From contig NC_135251.1 of NCBI RefSeq assembly GCF_964204865.1, positions 13,020,001-13,084,000 of the forward strand: a stretch of DNA of 64,000 nucleotides, written 5' to 3'. The stretch is from Styela clava (lineage: Eukaryota > Chordata > Ascidiacea > Stolidobranchia > Styelidae). The translations under genes and the position numbers were made by a program. The notes beneath the pieces were generated by a model, which worked only from the letters and a program-made list of their open reading frames with translations, did no database searches and was not told the DNA's origin. Within the stretch, counting starts at the first letter, position 1. Every line of letters begins with the position of its first letter. This document shows positions 1-64,000 of this stretch, in pieces.

Positions 1-47
1 TTCCTCGGGCTAATCACCTGTTGTAGACTTTCAGTGTGTAAAATGAT

Positions 48-242
48 TCATGAAATTTTGGCTGATCCACTGCAGTCTTTTGTCTCCAGATGTTTCAGAG
101 GGATTAGATTTCCGTTTTTAAGGTAGGCCACGTTTGTAGTGCTGCTGCATATGCCAAGAAAGGTATTCTGCAGTTTGCAATACTTGGCAGTTGCGACAAA
201 TTCAGACATTTCCAAAATCTCAGAAACAGATGCAGGAAGAAC
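48..242 (-). CDS. Possible terminal exon, unknown protein
   Basis: A 195-base stretch reads as 64 codons and a TGA stop on the minus strand, preceded by a good acceptor (pyrimidine-rich TTTCTTTATAG). It would be the last exon of a gene whose earlier exons I could not fix. The residues look like ordinary soluble protein, with motifs such as SEILEMSEFVATAKYC and four Cys, and match no family I recognise. A second minus-strand stretch at 1045-1126 is also open and bounded by splice-like sites, but its phase does not fit directly. It could be chance in short AT-rich DNA. Confidence 0.25.
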   Translation of the reverse strand, partial: VLPASVSEILEMSEFVATAKYCKLQNTFLGICSSTTNVAYLKNGNLIPLKHLETKDCSGSAKIS

Positions 243-1158
243 CTATAAAGAAAAATTTCCATCGGTTCATCTGTTATTAATGACCTGAATAATGTTGGTA
301 ATTTTAGAAAACATAATCATGCTCCAAGTACTTAAATGCTCAATAGGAGATAGATCCAATAAAAAAAAAAAAAATTAATATCTAAAACAATATTTTGTGC
401 TATACCTCTGCTGAATATTTAACAGACATTTTTGTCAAGCTGTTGAGTTAAACCAACCCCATGTAACTCCCGATATTTGGTCCCGATGTTGGATTCGCCG
501 TCACGCCCGACTAGGCGCAGACAGATTATTGCTTCTAAAATCACCGTGCGTTTTCCTTTGTTCTGACGGCGTTGTCTCACGACAAGATTAAGTGAGTGTC
601 TTTATAAATATTCAAATTAGTTGTGCATCAACATTAATAAGGATTTTATTATAGAATGCAGATTACAAAACAAAATAGAAAAGCAATCATTTGAGAGGGA
701 AGACCCTAGCACTTGAAAGCATGTTGACAAATTACAGTCTGAAGATTTTAAATTCACCTCAAGGCTCCAATGAGTAGATGTCGTAGAGAATCACTTTGTG
801 CTACGATTGTTCAGCATAAAAAGAGTAAGTTGTGAATGTCCTAGGTAGCCAATACAGTAATGATTTGCCAAAGAATGTAAATTTTGATAAGAGATCAAGA
901 TATTATGTAACCTAATATGTATATTTTCAGGAAGAAAAGGATCAAAAAAAGTTGCAGTGTGAGGATTTATGCTGTGTAGCAGTAAGCAAGGATATAAATT
1001 GACTAATAGGTGATGATTTATCTCAAAAATCAGAATCAACTTACACCATTCAGCCATATCAATGAAAATTTTTGATTGAGGAACTAAAACTTTCGGCAAA
1101 AAAGATATATGGTGAACGATACCACCCTGTAATTGTAAGGTCGGTATGAAAACATAAA
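243..1158. other. No supported gene
   Basis: AT-rich sequence with a short poly(A) run near 361-374. I see no convincing exon apart from the weak minus-strand candidate at 1045-1126. The longer open frames here have the composition of non-coding DNA. Confidence 0.4.
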
Positions 1159-1960
1159 TTGAACACACCTATTTTAACTCCAAATAATGAGTGTTTTATG
1201 ATGGATTTTTTTTCATTCATTCTGTCATTGTATACGAAGTCACCAGCTGCATATGACAACTTGAGAGGTGCTTTACGTTTGTCATGTGAATCCATTTTGC
1301 TTGATTTCAGGATATACCCTTATTCACATAAATTGGATACCTATCATTGCTATTATCTAAACATGGCTTCAACATATATATATTCATAATTTTAGATATG
1401 CCAAAATAATTTTGCATTTTTTTGTCGAGTGTTTTTAAATTATTGATTTGTGATAAATAGCAAGAACTTTTTGCTACTGCAAAATCCACCACATTCATTG
1501 AATGCATGAATATTTCTTCTGGAACCGTTACATTTTATTAATTCCAATTTGTTTTATGAGGTATTCACATTTTTGTTTCAAATAACACTTTGTCAAAGTG
1601 GCTGTTATACTTATATATATATAAAAACACGCGTGCTTAGATGGTAGACAAGGCCCAAGCTCCAATTGTTGTAGGCAATTTATTTCAAAATATCTTAACT
1701 AAAATAAAAAATTTTGCAGACTGCTCGAAACTCACTTTTGAAGAATGATTTGCTGTCACCAGATGGGATTTTGGCATGGAAACACATCTATAGGGAATTT
1801 ATGAAGATATGTCTACAAAAACATTTGAAACAGCCATGTAAACTAACAGACCAACATGTTTAACCGTAAATATATACTACATGAGAATTTTAGATTTAGC
1901 ATGGAAAGTATTTGCTGCAGCTTTTGAATTGTCCGTGACAAACAAAGTTTGATGCTGCAC
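1159..1960 (+). pseudogene. Decayed P/THAP-type transposase fragment
   Basis: Two separated plus-strand pieces resemble consecutive parts of P-element/THAP9-like transposases. The first (about 1195-1310) reads LSLYTKSPAAYDNLRGAL then ESILLDFR, matching the family pattern in which SPxAYxxLR is followed by LPSxxTLxDY. The second (about 1716-1960) reads NDLLSPDGILAWKHIYREF, then KLTDQHV, then YMRILDLAWKVF, resembling the WKHI...KLTxxH...KMRVxxAAQVxS region. Stops and frame changes separate them, so no intact protein exists. No terminal repeats were found. The family is assigned from memory of conserved motifs. Confidence 0.45.
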
Positions 1961-2639
1961 TGGAAAGCAATTGGCAATCAAAGCAATATATATCCGTCCG
2001 GTACGTTTGCACAAACGAATGGAACCGCTGAAACATCATTTCTTTCATTTCCCTCGTTATGATCTACAATATGCCAATGCAGTGACATTGTCGCCACATA
2101 TCGCAAAGCATACTACATCGAAATCTCGTTTTTCGCGCCGAAACTGAAAGGTAATATTAAGTACCCCCATCATGTTATAACTCGATCCCCCTGATAGAAA
2201 CAGAGAGAATTATCCAATGTTTCTGACACACAGCCTGCCGGCATATTCTCATCCTAACTTTGAGGTTCCGACGACAACTGCTGTTGCCAGTTTTATTACG
2301 CAACTCAGTTGGTTGATTTAAAAATTAAGTTGGAAATCCGTAAAAACAAAGGCTACTTCTAATATAACTATTTTTATCTTGTGCGTGTGCGTTTTGTAAT
2401 GTGAGACCAAAACTGATATTCATTCAGGGGATCTGCTCGTTTGAAAATATTTAGTGGCCGCCTCCGTAAGTGGAATTATTTTTCCCGATACTGGCACAGC
2501 GATACAGGCCAACATTTCAAATTTTTCAGCTATCATTTAGGCTGCTAAGTATGATTACTCAAAAGTATTCGATTCCTCGACATGGATTACCGAGAAACAC
2601 ACCACCTAAACAATACCATATGGAATAAAAAAACTGCTG

Positions 2640-3230
2640 TCAAATCAAAAATTTCATTTCGTTTTCATGTTTCCTGTGAGCAATTTGGAGTCGGTAAGTA
2701 GAGCTAAATGCTTCTTCCGATGCAGCGAATGTTGCTGGACCCGAAGTATTTTTAGACAACAATTGCGATAGTTGTAATTTTTCTTGTTTTATTTTGGAAA
2801 AACTTTTCGCGATGCCTCGAATCACCCTCGCGAAACAAGAAGTCGATGAACGCGCGCACAAATCAAAAGATTTGTCTCGTTCGAGCGTAGCAAGTCTAAA
2901 CAAGAACGATCTGGAGCAAGTCTTGAAACCCAGATGATATGCAGCAACCGATAACGTGCGAGATGAAAAGTTAAGAGACATCACTAAGTCTCATTCACAA
3001 TGAATAGGAGGTATGACGCAATAATTGAGAGGAAAAAAACGAATGATCCAAATGTGGCACGTACCCTTGACACGCACAAACGAGCGAGTGGGAGGGTAGT
3101 ACGGAATTATAGCGAAGTTTGCGGCATCGTAGCAACTCATAGCGATACATATATCTGAAGGAACTGTCACGAAACGATGTACCTTGTTTGCAATCCAAGT
3201 TTTAGCATTAAGAATCGATTCCGCCATCCC
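2640..3230. other. GC-richer stretch open on both strands, coding status unclear
   Basis: This block is richer in G+C and CpG than its surroundings. On the plus strand 2698-2937 is open for 79 codons with ordinary protein-like content (for example AKQEVDERAHKSKDLSRSS), followed by TGA, a further open 21 codons, and a 52-codon ATG frame at 3000-3158 shifted by one. The minus strand is also open (2640-2984 and 2991-3227). No family is recognisable. It may be a worn-down gene, a repeat, or a CpG-rich regulatory region. Confidence 0.25.
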
Positions 3231-3287
3231 TAGCTATCCTTAATAACTTTGAGCAATATTAAATGCAATTTTTATGTATATAAACTT

Positions 3288-3293
3288 TTTATT
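3288..3293 (-). promoter_or_regulatory. Candidate poly(A) signal of the SLC16-like gene
   Basis: AATAAA on the minus strand, about 215 bases past the TGA at 3508-3510. It is the first clear hexamer downstream and is placed sensibly for a 3' UTR. Confidence 0.4.
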
Positions 3294-3507
3294 AGAAGCG
3301 ATTACAAGAGGAATTGTTAATAACAAGATGAATGTCTCAGTGAGACAATATACCATGTCAAGTGCAAATAGTGCGTCAATAGGCATAGAATGTTGACTCA
3401 ATATGGTTCTCTATTCCCGTGCTCATGAAATAAGTTCTGATTGGTTTGGAGAATGCCGTAAACTTTCATTAGTAAAATCCGCGCACATTTGTGCGTGAAT
3501 ATCAGTG

Positions 3508-6500
3508 TCACTTTGCCCTTTGTGATCTGTGTTCTGGAAGGACTGCACCGAGTTTTTGTACACATATTCCGCTAATTAGGAGTAGGAAAGAAGTCAATAT
3601 GGAGCATCCCATTGAATAAAAATAAGCAGCTTTGTACGTTTCGTAGATGTCTACCAGATGTCCTGCAAAATTAAAGCAAATCATACTTTTAGTAAAAAGC
3701 TAACATCCAAACAGGGGGTTGCAAGATTATTAGAATGCAAATATCTGAATGTTGAAATTAGCTACGGCCTACGGGTAGCAGTATTTGATCAACATCTACT
3801 TGCTACAAAGTCGTAGGAAGAATTGAGTCCGGATTGTCAAGTCAAAACCTGTTTGGGGAATATCAGAAAACAAAACATTTCGAAAATAGAGACCTAAATA
3901 AATCTTAGGCTACTTGAGTGAAAATTTTGAAATATTTTGACCCTAAGCCTTTATGCAGAATATGACTCGGACATGTTGGTACGAAGTAAAACGATCTGAT
4001 TTGATACATTATATCCACCCGTGCTGCAATTAACCAACTATGCCTAATCCCATACACCACAATGCAAAGTTAATCAAAAATAAACTTACCCGCAAGAGGC
4101 GCACTTATGGCGGCTGCCACTCCACCTGTTAGCAAAATCGGGCCAATGAATTTCACTACATTTTCTATTCCAAAGAGTGCTGGAATCGCTGTCGCATTTG
4201 TGGTAACAAACATTCCGAACAGACAACCATAACATATTGCAAAAATTGAAAGACTTTCGAAACCGGTCGCAAAAAGTACCATTGCACATATTCCAGCTTT
4301 AGCCAAGAAAATGAATCCCATTATAAATAAAATTTTTGTTTCCATGTTTTGATAACAAGAAAGCAAAAACCCGCTAAGTGGCCTGCATATCGCATCTCCG
4401 ATTGCTGTCATGAACAGGAGTAACACAGCTTGTTCATTAGTACATCCCAAATCTTTTGCGAACGGGACCATAAAAATGATCGGGTGATAACCACAAAGTC
4501 CTATTCCAAATTCCGCACATGCAAGAAGCATGAGGAGCCAATAGTCATTTAACAATTTTAACACTCTGGCAGCTTTTGACTTGTTGACATCCACTACGTT
4601 TTGCTCTTCTGCTTGTTGAATGTAATCCAGAACTTCCAATGAAACAGTCATTGCCTGGATTTCATCGAGATTTGTAGCTTTATCAGCATATTGTAAATTT
4701 TTATATTTTGGCATCTGCTTTGCTGTGACCGTACTAATAGGTCTTACCAGAGACGCAAACACACAAATATTCAATTCAATGCCGGCGAAAACTATTAGAG
4801 CACCTCTCCATCCATACGTATAAATAAGATACTGCGCAAGAATGGGAATGAGCATCGAACCTACTGAACTTCCAGTAGCTGCGATTCCGTTAGCAATTCC
4901 TCTCCATCGACAGAAATATATGTTTATTTGGGCCATTATGGAAGAGTATGACCAACTGAATCCAATTCCTAAACCAAAAAATAAGTTTTAGTGGATTTCA
5001 TGACAAAACTGAAGACAATAAAATGTAATAATGTAATATTCCTTTCGCGAAAAACGACATTTCCATTTTATTTACTCTACACTAGATTGAATTGTTTATT
5101 GGTGTCATAGAACTTTGTAGAAAACCTACAACATTACATAATATGTTATACACGAGGTAGGCTACTGGTGGGGTCTTAGGTATGAGGCAAATAATTGGAG
5201 ACCCCGAAGAATGTGCACCAAGATGGCGCACAACCTGAACACATTATGTGTACCCAGTTAGAGTTCAGGTTGTGCGCCATCTTGGTGCACATACTCCGGT
5301 AGCGCCAAGTATTTTAATAAGATAACATCGGAATTTTTTTTACCATAGAGGGAAATAAAAATAACTTGACACAGAAATAACATGAATCCATAGCTGACAT
5401 GGGCAAACTACGGCCCGCGCGCCAAATCCGGCCCGTGGAGTAATTCAATCTGGCCCGCCTGATGCTGCCACAACCAAACTAAAACCAAATTTCGATGTTT
5501 TAGCTGAAAAATAGCTGAAAGACTTGTTGAGATATCGAAAAATTTTAGCATTGGCGTGAGGCTTATTGTTTTCCACTTCTGCTTTTGTAACACTCTAAAT
5601 ATTGTTCATAAAAGGTAACTTTTTTTGCCACACAACTGACATGACCCAGTGGCCAGTGTAGGTGAGCAACATTTTTGGCCCCTAGACCGAAACCTTGCCC
5701 ACCACCAATTTATAGACTATCATCAAGGCATGCCACATAATGTTATTATCAAAGTCAGTCTAGTATCGGTACTACGAAAATACGCTACCGGTGCAATTTC
5801 ATTATTTACGCGGTAGGAATGTCGTAGTTATCTACCCCAGATTATGCCAACGCCCAAGTAAGCGGTCCATATGCCACTGCCAAATCCTGTCAGCAGTAGT
5901 CCAAGACAACACAGAACACCAGATGTCAGTAAAACTTTTCTGCCTCCAAACTTTCTCATCAATATACCTGCGATGGGAGCTGAAAGCAGAAAAATATTTG
6001 TGAATATGTCCTGAAGTTAGCAATTTGTCATTTATAAAGCCTATTTGAAATCTTTTATAAGATGTAAAAACCAGACATTATGAGTAGGATTAGATTCAAA
6101 CTTAAAATTGTAAAAATATTTGATCAATTTAATATAATTCCGCCGTATATCCGCTTGCTAACGAAACTTATATGCATTTAACTCCAAAGCATTCATTTCT
6201 AATATTCCGGTTTCCGGATATAGTCAACTTGTCAGAATTCAAGTCCTAAGTGGCCTACTGCTCTATCACTGCATAAATTAATATGGTACTCCTGAAGTAT
6301 GCGCACCAAGATGTCGCATAACCTTAACCTGGTACACAACCTGAGTTCAGGTTGTGCGCCATCTTGGTGCGCATACTTCAGGAGGTTCATAAACATGTAT
6401 AGATAGCTCTTCACACGTCAAGCTGGTATGAAACTATGGCGATGTCCCTACTTTTTAGAGGTTTTGCGGTTTTCTGGAAAAATTAGAGAACTTCAATTTT

Positions 6501-6775
6501 AAAAATATTCTCTTCATAACACATCAAGCCCTAAGATTATTCAAACCTGCTAGTCCCATCATCGCGGCGGCCATTGAAGTTATTAATGAGGTCTGACTGT
6601 TTGTTGCATCGTACGATTCCATAAAATCATTGTAAAAAAGTCCCAAGCTTCGAATCCATGCAATCCCCATCCATTGGAGGAAGAAGGCAGAGACGAGGAC
6701 AACCCAAGCCCAGCCACCATCTGGGGAATTGTGATACAAGACCTTTCCCCCCACTGTCCTTACAATTAACGTCAT
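3508..6775 (-). CDS. Monocarboxylate-transporter-like MFS protein (SLC16 family)
   Basis: Four exons, 6547-6775, 5836-5979, 4090-4968 and 3508-3662, all with GT-AG borders. Phases join cleanly to 469 codons including TGA, so 468 aa, a normal size for the family. The start ATG ends at 6775. Residues 15-23 carry the SLC16 signature PDGGWAWVV at the first membrane segment. Later parts show GILMRKFGGRKVLL, the FCRWRGIANGIAATGSSVG stretch typical after TM4, and a hydrophilic central loop of about 70 residues before the second six-helix half. Members move monocarboxylates or related metabolites across the plasma membrane, often with protons; the substrate cannot be read from the sequence. Intron 1 holds a MITE, intron 2 a MITE and a hAT element. 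The ortholog group within SLC16 is not assigned. Confidence 0.9.
5197..5306. mobile_element. GG-ended palindromic MITE
   Basis: A 110-base near-palindrome with both arms containing CACCAAGATGGCGCACAACC and its complement. Flanks AAATAATT and AAGTATTT match at 6 of 8 bases, a worn 8-bp target duplication. It lies in intron 2 of the transporter gene. Related copies lie at 6285, 35619, 42802, 47343, 49277 and 63925. Confidence 0.7.
5394..5707. mobile_element. hAT-like non-autonomous element (CTGACATGGGC family)
   Basis: Starts CTGACATGGGCAAACTACGG and ends with a diverged CTTGCCCA terminus; flanks ATCCATAG and ATTTATAG match at 6 of 8. Internally it is clearly homologous to 42453-42755 (shared CTGGCCCGC and GATGCTGCCACAACCAAACT). 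It carries no coding capacity and sits in intron 2 of the transporter gene. Confidence 0.7.
6285..6388. mobile_element. GG-ended palindromic MITE
   Basis: Inverted arms with GCGCACCAAGATG and CATCTTGGTGCGC. Begins GGTACTCCTGAAG; the flanks ATTAATAT and ATAAACAT match at 6 of 8. It lies in intron 1 of the transporter gene and is closest to the copies at 47343 and 63925. Confidence 0.7.
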
Positions 6776-8123
6776 ATTTTGGCTTTACGGGACTGACTGA
6801 CTGACTAAACGAATATGCACGTACATATGAAGAACTATACTAAGCGATTGCTTGCATCCCTTTAAATCGGACCGGTGACGAAAGCTTGTTTTAATGATTA
6901 ACTCCAGCTACTTTTATATATATTTTGTTCATTGACTAATTATGATCAATAGATTCATTCATTCGTATATTGCTAGAAATATAGAAGAAAATGGATAATT
7001 CACTCGGATTTCGCAGTAATTTATTTGTACTTTTCAAATGAAAAATGACTCATAACAGAGGTTGTTTCTCGAATTGCGGTTGTGGTAAAAATAATTGGCA
7101 GTTTGGAGGCGGACTGTCGTTTTTCAAGTAGAATATACTGTAATTTTATACTATATCAATTTAGTTGCTTTGACAAATTACACACAGTTAGTATTTGCTG
7201 ATGCTGCTAGAAAATCTCGTTAAAGCTCGTTCCATCATTCACTGTACAGAGTTGCCAAACGCATTCTTGCATAATTTTGATTCGTCAGTGTTACCAAACT
7301 GTTTGCTCTGTATGTTTAAAGTTTTGAATTTACGTTAGGTTTCAATCTCACAATGTGATATATTTTCCGCTTTTACAAACGTTGGTGAAATGAGGAATAT
7401 ACTCGTATATACTTGATTCAGTAAAGAATATAGACTTATGTTTGACAGTGAGCCAGCACACCAATTTTTAAAGTACTGAAATAAATAAATGAAATACACA
7501 TAAAATTATGAATAAATAACGTTTTATCAATTGGACTAATATTTGTTACTGAATATCATGCTGTAATTGGACTTGGGAATCAAAAATTTTCTATGTTACT
7601 CAGTTAATCTATAAATCTATGTAGGCTACGTTACTCCGCTTTCCAGAGAAGGATATCTCTGTACATATTAACTCTCTTCTTGCCTATGAAATATATTGAA
7701 TCAATAATCTCACAAATTCTAAGTTACATGAACGTCAATCGCTATAGAGAAGGTCAACAGGAAATACTTTGATGAGCAAGGATACGACAACGCGCAAACA
7801 CACGACTTCAATGATGTGTATCGTTTTCAATAACTGATTGATTCAATTTCATAGGTGCGTGTTTACTTTTTGCTCGTTATATAAAACGAGGACGGAACCC
7901 CCGAATCGTCACTGAATCAACACTATTACAATTTCTCTTCCCGGGGGCATATTGTATTTGGTTTTTCTTAACTTTCACACTGAGTAATTTTAGCAATACT
8001 ATATCAGTACGAGATTTCAATTTTATCTTAAATCAAATGGGAAACTGAGAATGACACTTAATCGTGTGGCAAACTACGATCCATCGGTACGTCATCAAAG
8101 CAAAAGTATGTGCAGATTTGTTT
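6776..8123. other. Intergenic, no gene seen
   Basis: Between the transporter start and the 3' end of sulfotransferase gene A. AT-rich, with no open frame or splice pattern I can support. It should contain the transporter promoter and the gene A 3' UTR. Confidence 0.5.
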
Positions 8124-11100
8124 TCAGAATAATGGAGGATACCCGAATAACTCAGAGTCATATTTGTATTTTTTAACTAATAATCCTCTTAAATCTGGTA
8201 TTTCTTTGAAATATGTCTCAAGTTTTTCATCGTCGGTTCGTTTCTGAGGGGGATAATTTTGAGGAAATGTCATGTTGCTCATTCCAATGGTATTCATGAT
8301 GAAAGGCATGTCGTCAGAAATTGTTTCTAGCTTAGCAATGAAATCGTATTTTACTGCACATGGCGAACATAGCTTGTAGAAAAGTTGCCAGTGTTCATTG
8401 TTGTCATCTGTTGAACTGACGTGAGTGGCAAATTCTTTAAAACTCAACAACGGTGAAGATTTGTCTGTCGGAATACTTGAATTTGAATATTTCTCGTGCA
8501 ATTTTTTTGCCATTCTCTTGAAAAATTCGTTTTTGGAATTTTCAAATTTATTACGATACGCTGAAAGCATTCGATGTAGGGGTTCTCTGACCATGATGAT
8601 TTTATAATAAGTATTCAGTCGATGCTTAATTTCTTTGACGTCACCCAAAGTTTGCAGATGCAAATTGAGATTTGCAATATCATGGATATCTCCGGATAAC
8701 TCAGTGGCATCTGATGCATTCACAAGACCTTCTGCGACAAGTAATACCTTCTTGAAATTTGTGCAACCAACTTTGGGGATCAGGCAAGCCAGTAACTGTA
8801 TTAAAAGTAAATGTTAGTTTTTCCTGTTCGATATTCTTATATCGCAGCCGCTCGCTAAATTTGGGACGATTGTCAAAATGGCAACACGTTATTCCGGCAG
8901 ATAAGTGAATGCAATCGCAATGAACTGTTTAATGTGTATATATACTTCGATAATCAGAAAAATAAGGCTGCTTCATTCCATCGTGAATCCGTGCAAGAAG
9001 TTGCTTTCAATGCGTAGTTTTTGTTGCTAAACCAACGTCCAATATCTTTTACAATATTGGATTTGGTATAGGCTTATATTGCTGGATCAAAAAGAATTCC
9101 AGAATCATTGCTAAATCATCAGATCAACTTTGGACAAGAATGCGAACATCGCTACTCTCTCTGAAGTAATTTTGTGACTTATATATTGAATTAATGCAAG
9201 ATGATGTACTATTTTTCAAACAACCCTCAAAGCCCCTATAGTAGAGCCGTTTTGAAAAGAAATGTTTCTTGAAAAATGTACATGTAAGTTACATAAATGT
9301 ACTCAGCCGCTTCGAAACTGATTTAGATCATTTACCTTGTATTTGTCTGAAAAGTACAATTTCGTTTTACTGATGAACTTTATAAAACCTTTGTCATCTT
9401 TTGGAATGATTTTATTTATTTTCAATTTCCGACAGGACTTCTCTAAAGTTTGGAATCTTAGTTTTTGCTCTTCGACAACCGAATTTGGAGGGAAATCTAA
9501 AAAGAATAGGATAATATGGTATTTGCTTATTGTTGTCCTTCGAACTTAAAGATATATATGATATAGGAGTATAGGGTTTCAATCAATTTATCTATTTATT
9601 CCATATTTACAAAAGCGCTTCGATAAAATATAAAAAGGTATTCTGTCAGTGTTCGTGCGAATTTCATTTTTTAAAAATACATTGAAAACTTTCATATACT
9701 ATAAGGAGAGAGAGACTCTTAGGGATAAAGACTACCCACCCCATGTATGTAAAGTTCGATTCCCGCGTTATTAGATTGACACGCGTTATGGAATGTGACT
9801 CCAATCTGAATTCCTTCAGACGTTAATGAGCACCACACTGAGCGAGGGAAATAAATCATGAAAGAAATGAATTAGAGCAACGACCTTGTTTCAGGCAAAT
9901 AACATGTACTATTAACAATACGCGGTAAAAATATTGAAATACACAGTAACCTCGCTACAATACCAAACTTATGAATCACAGTTTTGAACTAATTAGGTAA
10001 TAAACATCTACAGCAGTGGTTCCCAACCAGGGTGCCGCGGCACATTAGTGTGTCGCAAAAATATTTTGGTGTGCCGCGAAAAGATTTCATTTTTGAATTT
10101 ATTTCAACTGATTCCATTCTCTTGAATTCCACAAGAATTACCCCACGGCTCTTGCTAACAAACAGAAACGACAAATTTGAGAAGTCGTATTTCAGGTATT
10201 TGGGTATTGTTTAAATCCCGAATTCACTCTTTATTAGCCAACCGTCTTTAACATATGTCGCCCATATGAACGCATAGTTCTCCCAGGAATATAAAACCAA
10301 ACGTTGCGTAAAAAGTAGTACTTGTAAAAAAAGAGAGAACGGGCGGAAATAACTCACCAACATTAGAATGCCTAGCATTCTGGATGTCCGTTGTATGTGT
10401 ATTAAAAATACCCGATATTCGACAATTCGTTAAGAGTATTCTAATTATTCGATTCGATAAGAATATTCTATTTCGCTCACCCTTGCGAACGGTAATTATG
10501 GTAAATCTGGCATGGTAACATAAACACTGATGCACTATTTCACGAAAGCGTGGTAGAATTGGCGACTATTACATATCTCGAACACAGAAACGGTTATTTT
10601 TCGGATAGCTTTTGCGGTCTGAAAAGTCGAATAAGCGGATCGACATAATAACTGCTACGATCTTCCCCATCAGATTAAGCTCGAGCCTTGCACGAAATTC
10701 ATAACATGAAAAGATGATCGATTAAAATAGTTTATAACAACTTTAAACCTATTCAGTATTTTTAGCGATAATAAATAATTGTTGTAATGAAATACGGTTT
10801 GTTTGTCTCTTTCATATCTCTCGCAAGTGCCGACAATAACACTATTGAATGCTTTTGGCAATGAAGAAACATATTGAATTGTAACAAAAATGAAATAGGT
10901 TGTGCGAGATTGGAATACTTGTGATAATAATAAGGCGTAACATGGAACGGCGAAGGGCGAGAAAAACCAAAGCGTATTAGCGTCACGTATTACCCGTGCG
11001 GCCACGCATCTTTTACAATAATGGAATAATTACTATTAACCATTCAGGGTATGTTGTATTAACAAGAATAGATTTTCCCTCATCTGATCTTCTATGTTTT

Positions 11101-13223
11101 TTTTATTATTTTATAGCTAAATGGCTTCACGTGTATAGGATACGTTCCTATTTTGTGATATATGTGCCGCGAAAATTTAAATAGCTCAATAGTGTGACGC
11201 GAAATAAAAAAAGTTGCGAACCGCTGATCTACAGAGTAGACTGACAAGAAGTTCCCATCTTTAGAAATTTGAATTCTCGCAACTGACAACTCTGGGTCGA
11301 CATTAAAACGTTTTTTTTTTTTTTGAATCGTTTATTAATTTATAATCTAATATTATGCATCCAAAATACCTGATTCTGAAAGTGATGATTTCTTGAAATA
11401 CTGTATCTTTGTGTAGAATTCATTCTGTCAGAAACATGAGATATTCGAATTTATTACTCTTGCTAATTTGAATATCGTCACATTTATAAATTGCCAATGT
11501 CACTTTTAGTCGATTTGGAAAATTTGGTATCGCTGGATTTGTTGTACAAGGACGTGAGATATTCGAATTTATTACTGTTATCTGTTTCAAATATTATTCA
11601 TCTAGGTGCATTACTAAACTCGGTTGATTGTTGGCGTATATATCATTTGTGTTGCTGTCCTATCTTTAATAATATGTCCGTTCGATAAAGATTATTGATG
11701 CGCATTGCGCTTGAAAGAAGCAAAATTTCGTTCAAAGTCAGTTTGCTTCTTTTCAAACGAACGAAGCATAAGCCACCGAATATAAGTGAATACATTGTAT
11801 CGAAATATACCTTCTGTGATAAGTCAACGAGGCGATAATGCGCCTTTCTATCTAAAAGTGGCACCGAGTAAAGTCACACACAACCATTTATGATGATCAC
11901 TTTTTATTCATACACTGAAATTCAAACGCCTTGAATCGTTATAATTATACATCATTATTTTGACATTCCCGCAGTGCTGGTGATTTTATTTTCCAACTCC
12001 ATCGAAACATAGTTATTTAAACATTTGTAATTTCATAAGTATACAGGGTGTCTCAAAAGAAATATATACACTTTTAAATTTGATTTCCTTTTTAGGTACT
12101 CATCATAGAGCTTTCATTCTTTCAGAAAACATATTATGAATAAGTAGTAAAATTTAGGTATTGTTTGCATTTTTCATCAATCCACAGAATGTAAAAGAGA
12201 TTAACTCAAGAAATGAGGTGCAAAATTGCTGTTTGACCTAAGCATATAAGCCAGTGCGGCAAACACAGCGTCTCTTACTCTCTTTAACAGAGAATTTGAA
12301 ATTAATTCGGCTCCTACACGACGAACAATTCATGGAAACTGGATCTGTAGTTGATATAAATATATCAGAAAGACCAAGGAGCGGACGCTCTGAGGAAAAC
12401 ATTTAGCACCGAATTAATTCCAAATTTTCTGTTAAAGAGGCGCTGAGTTTGTCATACTGATTTATACGCTTCTTGCCAAACAGCAAGTTTGCACCTCATT
12501 TCTTGGGTTAATCACCTGGCCATTCTGTGGTTTGTTGAAAAATGCAAACAATACCCAAATTTTACTACTTATAAGTTTTCTGAAGAAATGACCGCTCTAT
12601 GATTAGTAACTAAGAAAAAAATTAAAATTGAAAGTGTATACTTAGTACTTTATTTTGAGATACCCTGTATCAATGTAGGATCATTGGGATTGCCCATCCA
12701 CGTGGAAAACATTCTTAAGGTAAGACTGAAAGTAGGGAGGCGGGGCAATATTCAGAGTTCTATTTATTCTTATACATAATAACGTATTAAATCATACAGC
12801 GCACAAATAGTGGTTTCTAATATGTCAGCAAAAAATTTAGGGAAGCAAATTCAATTCGATGTCAAGAAAGCTTTTATCAAACTATATTACAGTAAATGAA
12901 GCATGATCGTAACATTTAAAACATATCACATATAGTTCGGAAGAATTCATAGTATCTCAGTATCTTGTTAACTTGCAGACACTCCTTCCTATACTTCATT
13001 ACATATTAGCACCAATTAAAAACTGTCAACTCCACATATATATATATATAAGAAAATCAGGGATACCAGATAATGATACTCAACGTTATTAAAAGAGCCA
13101 ATTTCTTTATAGCAATGACCTGATTATCTAGTTTACCTGTAATATATTCGAGCTTAGTAATCCATACAATAAGATGCAAATTGCTGATGTGGCAATTGTA
13201 ATAGCCAGATATATTCTTGCCAT
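8124..13223 (-). CDS. Carbohydrate sulfotransferase A, HNK-1ST family (one exon not found)
   Basis: Identified exons: signal-anchor exon 13137-13223 (29 aa, MARIYLAITIATSAICILL...), 9336-9496, and catalytic exon 8124-8795 ending in TGA. By analogy with genes B and C a small stem exon is missing between the first two: the first exon ends in phase 0 while 9336-9496 begins with two bases of a codon. The catalytic exon holds the PAPS 5'-phosphosulfate loop (IPKVGCTNFKK), the 3'-phosphate loop (MVREPLHRMLSAYRNKF), LCSPCAVKYDFIAKLET and the C-terminal YKYDSELFGY expected of CHST8-14-type Golgi enzymes, which transfer sulfate from PAPS to glycans. Predicted type II Golgi membrane protein; acceptor unknown. 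Introns hold hAT and mariner elements, so disruption is possible though the exons are intact. Confidence 0.75.
10014..11226. mobile_element. hAT element, non-autonomous, 1.2 kb
   Basis: Left end CAGTGGTTCCCAACC and right end GTTGCGAACCGCTG are inverted, and both sides carry the identical 8-mer ATCTACAG (10006-10013 and 11227-11234). The nnnTAnnn form fits Buster-type hAT target choice. Subterminal GTGCCGCG motifs occur near both ends. Internal frames do not resemble a hAT transposase, so it looks non-autonomous. It lies between known exons of sulfotransferase A. Confidence 0.85.
12044..12667 (+). mobile_element. Tc1/mariner element keeping part of the transposase N-terminus
   Basis: Ends CAGGGTGTCTCAAAA and its inverted partner TTTTGAGATACCCTG, flanked by TA on both sides. 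A plus-strand stretch at about 12328-12406 reads FMETGSVVDI then ERPRSGRSEENI, the linker after the mariner helix-turn-helix region. Most of the transposase is gone. An internal inverted repeat (TTAACAGA...TCTGTTAA region) suggests rearrangement. It lies in an intron of sulfotransferase A. Confidence 0.8.
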
Positions 13224-14355
13224 TCTTCATCAGTCGCACTTCAAAGCTGTTTGACATTATACAAGAACTGACGATTACGCCTCTCTTTTCTATTTTAATA
13301 CATTTTCATTGAAGCGTTATAATGATTGTATATAGATAATCCGGACACAATAAATAAATATAAAATAAATTTCTGTGAATAAGCTTTAAGTTTACCTTTT
13401 CTGCATTTCTAATTCTATTTTTTTTTTGCAAAATTATGACTCTAGTAAATAAGTAATTATTTGAATTTTGAAATGACGTCGATTTTCAACATAATATAGA
13501 GAAGACGCATGTATGTTATTTCTCCTTAAAATATAACAACATCTGCCTAATAAATAATTATTATAGAGAAAGGATACGTGTACAAAACCTTACTGGCCTA
13601 AGATACAGTTGGGCAACATGTGCCATTCATAAATTTAATAACAACAGTTTGAGACTGTTACGTTATAATAGGACAATATGAACGAAATGCCGAATACATT
13701 CTGGTAAAACTCTAGCACGATATATACTCTCTTGAAATCTCTTTTTGCTGGCTAATGTCCGAATGAGCCTCGTTCATTAGGTCAAATGCAACTTGCTTCT
13801 TCGATGCCGTTGAACTGAGCTTCAAATAACGCTAATATAACATTAATCTCTGAGCCAGATGCGTTTTTAGGATTCTAAACTAAATGAATGAGACATCTCT
13901 TGACATAATTGACCAAGTTCATGTTATTTCGAAGAAAACCCCACGAATAAACTGACTTTATGTAACAACAGTGCAAAAATCACAGTATGTGGTTTATACA
14001 TTAGAAAATATTGGAAAATCAATAAAAGTTTGAACACTCGAGTATATGATTGAAAAAAGACTGTTTATTCAACAACGAAAATGCACGATGTCATGGCTTA
14101 CTTTTACGGACAAGTGCAGGCGTTCTTTGTATTTTTTTAGTCCGAGTCGGGTAAAGTGAAGGCTATAACCATATGATTCCAGACTTTTATACTTCCAAAT
14201 GTGACTAGCGATAATGTGAATCTCTCTCTGCGATGACACGAAGACAAATAAATATCTTGAAATTTTGCATTCATCGATCAGCTTTGGGAAAGATGGAGAC
14301 AATCCGATACTGACGCTTATTACGACGACCCTAGTATTAAGCAATTGCCATACAG

Positions 14356-14810
14356 CAGGGGTCGGCAACCTTTTATCGCTCGCGGGCCAAAGTTAAGGTT
14401 GCAAGTCATTGGCGCGCCGCACATATTTTTAGAAAGTTGAAAAACCGAACGGATGGTACTTTTTATAATAAAAATCAAGCAATGATACATCTCTCGAATA
14501 GAATATAGATTTATTTTCTCATTGCATCTCATAAAATTCCTTTGAATATTTTCAGCGCCATTGAACCCTTTGCACTTAGCATCAACTTTTTTGCGTTTTG
14601 TTGCCATTTGTCTGATTATAATTAAATTATATGCTCATTAAACGAGTAATTGTGAATTATATAATTGTTAAGTTATAATATAATTTAGTCTAAAGAATAT
14701 ATTCGTCAAAACGGATGTTTTGTTACTATAATTTAGTGAAGCGTCGCGGGCCGGATTATAGTGCTCCGCGGGCCGGATCCGGCCCGCGGGCCGTAGGTTG
14801 CCGACCCCTG
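14356..14810. mobile_element. hAT element with perfect 8-bp duplication
   Basis: 455 bases with 15-bp perfect ends CAGGGGTCGGCAACC and GGTTGCCGACCCCTG, flanked by CCATACAG on both sides (14348-14355 and 14811-14818). Subterminal GGCCCGCGGGCC-type palindromes are typical of such MITEs. It sits inside the remnant of another hAT element whose right end is at 14872. Confidence 0.9.
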
Positions 14811-14818
14811 CCATACAG

Positions 14819-14872
14819 TGTCCACTATTAAAGAAATCTTGGGGTTTCGCTTTACCAAAAAGGTTGAAAACC
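14819..14872. mobile_element. Right end of an older hAT element
   Basis: The sequence ends GGTTGAAAACCACTG and is followed by ATCTACAG (14873-14880). It belongs to the family starting CAGTGGTTTTCAACC, of which a left end lies at 17604. Its own left end was not found in the 11.2-14.3 kb interval; the element at 14356 has inserted into what remains. Confidence 0.6.
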
Positions 14873-14961
14873 ACTGATCTACAGTAACATCTATGTTTAC
14901 ATTTGAATATATGTAACAATTCTGTGAAATCATCCAATGAATTGAAAATATTTGAAAACTG

Positions 14962-17900
14962 TTATTTCAATTTCGGCGAATACCCAAATAATTCAAAATC
15001 GTATTTGTATTTTCGAATTAAAGATTTTTTCAGTTCTGGTAAATTTTTAAAATATTCAGCAACTTTTTTGTCGTTTGTTCGTTTTTGAGGGGGATAATTT
15101 TGTGGGAAACTTTTATTTGTCATTCCAACTTTGTCCATAATATAATCCATGTCTTCATCTACTGTTTCTAACTTAGCAATATAGTCGTATTTTATTATAC
15201 ACGGGGAACATAGCCTGTAGTAAAACTCCCAATGTCTATTATTAATCTTTGTTGAACTCATTTGCGAAACAAAATTTGCGAATTCTTCGAAGCTAATTGA
15301 TTGAGATGAATTATCTATTTGCTCATGTGAATTTGTAAACTTGGAATGAATTTTATTTGCCATTTTCTGAAAAATAGGGTCCATATTACCCAGAAATTTG
15401 TCTCGGTAAGCTGAAAGTACACGATGCAAAGGCTCTCGAACCATCATCACTTTATAGTATGTCAATAACCGATGTTTGATTTCTGTGATATCTCCGAGAT
15501 TCGATAAAAGTAGAAGCCTATTTGCTGTATCGTGAACGCCTTTTATTTTCTTCGGGTTTGTTTCATTTGTCAAACTCTCCGACATGAGTAAAACCTTCTT
15601 GAAGCTTGTACATCCAACTTTAGGGATGAGACATGCGAGAAGCTGAAAAAAAAATTCAATCATAACTTTATGCAGTGGAAAGTGGCAATTACCTTGAAGA
15701 ATAGGATGCAATGACGATACGTTAGACGTAAGGATGGATATACTGTACCAATCGCCATCAAGGATAGGAGAGGAGGGGGGGAGGAATATCAATGAGAATA
15801 ATCATATGACGAGCCACGGCCTCTCGTCCGGTTACCAGTCCATGCCGAGTAAGGTATTAGGTTTATCAGTTATATGTTTCGGACGCAGGAACTTTAAATG
15901 GCCCTTCTTTTCTGTAGATTGCTTATTGGGCTGCCATATAGACATGGGGTTTCATGTTCAGAGCTGCACAACACAAGACGGATAACAAGAGCAAAAGACT
16001 TGTTTTTTAAAGTGTTCCCAATTATCTAGCACTGCTTCGAAAAAAAAAATTTGTACAGTAACAGTGTCTCTGTCGCCAAGTGAATACACCCCCTGCCCAT
16101 AGGCTTCAGTCCAGAGTAGGCGAACAAGATTAAATACATCATATTGGTACACACACTTCTGGAGCGCCCTTCAGACAATGTAATCCACCTATTTTCGATA
16201 CAGCGATAGGAGTTCGTCAAGTAGAATTCAGTCCAAATCGGAGACACTAATTAGGCCAAAAATAAAAGGATCTAGTCTATTCTAGTTTATAAATCAAGCT
16301 TTCTAATTTCAAATCGAATCTTGAACTCAGCGGAAATTCAGATTTACCTTATATCGATCAGAGAAATACAATCTAGTTCTTCGAATGAGTTTCATAAATT
16401 CCTTGTTCTTCAGTGGTTTCTTCTTGTTTAATTTCAGATTCCTGCATGCACGTTCAAGTGTACTTTGCCTGAGCTGTTGTTCGATAGTTTTTTTTTCTAG
16501 ATATAAAATCATTTTGTTCCTTGTAAGAAAACGCGAGTATGAAAATATCAGAAACAAATAAATAACATGACCTCCGCACTACAGGGCTTTACGTTGGGTT
16601 GCGAATTACATCTCCGAAATTACAAACAATCTCGTCCGGATATAAATGTTTCAAAACTGATTTCAGTTGTAAAAATCTTTTACACATCTATTACGCCGTT
16701 TCATCATTAATAAATTCAATTTCAGAAACAAATTGATTTTGTTATAACTGAAGCCTATAGCCTTATGCCTATCCAATAAATATGTTTTTAAAACACAAAT
16801 GGCATTACAAGCATCGAAAATTTGATATGTTCGACTCGCTGAAACTTTTCGAGCACTACAGGTCATTTCTTTGGAAGTGCGGCTTGCAAATACATGATGT
16901 CGTAGACCGTTGGGCAGGTGTTTACCACCAATTTTAGCGTTAAGCCTTTGCTCCCAATTTTAATGTACAAGTTTAGACACGATCCTTAGAAGTAGTGCAC
17001 ACAAGTCAACTTAAAAATCTAATATCACCTGGAACTTTCGACGAATATTCGAAGTATCTTGTTTTTGTCGGGATGTTTTCCTAGCAAAACAAATAATCGG
17101 TATTAAGTTTGGTCAGAATCATTTTCCTGAGCATGGACATGTTCAACATAAAACAAAGCTAGATTAATGTCTACATCAAATCAGAAAATGGAGTTTCATG
17201 GTATATTCCTATCCATGATTCAACAATAGGCTCGACCCGAAACAACGGAATAATAATATGAATTATAAAGCAATTACTGGATCTTTTATACAAATACCCC
17301 GCCAAAAAATCCCGACAACTCTCAAAATAAAAAAAATTAGTAGTTATCTAGTTAAAGTTAGGAATACAAATTGCGCTGGAAATTCAAATTTCCGGATCAT
17401 TCTGAACCCTAACCCCAATTGGATAATTACTAATTTGTTATTTTAAAACATGGCGGAAGTGTTTTTCTCAAATCTCACATTTTTGCATTATGGACAGTGG
17501 CTTTGTACAAAAGGTCCCAATTACTTTATCACGCAAAGTATCGTTAAACATTGTGATAACTGATAACTTGAAGTCAAATGTACTGAATACTATCTAGTTA
17601 GGCCAGTGGTTTTCAACCTTCTTGGTGGGGCGGAACCACAATGAAGATTAAAAATAGTTGCAAACCTGATATATCTGATCATAATTAAACAACATACATA
17701 TCTCAGATTTAAATGGAAACATGTGGAATATGTGGACTGTAGCGGCGGAACCCCAGGTTGCCGCGGAACCCAGATTCGGGCGCAATGAGTTAGGCTGATA
17801 GTATCTAATCGAGTCACATGCCACTCATTGATTGCACCGTCATTATTTTCATTGAAATCCACATATCTGCACGAGTATATGTTAAACAGGATATTTTTCT

Positions 17901-18256
17901 GAATCATATTTCTATTATTAAACCTTGATCTAACTAAATGGAATCGACAATCGATCGATTACGATATTTCGTTTGTTTCGAATCTACTCAGGAAACGTGT
18001 TGTTTCGTATTCGAGTGAGACTGAATGAAGATCACAGAATGCAAGCTTGCGCAATTCTGCTTGGGAACGAAAGTAATAAGGTTATCAAAAGGAACCAATT
18101 CCATGTTCCAATAATAAGTAGTACGTTTCTTGCGGTCTGCTGCATGTAATTAGGCCTGATGATTACCTGATTTAGTGACAGTTTCTTGAACGATCCATAT
18201 ATTAGTATACTTGACGCTGCACAAAACATCAATAGAACAATCGAACGTTTGACCAT
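14962..18256 (-). CDS. Carbohydrate sulfotransferase B, HNK-1ST family
   Basis: Complete four-exon gene: 18167-18256 (signal anchor, MVKRSIVLLMFCAASSILIYG), 17029-17080 (52-base stem exon), 16348-16496 and 14962-15642. Phases (0, 1, 0) join to 324 codons, so 323 aa. Conserved parts are RLYFSDRYK before the catalytic exon, the PAPS loops IPKVGCTSFKK and MVREPLHRVLSAYRDKF, LCSPCIIKYDYIAKLETVDE, and the tail YKYDFELFGY. It should be a Golgi type II enzyme adding sulfate from PAPS to a glycan. Protein order and exon structure are the same as in genes A and C, showing tandem duplication. Its stem is much shorter than that of gene C. The ortholog and acceptor are not determined. Confidence 0.88.
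15800..15890. repeat. Dispersed repeat fragment
   Basis: Contains GAGCCACGGCCTCTCGTCCG and TTACCAGTCCATG, which recur in part, in either orientation, near 23645-23770, 44800-44880 and 54985-55010. Probably pieces of one old SINE-like family. The borders are not defined. Confidence 0.4.
16040..16170 (-). mobile_element. Truncated copy of the long GG-ended MITE
   Basis: On the minus strand it begins GGGCGCTCCAGAAGTGTGTG, then TACCAATATG and a diverged body matching the copies at 19859, 22433 and 50161 (for example CCTATGGGC and GTATTCACTTGG). The other terminus is missing. It lies between exons of sulfotransferase B and the gene's 3' part. Confidence 0.6.
17604..17785 (+). mobile_element. hAT element fragment (CAGTGGTTTTCAACC family)
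   Basis: A good left end, CAGTGGTTTTCAACC, is followed by the subterminal GGGGCGGAACC. A weak right-side echo (CGGAACCCCAGGTTG) lies near 17745, but no clean right terminus or duplication was found. It lies in intron 1 of sulfotransferase B. Confidence 0.5.
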
Positions 18257-20379
18257 TTTCTCATCATATTATCACGCACATAAGCTTTCCAAGGTAGATT
18301 GGTACTAAAATACTATACCTTGAAATTTGATATCACACAAATAGTGTACTTTTTAGTTTATAACTTTTATCTAAGTATTGTTTCGGTATAACTTTTTACG
18401 TGAATAAACTATATAATTCCAATGTTATCAAAAAAAAGAACTCACAAGCCCATGAGTATCATTTTTTGATGTTTATCTCTTAAAAAAAAACTGGAACATT
18501 TCATTTTACCGTACAAATGAATAAAAAAAAAACATCTAAGTTAAAGCAGTCTTTTCCTATTAAACATATCGGTGGGCCAATCTGCTTTCTTACCTTGGTA
18601 ACTAAAATGATATGTAAAATTGAATGCAAACATCGAACATGAACCGTGCCTATACGCCAGCTTCTGTATAATGCCTCCCGATAGATATGATATAAAACTT
18701 AACAAACATATTAGCAAGGGAATCTAAGCTTTCGCCAAAACTTGTCTTTTTCCTACAATGCTAAAGTATTCTCCATCACATACCTACTTGTTCGATAACT
18801 TTTATATAGTCTAACTCCAACAACATTTCCTTGTTTAGCAACGCCAGCACGAAAATACCATCTTACAATCATTTCCGAAACATGTGAAAATTGAACTGTC
18901 ATATTGCATTCAGCAATTGTTTGTATCAAGTTTCGCTTTACGCATGTGCTGACATGTTAAAATCATGTCACGATTTATGTCAAACGTATGTTGATGTCGT
19001 CAAATGAATCAGAAATATGTGATGGCCTTTTCACAATTAATATAATCATTTTTCTTCGCCTGTGCCAACTGAAAAAACTGCAGTTCAATAATAAATCTAA
19101 GTTGTGACGTGATTGTTGTACAGGTCGCTCACATACTAACAAGCGTAGCTAGGAAAAAACAACAGGATCAATATGCAACAAATACCATTGCATAACAAAT
19201 CCGTTTCAGATATTTTTTACTTCACAGTACTAAGCTATTGACTCTACCTAAACATAATTCTTGCTTGTTAGGAAAAAAAACATAAAGCTTCTCAATCTTC
19301 GAATGGTAAAACCTGAAAAGCAACTAATTTAATACTAATAACACATATAGTGGCATTTTCTGTCAGCTATTGATCAATAATACTAGAAATTGAATATACG
19401 CGATGAACTTTAAACACAGTTTCATTTGTATCATTACATTAATATTGTCGTTATATCGACATGACATTTCAAACTGTAGTGTTTAATATTTGAATAAACA
19501 TTTTTTGCCTTAATCAATTTTTTTTTCCGAATTACATTATTTTGGTCGAAAATAACAAATGAGATTTTTATGTCGATTTTGTAAAAATTAACTTATATTT
19601 GTATTTTCGTAATTTGAAGTTTTTTTTATATTTATGTATAATAAAAAAACGAGAAAATAGTCAAGCAATATAATAATACAGTCATACAACTTCTACCATC
19701 AAGATATTTTAACGGCCTAAATAGGTAAATAGGGCGGGTAAATAGTATTTTCCCCAAATAAAACAATAAGTATGATTTCATAGCAACATAAATACATCAG
19801 CGGCGATTGGACTCAATGTACTGGCACTTCACAGAAGCACTTAAGTATTTCACTTTTGGGCGCTCCAGAATTGTGTGTACCAATATGGAGGTAACTAATT
19901 TTGTTTGCCTATTTTACATCAGGTCGTGTAAAGGGACTGAAACCTATGGGCTATATATTCACTTGGTTAACACACTCAGTCTCCGAACTCGTTGTAGATC
20001 TAAAAAAAGGAAAATCGAAATAAAATTTCGGCGAAACCCTGACCTGGTACACACACTACGGGAGTACCCACTTTTGTGTAAGAAAATAAGTAAGTATTGA
20101 ACAATTAAAAATATCATTTCATTAAATATATCATTGATTTTTGTTTTATTCGGTTTCATTCTTGATACCAGTTATTTTTCGTAGCATTGGCTCTTAAATT
20201 GATGGTTCTCCGTGGCTCTGAGCAAGAAATCATAAAATATTCAAATTATCTGATTTACTTTAAAAATATACTCTACCATGAGTCAGATGAATCAGATAGA
20301 ATAAGATCAAATAGAGATACGTGCTATTAAAAAGTTCTATGAACAATTTAGTATATTTAAAATTTTAACGGTAATAAAT
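18257..20379. other. Intergenic, no gene seen
   Basis: Strongly AT-rich gap between sulfotransferase genes B and C. Apart from the MITE at 19859-20068 I see no exon. An AATAAA on the minus strand at 20145-20150 may end gene C transcripts. Confidence 0.5.
19859..20068. mobile_element. Long GG-ended MITE with perfect 8-bp duplication
   Basis: 210 bases from GGCGCTCCAG to GGGAGTACC, flanked exactly by CACTTTTG on both sides (19851-19858 and 20069-20076). The body shares TACCAATATGGAGGTAACTA and CTGGTACACACACTAC with the copies at 22433 and 50161. The exact duplication sets the family's ends. Confidence 0.85.
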
Positions 20380-22800
20380 TTAGGATTTTCCGTTATTTAG
20401 TGAATATCCAAATAACTCATAATCATTTTTATATCTTGAAATCAAATTTTTAGTTATATTTGATAATCCCTTAAAATATTTCGACACTTTTTCATCTGTA
20501 GTCCTCTGTGACACCGGATAATTTTGCGGGTATGTAATATTTTGTATTCCGACTGTTTGCATGACGTAATTCATGTCATCATCAACGGTCTCTAACTTGG
20601 CAATAAAATTGTATTTGATGGCACAAGGTGAACAAAGTTTATAATAATGATCCCAGTGCGGGTCATCAATATAAGTATCATCGCCCGAGTTCAAATATTT
20701 CACAAATTCCACGAAACTTAATTTATAAGAAGATTTTTCTTTCAAAAAGTTAGATTTGGATAAAAATAAATGTATTTCTCTTGCAATTTTAGAGTAATAT
20801 TTATTGTCTGGAGCTTCAAACTTGTTTCTATATGCTGAAAGCACTCGATGCAATGGATCCCGAACCATCACGACTTTATAATAATTATTTAATCGACGTT
20901 TGATTTCTGTGACGTCACCAAGATTCTTCAGCTGCAGGACACGGTTTGCAATATCATGCGTGACGTGCCCAGATAACTCCTTCGGATTTGTATTGTTGAC
21001 TAAACCTTCAGCTACTAATAGTACTTTCTTGAAATTAGTGCAACCGACTTTGGGTATTTGGCATGCAATCAGCTGTGGTAAAGAATAATATTGATGAATA
21101 GACATTCATAGTTTTAAAGTTTCCGTTCTTTGCAATTTGGGTGAATCTTTGGGGACTTTTCGCTGGGTAATCACAATATAATACAGAAGTATAGTTTAAT
21201 TAAAAATGGTCTCCGTACATAAAATGGCACAATCAATGCTTTAATATATACTCTGTAAATAATATTGACTCTAAAATTACCAAATGTAGCCTATTACAGT
21301 ATACTGATCGTATGGATAATAGTAATACTATCGACGGCGATAAACACTGATATCTACTGTCTATACTAAGTCGATGCTTGCTACTTTTAAATTAAATCAT
21401 TATGATAATCACCTTGTATTTGTCAGAGAAGAATAACTTTGTTCTGTTTATGAATTCTAAAAATTCTTCGTCATTTTGTGGAATACTTCTAGTTAGATGC
21501 AACCTGGAACAGGATCGTTGAAGTGTTTCTTGTCTCGTTTTTTGCTCGTCAACCACCGAGTATTTCATAGTTGTTTCTGAAATAATAAAATGTTGCACGT
21601 TACACTACAAGCAATGGAGCTTAGATAGAAATATAGTGTTTTCGAACTAATTACTTCGTTGTGTTTGATCGCGTTGGTTTTTTCAAATGATATCGTATAA
21701 GTCTAAAATTCTCTAAAGTTTAAAAAAAATAATGCACTTGTAAAAATTATCTTATAATGAATTTGGTTTCTAGACACATTGTGTACAAGCTATTTAACAC
21801 TTGGCCTATTTATCAAAACGCTTCACAAAAGACTACGTCACACAGATCCGGATACATGAGCTTAATGATTTGCGGTTTAAAGGCAAATATCCATCTCACT
21901 TTTTCAGACAGTCTAGCTAGACTAAGATAGTGCTTTCTTGCGCTGTGAATTTCATAACTTGGCCTTGGTAAATTTATGCTATATTTGTATATTTGTTCGT
22001 ATCATATGCCAAGCCACATTCCCTCTCTTCCGAGGCGGCCCAAATGAAATATTCTATCCAGTTTTATTTACCGAAACATTAACTAAGACGATAATATTAC
22101 CTTGCGTTGTTGGTATGGACGTTAGCGCAAGTGTTGGACTCGTTCGTTCCTTGTGTTCGTTTGTCGTATTCGCAATAGGTTTTACTGTTGGTAATGGCAT
22201 TGACAAACTCATAAACTCGTGGGAGGTTTGCGAATATCTGTAACCTTTCTGAAAATATATGCATAATGGAAGAGTGCAATTTCGAAATATATCGTCTGCA
22301 AAGGATCAACTTCAAATTTGGATTGCAATCTCAGTATCACTAAACGATCGATCCCGAAATGAAGATCATTTTCATAATACTTATCCCTTATTGTCATCGT
22401 GATACTGATATATATGAACAGTTAGTGAGAACGGCGCTCCAGAAGTGTGTGTACCAATATGGAGGTAACTAATTTTATTTGCCTACTTTACATCAAGTTG
22501 TGTAAAGGGACTGAAACATATATATATATTCACTTGGATAACACAGACAGTCCCTGAACTCGTAATAGAACTAAAATGAGGAAAATCGAAAAAAATTATG
22601 GCCTAACCCTAACCTGGTACACACACTACCGGAGTACCTAAATAACACTGGCTTCCAATGCAAAAAACACGTCGTTTATAAAATCTAGTATGAAATAGTA
22701 AAATCGTCACCTGAATAACAAGATGCGAAGACGATGAATAGAACATCAGTGTGAATATTGCTATCAGAATGACTGCAAACATAACTGATTTCTTTTCCAT
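20380..22800 (-). CDS. Carbohydrate sulfotransferase C, HNK-1ST family
   Basis: Complete four-exon gene: 22711-22800 (MEKKSVMFAVILIAIFTLMF signal anchor), 22101-22248 (Ser/Thr/Pro-rich stem), 21413-21576 and 20380-21072. Phases join to 365 codons, 364 aa. An upstream in-frame ATG at 22834-22836 could add 12 residues. The catalytic exon carries IPKVGCTNFKKVLLVAEG, MVRDPLHRVLSAYRNKF, LCSPCAIKYNFIAKLETVDD and YKNDYELFGYS, i.e. the 5'- and 3'-PAPS-binding motifs and C-terminal block of the HNK-1ST/CHST8-14 family. Predicted Golgi type II enzyme. The long stem exon (49 aa, many Thr) is a likely O-glycosylated spacer. Intron 1 contains a MITE. Acceptor specificity is unknown. Confidence 0.88.
22433..22638. 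mobile_element. Long GG-ended MITE
   Basis: 206 bases from GGCGCTCCAG to CCGGAGTACC, closely matching 19859-20068 in body sequence. The flanks match only partly, so the target duplication is worn. It lies in intron 1 of sulfotransferase C. Confidence 0.75.
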
Positions 22801-25160
22801 TTTGATACCCTCGGTTTCTTCAGCGAGTCTAGTCACCTTACATAGCTTTCTTCAACAGGTAAATCCGTCAATGCCCATTTCATACAGAGCATCTAAACTC
22901 AGAAGCTACGTGGAAGCCATTCCCATCATTCGTCAATAGGTCACTATTTTGTTCATCATTTAACGCTTCAGAAAATTTTGTTTGATTTCGCCCTCATTTC
23001 AAACAAAAAAATCCGGGTTTGCGAGTGACGCCTGGGCGTGAAATTCCATTCTTCGCTTGTAAAGCTGAACAACAATCGAGGAAGACTCTTGTGGGTCACT
23101 CTTGACAGAAATTGTTGTAAATATATCAATCATTAACACTATCATTCAGTGTTAGACAATGCTAATGTTTAAAATTTCAAAACTCATGATATGAATGGCC
23201 AAGTTATATTTCCTGCTATAATACATGATTGTTTTTGGACGAGAAATGGCCATATGTATCGATTTGCTAAATAGTTGTTGTTGTTTGGCGATTTTTTTCC
23301 GGGAGGGGGAGATGAAATTGATGTCTCACTGTAATACTGCACATTCCGACAATTTCTCTCTGGAACGAAAGGTCAATTCATCATAAGTTATGTAGTTATT
23401 TTGTATATATTTTCGTGTTCACATATTTGAGCATTGCTCACTTGTTATTACTTCTGATTGGGCTATTGTGATATTGCTAATACTTAGTAAAACGCGTTTT
23501 TGAAGTAAATAAAATATTTTCTGGACTAATATTTTAACAAATATATATGATTTTTAAGAATAATTATGGTTGGAGAACAATGGTAAATAATTTATTAATC
23601 AGCATTTTAAAAATACTAAAAAGTTTCATAACACCATACCATATATGGGCATCCGAAACTGGCTGGCTAACTAATCACATACATGAGAATGGACTGGTAA
23701 CCGGAAAATAGGCCGTGGTACGCCATGTGATTAGACCGTCTTATCGGCTTTCCTCTGCCGAGATAAATATGAAAATCTTATCCAGAAAATTTTCACCAAC
23801 AAATTCACACAGCTGGCTTTTAACCATTTTTAACACTTTTGTTTAAAGTCCCAGTCGAGGAAAATGTCAATATACTGTTCTGCATTATAGAAATCAATGA
23901 GATTGTTTTAACATACAACGGAGCGACTTCCACCATATTAAACTCTGAATCGTAATGAAAGTTCAATACAGCAAACGTCTTCGTAGACGCCTTAATCAAA
24001 CACCTTTATGTACAGAACCGACTATAGTTCCATACACGCCCATTTGATAAATACTAACTCTACAGGTTGTTTAATGTCAATATTATTCGAACGAGAGAAA
24101 TAGTTTGCGACAGATTGATATGGGTTCAAAGCCTTATGATACTGCAGTTTAGTTAAGAGTGTAATATGGATGCGAATTTAAGCCTACAAAGTTTTGTAAA
24201 CCTTGCCGCTACTATGCTCATATGTGCAAGATACTGTTAGGGATAGTGTGCTCGCTTTGAGAAAATATTCATGAAATGTTATTATTTTTCTCTGAAGTAT
24301 GTCGCAGCTGAGCTTTGTGGCGAAGTTGAGTAATTAAGTGAAATGAGAAAAATTAAATTGATAAAATCTTTCCGATCGAAAAGTTATGAATTTGTAATTT
24401 TATTGCGAGTACTGTCAACCAAAGGAGTGAGACAATATTCAGAGTGGGCCAAGGTATTGAATGGTTCTCGAATGAAATAGCTTATAAAGCTAGTACGAAT
24501 GGAAGTGGAATATCTGATGTGAATATAGAAGTTGAAACGGTCTTACAAGGTTCTTGTCAACATCTAACGTTAGTTGGTTTTTACAGCCTTGAAATAGTGG
24601 CATCACAAGTTCAAACGGTTACGACAGTAAAGGTTGTCTCAACATGTTTCTACGTTATTACATAAATTCTGCTGGAAACATTTCATTGGACGATAATGTT
24701 TGATTTTATGGAGTACAATTACAGCTGGGTGATTTGGATCGAGCTGGTTCTTATCACAATTTTTTTCGAAACTGTGATGATTTGACCAATTGAATTGCAA
24801 GTGCGTGAGCAGCCAGCCGCAGACTACTATGTTTTAAAAGTCGACCCAACGTAGCCCACCAAATGGTTACAGGTGTTACACTGTGGTTGAGGTGCTGTAT
24901 ATAGTTTGAACCACAGCATTCTTTCCACAGGAGAGGTCAATGGCTGTACGATAGGAACCGAAAACGTTTGTGCTATGTTGGATTCGATTATAATACATCT
25001 AGTTTCTACGATTCCTATTTTTCGGCCGCATGTATTGTAATTTATATATATATTTTTTTTTAAGCTTCGTATTGAAACAAAGTTTACAGTGGATGACAGT
25101 CCGCATAACTCCTTTTTCGATTTATTATGATTATTTGTTTCGCAGAATATACTTGAAGAT
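22801..25160. other. Intergenic between divergent genes, no gene seen
   Basis: Gap between the 5' end of sulfotransferase C (minus) and the cystatin-like gene (plus). It must hold both promoters. I see a repeat fragment at 23645-23770 (ACTGGTAACCGG, GGCCGTGG) related to 15800-15890, and no supported exon. Confidence 0.45.
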
Positions 25161-28100
25161 ATGAAATTGAATTTATTAATATCCTGTATAGTTGTTGTGT
25201 GCGGAGTCGCACATTCCTGGTATCAACAGGATGACGAACTGGTTGACCTGATATCAAGACGAGTGGTTGACATAATGGAAGAAGAAATGAAAATTCCGTT
25301 AGTTTACCTGCACACTTTGAAAATGGAAAAAGAGGTCAATATACTGTCGTTACAGTCAGTTTTTCTCGCTTGGTAGCTTACTGAAGGATAAATTTAATTA
25401 GAACTAACCGAGTCAAATCATATTTTAGATAACTGTAGCCCAAGTCTAACCAATCTTCAAACTAGGCTACACCTTCAGACTTCTCCGGCGGGCGGTTTAT
25501 GACTTGAATTTAGTCCAAGTCAAATTATTTTTAAGTCCTAAAGTTAGCAGTGATGTAAAAGGTATTCGTACAAAAGACTACAAGGGTGATTTCCCGCGAC
25601 ACGCTTCGAGATAATCCACCTTTTATGACCAACCAAATAAATCAATTCGAATTCTAATAGAAACTTAATGACTCCTTTTTTTGTTCAACTTGTTCAATTT
25701 TTCGCGAGTATATCCTGGTTTTATATTAACCTGATCAAATCTTTCATTTAGGCAAAGCTCGGGGATGGTTCCCGATTCTTTCTCACATTTGAAGTGGCAT
25801 CTCCAATAGATGGAAATAAGATATGCGATGCCGTGTATGTGGAAGACACCAAATCAGTACCTTATTACGAGTGTTATGAACCAGAAGAGATTGACGAGCC
25901 TGAGGAGGGAATCGACGATTCAGATCCTTTCGTGTACGAAAGGGATGACATTCCTCTTGATGACGGGGAGGCTGACGACGATGATGATTCCCAATATGAT
26001 GATTGCTCGAGTGAAGACAGAGCGGTGAGTTTAAAATAGAAAAAAAAGAGTTCTGCTGCTTGCTTCCTCCCAAATCGACGAATCCTTCTTTTATTGCGAT
26101 TTCAATTCATTACAGCATGATATACTCAATGGACAGCATAATAAATATGATATACTTTTGGAATGTAGCGATATCCACGAACCCGTTCTTGGAATGTTGC
26201 GGTATCAGCGAACCCGTTTTTGTTTTAGACGTTAGACGACCGCGGTGACCATACATTTGAACCCACGTACATTTGAACCCATGTGTATATCCGCGGGTTC
26301 AAAAACCCGTGGGTTAGGTTAGTATGGGTTCAAATATCCGCAAAACAAAAAAAATTTCCATAGGTGCAATAGTATGCAGGTGCAATTGTCGTGGGTTCAA
26401 ATGTACGTGGGTTCAAATGTACGGGAACCGACGACCGCAGATGTCGGATAGCGTTATATTTGGCGTTTCAAAAGTTTTAGATTTATCTAAATATTCTAAA
26501 GCGTGCTATGTTAATGCAGCTTACGCGGTGACATGCGTATAGTTTCTGAAACGATAGAACCAATTGTTAGTGAGTTCCATATAAAAAAGAGCCCGTCCTT
26601 GAAATATTTGAATCCCACCACTGAATACAGTTGACTGAAGCGAGCCTGTTGGAGTAATAGCAATGCTTGCGACAGGATCCAACAACATTATAAATTGATT
26701 TAAAATACTGTTTTAGAATACATTGCCCATCTTCTGATGAAAATCATGACCGTCATAAGTTAAAATATAATCATTTTATAAATGAATAAACCCACATTTT
26801 TTCTCATCCACATATAATAATTGAGGATACATATATATATATATATATTAAGATTGAACTTGCTTTATATGTTGTATTTTTAATCGACGATTTCATATGT
26901 AAGGTACTGCGGTTGACATTCACCCGAACATCCTAAAACATAGATATATATAAAAAAAAAAATATCGCAAGCACTTTGGTATGTGGCATATATTGCTTTG
27001 CACCATTACGTTAAAAATGCAGTTCATTCGCTGTGAATTTACTTCACATTATTTCAATACTGTTTTAATAGTACCATAAAATGAAAAACAAGAAGACAAA
27101 TATAACTGAATCTGCTTTTATGTTTTAAATTGTAAGTGTAAACTACCAAATTTTTTTTCGATGCCTTCCTCCAGGAGTAAAAACCATTTTAGAACAGATT
27201 TAATCAGAGTTGTGGAGTTTGGCATATTTTCACTGCAGTCACTGCCGGAATCGTTTTTGAATTCTTGAATTTTGAATTCTCCGGAGTCGGAATTTAGAAC
27301 TTTCAATAGTGGTAGAAATCCCATTCGAAAACCATTAATTACACTGTGCAACACTAAAAAAAGTACAGGGTATCTGCAGCAATTTTTGTATACATAATAA
27401 CTTAGAAAATTTGTTTCTGGCTTTCTTTTTGTTGAATTAGGTATAGTTTTTGCAAAATTGACACAGTCGTGAATTTCAGTAAAAACGTCAAAAATGGGTT
27501 ACTGCCGTCTTTGCGGTCACATAATATGTGTATTATATTATAAATCTTGAGAGAAAAACACAGTTTAATATACACATATTATGTACATTATTTATTATTT
27601 GCAAAACACAACAGCCTGTTTCAACCAAAAGTCCATCAGGTGTTTTTTATTCAAATAGAATTGTAGTAGAATTTGTGTACATTAAACTGGCAGGGTAGTA
27701 ACTAGCTGTAATGAGTTTACAACAGTGTAGCACCAAAAGAAAGTTTGTATGCTTAATGTTATACTTTTCTAGTTTCAGTTTATTGAATTATGTGACTTAC
27801 CAGTTTGCAACAAATTACTACTCATAGCTAGGCCCCACTGCTACTACTGGAAAGACCTACCCTGATGTGCAGATGTAACATAAGTACTAGAGTGGAAGGC
27901 AAGGGTTATAGTATAGGCTTTGACGATGACTTCAAGACAGTGCAAAAATGATCCAAGCAAATTCTGCTACATATATGGCGAATTAACATTTGCTAAAGAA
28001 AGGCGCAGCATTACCAGCCATATCAAGAAATTGTACAAGGCGTACTTTCATTGTCATATAGGAGACCAAGACAAATCATGGGCTCCTCATGCCTGTTGCC

Positions 28101-30664
28101 TTACATGTGTGAAAACATTGAGCGCATGGTATGCAAAAAAGAATGTTCACATGAAGTTTGGTGTGCCAATGATTTGGCGAGAGCAGAAAGATCATTCTAA
28201 TGATTGCTATTTTTGTCAGCAGGACTATACCGGCTGTACAACAGCAAAAAAGAAGAAACACATCGTTTACCCAAATTTGCAGTCAGCAATACGCCCAGTT
28301 GGGCACTCAAAAGAATTACCTGTACCAAAACCCCCTGATCAGGAAATGTGGAGTTCAAGCAGTGGGGATGAACATTGCAGTGATGGAACAGTAGGATTTT
28401 CTGATTCAGAAAGCAATGATAAACCAATACTATTTTCTCAAGATGCTCTAAATGACTTATGCAGAGATCTTTATTTAACCAAAGACAAAAGTGAACTTCT
28501 TGCATCAAGGCCTAAAGAACGAAATCTTCTTGGAAAAGGGGTGAAAATAACATTATACAGAAAACGTGCACAAAACTTGCATGTTTATTTCACTCTGGCA
28601 GATGATTTATGCTTCTGCAATGACATTGTTGGACTTTTTGAACAACTGGAAATACCATATGATAACACCAACTGGCGACTTTTCTTAGACGCATCCAAAG
28701 AAAGCATAAAAGCTGTTTTGCTCCACAATGGTAACACCCTGCCATCTGTTCCTACAGCTTACAGCACAACTATGAAAGAATCATATGAAAATTAAAAACA
28801 ATTTTAACAAGCATACAGTATAACGTCTATAAATGGCATGTTTGTGCAGATTTCAGGGTTATAGCCATGCTCACTGGCCTTCAGTCAGGCTATACTAAAT
28901 TTTGTTGCTTCTTGTGCTTATGGGACTCTAGAGCAAGAGTTGAACACTATGTACGCAAGCACTGGCCCGCTAGAGATGAAATTGAGCAAGGAAAACATAA
29001 CATCAAACACAAACCACTTCTGCAAAGTGATAGAATCCATTTACCACCTTTGCATATTAAACTCGGTTTGTTCAAGCAGTTTGTGAAAGCACTGGACAAG
29101 GATTCCTTTGCATTTGCATATCTTGCAGAAAAGTTTCCTTCCTTAAGCCGAGCTAAAATAAAAGAAGGTATCTTCATAGGTCCCCAAATTCGAAAAATTG
29201 TTCTTGATGAAACTTTTGACACACATCTCACGAGAAAAGAAAAATGTGCCTTTGAGTCATTCAAGAAAGTTTGTGATAACTTCCTGAGAAAACATCGTTC
29301 AGAAGACTATGTGCAAGTTGTGAATGATCTAATGCGTCATTTTCATGATATTGGATGTAACATGTCTCTAAAAGTTCATGTGCTCCACTCTCATTTGGAT
29401 TTTTTTGCTGCGAATCTTGGCAATGTGAGTGATGAACATGGCGAAAGATTCCATCAGGATATTTCAATAATAGAGAAACGTTTTAAAGGAAAATGGAACA
29501 CTGGCATGTTGGCAGACTACTGCTGGAATTTAAAAAAGGATGCTGCCACTCTACACAAGAGGGTTAAGAGTACAAATGTTGTTTAAACTGGTGAATTCGG
29601 TTTTTTTTTTTCAAAATAAATATTAATAAAATACATGAAAATGGTACCTAATCCAGAGAAATAAATGTCAGATTTGGAATCAACATACTTTTCTTACACC
29701 GAGACAGGTCTTATATATCTTGTACTTTTTTTTCACTTCAAATTTGTTGCACAGTGTTATTTTAACTAAGCGTTCATATCAGAGGCAATGGACTTGTCAA
29801 TCAAAATTTGATTTTTTCGGATTTCGGATCTAGAAAGGGAGTCAATTTTTATACCTCAAGTCGGAGTCTATTCTTGATTTCCCGGTTCCAAAGCCCTGAT
29901 CATAATTTTAAAGTAGTTCTTAGTTTGTTCTTTCTTGCATTCAAAATAATGCATGTTGTTTAGGCTGCTTTATTTGGGCTTCGGCTGTAATTTTTTTTAG
30001 AGCTTGCTCAGGGAAATTGTGCACGACTTAAATAAACAAGTTGACGAAACAAACGATGAATTTGATATGCCGGATCCACTTGGAATGGATATGGGCAATT
30101 TCAAACAAGGTCATTTCGAAGGTGCATCGATATCATCGTGCAAAAAGATGGAAGTACAAGATGGAATGAAATACAAAGTAGAGATGAAGGCAAAACAAGA
30201 CCACGTGGTGAGTGTGATGGCAAAATCAGAAGCTAGTTTTTCCTATCTTTATTAAATATACATTCTCTAAGCCAAATCCATGACTCTCAATCAAACAAAT
30301 TGGTTAACTAATGGCTGAAAATCATATCATAAGCGCTATAAGCAGACAATGGACATGACCATTTGTTATTCAGCTCACTAACTGGCAAAACTTTCTCAGT
30401 TGATAACTACATCGCGACCTGGTTTTACTAGTGGACTATACATGTTTAGTTCGCTTTCGTTTTTATTAACTTAACAATCGGAAATAAAGATCTAGTGGCA
30501 AACCAAGCGTAATAACAAAGAAAATAGCACACGATGGGAATGTAAACTGGTTTACTTCATATTTGTATTAACAATATTTACAGAAGGAGACATGTCAAAT
30601 CATTCTGGTAGGAAAAATCAATGCACTCAAGATCACCAAAAACCAGTGCCAAGGCCAGAACTGA
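25161..30664 (+). CDS. Secreted two-domain cystatin-like protein with acidic linker
   Basis: Four exons, 25161-25334, 25752-26024, 30001-30207 and 30584-30664, all in phase 0 with GT-AG borders: 244 aa plus TGA. Residues 1-18 form a signal peptide (MKLNLLISCIVVVCGVAHS). Residues 20-95 look like a cystatin fold: a helix (ELVDLISRRVVDIMEEEM), then KLGDGSRFFLTFEVAS where cystatins have QxVxG and the next strand, then two Cys. Residues about 101-147 are almost all Asp/Glu. Residues 150-244 repeat the plan: helix LLREIVHDLNKQ, SCKKMEVQDGMKYKVEMKAK, and CQIILVGKINAL...NQC. The inhibitory QxVxG is degenerate in both, so protease inhibition is doubtful. AATAAA follows at 30854. Intron 2 (4 kb) hosts a transposon. 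The family call is by pattern only. Confidence 0.6.
26246..26430. mobile_element. Mutator-like MITE with 10-bp flanks
   Basis: 185-base imperfect palindrome with arms built of TACATTTGAACCCACGTACA and its complement. Flanks are ACGACCGCGG (26236-26245) and ACGACCGCAG (26431-26440), 9 of 10 identical, a length typical of Mutator-like target duplications. It lies in intron 2 of the cystatin-like gene. Confidence 0.7.
27342..29756 (+). mobile_element. 2.4-kb DNA transposon, 12-bp perfect ends, TTA flanks
   Basis: Left end CACTGTGCAACA (27342-27353) and right end TGTTGCACAGTG (29745-29756) are perfect inverted repeats. Inward similarity continues (A-rich tract, then AAAGTACA on each side). Both sides are flanked by TTA (27339-27341 and 29757-29759), consistent with a 3-bp duplication as in PIF/Harbinger-type elements. 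The interior carries the two-part gene at 27920-29586 and nothing else recognisable. The element sits in sense orientation in intron 2 of the cystatin-like gene. Superfamily assignment is tentative because the protein does not show a classical DDE core that I can point to. Confidence 0.7.
27920..29586 (+). pseudogene. Repetitive transposon-borne protein gene broken by one frameshift
   Basis: First part 27920-28795 (291 aa then TAA); second part open from 28789 to 29586 in the -1 frame, overlapping by seven bases in the A-rich GAAAATTAAAAAC. The N-terminal part has paired Cys motifs (SWAPHACCLTCVKTLSAW; DHSNDCYFCQQDYTGC) suggestive of zinc binding, and an acidic Ser-rich linker. The C-terminal part has GYTKFCCFLCLWDSR, LHIKLGLFKQFVKAL, IKEGIFIGPQIRK, HSHLDFF and SDEHGERFHQDI. 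I recognise this as a widespread, high-copy uncharacterised family of arthropods, cnidarians and others, usually one continuous protein, so this copy carries a single indel. Function unknown; the location inside terminal inverted repeats implies a role in transposition. Confidence 0.7.
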
Positions 30665-30853
30665 GAACATGAAGATGGCGAAGATTTATTTTGTAGTGGA
30701 TTTTGATCAGTGTTCAGAAGCCATTTTTTTAATTCTAACTATTAATCATTAGCATTAACATGACAAAATACATAATAATTCAAGATGCTGCTAATACATA
30801 TAAACTATGTGATTATGAGTTTTAACTTTGAGGTTTGTTCAGTACTAGTCTAG

Positions 30854-30859
30854 AATAAA
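30854..30859 (+). promoter_or_regulatory. Candidate poly(A) signal of the cystatin-like gene
   Basis: AATAAA 190 bases after the TGA at 30662-30664, on the coding strand, in a suitable AT-rich 3' UTR setting. Confidence 0.45.
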
Positions 30860-30864
30860 GCATT

Positions 30865-33800
30865 TTTATACGACTCACGACTCTGAGCTACTCCTTACTT
30901 AAACAAGGCAATGCTCAAATGTGCTGACACAAAAGCCAGAACGAAGTAGTATTTATTAAATCTTTTACAGTTCAAAGTAAAAAACGAATCCCACAGATCG
31001 CAAATTTTTTTTTAAATAAGTATAGTAATGGCCTTCTAACGACAACAGCAATCCTTAACCACTGAAAATTGGTCCAGTAGCTGAAGAGAAAGGTGAATTT
31101 TTTCGCAACAACAAGAAGAATACTAACTACAAACAATAATACTAACAAAACGATCCATAGATCCACTTTGTGTCTCAAAAACTCGCCTGTAATCGTTACT
31201 GGAACTTACGGATAACAAAATTTCGGTGAGCCGAAGCTGTTGAGGCGGAGAAGAGTTCCATCGTACTCTGAACTGTTATGAAAACTATGTCAAACATGAA
31301 CCCATATGAAGTCATGGGTCAGATTGAAAATTGCGAATGAGAGTAGCTGAGATGAACACTTACAAGCATCAATGTTTAAGCAGTCAACATTTTGACATGC
31401 GGAGTCGGAAGTTAAATTTTCAATATGTCGGGACCGAAATTCCCCTGGATCCGACTACACCGATAGCAAGTCTGAAATCAAAACACAATCGATATTGAAT
31501 GCAAAGTTCTTACGAATTCAAGCGGAGCTGCTCAGACTGACGAGCTGATTGCTACCACGCAATCGGAGATGTAATTTTCTCACAGCGTACCGTTTTCGGA
31601 TTACAACCGTTTTAGTAATCATCAAATTCGGATTGTGCAATCGCGCAATCAAATTCTGATCGAAGAATCACCTCGACAACAGCCGTCAGAAGACTAAGAT
31701 TAACTTGCTTGTTTTTAGCTTTACATATCCCAGGATTTGATATAACCAATAAAAATTCCCAACTAGAATGGCTCCACACACGAGCCTAGCACATTTTCAT
31801 TGGAGTTTTAGCCCGATCATTTTTCTTAAATCCAATGAGTGGCAATTTCCAATTCCCGACGACCTTGCTACGGCGATGAGTCCATGAATCGTCTAGCACC
31901 CGATTGTTTTATGAATATGCGATATTTGAATACCAAAATCCACCCTAGACCACAATAAAACACATGTTCTTAATTTGATGGTTTTTCTTTTGCGATAATT
32001 CAGTTTAACAACAACGCTTCAGGTCACACTCGATCGACCAAGCACGAAAGAAAAGCTGGCAGAATCAAACATGCTTGATCGAGCACTGAAGCGTGAGAGA
32101 TTGTAATCAAATAATGCAAAAAGCTCGAAGTTGTTGTACATAAGTACATTTTCGCCTTAAAAATACGATTCTGACAAATTCTTACTCAATAAAACACGAA
32201 ACAAAGAAGTGAAGAAGATATTTAGATCAAAAAAGTTGCTACAATATGTCGACAAAAATAGAGAATTTCAGTATAAATGATATGGAGAAAAAGTAGACTT
32301 GGAAAAAGGGGGTATATTTGATCAACTACAAAAACTTTTCTGACAAATCTGCAAAGATGATTACGCAAATATAGTACCATGATTCAAACATATTCATCCA
32401 GATACAAAATTCTGAATCTCATACACATACACAGGGTGAAGGAGACAAGCCTGCCCTATCTATGCGCCATGCCTGGCATACAGGAGTTATATATGATATC
32501 AGCTTGATCTTGTAAGATAATCTTTCACTGATGAAAAAAAGTAGTTACTGATTTTATCAAAATATTGAAGAAAAAAGAAAATAATAAAATTCAAAGTGTG
32601 AACACCATGCTAATGGAAGAAGAAAAATAAATAGCTTGAATAGTAAAAAACAGCCACGCAAGTACAGCACTCTCATATTCATACAGACAAAAAATTTAGA
32701 GCAATAATCATGAAAAATTGTCACATTTCTTGAATACAAAATCTCTTCAATTTCCAAACAAATTGGAAAAAGTCCAAATTTGATTTTAAAATAAGAAAAT
32801 ACAGATTCAAAATATTACCCTAAAACAACATCATTTCCAGTGACTCATACAAGAGACATATTTTAATAGCAAATTAAGTTTTAAGGGTATGATGATTAAG
32901 AATAATGTCAAACTGAAAATATCCCTTCGAAAACCCAGTAGTTCCCTACGAAATAAAAGCTATGCTTGGAACAACAGCATGAAAAATTTTCCAGGAAGAT
33001 ACATAGCTGTCAACAATTTAACAGCGTATGTCCAGATTTTTTTGCATAACAAAAAATTATTGAAAAAATTGAAAAAGCTCTAACCTGGCTTTTGTGTATT
33101 GAGGTTACTAGCAATGATATAACTTGCTCGATCATACAACATGCACAGATTATTTGAATCTATGAAGGATACATTTATAAAAAGTGACACAGGAACAGAG
33201 TGGAAATATAGAAAAAGTTACAAAACAGCAGCAATGTAATATATTCGCTCCTGAAAAAGTGAGCAAATTGTCACCTTGTTCATGCTTGAGCAACAGTAGA
33301 ACAATAGATGTTTAGAACAGCAATGATGCTTAAGTTAATCTTGGTTAATTGGTTAATTGAAGTCTATTTTCCATGTTGACATAAATATTTTTCAACATTT
33401 AATTCAAAAACTGACTAGGTACATTGGGCAAGAGATAACATTGGTTTCAAATTTAGAATGAACCAAATTGTTGCGGATGAACAAAGTTTTGAGTAAAAAA
33501 TACACATCATAGGAGATAAAATATTACTACATTATGTCAATTATATCAGAAGTGTGAAATACATTTCTTGGAATATTTTTTTAAAATACATATAATTATT
33601 TTACGATTTAAATGAAAAGATGATGATTTCTTGACACAGTAAATTAGAAAATGATTTGAAAAACAAATGTAAACACCAATTCCCACATACCTACACCTCA
33701 GAATAAATAAAATAAATTTTTAACCAACACCAAAGTAGGAAAAAGTGCACAAAATGGAATGTGGCAGATTTGTATAGCAAAGCAAGCATAGAAAAAAATT

Positions 33801-34182
33801 GAAAATTTAATATAATTAACAAGTTATTCAACACTTCTTCCTAAAAATGCAATCCAATATCACATTGGATCACCTGGAAGATTGTTTCTGATAAAAAATA
33901 TGTGCTAGGCACAATACTTGTGGAAAACAGCAAAATTTGCATTGAAAAAAGTGGAAACTCCCATACACTCACTTGCTCCAAAATTTTTACAATTTCTAAA
34001 AACTAAGATTTTTGTGATTCTGATCTATACGTGAAATTTTCTTTCTGATCACAAACTCTCCAGAAAGATGTCAATATTGAAATAATTCGAAATTCTGCCA
34101 TGCGTGTGATTCAAATTCAAATAATATATGTTGCAAATACTTCAGAAGTCACAGAGAAATTAAGAGTCTTCAAAAAACATCA
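30865..34182. other. Convergent intergenic region, no supported gene
   Basis: Lies between the 3' ends of the cystatin-like gene and MARF1. Mostly AT-rich. A minus-strand frame at 30972-31186 encodes a hydrophobic stretch (IVLLVLLFVVSILLVV) and could be joined to an ATG segment at 31210-31261, but only by a 23-base intron, which is too short to trust. A GC-richer block near 31480-31720 is partly open on the plus strand. I cannot assign either. Confidence 0.4.
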
Positions 34183-34188
34183 TTTATT
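34183..34188 (-). promoter_or_regulatory. Candidate poly(A) signal of MARF1
   Basis: AATAAA on the minus strand about 290 bases past the TAA at 34475-34477. Confidence 0.35.
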
Positions 34189-34474
34189 ACAAAAAATACA
34201 GAATCTGACCAATGACCATGACCACAATAAATTTCTGGGTCATCAAAAATGATTTCCAAAATAATCAGGCTGGCAGGTGGTTGAAATTTGAAATCAAATT
34301 TATAGTTATGGAAAATGTAAACCAACTAGAGACCACCAACCCGCGAAGACACTCTTTTTCCAGTGCAAGAGTTTGAAAATGATCTACACATGATATTTCA
34401 TAAAAAAACTTGTTATATATGGTGTATTCCGTACATAATTTGAAACAAATGCACCGAATCTCCATGATATTGTC

Positions 34475-37400
34475 TTACGTTTGTGAAAGTGTGGGGAAAG
34501 ATGCTGCAAGTTGAAGTTGTCCAGGACTGCCGTGATCTGAACCTGTATGTCGATGATGATTACTTCTCATAGAAGGTAGAGGACCAACATACGCAGTCGC
34601 AGTTATTCTCCCAAACGGTGAATTTGGTAAACTGGAAATGCCATTGTTATTCAATCTGAAAAATGGAATGTAACGCAGTATAATTCACTTGTAAATTAAT
34701 GATAATGCTTAATACAATCTCATAAAAAGTGTCTGTCATTACTTAAAACTATATTGCTATACTTATTACATCGTTCCTGAACAAAAGAATTTCCCAAATT
34801 ACTTTTTTGACTGAAAATGATTCAAAATTAGTAATTTTAGTGTATTTGATCTCTACACTCAATGCATAATTATGGAACTAATCACCAACAAATACCAACA
34901 GCAAGATATAAAAAAGGCAATGCTGGCTCCCACCATTTTTTTCACCTACAAATAATATAATTCAATTCTAAAAGTCAAACACTTACTTCGGAAAATCATT
35001 GTTTAAAATAGCATTTTGCGATGGATAACTTTCATCTGATGAACAAATTCCATCCTCTGAATATTCCACAGATGATTCAGATGATCGACAACTCTTAGGA
35101 GTTGACTCAGAACTACATGAAGATGTTGATGCAATGGGTGTGCTGCCATTCGGAAGAGTGATTACACTGACACTTACACCTCGTCGAACTGGGGTACCCT
35201 GGTTTTCTTGGGACTTGAAAATAAAAGTTTAATTGAAATTGTGATGATTACTCATGTTATAGTGTGAATCATATTTTTCAAGATATACCGCAACAAATGA
35301 TAAAAACATAGAAAGTAGAAATTTCAGAAAAATAAAATACTTGTATATACAGGAGCCTATCAACTTGAAAAAAAAAATGATATTGATGGCATTCCCATAT
35401 CCTTAATGAAATATTTGCCAATTCATTGTCATTATCAATTCCATATCATGCCGAAATCTATGATGTGTAAGCAATATAAGAATTCTTTTTATCACAGAAA
35501 ATGAAAACATGCAAAATACCACCAAACAAGATGTGCAATATGCAACAATTGATTGCATAAAATTACATCTTTTCATGGCCAAAAGAATTAGTAATCAGGA
35601 ATCTAGGGTGCAAAAATAGGTACTCTGGAAGTATGTGAACCAAGATGGCGGACACCGGAACGTAGTATGTGTACCAGGTTAGGGTTACGCCATCTTGGTT
35701 CACATACTACGGGAGCACCCAAAATTATTTGTAATACATGGGACATTCCCATCTTTGACTTCAATTCAAACAGTAAAATTATAAGCAAAGTAATCCCTGC
35801 ATTGAAAGGAAGAACAAAAAAGGCTCTGTCGCTGCTAGAATATAAAGATTCAAAATTTCAAGTCGAACTATTTTCTGTTATTGTTTTCACTTACCGAACT
35901 AGTATCGTTTGAATTTGATTCTCCAATAATGAAATTACACATTGAAGATGAAGTCGTGACCGGTGACGAATTTGTCTCATAATGACGTGACTTTGCAAAT
36001 GTGTTCATAGGATGAGGTAGTCTACAAAAAATTAAAACGAGTTGTACATGAAGAAAAACACTTTCCACTGCATGAAAAAAACTATTTCATGGAGTACATG
36101 GATAGAGAAAATCAGTTTTAATATCAGAATACTTCAGTTTACTTGTATTCGATTTTGCTCATATCTGCTAAAAACGCAAGACCATGTTTAAAAATGTATT
36201 AAACCCGGGTAAATTAATTTGAACTTTCCCTGATACTTACATTACAAGACTTACATCACATACCTTGGTTTGGAATACTGAAATTGGAAAGAAGGTCCAG
36301 AATACAGTGGAACAGTGGGCCGAGTGGACGGGAGCCAGTTTGGAGCTGACCGCTCTGAAAATAAAGAATGAATCATACAAAAAAGGATCACGAATAAATA
36401 CAAAAAAAAATGAGAAAATCTTGAGAAACATAAAACTAACGCTATTCATATCACTGTACATACACCCATTATAAAAACTCTAAACTGTGCAAAAATCGGA
36501 ATACAAGTCTCGAGTATCCCTTGGTAATTAGCTATTCAAGATTGAACAACAAATATACCTAAACATAATGCGTAGTGAGGGAATAATGAAGAGTTTCAAA
36601 ATAGACATTAAGAGGAATCTATCAAAAAAGGGTAACATAAGTTGTTTTATTAGGAAAATTAAATAACCACAATTGCATAATTCCTAATTGTAATTAACTA
36701 TAAAATTCAATTGCAATGCGAACCAAAATGTTAATATCAGTATTGTCACCATGGTGATTAATAATAATAGGATATTTACCTGGATCCATTCTCTCTCTTC
36801 TTTTATTTTCTTCTTCAGATTTGAAATCTCCCATACTTGCAGAATTGACTAAATTCTTCTCATGTTTCCTACTGTTACCCCGTGCAAATTTCATCACATT
36901 TTGTGATACAATCGGAGCAGAGGATACAGAATTGAACTGAGATGAATCCATTGCCTTAAAAAAGTTTAAGCATTAGTCAAGATTAGCAATACGATACTAA
37001 TTTAATATAATAAATCAATGGTTCTCGGACTTTTCAGGCCGGGCACCCTTTTTAGAATTTGTCAAGTATCCTCCCCACCTTCAAAAATAATTAGCTAACA
37101 ATTGGCTACAAATAACAGATAGTAAGGCGAAAGTAAGCTTTATTCAAAAAACATGTTGGAAATACGTGGATGTAACGTAAATGTCCAAAATAAGACTGGC
37201 AAGATCAAATATAACTTTATTTTTAATTAGCTTCATGCCCCCTCAAAAAATTGTGGGACGCGCCCCAGTGTCTGAGAACCCCTGTAATAAATTATATTGG
37301 ATAGGGTTTCTCAAACTGGATCCTTTGAGCACTAGGGAGACACTGAGTGGTCCTCTGAGGGGCATGAGTAAAGACCTTCACTGGGTGCAGTTCTCCATTG

Positions 37401-40400
37401 CTACATTAATTTTACATGAAGTAACTGAGAAATGCATTAAAGGCAAAACTAAGTATTTTTTAAAAAAAAGGGCAGGGAGGCCACTTGAAAGTTTGAGAAA
37501 CACTGCTATGGGATAACAAAATATCTACAACCAATATTTGGCGTTTTCAAGTTACAGATAGAAATTTCTGTAAAAACTTTCTATAATTATGTTCAAAATT
37601 CATAATTGTCGAGCTCCATATTTAGGCAATCAAATAGCAAAGGCAAATGGTTACAGAATACCATATTGGGTCATCCAAATTTTCACTAATATTCTCCCAA
37701 AATATATGGAAACTGCTCCAAGACAAAATAATTTTTTTCTGCGATTTATTAAAAACAATAAATTCCCACTTTTCCAGCTGTTCAGCAAACTTTAAGTTAA
37801 AATATTCGGTGAATATAATTCGAACCTGCAAATCATCCATGCTAGCCGATCCACAAATAGTTTTTTCATTTGATTTATCTCCTCTGACTGATGTTGCTGT
37901 CAGGGGACCAACTAAGATAAAAAAAAAATAGTCAGAATCAGAAATATTTCTGTCTTTCCGAATTATACTAGCTCGTGAGTCGTGACATAATGTTTGATAT
38001 TAGTGTCTGAATGCCGAGAAAATGGAACGAATAAGTGTAAAAAACTGTATTTGGAAAAAGCAAATTTATAAGACAAAGAATGAAGATGAAAACTCACACT
38101 GCATATGATTTCTCAGAGTCAATGTTCGATTGGCACCAAATCCTTTGACAACAAGAACGTTTGGTAAAGCACGAAGCAGAGATTCAAATGTAGGAAATCC
38201 ATATCTTTCAAAATCAACTGGTCTTTGAAATGTTGTCAAGTATGCAAAATTGAATTCTCTGAAATAAACCCAAAGAGTGAAGTTAATGTTTGATTACTAA
38301 GATTTGTAAAAATTAACATATTTCAATATCATTTCAAGTTCCTGATTTGTCTCCATTTCAATTACTTTTTATGATTTGCCGAGGAAAAATTCTATTAATT
38401 AGTTTTTTGGAATTTTTTAATGTAAAAGAGTATAAGGTTATAGTATATATAAGGTGTGAAAATACAATATAACTGGCAAAATTGTGAAACGCTACTTTGC
38501 ACTATATTTACTTTCAAAATTGATCATATAGTACTATCACGACTTTGTATTCAACTTAGAGAAGGATTTCATCATGAAACACAATTCTAGAAAAAAATCC
38601 ATTACCCCATATTCATTGTTCCATTATTTTTCAGTAATACGGATCTGATAGATCTTGCTTCATTATAAAGTGGTTTCAAATGAAGGCATTCAGGTGCATC
38701 CAAATCCATCTGCAATAGAAATAAAAAGGATTAAATTAAATTAGTTCATTAAATTTTAAAAAATTGATAAAATCCGGAATACAAATACCTTTACTACTCC
38801 AGGTAATGCTTTTCTTATGATGTCAGAAAACAAAAGAAATCCGTATTCTGATGGATCGATATTCTCCTTGAATCTGAACAAGATGAAAAAAAAAAGATTT
38901 ATATTTCCTATCCACAATTCAACATTGATATAAATTATATAACGATGAATAGATCACTGTAATAACGAAGATAGTTTTAACAAAAAATCAAAGAAATTGC
39001 AATAATTCACCAACAGAGTTGAGTTAGTCATAGTAACAATAGCATAAAACATTTTCAGGAAATGACTATGTTTGGATCTGACAGAATGAACTGACAGATA
39101 TTATTAATAGGGGCAATGCTTGATAAGCTAACCAGTATCGCAGTAGATTGGCTAAGAGTGTGTGATATTGAATGCATGGTAATAAATATATCAATTACTG
39201 ATTACCAGAAAGAAAACAATTTTGATTATCTTCAGAGTTATGAAGTTTAGAATTCCAATAAATAATAGTTCAGATTGAAATAATTAAGAAAGCTTGGCGA
39301 TTTTATTAGTTTCCTTCATATGTTATGATATTGCAGAATACTAAAATATCAATATTGTGTACTTGATAAAAAGTTAATCATAAAGAAGAGAAGTCTAAAA
39401 TAAATATTAATCAGAAACTATGATAACACAGGTGTAATGATCACCAAACTTCAGTCTTACCTTTCCATATACATTGTGTGCAGATGTTCAACATCAAGTT
39501 GATCTGATGTCTGATCAAGTAATAATGCAAGTAACTGAGCAGATAGAAGACGAATTGGTTTACGTTCTGCAAGTTTCACCATTTTATCTCCGGCTTTGTT
39601 GACAACAACCTGAAAGACATGAAATTTTGATAACTCAAATCATCACAATTTTACGGGAAAAAAATATAATGGGCATGCCGGAAAACAAATAAAATTCGGA
39701 GTCCTCAGTCAAGTTTCCATACATATATTTCAAGCTCGGATACTTCTAAAACAGTGCTCCACAAACGGTGGGGCGCAACCCAATAGGGAGGCGTAGACAA
39801 TTTTTTGAGAAGGCGTAAAGCTAATTAAAAATATTTGTTAAATATGATCTTGCGTGCCGTATTTTTGATATTTACATTTCTTTATATTGGATATATTTAG
39901 TTTCATCCACGCATTTTCAACATATTTTTGAATAAAACATACTTTTGTTCTACTATATGGAATTTGTAGCCTATTGTTAGCTAGTTATTTTTGAGGTGGG
40001 GCGCGAAACTCAGTAAATTCTAAAAAAGGGGCGCGGCTTGAAAAGTTTGAGAACTGTTCCAAAATATGCAGTATGATTCAAACACTTTATATTCCACACA
40101 AAAAAAGGATATGTATATAAGTGTATTCACAACAAAATCAGAATGACATATTTTATGTGTCAGGGACAAAGGGATAGTTCGACATAGAAAGCAATACAAC
40201 TTGAAATTCACAAACCTTAATCGCATGAGATAATTTTTTCATCAAATCATCAATGTCAACGGCATTAAAATCCTGTGGAACGAGAGGAAATCCATATTTT
40301 TGCTGAAATAGAGCTGGAACGCAAGCTAATGGCAATGTAGGTCCATCGAGATTATTTTTATGGCTGTTATCAGTAGAACGATTTGGAAGCATTGATAAGG

Positions 40401-43400
40401 CTGGCGGAATTTGTGCTCTCAATATACTGGTTATTTGAATGCTCAATATCTTTTGTTGTTCCGTATCGGTCAGCGCAATAAGCTTTTCAGTCCCCCTTTC
40501 TAAAACCTGAAAAATAAGTTGGATAAATGTGAACGGACCTTGCCACTAGGGCTGGTCATTTTGAATCGAATCGAATAGTAAATTATTCGAATCGCTCCAG
40601 GCAAAGATTTTAAATCACCGACATCTTGTTTTTATTTGGCCGCCAAACGTTAAGGTGAATTCCTCAATTTTTTTTACTGAAGTCATGTTTAAACGATGCA
40701 ATTCAGACACATGATTCTATTCTTTCTAGCGAATTATCGATGTAACATGTTTCTTATTGTGTGTGAATGTTCAGCAAACTGTCTGGGTGATTGGTTCTAT
40801 GTTTTCAATAATGTATATGCTTTTTGTGTGCCACCAAAATAGACTTGCCACCCAATTTACTGTGTGACATATAAACTTATAGCTATTTTGGTAAAATGTC
40901 GTAAATAAATCTCTTTATTCCGATTGCTAAACCGCAAGCCCCCATATTCTAAATAACGGGAATCCAAAAAAAAAATATTCCAAATATTCTTAAAATGAAG
41001 TTAAAAAAAAATTTTTGAGAAGTTGAATACGAATTCAAGCTTTTATCAAGTACTCTGATTTCTACCCATATTTTCATTCCAGAATTTCATTACGGATTAC
41101 TAATACCTAAATTATTTTGAATATCGCTAGTTTCTACATTCAGTATCCAGACTTACCTGCACAACATGCGGTAAAGCTTCAAACAAATCTATCAATTTTG
41201 TAAATCCATAATTAGCAAGTTTACATTGTCGTCCAAACTGTCTGTGATAAGTCGGCACAAAATCAGTGAACGGCATACAATAATGAGGACGAGTTCGCAA
41301 TATTTTGACAACTTCTCTTGCAAATTGATTTGTTCTCTCTTTCTCTTCGTGGGTTCGCTCTGAATTTTTTTTAAACATTTATATAAAAGATTTAAATATA
41401 ACCTTTAGCCTTTTGTAAGACTAATCAAAACATGAGAATCTCTCCATTCAGTGTTTAATAGGTCAATGAGTAACAAGTCAAGGGAGCACAAAGTATAAGT
41501 ATGCTAATCGTAGTCACATTTTTAGAGGTAGAAAACTTTTTTATGAGAATACTAGACATAAGGCAAGCATGTAAGATATTATACTCTTTTTCTTCTTTTC
41601 TCCACATCATTAACATATAGTTCGCAACATCGAAAAAAAATAAAAAAAATTTTGCAGTGGCAGACCTATTGATTGTTCTGGTAACATCAAATCAAATGCG
41701 CACAAACTTCGATTTCTATTTACAAATATTTGGTGCTCAAATAATCACTAAAACAAATTTTTGGTACTGGTACGAAATTAAGCAATTATATTTACCTCTG
41801 ATTGGCAGTGATAAGACAATATTATCTCCTTCGCCTGTTGTACAAATATGACCTTCTGGAATATCATCAAGTAAATCAGATAGAACACTAACTCCATAAT
41901 CACGATGACGCCAAGCTCGATTAAATGTCCTAAACAACAAAAAACTCCATTATCAAGAGATACTGTGTTCCAGTAGCGAACTGCCAATACTTTGTTCTAT
42001 TTTCATGTACTTAATGATTTATATTTATCACCTCTGGGTTTGCGCATTCGAAGATCATTGTTAAAATCTTGAATAAAAAAATCTACCTGTTATATAGTTC
42101 AGGCATCTGAGCAACTAATATAGCTCGATCTGGCGTCGATTTTAAGATTTTAACAACTTCTTGCGTGAATCTTTTCACTTGAGCTCGATGTGTCAACGTC
42201 AGTATTCGGTTTGACAAACTTCCCATTATCTGGAATGCAGATGAAAACACAAATTAAAAGAACGAGCAATAATAAACAACATCTCGATATCTTGATGGCT
42301 TCTGCATATTTTGTACCTTTTTAGGAGATTTGGACTTGATCGACTCAAATTCAAAATATTTTTTTCCCAGTCTGAGCGGAATCAAAAATTTTGAATTCGT
42401 CAGGAGGACGCGCATAGTTCTAAAACCAGTGTGAATCTGTGTGACTCTACAGCTGACATGGGCAAACTATGGCCCACGGGCCAAATCCGGCCCGTTGGGT
42501 ACATCAATCTGGCCCGCTTGATGCTGCCACAACCAAACTAAAAACAATTTTTGATGTTTTAATTAAAAATAGCTCAGGGAATTTGTTGAAATTGCAATTA
42601 AATTTAGTTTTTGCACGAGGCTTATTGTTTCCCATTTTGCTTCTGTGACACTGTAAATATTGGCCATAAAATGTAACTTTTTGCGTCACACTCACATGGC
42701 CAGTCTAGATGGGCAAAATTTTTGGCCCCTGGTCATAGAACCTTGCCCATTCCTGCTATACAGCCTTGTATATTAACTTGTTTACTACAATAAAAGCCCA
42801 AGGGGCTCCCGAAGTATGCGAACCAAGATGGCGGACATCGGAATGTAATATGTGTACTAGGTTAGGGTTAGGCCATAATTTTAGGTACGGGAGCCTCTGG
42901 GCTAGTCTTCGAACTGATAATAGGACTAAAATAAGCAAAATTGGAAAAAAACTATCGCCCAACCTTGGTTCGCATACTTCGGGAGCACCCAAGTTTCAAA
43001 AATGTAATATCATTTTCATATTAATAACTTTCATAGATTGTTAACAAATGAGCATAAGTTCTCGTCGAGGAAAATTCCAAAAAAAAACATTCTCACACCG
43101 CCTTTATTCACTGGTTATCGATAAGAAAGTTTGAAAACTACCTGTAAAACATGAGGAATTGCTGCAAGTAAGTCAGACAATCTTGTGAATCCATATTCAG
43201 CTACTCTGCATGCATGTCCGAATGTTCTTTGATAAGTTGAATTAAATTTATCATATGGCAGACAACAGTATGGCAGATCCTGAAAAATATAATACCACTG
43301 AATGATTGAAGTGGATCAAAGGCTCAGTGGATCAAAATAAAACTCCAACAGGTATGCAATGCTGAGCCAGAAGGATTCTGTTCCTTCCCAATAATAGAAG

Positions 43401-46400
43401 TTCCTTACATAACGATAGATATCAGTGACAGTGGTATAAGGCCCTACACTAACAGCTACTGATAAAGCCTTGTTTCGAGGGAAAGGCGTGTATTAAGCAC
43501 TATATAAAATAAGAAAACAAAATTCTGATCTTCAGAAGCACAGTGAGGTGGATACAGTTGTGTAACTTGGAAGACATTTTTGAATTTTTAGGATCCTAAA
43601 ATAAATTTTGTTATTTTTTATTCCAATTACCCGAATACACTTCTAAGGGCAATTTGATCAGAATTTCGACCTTAACTTGGGTCATTTTGCTAGTAACACC
43701 TCAGTCAAGAAACCCAAGAAAAATTGACCACTGACTTTTTAGGATAAGTTTGACTTGAGCCCAAAATTGATGATTTGATGCAAACCTGCCTGGAGTAGAA
43801 ACATAGAAATCAACAGAGAAAGTAACTCACCTTGAGTAGTTCTACGACTTCTCGACTAAAATGAATTAAATTCGGACTTTTCCATCTTGAAGCTCCAGAT
43901 GTGTCACTTGCCGTGTCTGACCCTGCCGCCGAAATAAAAACAAAATTTCAATATATAATTACTTAGTCTAAAGTCTGTGCTTGGGTTACAGTCTGATCGT
44001 ATTCATAAATAGCAGTGATTCCCAAAGTTGATTGGCTGGGGGCCAAAATTAGAAGCGGAAGGATTTTTGCGGGCCAAGAGAGGGGAGCGCCCGCAGGGCG
44101 TCGATACCTAGCTAAGATACTGGTTCTATCAAATTGTTAGGAATATACATAACTATGATAATGTCTAAACAATTGGCAGAATCTTAAACGTAAAGAGGAA
44201 TGGTTTAAACTATTTCACTCGAGTTCGGCGGGCCATATTAAATTGTTACACAGGCCATAATTGGCCGCAGTTTGGGAACCACTGATCTATAATATTAAAA
44301 ATGTGTTTAGAGTTAGTCAGTAGGTTTTAAGATCTGTGAGTTGTATCATTCTAGGCCTAGTATGGCTATTGATAAACGAAATTTCAATGAACAAAAAGTA
44401 ATCAGGATTAAAAGTTTTGCGTAAGAATTGCTATTATTGCAGGCCATTTACTGGGTAGCCCTATTTAAAATAATAGCAAAATTATTCTTGAATACTAAAC
44501 TATTCACATTGCTGGTAAACAATATAAATACCTGTGTCACTTTGTGGTTGAGCCCATACTATTGCTTTTACTCCAAGGCAATGAGGCTGAGATGTGATGA
44601 TTTGAACTCCTGGTACATATGATGCTTGGTGTTCTACAATAACACCTCCTTCTTCCATGTCAGCAGGAAATGGAAATATTCCATATTCAGCACGATAACA
44701 GTGTTCAAAACTAAAAGATTAACAGCGATGGTAAAGAAATGTCATGAATGTAAATGTTTATATTTATCCTGAAAAAAGAAATCAAAATAAGGGCTCAATC
44801 ATATAGTGAACCTGCCTCTTGCCAGTCCATGGCAGGTGTGGGAAATAGTCAATCAGTTATTTGTTTCAGATACTTGAAATACTATAAAACGAGAATATGA
44901 TAGTATTTACATAGTTATTTCGAAAGAGAGGAAAGGCGATAAGTGAGCTTAACCATATGAGGAATCACAACATGTCGACCGGTTTATGGGAAATGGGAAA
45001 AAGTTGATCAATTATTTGTTTCAAATGCATGGATTTGATGGTGGAGGAAGCCATAACCGACCAGCAGTTATGTGGACGACCATACGATCATGAGGCTAGC
45101 AATTCCCTCGCTCGTAATAATCCGCCCTCGTTTCGAACCTGCACCGAATATTCAAATGTGATGGAATGTGTGTATTGAACGAACTCACCCATCTAATTGA
45201 AGAATTCCATTATGGGAATGAAGTAATGCATGAAGTTTGGCAGAAAATTCTCGAAGACCCATCTCAATTTTCAATAAATCTCCACTTTCACCAGATGGTG
45301 GTCTACAAAGGTATAAATGTATATTAGTTCACATTCAATCACTAGCAAGACATTCATAACAACTGCAATCAGCGGAAAATCAAGATTTTTTCCATGAAGA
45401 TTAAATAAAATTCCATATTTATATTTCTTGTATCAGTAATTAACCTCAAATACAAAAATAAGAAGACTGTTTCATAAGTATTGAAGTAAAAGTACTATAA
45501 TATGAAAAAAAAAGTGTATTACCGTATATATAATCATATACCTGGGAGTATCAGTAGGATAATGCAATTTACAAACAGGCAGAAGAAAATCATGATTAAT
45601 GTCAGGTGTGCTTCTTCCACTACGTGGACAAGATGTGATTATTTGTCCAAGAGATGACCTGAAAAATATATCTTTTTAGAAAAATTTCATCCAATCCAGC
45701 CAGACAGTATAAAATAATTACATTCATCCACTCCAGGTACATTTTTATAGACTAATAGGGTCAGGCTCAAAATTTCAGAAAAATACGGTAATTTTCAGCA
45801 AATGGGCAAAAAAATATCATTAGAATCTTTAAAGATCAGAGTGCAAAACCTCTGCATAAATATTTTGTGCCACAGCTGATTTAGAGCAGAATTCATGCAT
45901 ATAGATTGGATTTTATGATATGTCCTGAATTGCCATTGTAGGTAAAAACTTGTTAGTGTAGATCCTGATTTCAGTTCAAATATATTCAAAGTTTTGATAT
46001 TGAATTCAATATTGCAAACTGTTCATTCCAAAACCATTTTCATTAGATAACTTCAGGCAATAAATTGTAAACTCTGGCTTTACTAACTCAAGTATAAAAG
46101 GAGACATAACAAGACCAACATACTCATCCTTAATTTGAGGATTGATATAAATTTCTCTTCCAGACGATCCATCACGAAACAGAACAACATCTGGTATTTG
46201 TTTCAATTCATCTAACCTTATCTTGTGTTCGAATCTGTAAAAATATATTCTCGTTTAATAAGGCACTTTCACATATTCAATCCATTTATTCACATTCATT
46301 CATTCTGTATATCTACAGTCTCTGATATGTAATGGTATTTTCAGTAAGAATCTTTATTTTGTCATTTCCTCCCCCATTTACTTAAAAGGTGAGATGATGA

Positions 46401-49400
46401 GCATTGGGTTCAAACAAGAGTAGCCAGCTAACTTTTCTACAATAAGTTCAATGTCCAAACAAGCGGATAAATATTATTTCTTCTAGAATCAACAATAGCT
46501 CATAATAAGCAACAAAAAACAGTTAGAGAAACAAGTACTGGCATGCAACATCATTTAGATTTTGAGCAATTGTAACAGAAAACGCAGCATGGCTTATACA
46601 ATAAAATTTTACTGTAAATTTACCTTAAGCTCTGAAATTTTTTTGGTAATAATTAAAATCGATAACAAGTCTGTAATCATAAGATATATACAGGGTGATC
46701 AGACCAAGTGTACACAAATTGGCAAAAACATGTCCGCTTTGTTTTAGGTGGACAGTAACGGGTGAGAGCGATAAAAGACTAGAACTGGTAGTGCTATAAA
46801 GGCCGTTTAGCGAATACAAAAGTTAATTGTTGCAATAATTCAAAGCTGCTTTCATACCACTTGAAAAGCTTCGTGTATCGCTAGTGGTTTGCATAACTCA
46901 GATTGAGACAACTGCTCTAAGGAATAGATTGATGACTTGTTGGGACAAAATTTCAGAAAAAACCATACGAGCCTCGTGCAGTCAAGTTCCAAACAGATTG
47001 AGGCGTGTAGTGAAGGCAAAGGGAGGATATATCGAAAAATGACAATGTACTATATTATTTATCTCTATAATGCTATTTTCTAAAAAATAATTTTTTTCTC
47101 TCTCACATTTATATAGTAGGTAGATATTTTAATAAACATTTGTCTACACTTGGTCTGATCACCCTGTATTTATGAACACTAATTACCTCTTTTCATATAA
47201 ATTGAAAAATCTGTACAAAGCCATTCTTCTTCCAACACAATCTTTCAGTAAGATGTAACAATCTCTCCTGAGAAATATCAACAAATATCAGTCCAGTTAA
47301 GCTTAACACATAATTTGCTACTAAAAAAATTGGAATGGGAACATACCTCCTGAAGTATGCGCACCAAGATGGCACACAACCTGAACTCGGGTTGTGTACC
47401 AGGTTAGGGTTCAGGTTATGCGACATCTTGGTGCGCATACTTCAGGAGTACCATGGCAACCATACAAAAATTACGAAATACAGGTGCTATTTTGAACTGA
47501 GAGTCTGAACTCAGAACTTTTCGTTCAGTTCACAGAGAATACGCTTTGCACTATTCAAATTCTCTCAGAAGTCAGAATTCTCATGATTCATCTTATCATT
47601 ATATAATGAAAAAAAAAATCTCTTGCTGGCTTGAAGCAATCTATTAAAATTTGGAATTCATATAGATTAGTACCAAGTTTAAGTTATACTGATGTATTAT
47701 AAGTGTAGGAAATTTTGGTAAAAAATGAAAGATAAAATTGGCAATAGCATGAAAAATAAACATTGCATTGCCCAATACTCAAATGATGCTTTTGCGCTGG
47801 CGAAGTTCAAACATATCTTTATCGATTAACCACATCGAGCTTTTATCACCTATTAAATTATCATTCAACATATGACAGGTGTTCCATTCACTGGATATTA
47901 ACAAAGTTCTTTGGTAGCCACTTGGAAGAATCTAGATGGATCCACACAGCCTACTCAACTTATATACACTTCATGAGGTGAACAATGAATTATTTAGAAT
48001 AAAATTTGCTGCAAGGAAACCATGAACTCACTTAAGACAAGATGCTTCTTCTGGTCCAAATTCTTCTCCATTTTGCTGTGCGAGAGTCACGAGAACACGT
48101 TTCGTACCAATCTTCTGCCTTTGTAAATGTTGTAAAACTCTTGACGCATCTTGAACGTGTGGTACAATGACATCACAAACAACAGTAAAACGATTGTGAG
48201 GGCGCACTTTCATATTCAATATCTAAAAAAATGATCATTTTTAAATCGGAATAAATTTATAGGAATTCTATAAAGACTTGCAACCAGGTAAGTAGTCAAC
48301 CTACCATTGTTTCTGAGGTGAAGTTGTGAAATTGTGAATCAAAGAATATGGCAAATATAACGCAGTCAGTTACGATACCTAGGGCATGCCCACCAATGGA
48401 CATGGACACTAATACAACAATTATTAACGTCTTTTCACTCTGAACGAGCCATATACAAAGCACCACTGATATTTAATAATATGCTAATACGATTTGGAAG
48501 AGTCCGAAGATGCCAACACAAGATGCCAAGTCAAATGCTTCAACCAGTGGGCTATCGCACAGCCCAAATTTTTATTAGGATTTCACTATAATATTATGCA
48601 CAATCAGATTGAAGTTTTCAGAGTGATAAGTACTATATATATTCAATACATCTTCCTGTGATGTATTTTCTGACTAAAACCGGTCTTTTGAACTGATTTA
48701 ATTCGAAAATGTTTTAAGGAATCGCTAAAAATCACAACTGAATTGTTCTGTACATACAAGTCATTTCTACCATTTTTGCAATTTTGGAAATTGTAAATAA
48801 TTGCACAATCGTTTCCTTACCATTTGTTAAACATATCTCTATCCTTGTCTTTCATAAAAATCCTAAAATCAGTTTTACCTTGCAATGATCGGTTATCTGT
48901 TTCAGAAGACAATCTTGAATAGAGTTGATACCAATCTGAGCATCGATGTTACTTATAGTCAGTTTTACTCCAATGTCTTGGTTATCTGAAAAAAAGAGAA
49001 TGAGCATTATAGCGTGGCTAGAACTAAATAAAAAGTTCATAAAAATAGCAAAAGATTATGCTCAAATGCAAAATAGTATCTATTGCTTTTATGGTCACTG
49101 AATCAAATTACTAATAGAAAACAATCTTTTTCACCAGAAATGACTTCAAAGTTGTACTAGTGCGAGAGTCACGATAAGCAAGTTTTTGAAATCATGGTAT
49201 GGCTCTACCTAAGCATACCATAGCAAAATAGATGCTGTCAAGTTTTTGCGCCCTGATTCTTATATATACAATTATTGGTACTCCCGAAGTTTGTGAACCA
49301 AGATGGCGGATACGAAAGCGTAGTATGTGTACCAGGTTAGGGTATGGCTATAATTTTATTCCAATTTTCCTTATTTTAGTTCTATTACGAGTTCGGGGAC

Positions 49401-52400
49401 TAGCCAAGTGACTCCCGTAGTATTTGTACCTGAAATTATGGCTTAATCCTAACCTGGTACACATACTACGTTCCGGCGTCCGCCATCTTGGTTCACATAT
49501 TTCGGGAGTACCCAATTATTAGGTAACAGTTCAATATTGAATAAAAAACAAACAAGTAACATGATAGAAAATAAAAATAATAACTTTTATGTTGTTATTA
49601 AAAAGCATGAGACTCAAGAGATTCTCAGGAGGCTCAACGTTGCCCCATAACAGTTCAAAACAAGTATAAATATTAAAAATATTAACCCACCTATGATTTT
49701 TCGTTCTGGATTTGGGGGTTGAAATAGTTGAGGCTGGGGTGGCGGGGGAGGCATGGGGTTATAATCTGAATGTTGATAAACAGGGGAATGCCTTACCCGG
49801 TGGTACGGGACAGGTGGTGGGTTTAGTACAGGAGGCATAGGGAAGGGTGGTGGACCCATGCTACCAGGTGTCTGGTAATGGGGATGGGGCTGAAAAGGTG
49901 GTCTGAGATTTGCTGGCAGATCACAATGACCTGGAGTAAGATTCATAGTTGGTTTGATTTGATGATCAGAAGTAGGAACAATTGATTCAGATCTTTCTTG
50001 AATGTTGAAATTATCAATTCGATTCTGAATCAAAAAATATAGTATATTATCCTTTTACATTTTCTAAATTAAAGTATCTATGTCACCATATCAAAGCCAT
50101 AAATTGGAGTCCAGATTTTCAGTTGTGACTCATGAGACAACCATTACGAAACGAAACATCGGCGCTCGAGAAGTATGTGTACCACTATGGAGGTAACTAA
50201 TTTTGTTTGCCTACTTTACATCAAGTTGTGTAGAGGGACTGAAAAACCTATGGGAATGGGGGTATATTCATTTAACTAACACAGACAGTCCCCGAACTCG
50301 TAATAGAACTAAAATGAGGAAAATTGGAATAAACATATGCCCTAACCCTAACCTGGTACACACTCTACAATGAGTACCAAAATATCTATTTGTTATTACA
50401 TGTCTAACGACCATTTTAGTGGTATTCTTGACTTGTCTGACAACCATTTTGTCTCTATTCATAATTTACTACGATGCTGGTCAATTTTGAGAATAAATGT
50501 ACTTATGTTTACCTTTGGCTTGCTATGATATCCATTGTTATAATGTCGTGCTGGTGAAAAGTTGGAAAAGTTACTTTGATACGGTTTCCCATTCTTGAAA
50601 GCATTCATGTTTGGTGGACTTTGATGAAGAACTGAGACTTTGATGGAATGACCAAAAACATCTTCTCCGTCAAGTCTCTTGAGGGCTCTGAGAAAAAAAG
50701 GAAATTTAGTCACATATCTTGCAAAACAGATAAGATAAAGTGAAGTATTCACGCAATTACATCCTTTCACCTGTTATTCTTCTATTCTTGGGTCAGGGAC
50801 AATCAACTTGCCCCAGACATCGCAAATAAAGACGAAGAAAACTACTTGCCTGTTGGCAGCATCAGCAGTAGCAAATTTCAACACAGCAGTTCCCATAGAT
50901 AACTTGACAACTTTGCCTCCACAATTATCAGATAACTGACGTAATCTCATCCGTACTGCATTTGCATCGTTGTTCATTGGAAGATTGGAAACAAGCAATT
51001 GTGGTTGCGGTGATTCAGGTGACGTCTACGATGAATGGATTTTATTTTACTATCAAAAGTTGCATTTATTTTGAACTATTTTTGCTTCTTGTCCTTAATT
51101 GTAGTTAACATGATGCAATATTTTTTCAATTAATTTAGTAATGTCCAATATTATATGAGCGGGTTTATTGCATGTTCATAATGTGGCTATTTTTAATTTT
51201 TAGGCAGAAAATTTCTATTTCTAGTGGTACACCTGATATCATTTGTAAATTACCACGAGGGACACAGAAAATTGCTTCCTGATTCAGCACTGCCGACCTA
51301 ATTTATTACATCCTGTGTGAGTTGATAGAATGAGATTTGAACCCAATATGAGTAACCTGCGACGTAAACATCAATGAGTCTTAAAGCTTTCACCGCTAGG
51401 CCCCGCCCCACTGAAGAGTTGAACTCAATAACTGTGAATGAATATAATGACGATTTTGAAAAAATCCTGATCAATGTTGTAATTTTTGAAGCAATGTTTG
51501 GGCAGTTACAACTTGATGTAAAATAAAACAAATTTTCGTCCACATTTCCACCTGGGATTTTTTTACAAATGAACTAGATCTCAAAATGAGTGATATAATT
51601 GAGTATTACCTTTGGAGAAACATGCACAATTGGTAGATCAGCAACAAGATGTTCGTAGCAGATGACAGTTGTAGCTGCCTGGAATGTTTATATTGAACAA
51701 TTACAATAACTGGGATATTGAAGGCAGTAGGTGAATTTTAAATTAATAAGAAAAAATGTGTTGAGAATTCATATTAATTAATTCCAGATTGTTTTACTAC
51801 TAGTAATATATTCAGAAAATAACGTTCAAATTTATTCAACATAACATGGTACTGAACTACTTAGAAAATGGGGATGATCAGATTAAATATCTTGGTTAAA
51901 CTTGAAAAAACTGTCACTTACAACACCAAAAAATGCTTACTACAAGTTATCTTTAGGAGTCCTAACATAAATTTGAACAGAACAGAGATAAACAGAACTT
52001 ACTTGAATCAAAGATGGACTCGCACTTGCTGGATGAATAAGAACAACGAAATATTTATGTCTGTGTCGGAGATCACTAACTTCCGATGTAAAATTGATAT
52101 CACCTATAAAAGCAGAAAGAGCTTGAAGTTTTTTACTGATATAGAATATTTGCACCAAAATAGTCAAAATTAGCAGACTACAAATGTTTATAGGGTAGGG
52201 ACGTGATCAGAGACTTTATATTTACCCCCCCCCCCCCCTCAAAAAAGGAGGGAAGGGGCTGAGGGGGAATACGACTCGATCATATAACAGACCTTATCCT
52301 CCCATCAGGTTACAGATGGGATTGGGATAAAAAAAAAATCTAACCAGTTTACTGTTCCGAATACATAGAAACGAACAATTATCAAAACCAAAATCGGGCA

Positions 52401-55400
52401 GCATTTAACTCATGAATCCCCTGATAAAAAATTATGGTATACAAACATTTTAAACTTGAAAATTTTTTTTTCTGAGGCTACCAAAAGTCACTATTTACTG
52501 TAAAAAGTGTGAAGTCAATCCATATTTATCCATGTATTAAAAAGTTTTGAATATTGTAGTTACAGAAAAAACTTTTATCAATTGAATAATTAGAAAATTT
52601 CAGCTAATTTTTTGGTACCTGTGATAAGAACTAGTGTAGCAGGAGCAGGATGGTTGTGAGCAAATCGTCTGATACTCTGTCTTAATTTATCATCGGCTGC
52701 GTTTTTTGCCGTTGCATTTATATGAACAACATTAACCTGAACACGAAACGAATAAACTTGAGTAATTTCAAAAATTCCAATTAGTAAATGGATACACAAG
52801 AATGCAGATAATAAAAACATATAGTTTTCATGAAATCTAGTTGATATTACAAACACAATTAGTGAAAAAAATTAAGCTTGTCCAAAAATATTGCAAGTAT
52901 ATCTTTAGAACAATAATGAACACGTCATAGAGTAACAAAAGCTGTTTTTAGAAAATCATGACTCATTCACTCAAGTAGGCGGTTAGGCTTTTCATGACGT
53001 TACATGGATGATGTGTAAGCAGGTAATTGACATTTTTAATTAAAAAATATATTGATATAACCAATCTATGTATTCTATGATCATTAGTCAGCCAATGACG
53101 TGGTGGCCTAATAGTTGGCTAATGCTTTAACTTGACTATGCTAGTATTATAGGGGGGAGATTCTATGTGTCATCAATGGTGAATCCAGTATATTTTAGCC
53201 AAAGCTCAGACAGTAAAATTTGGGTGGACCATGCATAACAAAAAATATGGTTCATATTCATCCTATATATGAGAGACTAGTACTGAGTAAAGTAGTAAAA
53301 GGCTTCATAATACGAGTTTAAAAAAAGCAAAGAACCAGCAAAGCTTGAATAGATCCCATAATGATTTTTGAACAAGAGTGTACATTTTATTATGTATTGT
53401 TTAATTGCTCGTTTTCTTGTGTTTTCCATTAAATATACTTTATACGATCAAAAACGATTTTGAGGTTTTAAAATTCGCCTAAACCACAACAAAATAATAT
53501 AATATTATATTGAGAAACAAAGACCCACTTGAGTAAATATATATATCATTCATTTACACTGTCATGATAATAGTCTGCAAATATTCTAATCAAGAAAAAC
53601 AAATAATTGATCAGTGAATGAAAAGCAAATCATTTACTTTCATCAATATCATGAATACCTGAGCATTATTGAGATCTTGTATGACATGACGACTTTCTTT
53701 GTTGATGTCACAAACACACATGAATTCAGCCTCTTTGTGCCCTGAAACAACACAAAATGAAATGTAGTATTTCATCAAGGCCATGTCTTGTATAAGATTG
53801 TAGTAATTATAACAAATAATTCAGAAAATCGAAATACGATAATGAAAACTTTGATAACAAAATGATATAATAAAACTAAATACCACTAAACCAGGCAAAG
53901 CAAATTATGTATATTTGAAATCGAAACCGAATGTGAAAAAAGAGTTCAGACAACAACGATAACAGTAAAGATGTAGTGAACATGATATACCTGCAAAAAA
54001 TCTCTCTCTGACTCGCTGTACAATACTCAATGATGATTTGCCAGTAGGAACTGCACAATTCTCAATATCCCAGAACACTCCGATGGGATAAGTTGGTGGG
54101 ATTTGTTGATCCTCATCCTTGAAATTAAATAGTTTTCAGATTTTGAACCGATAATTACGTTTTTTTCCTTTTATTGAATGGTGAATGGTGATATACCAAT
54201 TTTGTCATAATATGAAACAGGTTTAACATATTATGCTTTTGGCTGATGATACAATTAACAAGGAAATAAATGACAGCACTCATGAGTCATGACAGTTCCC
54301 TTTGAATTGGGGTTACGTGACTCTAAAAAAGAGCATAAAAAATGTCATATTATAACTTTGAACCAGACAGTTGATTATTATACAGTCTATCCAACGATTG
54401 TGTGTCGCACACTATAAACACAAACCTGATTAATATTCTGGCAACATTCCGTCGGTTCATTGTGAAATAGAGCAGCAGCAAGAGGCAATGCATCAGCAAC
54501 CAATTGATTTGAACTGCAAACACTTTGGCAGTCATCATCCTAAATTTAAATAAAATAATCTATTTGTAAACCTTCACTATGAATAAGACAGTGACTTTTA
54601 CCACCTAAATTTGGAAACCTAAATTTTTTTCAAAAGGGCACTGGGGCGTTTGGAGGAGTTTCAGTCAAAACTTCGAAATATCTCTCATTAAAGAACTACT
54701 ATAGTTCCCATATGAATGTCTTTCATTTATATTTGTAACTAACCTCTGCTGGTGGAGCAGGTGGTGGTGGTATGTTTGGCCATCTGTTAAACAAATCTGG
54801 TGTTGGATGCTTTATTTCCTGAAATGGATGAAAGTTGATGATTAAAAAAAATCAGATTATGGTTGACTATAGAGTAGTGTGCGCATAACTACTGATTCTT
54901 TCTGCCATTGTGTCAGTGAATCTGAGATTTCACGTTATCCTGGAACAGAGGAAAGCCGATATTGCTTCATTATATGGTGAACCACGGCCTCTCACCCTTT
55001 ACTAAAACCAGGGTAAACCAAGATTTAGAACAGCGGTTCCTAATTGAGGCCACAGAGAAATTGAAGCGGGGACACACACAATTCTAGGCGCAAAACTCAT
55101 TTTACTTTCTTGGGATGGGATTCGGAATCTATCAATCGAAAAAACACAGTCTATAAATACTACTGGAATGATGAACAGGGGGCCACGAGAGCTAAAAGCC
55201 TCCTCAAGGAGCCCACAAGTCCTAAAAGGTTGGAAACCACTGATTTAGAAATGACTCTCCCTTTGATAAATATAAAAAATCACAGCAAACAGTCACAGAC
55301 ATGCATGGCTAAAACACTAAATACTCAGTTAGAAGGCTCCCATGTTGCATAATCATAAAAACCTCTTTATTTTAATTAAATATTAATTACATAATATGCC

Positions 55401-58400
55401 TAGGGGAATGAAAGAAGGTAATGTCAAAATAGTAATAAATCAAAATTTATTTGAGTAGATTTAAATAAATAATATAAGCGCCACAGATAATGTTTGATCA
55501 CATAGAATTCCCCTCAAGCATAATAAGTTGTTTAAATATTCAAATTATTCGATTTCAGAAGAACAAAAAATTTGCAATATACTCACTGGTGTCTTATCAC
55601 TGGCCACACATTGCCAACATTGAGGTTGTTGTTGAAGTTCTGCAACTCTTTTGAACAATGGAGGACCTATCGCATGCTGAAACATAATAAAAAATAAATT
55701 ATAACCAGTTAATCAAATCAAAGTCCTGTAGGATGAGACTTTCTACCTGTATTTGTATGCAAAAATACTTGTTGACAACATGATGGGTGATGGCCTTGAA
55801 AATTGTTATCAAAGCTTATCCATATTCTGGCAATTTGCGCAAATCAAAATTGTTTTTAGTACGAGAAGAAACTTGATGAGAAATTTGATTACTTGGAAAC
55901 TTCATTATAAAAATCAATGTTGTAAATCCACCACATCAAATACTATGATAGGGTATCTATTGGTTAAAACATTGGACTAACTTATATTGAACATACAGGT
56001 AAAAAAATCAAACTCGAATCCCGTTCCCACCCCCTCACCCAAGGTGAAATAAATTGAGAATAATAAACCGGAACTCTGCTTGCACATAGCCTCGTTCAAA
56101 AAAAGGTGTGTAAAACCATTATATAAAAAATATTCCTCATATTTAGACATAATCTATATCACACACACCCGTAACTAAAAAACATGCAACAAAAACAAAG
56201 TTCCTGTTACCTTCATTGAACACACACAATTGTGGTTGGATCTGGAGCATCTTCGATGTGAAAAAGCACACTTTTTGTGTTTCGTACAATGTTTGACACT
56301 GTTCAAATTGCCATTAAAAAACTGGTTGGAAGCGGCAGAAAGATTAATGGCAGCATTTAATAGATATGTGTATAAAAGTTTAGTATCATTTTTCTGTCTT
56401 TTTCTCAATGCGTAGTTTGAAAGTGTTTGTGTTGCAACATCGACAGCATTCGATTGCATTGGATTTACTATACCAAGACTTTGAGATACTATCTCTTCAG
56501 GTTTTTTAAGGCTTATTCTGTTATACCTGGTTGCGTGACATTCAACAGATTTTTGAAATTTAGCATGACCTTGTATCAAATTATCTATCATTAACGGCGA
56601 TTTGGAACGCGAGAAAATTTCATCTTGTTGATGTTGTTTAATTGTATTTTCAGACATTTTCCTGTCACATAAATAATCTAAAACTTCTGTGTCACGACTG
56701 TCGTAACCAGAATCAAAATCGTTTGGGGCTAAAAGTTGACCAGTAGATTCAACATCATCCTGTGATATTTTTGAAGACAAAAAGTCACTCGGCTTCAAAA
56801 GTGTTTTGTGCTGTAACAAAAATAAAGTAGTTTGTGGTGTGCAGAGTGCAAATAAAACTTGTGAAAATATAAAACAAATGTGAACAGTGATGAACAAATA
56901 ACTTGAGTCAACAAAAAATAATTATTTAAAGCAGAGATCCAGTGAATCAGCAAGGATGTCGATAAAGAACACAATATTGAATACATTCAAAGTATTTAAT
57001 ATTCGAATTCCTGAGTTTAAATACAGGGTATCCTAAGAAAACTGAATACATAAATTTCTTAATTACTTCCATAAAAATGAAAAAAATTTATCTAACAACT
57101 TCGATTTGTGCCAAACCAAACCAAAAATCTGCCAACTTTACTGATTTATTAAAAGAAATTTAATTTCTACTTTCTTTGAATATACAAGTATCACAACTGC
57201 TATCTCCAATTTAGGATAAATATAATATGTATTCGTGGTGGCCAATATTGGTAAGAAAATTGATCAATATTGGTTTGCAAATTATTGATATTTGGTTCAA
57301 TATAAAGCACCTGGCCACACTTTGACACTAAAAAAAATTCAAATTAGTCAAAAAACATATAGTATGCAACCTGGCAATGACTGCTGATTTAAATCCTTAT
57401 TTAAAGTAAAGGCGTAAACCGATGTAAAAAATCAATACCAAAAGTATTTTTTCAAATGTATATTCTGTTTCTACCATCTTTGCATTGCTCACATTTGTAC
57501 AGCCTTTAATACATCGGTAATTATGCCAATTTGGATAACACATACAGTATGTAAATATTTACATAAACAAAATAAAAACAAATCAACAGCACACATATCT
57601 TACTTGCTCAAACTGCATTACATTAACTGGAGGAGGCGGATGATCATTTGCTTGCATAGATTGATCACAGAAAACATCACAACTGCCGTTGTCTCGAGGT
57701 ACATCCTGAATATGAGTCTGCTGCTGCATAGGGATGGGAGAGTTCTCGTAAAACGGAACAGGAGATACTACAAGTGCGGGTGAATCAATTTTCGGTGGCT
57801 CCGTGCCATTTATATGATTACCGACTGCTACACCAGTACCCATAGGGCCTACAACAGGGATTGCAATGCCAGTAACAGAAGGTACTCTAACATTGTGATA
57901 CATCATAGGAGCATAGCTGATGATACTTGGATCCTGCTCTCCTACAGGCGGAGACATCAACCATTGAGGAACATCTGGTTTTCTTGGATGAATGAACTCT
58001 GGTGTGGCTGACACTAAAAACAGAACAAGACAATTTTTCAATGATTATTGAAACTAAAGTGAAGGTCTAAGACTCTAAGATGATTTCTAACAGTATTCAG
58101 TTGACTGACTTATTAGCGACTTGGTGGTACAGCGTATTGTGCTGAGAATTAAGACCACACTTCGCACCACTGTTTCCCCTAAGTGGATTCACTGGTTCGA
58201 ATCCGGTGGGGGATAATTATATGCAAGAGGATAGTCGCACTTCTCACTGTCGTAGCGTTGTTCAAACAATTGGCCAACTAATCCCAGATAACTTGACCAA
58301 TTTCCTATATACAATTCATCTCATGTTTACCCTTGACATGCTTCGTTTGTAAAAAGAGCAAGACAAGATTGACAATGTAAAAGTAAAACCCTAGAAGTAT

Positions 58401-59757
58401 ATGATAGCACAAAAATACCTTTTCAATTTGAAAAGTTTCTGTAAAAATACAAAAAACAAGCATTTTACCAATTCCAGCAAGATTGCAAGGTGGGCAGACA
58501 TTTGTTGGAGTAACGACTGCTGAATCATCCATGATTGAATGACGACGCATAAAAGGTTGTGATGCCAAAGCAATACCATGAGCTTTGTCAGTAGTTGTCA
58601 TAAAATGACCCCAGTAAAATGGGGGATTAGGAGGAATTGTGGACGGATGATTGGACCATGGTGCTTCCTGAAATAAAAAACACAAACCTGCAACTCAACT
58701 TGTAAAACTTTTAAGTGAAATAAGCAATAACTTGCGTAATGAACAATGAATTGAATACTTTTAAAATACTAAAACTCTTGCTTTATTTTTTTTTTTATTT
58801 AAAATGATACCAAATATTTTTTTCTATGAAATAACTGATTTTTCTGGTAGTTTTTCTATATCATAAATGGTCTTTCTAATATAGTAAGAGAATTGAATAG
58901 TAAGTTTGCAAAACAGTTCGCCACAAAGGTATAAGCAGATGCATCGATCTCATTATAAGCAGTAGGAACATGCACAATATCTTTCGATTACCCCGCGAAG
59001 GTAGAATTCGCATATTCAAATTTCACAGGGAGTAATAATAAATCACTAGACACAGCTTTCTTATCTCCTCGGATAAATATGAATAATTTCAATTAATTTA
59101 AAAAAATGAAAAAACTAAAACCATACATACTGGTATATTTGACGACGGTCGACTTTGCATATTTTGATCGACAGTTGGTTGTTGTTGAACTTGAATAAAA
59201 GCTTGGTTTGAATGCAATGCATCTCTTGACGATAATACATTGATTGGATACACAGGATGAAATTGAGACATCCCACCAGAAAGAGCAGGACTGAATTGAT
59301 GATATGCTTGTGGAGGAACACTTCCTCCAATATGTTGAACGAACGATCCAGGCGGCAGAATAACAGAATAAGGGGGTGGAACTTGGTTGTCCATAATTTT
59401 AGCATTTTCGAGAGTTTCGGTTTGAATATTTTGTTTGGTATTATTATTAATATGTAGCGTATTTGCCATTGTGTCAGATATATCTGTAACACCTTCGTTG
59501 GTTGTTTCACCGCAGGTCTGATGAATAGCACCAATCTCACAGGTTAAATTGCTGGCTGTTTGCTGTATTGGAATATGCATAGGCATGCCACGACTGATTA
59601 TGTGTTGTGTGTCAAGTGGTGATGGAGCGCAAGGCGGGGGTGGAAATGAAAAATAGACAGATCCAGTAAATTGAGGCGAAAATTCTGGGTAACTTGCAGT
59701 CATGTTTTGACATACTGTCTGTTCACCAACAGGTCCTGCACAAGATGCATTCTCCAT
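34475..59757 (-). CDS. MARF1: MARF1 (limkain-b1) orthologue, RNA-silencing NYN/LOTUS protein
   Basis: 37 coding exons, phases joining exactly to 2168 codons (2167 aa). Exons: 59131-59757, 58469-58667, 57604-58013, 56211-56810, 55587-55676, 54744-54818, 54426-54539, 53991-54117, 53659-53741, 52619-52736, 52003-52103, 51610-51678, 50850-51025, 50513-50687, 49691-50024, 48879-48985, 48032-48222, 46124-46234, 45542-45658, 45189-45302, 44532-44710, 43831-43922, 43142-43279, 42087-42229, 41796-41929, 41157-41359, 40216-40506, 39461-39609, 38789-38873, 38606-38709, 38098-38258, 37826-37911, 36780-36954, 36264-36354, 35895-36021, 34987-35213, 34475-34655. Order: Pro/Gln-rich N-terminus, Cys/His cluster (about 585-635), NYN nuclease (about 717-870), RRM1 (about 880-970), Pro-rich linker, RRM2 (about 1103-1190), about seven LOTUS domains (1285-1872), Ser-rich tail. 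In mammals MARF1 degrades target mRNAs in oocytes and binds decapping factors; the role here is inferred. All introns are GT-AG except one GC-AG. Confidence 0.93.
35619..35719. mobile_element. GG-ended palindromic MITE
   Basis: 101 bases, GGTACTCTGGAAG to GGGAGCACC, with GAACCAAGATGGCGGACACC inside. Flanks CAAAAATA and CAAAATTA match at 7 of 8. It lies in a MARF1 intron. Confidence 0.75.
37016..37284. mobile_element. hAT element with perfect 8-bp duplication
   Basis: 269 bases; ends CAATGGTTCTCGGAC and GTCTGAGAACCCCTG are inverted, with TAATAAAT on both sides (37008-37015 and 37285-37292). GC-rich subterminal motifs (GGGCACCC, GCGCCCC). It lies in a MARF1 intron. Confidence 0.85.
37302..37505. 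mobile_element. Second hAT-like element, 17 bases from the first
   Basis: 204 bases; ends TAGGGTTTCTCAAACT and AGTTTGAGAAACACTG are inverted. Flanks ATATTGGA and CTATGGGA match at 6 of 8. Same MARF1 intron. Confidence 0.7.
39752..40056. mobile_element. hAT-like element
   Basis: 305 bases; ends CAGTGCTCCACAAAC and GTTTGAGAACTG are inverted. Flanks TTCTAAAA and TTCCAAAA match at 7 of 8. GGGGCGC motifs near both ends. In a MARF1 intron. Confidence 0.75.
42453..42755. mobile_element. hAT-like non-autonomous element (CTGACATGGGC family)
   Basis: 303 bases; CTGACATGGGCAAACTATGG at the left and CTTGCCCATTCCTG at the right. Flanks CTCTACAG and CTATACAG match at 7 of 8. Homologous along its length to 5394-5707. 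In a MARF1 intron. Confidence 0.8.
42802..42990. mobile_element. GG-ended palindromic MITE
   Basis: Begins GGGGCTCCCGAAGTATGCG and ends CGCATACTTCGGGAGCACCC, with GAACCAAGATGGCGGAC inside. No clean duplication is visible. It lies 46 bases from the hAT element in the same MARF1 intron. Confidence 0.7.
44013..44284. mobile_element. hAT-like element without clear duplication
   Basis: Ends CAGTGATTCCCAAAG and GTTTGGGAACCACTG are inverted, with GGGGGCC and GGCCGC subterminal motifs. The flanks (ATAAATAG and ATCTATAA) do not match. In a MARF1 intron. Confidence 0.6.
44785..45180. repeat. Dispersed SINE-like repeat sequence
   Basis: Two similar stretches (AGTCAATCAGTTATTTGTTT near 44848 and GTTGATCAATTATTTGTTTC near 45004) and a B-box-like GGTTCGAAAC on the minus strand at 45130-45139. 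Shares pieces with 15800-15890 and 54890-55010. In a MARF1 intron; borders unclear. Confidence 0.35.
46691..47166 (+). mobile_element. Tc1/mariner element keeping the transposase C-terminus
   Basis: 476 bases with long perfect-looking ends (CAGGGTGATCAGACCAAGTG and CACTTGGTCTGATCACCCTG), flanked by TA. Plus-strand 46926-47042 reads [18 protein letters not shown] then [20 protein letters not shown] and TGA, the last part of a Tc1/mariner transposase. The catalytic core is deleted. In the large MARF1 intron 46235-48031. Confidence 0.85.
47343..47452. mobile_element. GG-ended palindromic MITE
   Basis: 110 bases with GCGCACCAAGATGGCACAC and its inverted arm. Flanks ATGGGAAC and ATGGCAAC match at 7 of 8. 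Same MARF1 intron as the mariner relic. Confidence 0.75.
48032..48985 (-). other. MARF1 second RRM
   Basis: Exons 48879-48985 and 48032-48222. The strand order reads VKLTISNID (RNP2-like), then FTVVCDVIV (RNP1 place, degenerate), then a helix [13 protein letters not shown] and VLVTLA. The aromatic RNP residues are mostly absent, as expected for the weaker RRM of this family. Confidence 0.7.
49277..49512. mobile_element. Long GG-ended MITE with perfect 8-bp duplication
   Basis: 236 bases from GGTACTCCCGAAG to TTCGGGAGTACC, flanked exactly by CAATTATT (49269-49276 and 49513-49520). The body includes GTGTACCAGGTTAGGG and TATTACGAGTTCGGGGAC, linking the short palindromic and long copies as one family. 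In a MARF1 intron. Confidence 0.9.
50161..50378. mobile_element. Long GG-ended MITE
   Basis: 218 bases from GGCGCTCGAG to TGAGTACC; close to 19859-20068 and 22433-22638 in body. Flanks GAAACATC and AAAATATC match at 6 of 8. In a MARF1 intron, 134 bases from the next exon. Confidence 0.75.
50513..51025 (-). other. MARF1 first RRM, interrupted by a GC-AG intron
   Basis: Exons 50850-51025 and 50513-50687. RNP2 is LLVSNLP and RNP1 is GTAVLKFA; the second helix is [13 protein letters not shown] and the last strand [12 protein letters not shown]. The intron between them begins GCAAGT rather than GT; only this boundary keeps the ANR|ALKRL reading frame. Confidence 0.85.
51334..51405 (-). repeat. 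tRNA-derived SINE body
   Basis: On the minus strand an A-box-like TAGCGGTGAAAGC (51386-51398) and a B-box-like GGTTCAAATC (51334-51343) stand at tRNA-like spacing. The sequence does not fold as a convincing functional tRNA, so a SINE is more likely. In a MARF1 intron. Confidence 0.55.
51610..54117 (-). other. MARF1 NYN (PIN-like) nuclease domain
   Basis: Five exons encode the domain. Landmarks in order: [16 protein letters not shown] with the first catalytic-type Asp, [33 protein letters not shown] with the paired Asp, [20 protein letters not shown] with the fourth acidic position, and [11 protein letters not shown]. All the acidic residues expected of an active NYN RNase are present, so the enzyme is probably catalytically competent. 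Confidence 0.9.
52225..52238 (+). repeat. Poly(C) tract of 14
   Basis: A run of 14 C in a MARF1 intron followed by an A run and a G-rich stretch. It is unusual against the AT-rich background. Confidence 0.9.
55031..55242. mobile_element. hAT element with perfect 8-bp duplication
   Basis: 212 bases; ends CAGCGGTTCCTAATTG and GGTTGGAAACCACTG. Both flanks read ATTTAGAA (55023-55030 and 55243-55250). In a MARF1 intron. Confidence 0.85.
58117..58270 (+). repeat. tRNA-derived SINE
   Basis: An A-box-like TGGTGGTACAGCG near 58123-58135 and a consensus B box GGTTCGAATCC at 58194-58204, followed by an unrelated tail. In the MARF1 intron between coding exons 2 and 3. Confidence 0.6.
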
Positions 59758-61783
59758 GATTCTCTTTTTCAGAAAATGAAGTATGATAACTTCAATAACT
59801 GACAGAGGCTATGTCAAGTCAATAAAATACTCTAGCCGTTTGACCTGATCAGGTCTGCAGGTATCTACTGTTCATGTCCTAAATCACCATATTCCATGTC
59901 CATATCCGGTCCTTCAGTTTCAACTAAGACTAACTCAACCAAGCATTTGAGTGCTGGAGTGTGCGGGTGCATGCGCAACGCAGGGTTTTGAAGACTGAAT
60001 TTGATTGTCAACAATTTCATGGAAATTTTGCTAGTACATCTTCAAGATAGCAAAAAGTAAACACTGATTGAGTCAGTAGCAAATCACTAATACGTGCTTC
60101 GTCGTATTTGAAAAGGACAATTCTAAACGCGCGGCCAGCTCTGCTTTGCAAATCTAAGTTGAACCTGCACGAAAAAGTAAGATTCCCGGCTATTTATTAG
60201 CATTAATCAATCAGCTGATTGGCGCATGGTTGAACAAGCAGGAAAACACTCTCTTCTGCATCAAGTGGTTGATTGAAGGGAAACAGAAGCTAATGGTAAG
60301 AACCCCAGGGGCCGATGATTAAAAGCACGTCATCATAATAGCTCGACGGTATAATCTGACCTGATGAGCTCCTTAATCCGAATACTTATCGTGACGCTGA
60401 TCTGCGCAACATATTTTCAGTCCCGACAATGAAATAAAGTTTGTAAGAGTGCCTCATCCGAATTCATATGAACGAACAGACAGCTGATGCGTGGGAAATG
60501 CACGAAATATTTTAGGATTCGAAACACGGGCAACGCGAATCCTGCATGTCAGTTCATTTTACATCTCAATGACCGTCAGAAAATAAATTTTTATGGAGTT
60601 GGTACAAAAAAGTTATTAGCAAATTCAGCTTCCATTCTCCAGAATACCTACCTACAAGCCCAAAAACCCTAATCCGACAGACTTGCAAGACAGCTTCTGC
60701 ATCAAAAACCCTTGGCAATTCACAGAAAACAGATTGATATGTTACTTGTAAACATTTATTTTTTTTTCAATATATATTTGTATATACAAGCAACTCAAAT
60801 TTCTATAATATGCACTTTTATTCCTAGTCACAAACATAAAGTCGCAAAATAAACAGTCACATACATTTTAGTGAAACGGTCATGCAAATAATAAAGTAAC
60901 CAGTGCTAACAAGATCAATAACCGTTCCATAACTAGGGAAGCATGTAACCATAACAATACTAATTTTGTTTCTACCTCTGCGCTATAAGACCAGAAAATG
61001 TGAAAAGACCTATAATTTGACAAATTTACATCTACTGCCAATGTGTGACCTCTACGAAAAATATATTGAGAATGAAGGCAAAAAGACACTACTTTTAGGC
61101 AGCTATTGCACAAGTCAATCCCCATTGAAAAACGAAAACATTGTGCGCAACAAACAAGGTCATTCCCAACAAAAAATTGTCATATTTTCGAAATATTTCG
61201 TTCAATGAACAAAACAAAAAATAAAAAAACCTCAATTCAATAGCAGCTTCCCATAACAATATTGCAATGTTCTGATAAGTTCCAACATCATCTAGATGTG
61301 CGTGATTTATATGAATGCAGATATAAAATGAGATGTTTTAAGTCATGCACTCAGTTGTTTGTTAGAATAGCAATGAACTGCTGGATCTAGAGCTGTGTTT
61401 TGCGGTGCTTGAGTCTGGGTTATTCCTCCGTGCAAGCCGAAGACAAATGGAATGATGATTCAGAAATGTGAAACTCCTTGTAAGCTCAAATGAAACCTAA
61501 CAAGGCTTGGCAAGACAGGATTTTTAAAACAAATTTTCACCTAAGTATTTTTTGAGCAACTCAGATGAATTATTTTTTGATTCCACAATGTTGGATGAAA
61601 CAGTAGTTTAAATTTATTCAAAATAACATCACTTTTTCTTTTGCGAATACAATACCCCCAATCACCCTATCACCTCCAAAACAACTTTGATAGAAGGGCA
61701 TTTGGTTAATATTACATTTTAAATTCCATATTCTTGCAATGTTTAATTGAAAAACACGTAGTAGTTCAAATTTGTATTTGTCA
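59758..61783. other. Intergenic between SEC23 3' end and MARF1 5' end
   Basis: Holds the SEC23 3' UTR (AATAAA on the minus strand at 61613-61618) and the MARF1 promoter and 5' UTR. The part 59850-60330 is richer in G+C and CpG, as expected of a promoter. No further gene is supported. Confidence 0.5.
61613..61618 (-). promoter_or_regulatory. Candidate poly(A) signal of SEC23
   Basis: AATAAA on the minus strand about 170 bases past the TAA at 61784-61786. Confidence 0.4.
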
Positions 61784-63692
<1,909 letters not shown>

Positions 63693-63924
63693 TTATTTTT
63701 ACTTGAATGATTATTAAAACAAACCGTATCATAGGAATCACCACAAATCATGATTATACTGCAATAAAGAATTTTACAACTAGAGAGCATCCAAATTTTT
63801 GATGTTTGTTTCAGATAAGCCAATATCAAAATATAAATTATTACAATACATTTCATGCCTACAAATACAAACCATAATGTCTTGGACCAATCTGACAAAA
63901 GATTGATACACCTATAGAAAACAT

Positions 63925-64000
63925 GGTACTCCTGAAGTATGCGCACCAATATGTCGCATAACCTGAAATCTAACTTGGTACACACCCGAGTTCAGGTTGT
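63925..64000. mobile_element. GG-ended palindromic MITE, cut by window end
   Basis: Begins GGTACTCCTGAAGTATGCG then CACCAATATGTCGCATAACC, like the copies at 6285 and 47343. The right arm starts (GAGTTCAGGTTGT) just as the window ends. In a SEC23 intron. Confidence 0.7.

Follow-up and report, generated by a model that had tools for sequence, protein, structure and literature searches.

The 64,000-nucleotide stretch of Styela clava DNA analysed here (hereafter, the window; C2:13020001-13084000 in a host genome of 376.6 Mb) very probably contains a broken copy of a low-copy DNA transposon, here called family A, a sister copy of which on contig C4 has an open gene. The transposon is, with high probability, of the Chapaev3 type within the CMC/Transib/RAG1 lineage, an assignment made by matching the published description of that group rather than by alignment with a named Chapaev3 element. 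Its identity is in itself ordinary, the group being already described in animals; the feature worth wider comparison is the unequal construction of its two ends.

The element is 2415 bp long and is bounded by exact 12-bp inverted ends (Table 1). The initial annotation had given the same coordinates, perfect 12-bp ends and TTA on both sides, all of which proved exact. Taken alone, the 12-mer means nothing, since its 47 exact genome sites equal the 47 of a reversed control pattern and show no enrichment. Pairing is the unusual feature, because a genome pattern search found six facing pairs, 2.05-3.1 kb apart and on six contigs, against a chance expectation of about 0.006 facing pairs within 4 kb (by arithmetic from 24 forward and 23 reverse sites). 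Inside their ends these copies match the window element, and their flanks of approximately 500 bases are mutually dissimilar (12 flanks compared, no cross-match at a cut-off of E 1e-3). Used as a DNA query, the whole element yielded 25 pieces, grouped into at least 10 genome places, six of which have both exact ends. The closest full copy, that on C4 (2416 bp), is 98.4% identical over 2416 columns. A check for gene copies lacking these ends, which the initial annotation had held would count against the mobile unit, was made in part, with both exact ends present in six copies and slightly different ones (CACTGGCCAACA) in the related families B and C, as expected of sister families.

Table 1. 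Features of the family A element by window position, with the genome positions of its paired copies
Feature	Position	Strand	Basis or remark
Whole element, family A, highly probable Chapaev3 type	27342..29756	+	Exact ends and target-site duplication; 98.4% identical full copy at C4:16860811-16863226
Left target-site duplication TTA, A before	27339..27341	.	Sequence
Left 12-bp terminal inverted repeat CACTGTGCAACA	27342..27353	+	Sequence
Left subterminal box AAAAAAAGTACAGGGTAT	27356..27373	+	Starts at base 15 from left end; 16 of 18 bases match right box
5' noncoding segment	27546..27908	+	Carried by the window, C4 and C16 copies and in part by the C5:10320489 copy
N-terminal part of broken transposase gene, ending at frame break and including the zinc-type Cys/His region and proposed catalytic Asp 1	27926..28795	+	98.3% identical to C4 residues 1-289
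N-terminal Cys/His-rich region: CxxC, CxxC, HxxxCxxC	27965..28216	+	First CxxC lacks one Cys in the window copy
Proposed catalytic Asp 1, D255 (C4 numbering), in WRLFLDASK	28688..28690	+	Invariant in four aligned sequences; sub-threshold RNase H-like Pfam match
C-terminal part of broken transposase gene, other frame (second Asp, C(2)C, LH, H(4)H, Glu)	28792..29586 (frame listed as 28789-29586)	+	98% identical to C4 copy
Proposed catalytic Asp 2, D309, in VCADFKV	28849..28851	+	Invariant in four aligned sequences
C(2)C motif CFLC, C328/C331	28906..28917	+	Motif named in PMC4079192
LH motif in PPLHIKLG	29050..29055	+	Invariant in four aligned sequences
H(4)H motif HVLHSH, H485/H490	29377..29394	+	Invariant in four aligned sequences
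Proposed catalytic Glu in SDEHGER(FHQD): E504 (29434-29436) or E507 (29443-29445)	29434..29445	+	Both invariant in four aligned sequences
Right subterminal box AAAAAAAGTACAAGATAT	29715..29732	-	Begins 10 bp farther in than its left counterpart, at base 25 from right end
Right 12-bp terminal inverted repeat CACTGTGCAACA	29745..29756	-	Sequence
Right target-site duplication TTA, T after	29757..29759	.	Sequence
Six paired copies	Window; C4:16860811-16863226; C5:5652609-5655701; C13:6638193-6640604; C14:21115074-21117547; C16:1531879-1533931		

Target duplications of the six paired copies read TTA, TAA, TAA, TAA and CAA, plus TTA/TTC; the two duplication copies are identical in five, so that TWA is found in four elements, CAA in one (C14) and the mismatched TTA/TTC in one (C16), and an A precedes and a T follows the duplication in all six. 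The right end of a seventh copy, on C18, has decayed, yet ATTA is still present on its left and TTAT on its right. The C14 copy lies in a high-copy repeat, and 40 of 40 scored unoccupied copies of that repeat (from 107 candidates) align across the joined junction at 87-99% identity. A single CAA stands at the junction in all four that were read in detail, and therefore the boundaries and the 3-bp duplication are fixed for this copy. Weaker support comes from the C13 target, with three diverged unoccupied paralogues at 69-70% identity (two of the three were examined in detail, and each has a 1-bp gap where the flanks meet), and from the C4 target, with one unoccupied paralogue of 53 bp at 89% identity. 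For the window insertion, the genome search returned its own flanks only and no unoccupied paralogue. The earlier proposal of a DNA transposon with a 3-bp target is upheld by the six paired copies, their duplications and the empty sites. It had called for a search for further copies with these ends, TTA flanks and empty sites; the ends recurred in six pairs, empty sites were exact for C14, and the duplications comprise TAA, CAA and TTA/TTC as well as TTA.

Elsewhere in the window, on the minus strand, three Sulfotransfer_2 coding stretches lie in a row (8127-8813, 14965-15801 and 20383-21105; Pfam E 6.4e-44 to 1.8e-45), and a coding stretch at 4073-4987 encodes a transporter of the major facilitator superfamily (Pfam MFS_1, E 8.8e-20). 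Within family A, two element subfamilies can be distinguished, which are approximately 87-96% identical where aligned; a 5' noncoding block of about 330-365 bp sets them apart and cannot be aligned from one to the other. This difference looks like a swapped promoter-side segment (the 5' noncoding segment of Table 1; L039, L041, L042, L040 and L052), the segment of the window being replaced by unalignable sequence in the C5:5652609, C13, C14 and C18 copies.

The transposase gene of the window copy is broken in two frames, and that of the C4 copy reads through as one frame encoding 553 aa, the sole ORF of at least 200 aa there. Relative to C4, the N-terminal piece has 13 codon differences (five non-synonymous) and the C-terminal piece eight (six non-synonymous). 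When the C-terminal piece was used as a protein query, 66 match pieces were obtained, and 47 of these are interrupted by stops. Four aligned proteins, which represent two families only (A and B, 50% identical) and in which motifs were read by eye, share three N-terminal zinc-type groups at residues 14-97 together with WRLFLDASK, VCADFKV, CFLC, PPLHIKLG, HVLHSH and SDEHGERFHQD. The first of these groups keeps C14/C17 in the three of four sequences that cover that part. The initial annotation was right in noticing zinc-type Cys pairs; the groups read CxxC, CxxC and HxxxCxxC, and the region is probably zinc- and DNA-binding.

The initial annotation had also pointed to an uncharacterised repeated protein family, and searches of Pfam, PHROGs and PDB with the protein indeed gave nothing above cut-off. 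It had seen no DDE core, for which D255, D309 and E504 (or E507) can now be proposed as the likely residues, judging from conserved motifs. Pfam RT_RNaseH_2 matches residues 241-306 below cut-off (E 0.0064), which would place D255 on the first strand of an RNase H fold; this match and the order of the motifs offer a hint of such a fold. Three scans of viral contigs and one of prokaryote contigs found no relative. Two of the viral scans were searches for related loci with the C4 protein (P0001) and A1 as queries; in the others, a degenerate GERFHQDI pattern matched three viral and 16 prokaryote contigs, on which tblastn detected nothing beyond short matches resembling chance (best E 0.063).

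Chapaev3 has been characterized by TWA duplications that are preceded by A and followed by T and by termini of CAC/GTG, together with C(2)C, LH and H(4)H, motifs described for Chapaev (PMC4079192). The element has CAC...GTG termini and follows the A-TWA/TWA-T site rule with one CAA site as an exception, and its transposase carries CFLC as C(2)C, PPLHIKLG as LH and HVLHSH as H(4)H. Given this combination of target, termini and core, the earlier suggestion of a little-described superfamily or a PIF/Harbinger relative is most likely incorrect. In size, 2415 bp and 553 aa compare well with those Merrow and Garfield elements that have whole transposases (2092-2455 bp, 554-562 aa; PMC4079192), although those genes have two exons and the present one is a single ORF; most other Chapaev3 transposases appear to be single-exon, and Conan_ET, also a Chapaev3, is shorter at 1865 bp and 461 aa (PMC4079192). 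Chapaev3 is described as distantly related to other Chapaevs, which are themselves distant from Transib, and an N-terminal zinc domain, Chapa, is named (PMC4411706); the Cys/His pairs at residues 14-97 may correspond to it. The order of motifs, with C(2)C and H(3-4)H placed after the second Asp and ahead of the Glu, is that reported for EnSpm, Mirage, Chapaev, Transib and RAG1 (PMC12730594).

Two further families in the same genome have similar ends, and the exact A-TWA/TWA-T arrangement is found in two of five B and two of three C elements; each of the remaining four departs from it at a single base. Family B, with copies on C9, C8 and C18 encoding 538-571 aa, has a protein 50% identical to that of family A; five of its elements were read at both ends, and three further loci resemble old copies of family B in which the two ends can no longer both be read. 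Its terminal 12-mer has 74 exact genome sites against eight for the reversed control, a count that is inflated because a separate repeat carries the same 12-mer: when 60 of the 74 sites were inspected as short stretches, 29 looked like B or C ends and 31 were unrelated by reading. In 17 of the 60, ATCATCT precedes the 12-mer, which apparently lies in the separate repeat by coincidence (sites on C1, C2, C4, C5, C6, C9, C10, C13, C14 and C17). Family C is older, with complete elements at L135, L138 and L139; it has the same outer 12-mer as B at the 3' end, one base changed at the 5' end and a different inner sequence. Two family B copies on C9 (L044, 2220500-2225000; L045, 2241900-2246000) lie about 21 kb apart in opposite orientation. 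They share 99.96% identity across 2316 bp, whereas their flanks differ, and both keep open frames, which suggests recent movement or gene conversion.

Among other readings of the element, the one that survives best, and it is improbable, is an undescribed superfamily of its own within the CMC/Transib lineage, having no more in common with Chapaev3 than TWA sites and motifs. The protein is nameless in the Pfam, PHROGs and PDB searches and its likeness to Chapaev3 rests on descriptions, as such a superfamily would have it; however, A-TWA-T, CAC/GTG, C(2)C with LH and H(4)H, and the element and protein lengths occur together as the set printed for Chapaev3. EnSpm/CACTA elements have a 3-bp duplication, CACT-type ends and a tnp2-type transposase. 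The present element resembles them in the first two respects and in C(2)C with H(3-4)H (PMC12730594), but its TWA site rule and single 553-aa ORF fit Chapaev3 better. With no tnp2-type Pfam match at E up to 5, EnSpm/CACTA was rejected.

A relationship to PIF/Harbinger is very improbable. TWA 3-bp duplications do occur in that superfamily, and four of the six copies have one. PIF/Harbinger elements encode a Harbinger-type transposase plus a second, Myb-like protein, against which the C4 copy has one ORF among those of at least 200 aa, the size class considered. The CACTG ends and the C(2)C and H(4)H motifs represent different termini and a different core, and no Pfam transposase was matched at E up to 5; PIF/Harbinger was rejected on its termini, its core motifs and the absence of a Harbinger-type match in that search. 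A domesticated or captured host gene family lying between chance inverted repeats is scarcely credible and was rejected, for although one copy keeps an open frame and the 12-mer alone occurs at background frequency, the six pairs on six contigs, the 3-bp duplications, the exact empty sites and the stops in 47 of 66 protein match pieces all speak against it.

As a Chapaev3-type element, family A would move by cut and paste. The transposase, as seen in the 553-aa C4 protein, would comprise the N-terminal Cys/His region followed by a DDE nuclease core with C(2)C, LH and H(4)H, core motifs common to Chapaev and in part to EnSpm/CACTA, Transib and RAG1. It would bind both ends and cut outside CAC...GTG, with D255, D309 and E504 as the putative catalytic residues, and the excised element would join an A-TWA-T target, leaving the 3-bp duplication.

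Inward of the 12-bp repeat, the two ends of every family share a further inverted match, which is AAAAAAAGTACARGRTAT in A, TGGTGCCYAAG in B, and a T run followed by CARYTGA in C. In every family this box is deeper at the end 3' of the transposase gene, moving from base 15 to 25 in A, from 20/21 to 30/31 in B and from 31 to 41 in C. Among family A copies, the gapped score of the box pair was reached by 5 of 2000 dinucleotide shuffles for the window, 3 for C4, 9 for C5, 13 for C14, 52 for C16 and 343 for C13; corresponding counts were 0-39 for B copies and 0, 8 and 927 for C copies, the last being L139, in which the inner part of one end is deleted. Without gaps, the best offset in the 14 elements of the three families with both ends read was +9 or +10 in 11, +11 in C5, +8 in C13 and -17 in L139, which places 13 of 14 between +8 and +11 with the longer side at the 3' end. 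In this ungapped test, C13 was reached by 77 and L139 by 220 of 600 shuffles, and single B and C elements, L139 apart, were modestly significant only (7-37 of 600). The probability that three shuffled families agree within one base was 0.0006-0.001 (ungapped run, 9 of 14 elements), a figure to be read with the families not being independent: all three have a common ancestry, and some inner words of B recur in C.

Positions were also counted over distinct single ends. In family A, GTACA lies at 21-22 on the left (five ends) and 30-32 on the right (seven ends), the C13 right end not matching the motif and an unrelated match (L001) having been dropped. The family B box lies at 20-21 on 18 of 19 left ends and at 25-33, with a mode of 31, on 14 right ends. 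For family C, whose left and right ends were scored with different marker words, positions are 27-28 on the left (three ends) and 36-41, with a mode of 39, on the right (seven ends).

Recombination signal sequence (RSS) nonamers start at +20/+31. The A and B boxes, near +21/22 and +31/32, resemble the 12/23 RSS arrangement in an offset of about one helix turn; unlike those of A and B at +21/+31, the family C boxes start at +31/+41. In sequence, the subterminal boxes are unlike the RSS nonamer, save for an A run in family A. Bipartite ends with unequal spacing are likewise found in ProtoRAG (27/31 bp) and in the RSS (12/23), and most Transib families are reported as symmetric (PMC8289069). Transib, ProtoRAG and RAG1-RSS share with the present element the C(2)C and H(3-4)H motifs (PMC12730594) and termini that begin with CAC, and a protostome RAG-like consensus, CACTWMCAAACK (PMC7204232), looks similar to the ends here. 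RAG-like elements differ in making 5-bp duplications (PMC7204232), against the 3 bp shown here by empty sites, and invertebrate RAG-like enzymes are expected to be relatively insensitive to end asymmetry (PMC7204232). The resemblance of CACTGTG to an RSS heptamer (as the reverse complement of CACAGTG) was given no weight because families B and C start with CACTGG. Pfam RAG1 did not match P0001 or P0002 at E up to 5; the RAG1 profile found no match in the genome, a result that is uninformative, as the profile also matched none of 14 controls. Chapaev3 as a group is distantly related to the enzyme that shuffles antibody genes.

It is possible, though we consider it doubtful, that Chapaev3 ends are bipartite and asymmetric in the manner of V(D)J signals, each consisting of the 12-bp repeat and a second transposase-binding box that is about one helical turn deeper at the 3' end, such that a short-spacer end pairs with a long-spacer end. 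A 12/23-type rule may then be older than Transib/RAG and a property of the CMC/Transib lineage at large. The transposase would in that case make use of the unequal ends. The plain alternative is that the three families owe the asymmetry to common descent, though the boxes differ between families and match within each. No report of unequal Chapaev ends was found in the portion of the Chapaev and Chapaev3 literature searched, nor is such asymmetry mentioned in the available portion of PMC4079192.

For the repeated protein family, which has no Pfam or structure-databank match, these results supply a probable name, ends, a target and a proposed active site, and naming it Chapaev3 would strip a false orphan family from annotation. 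The asymmetry of the ends, if functional, would allow the origin of the 12/23 rule to be tested in transposons that are small and encode a single protein.
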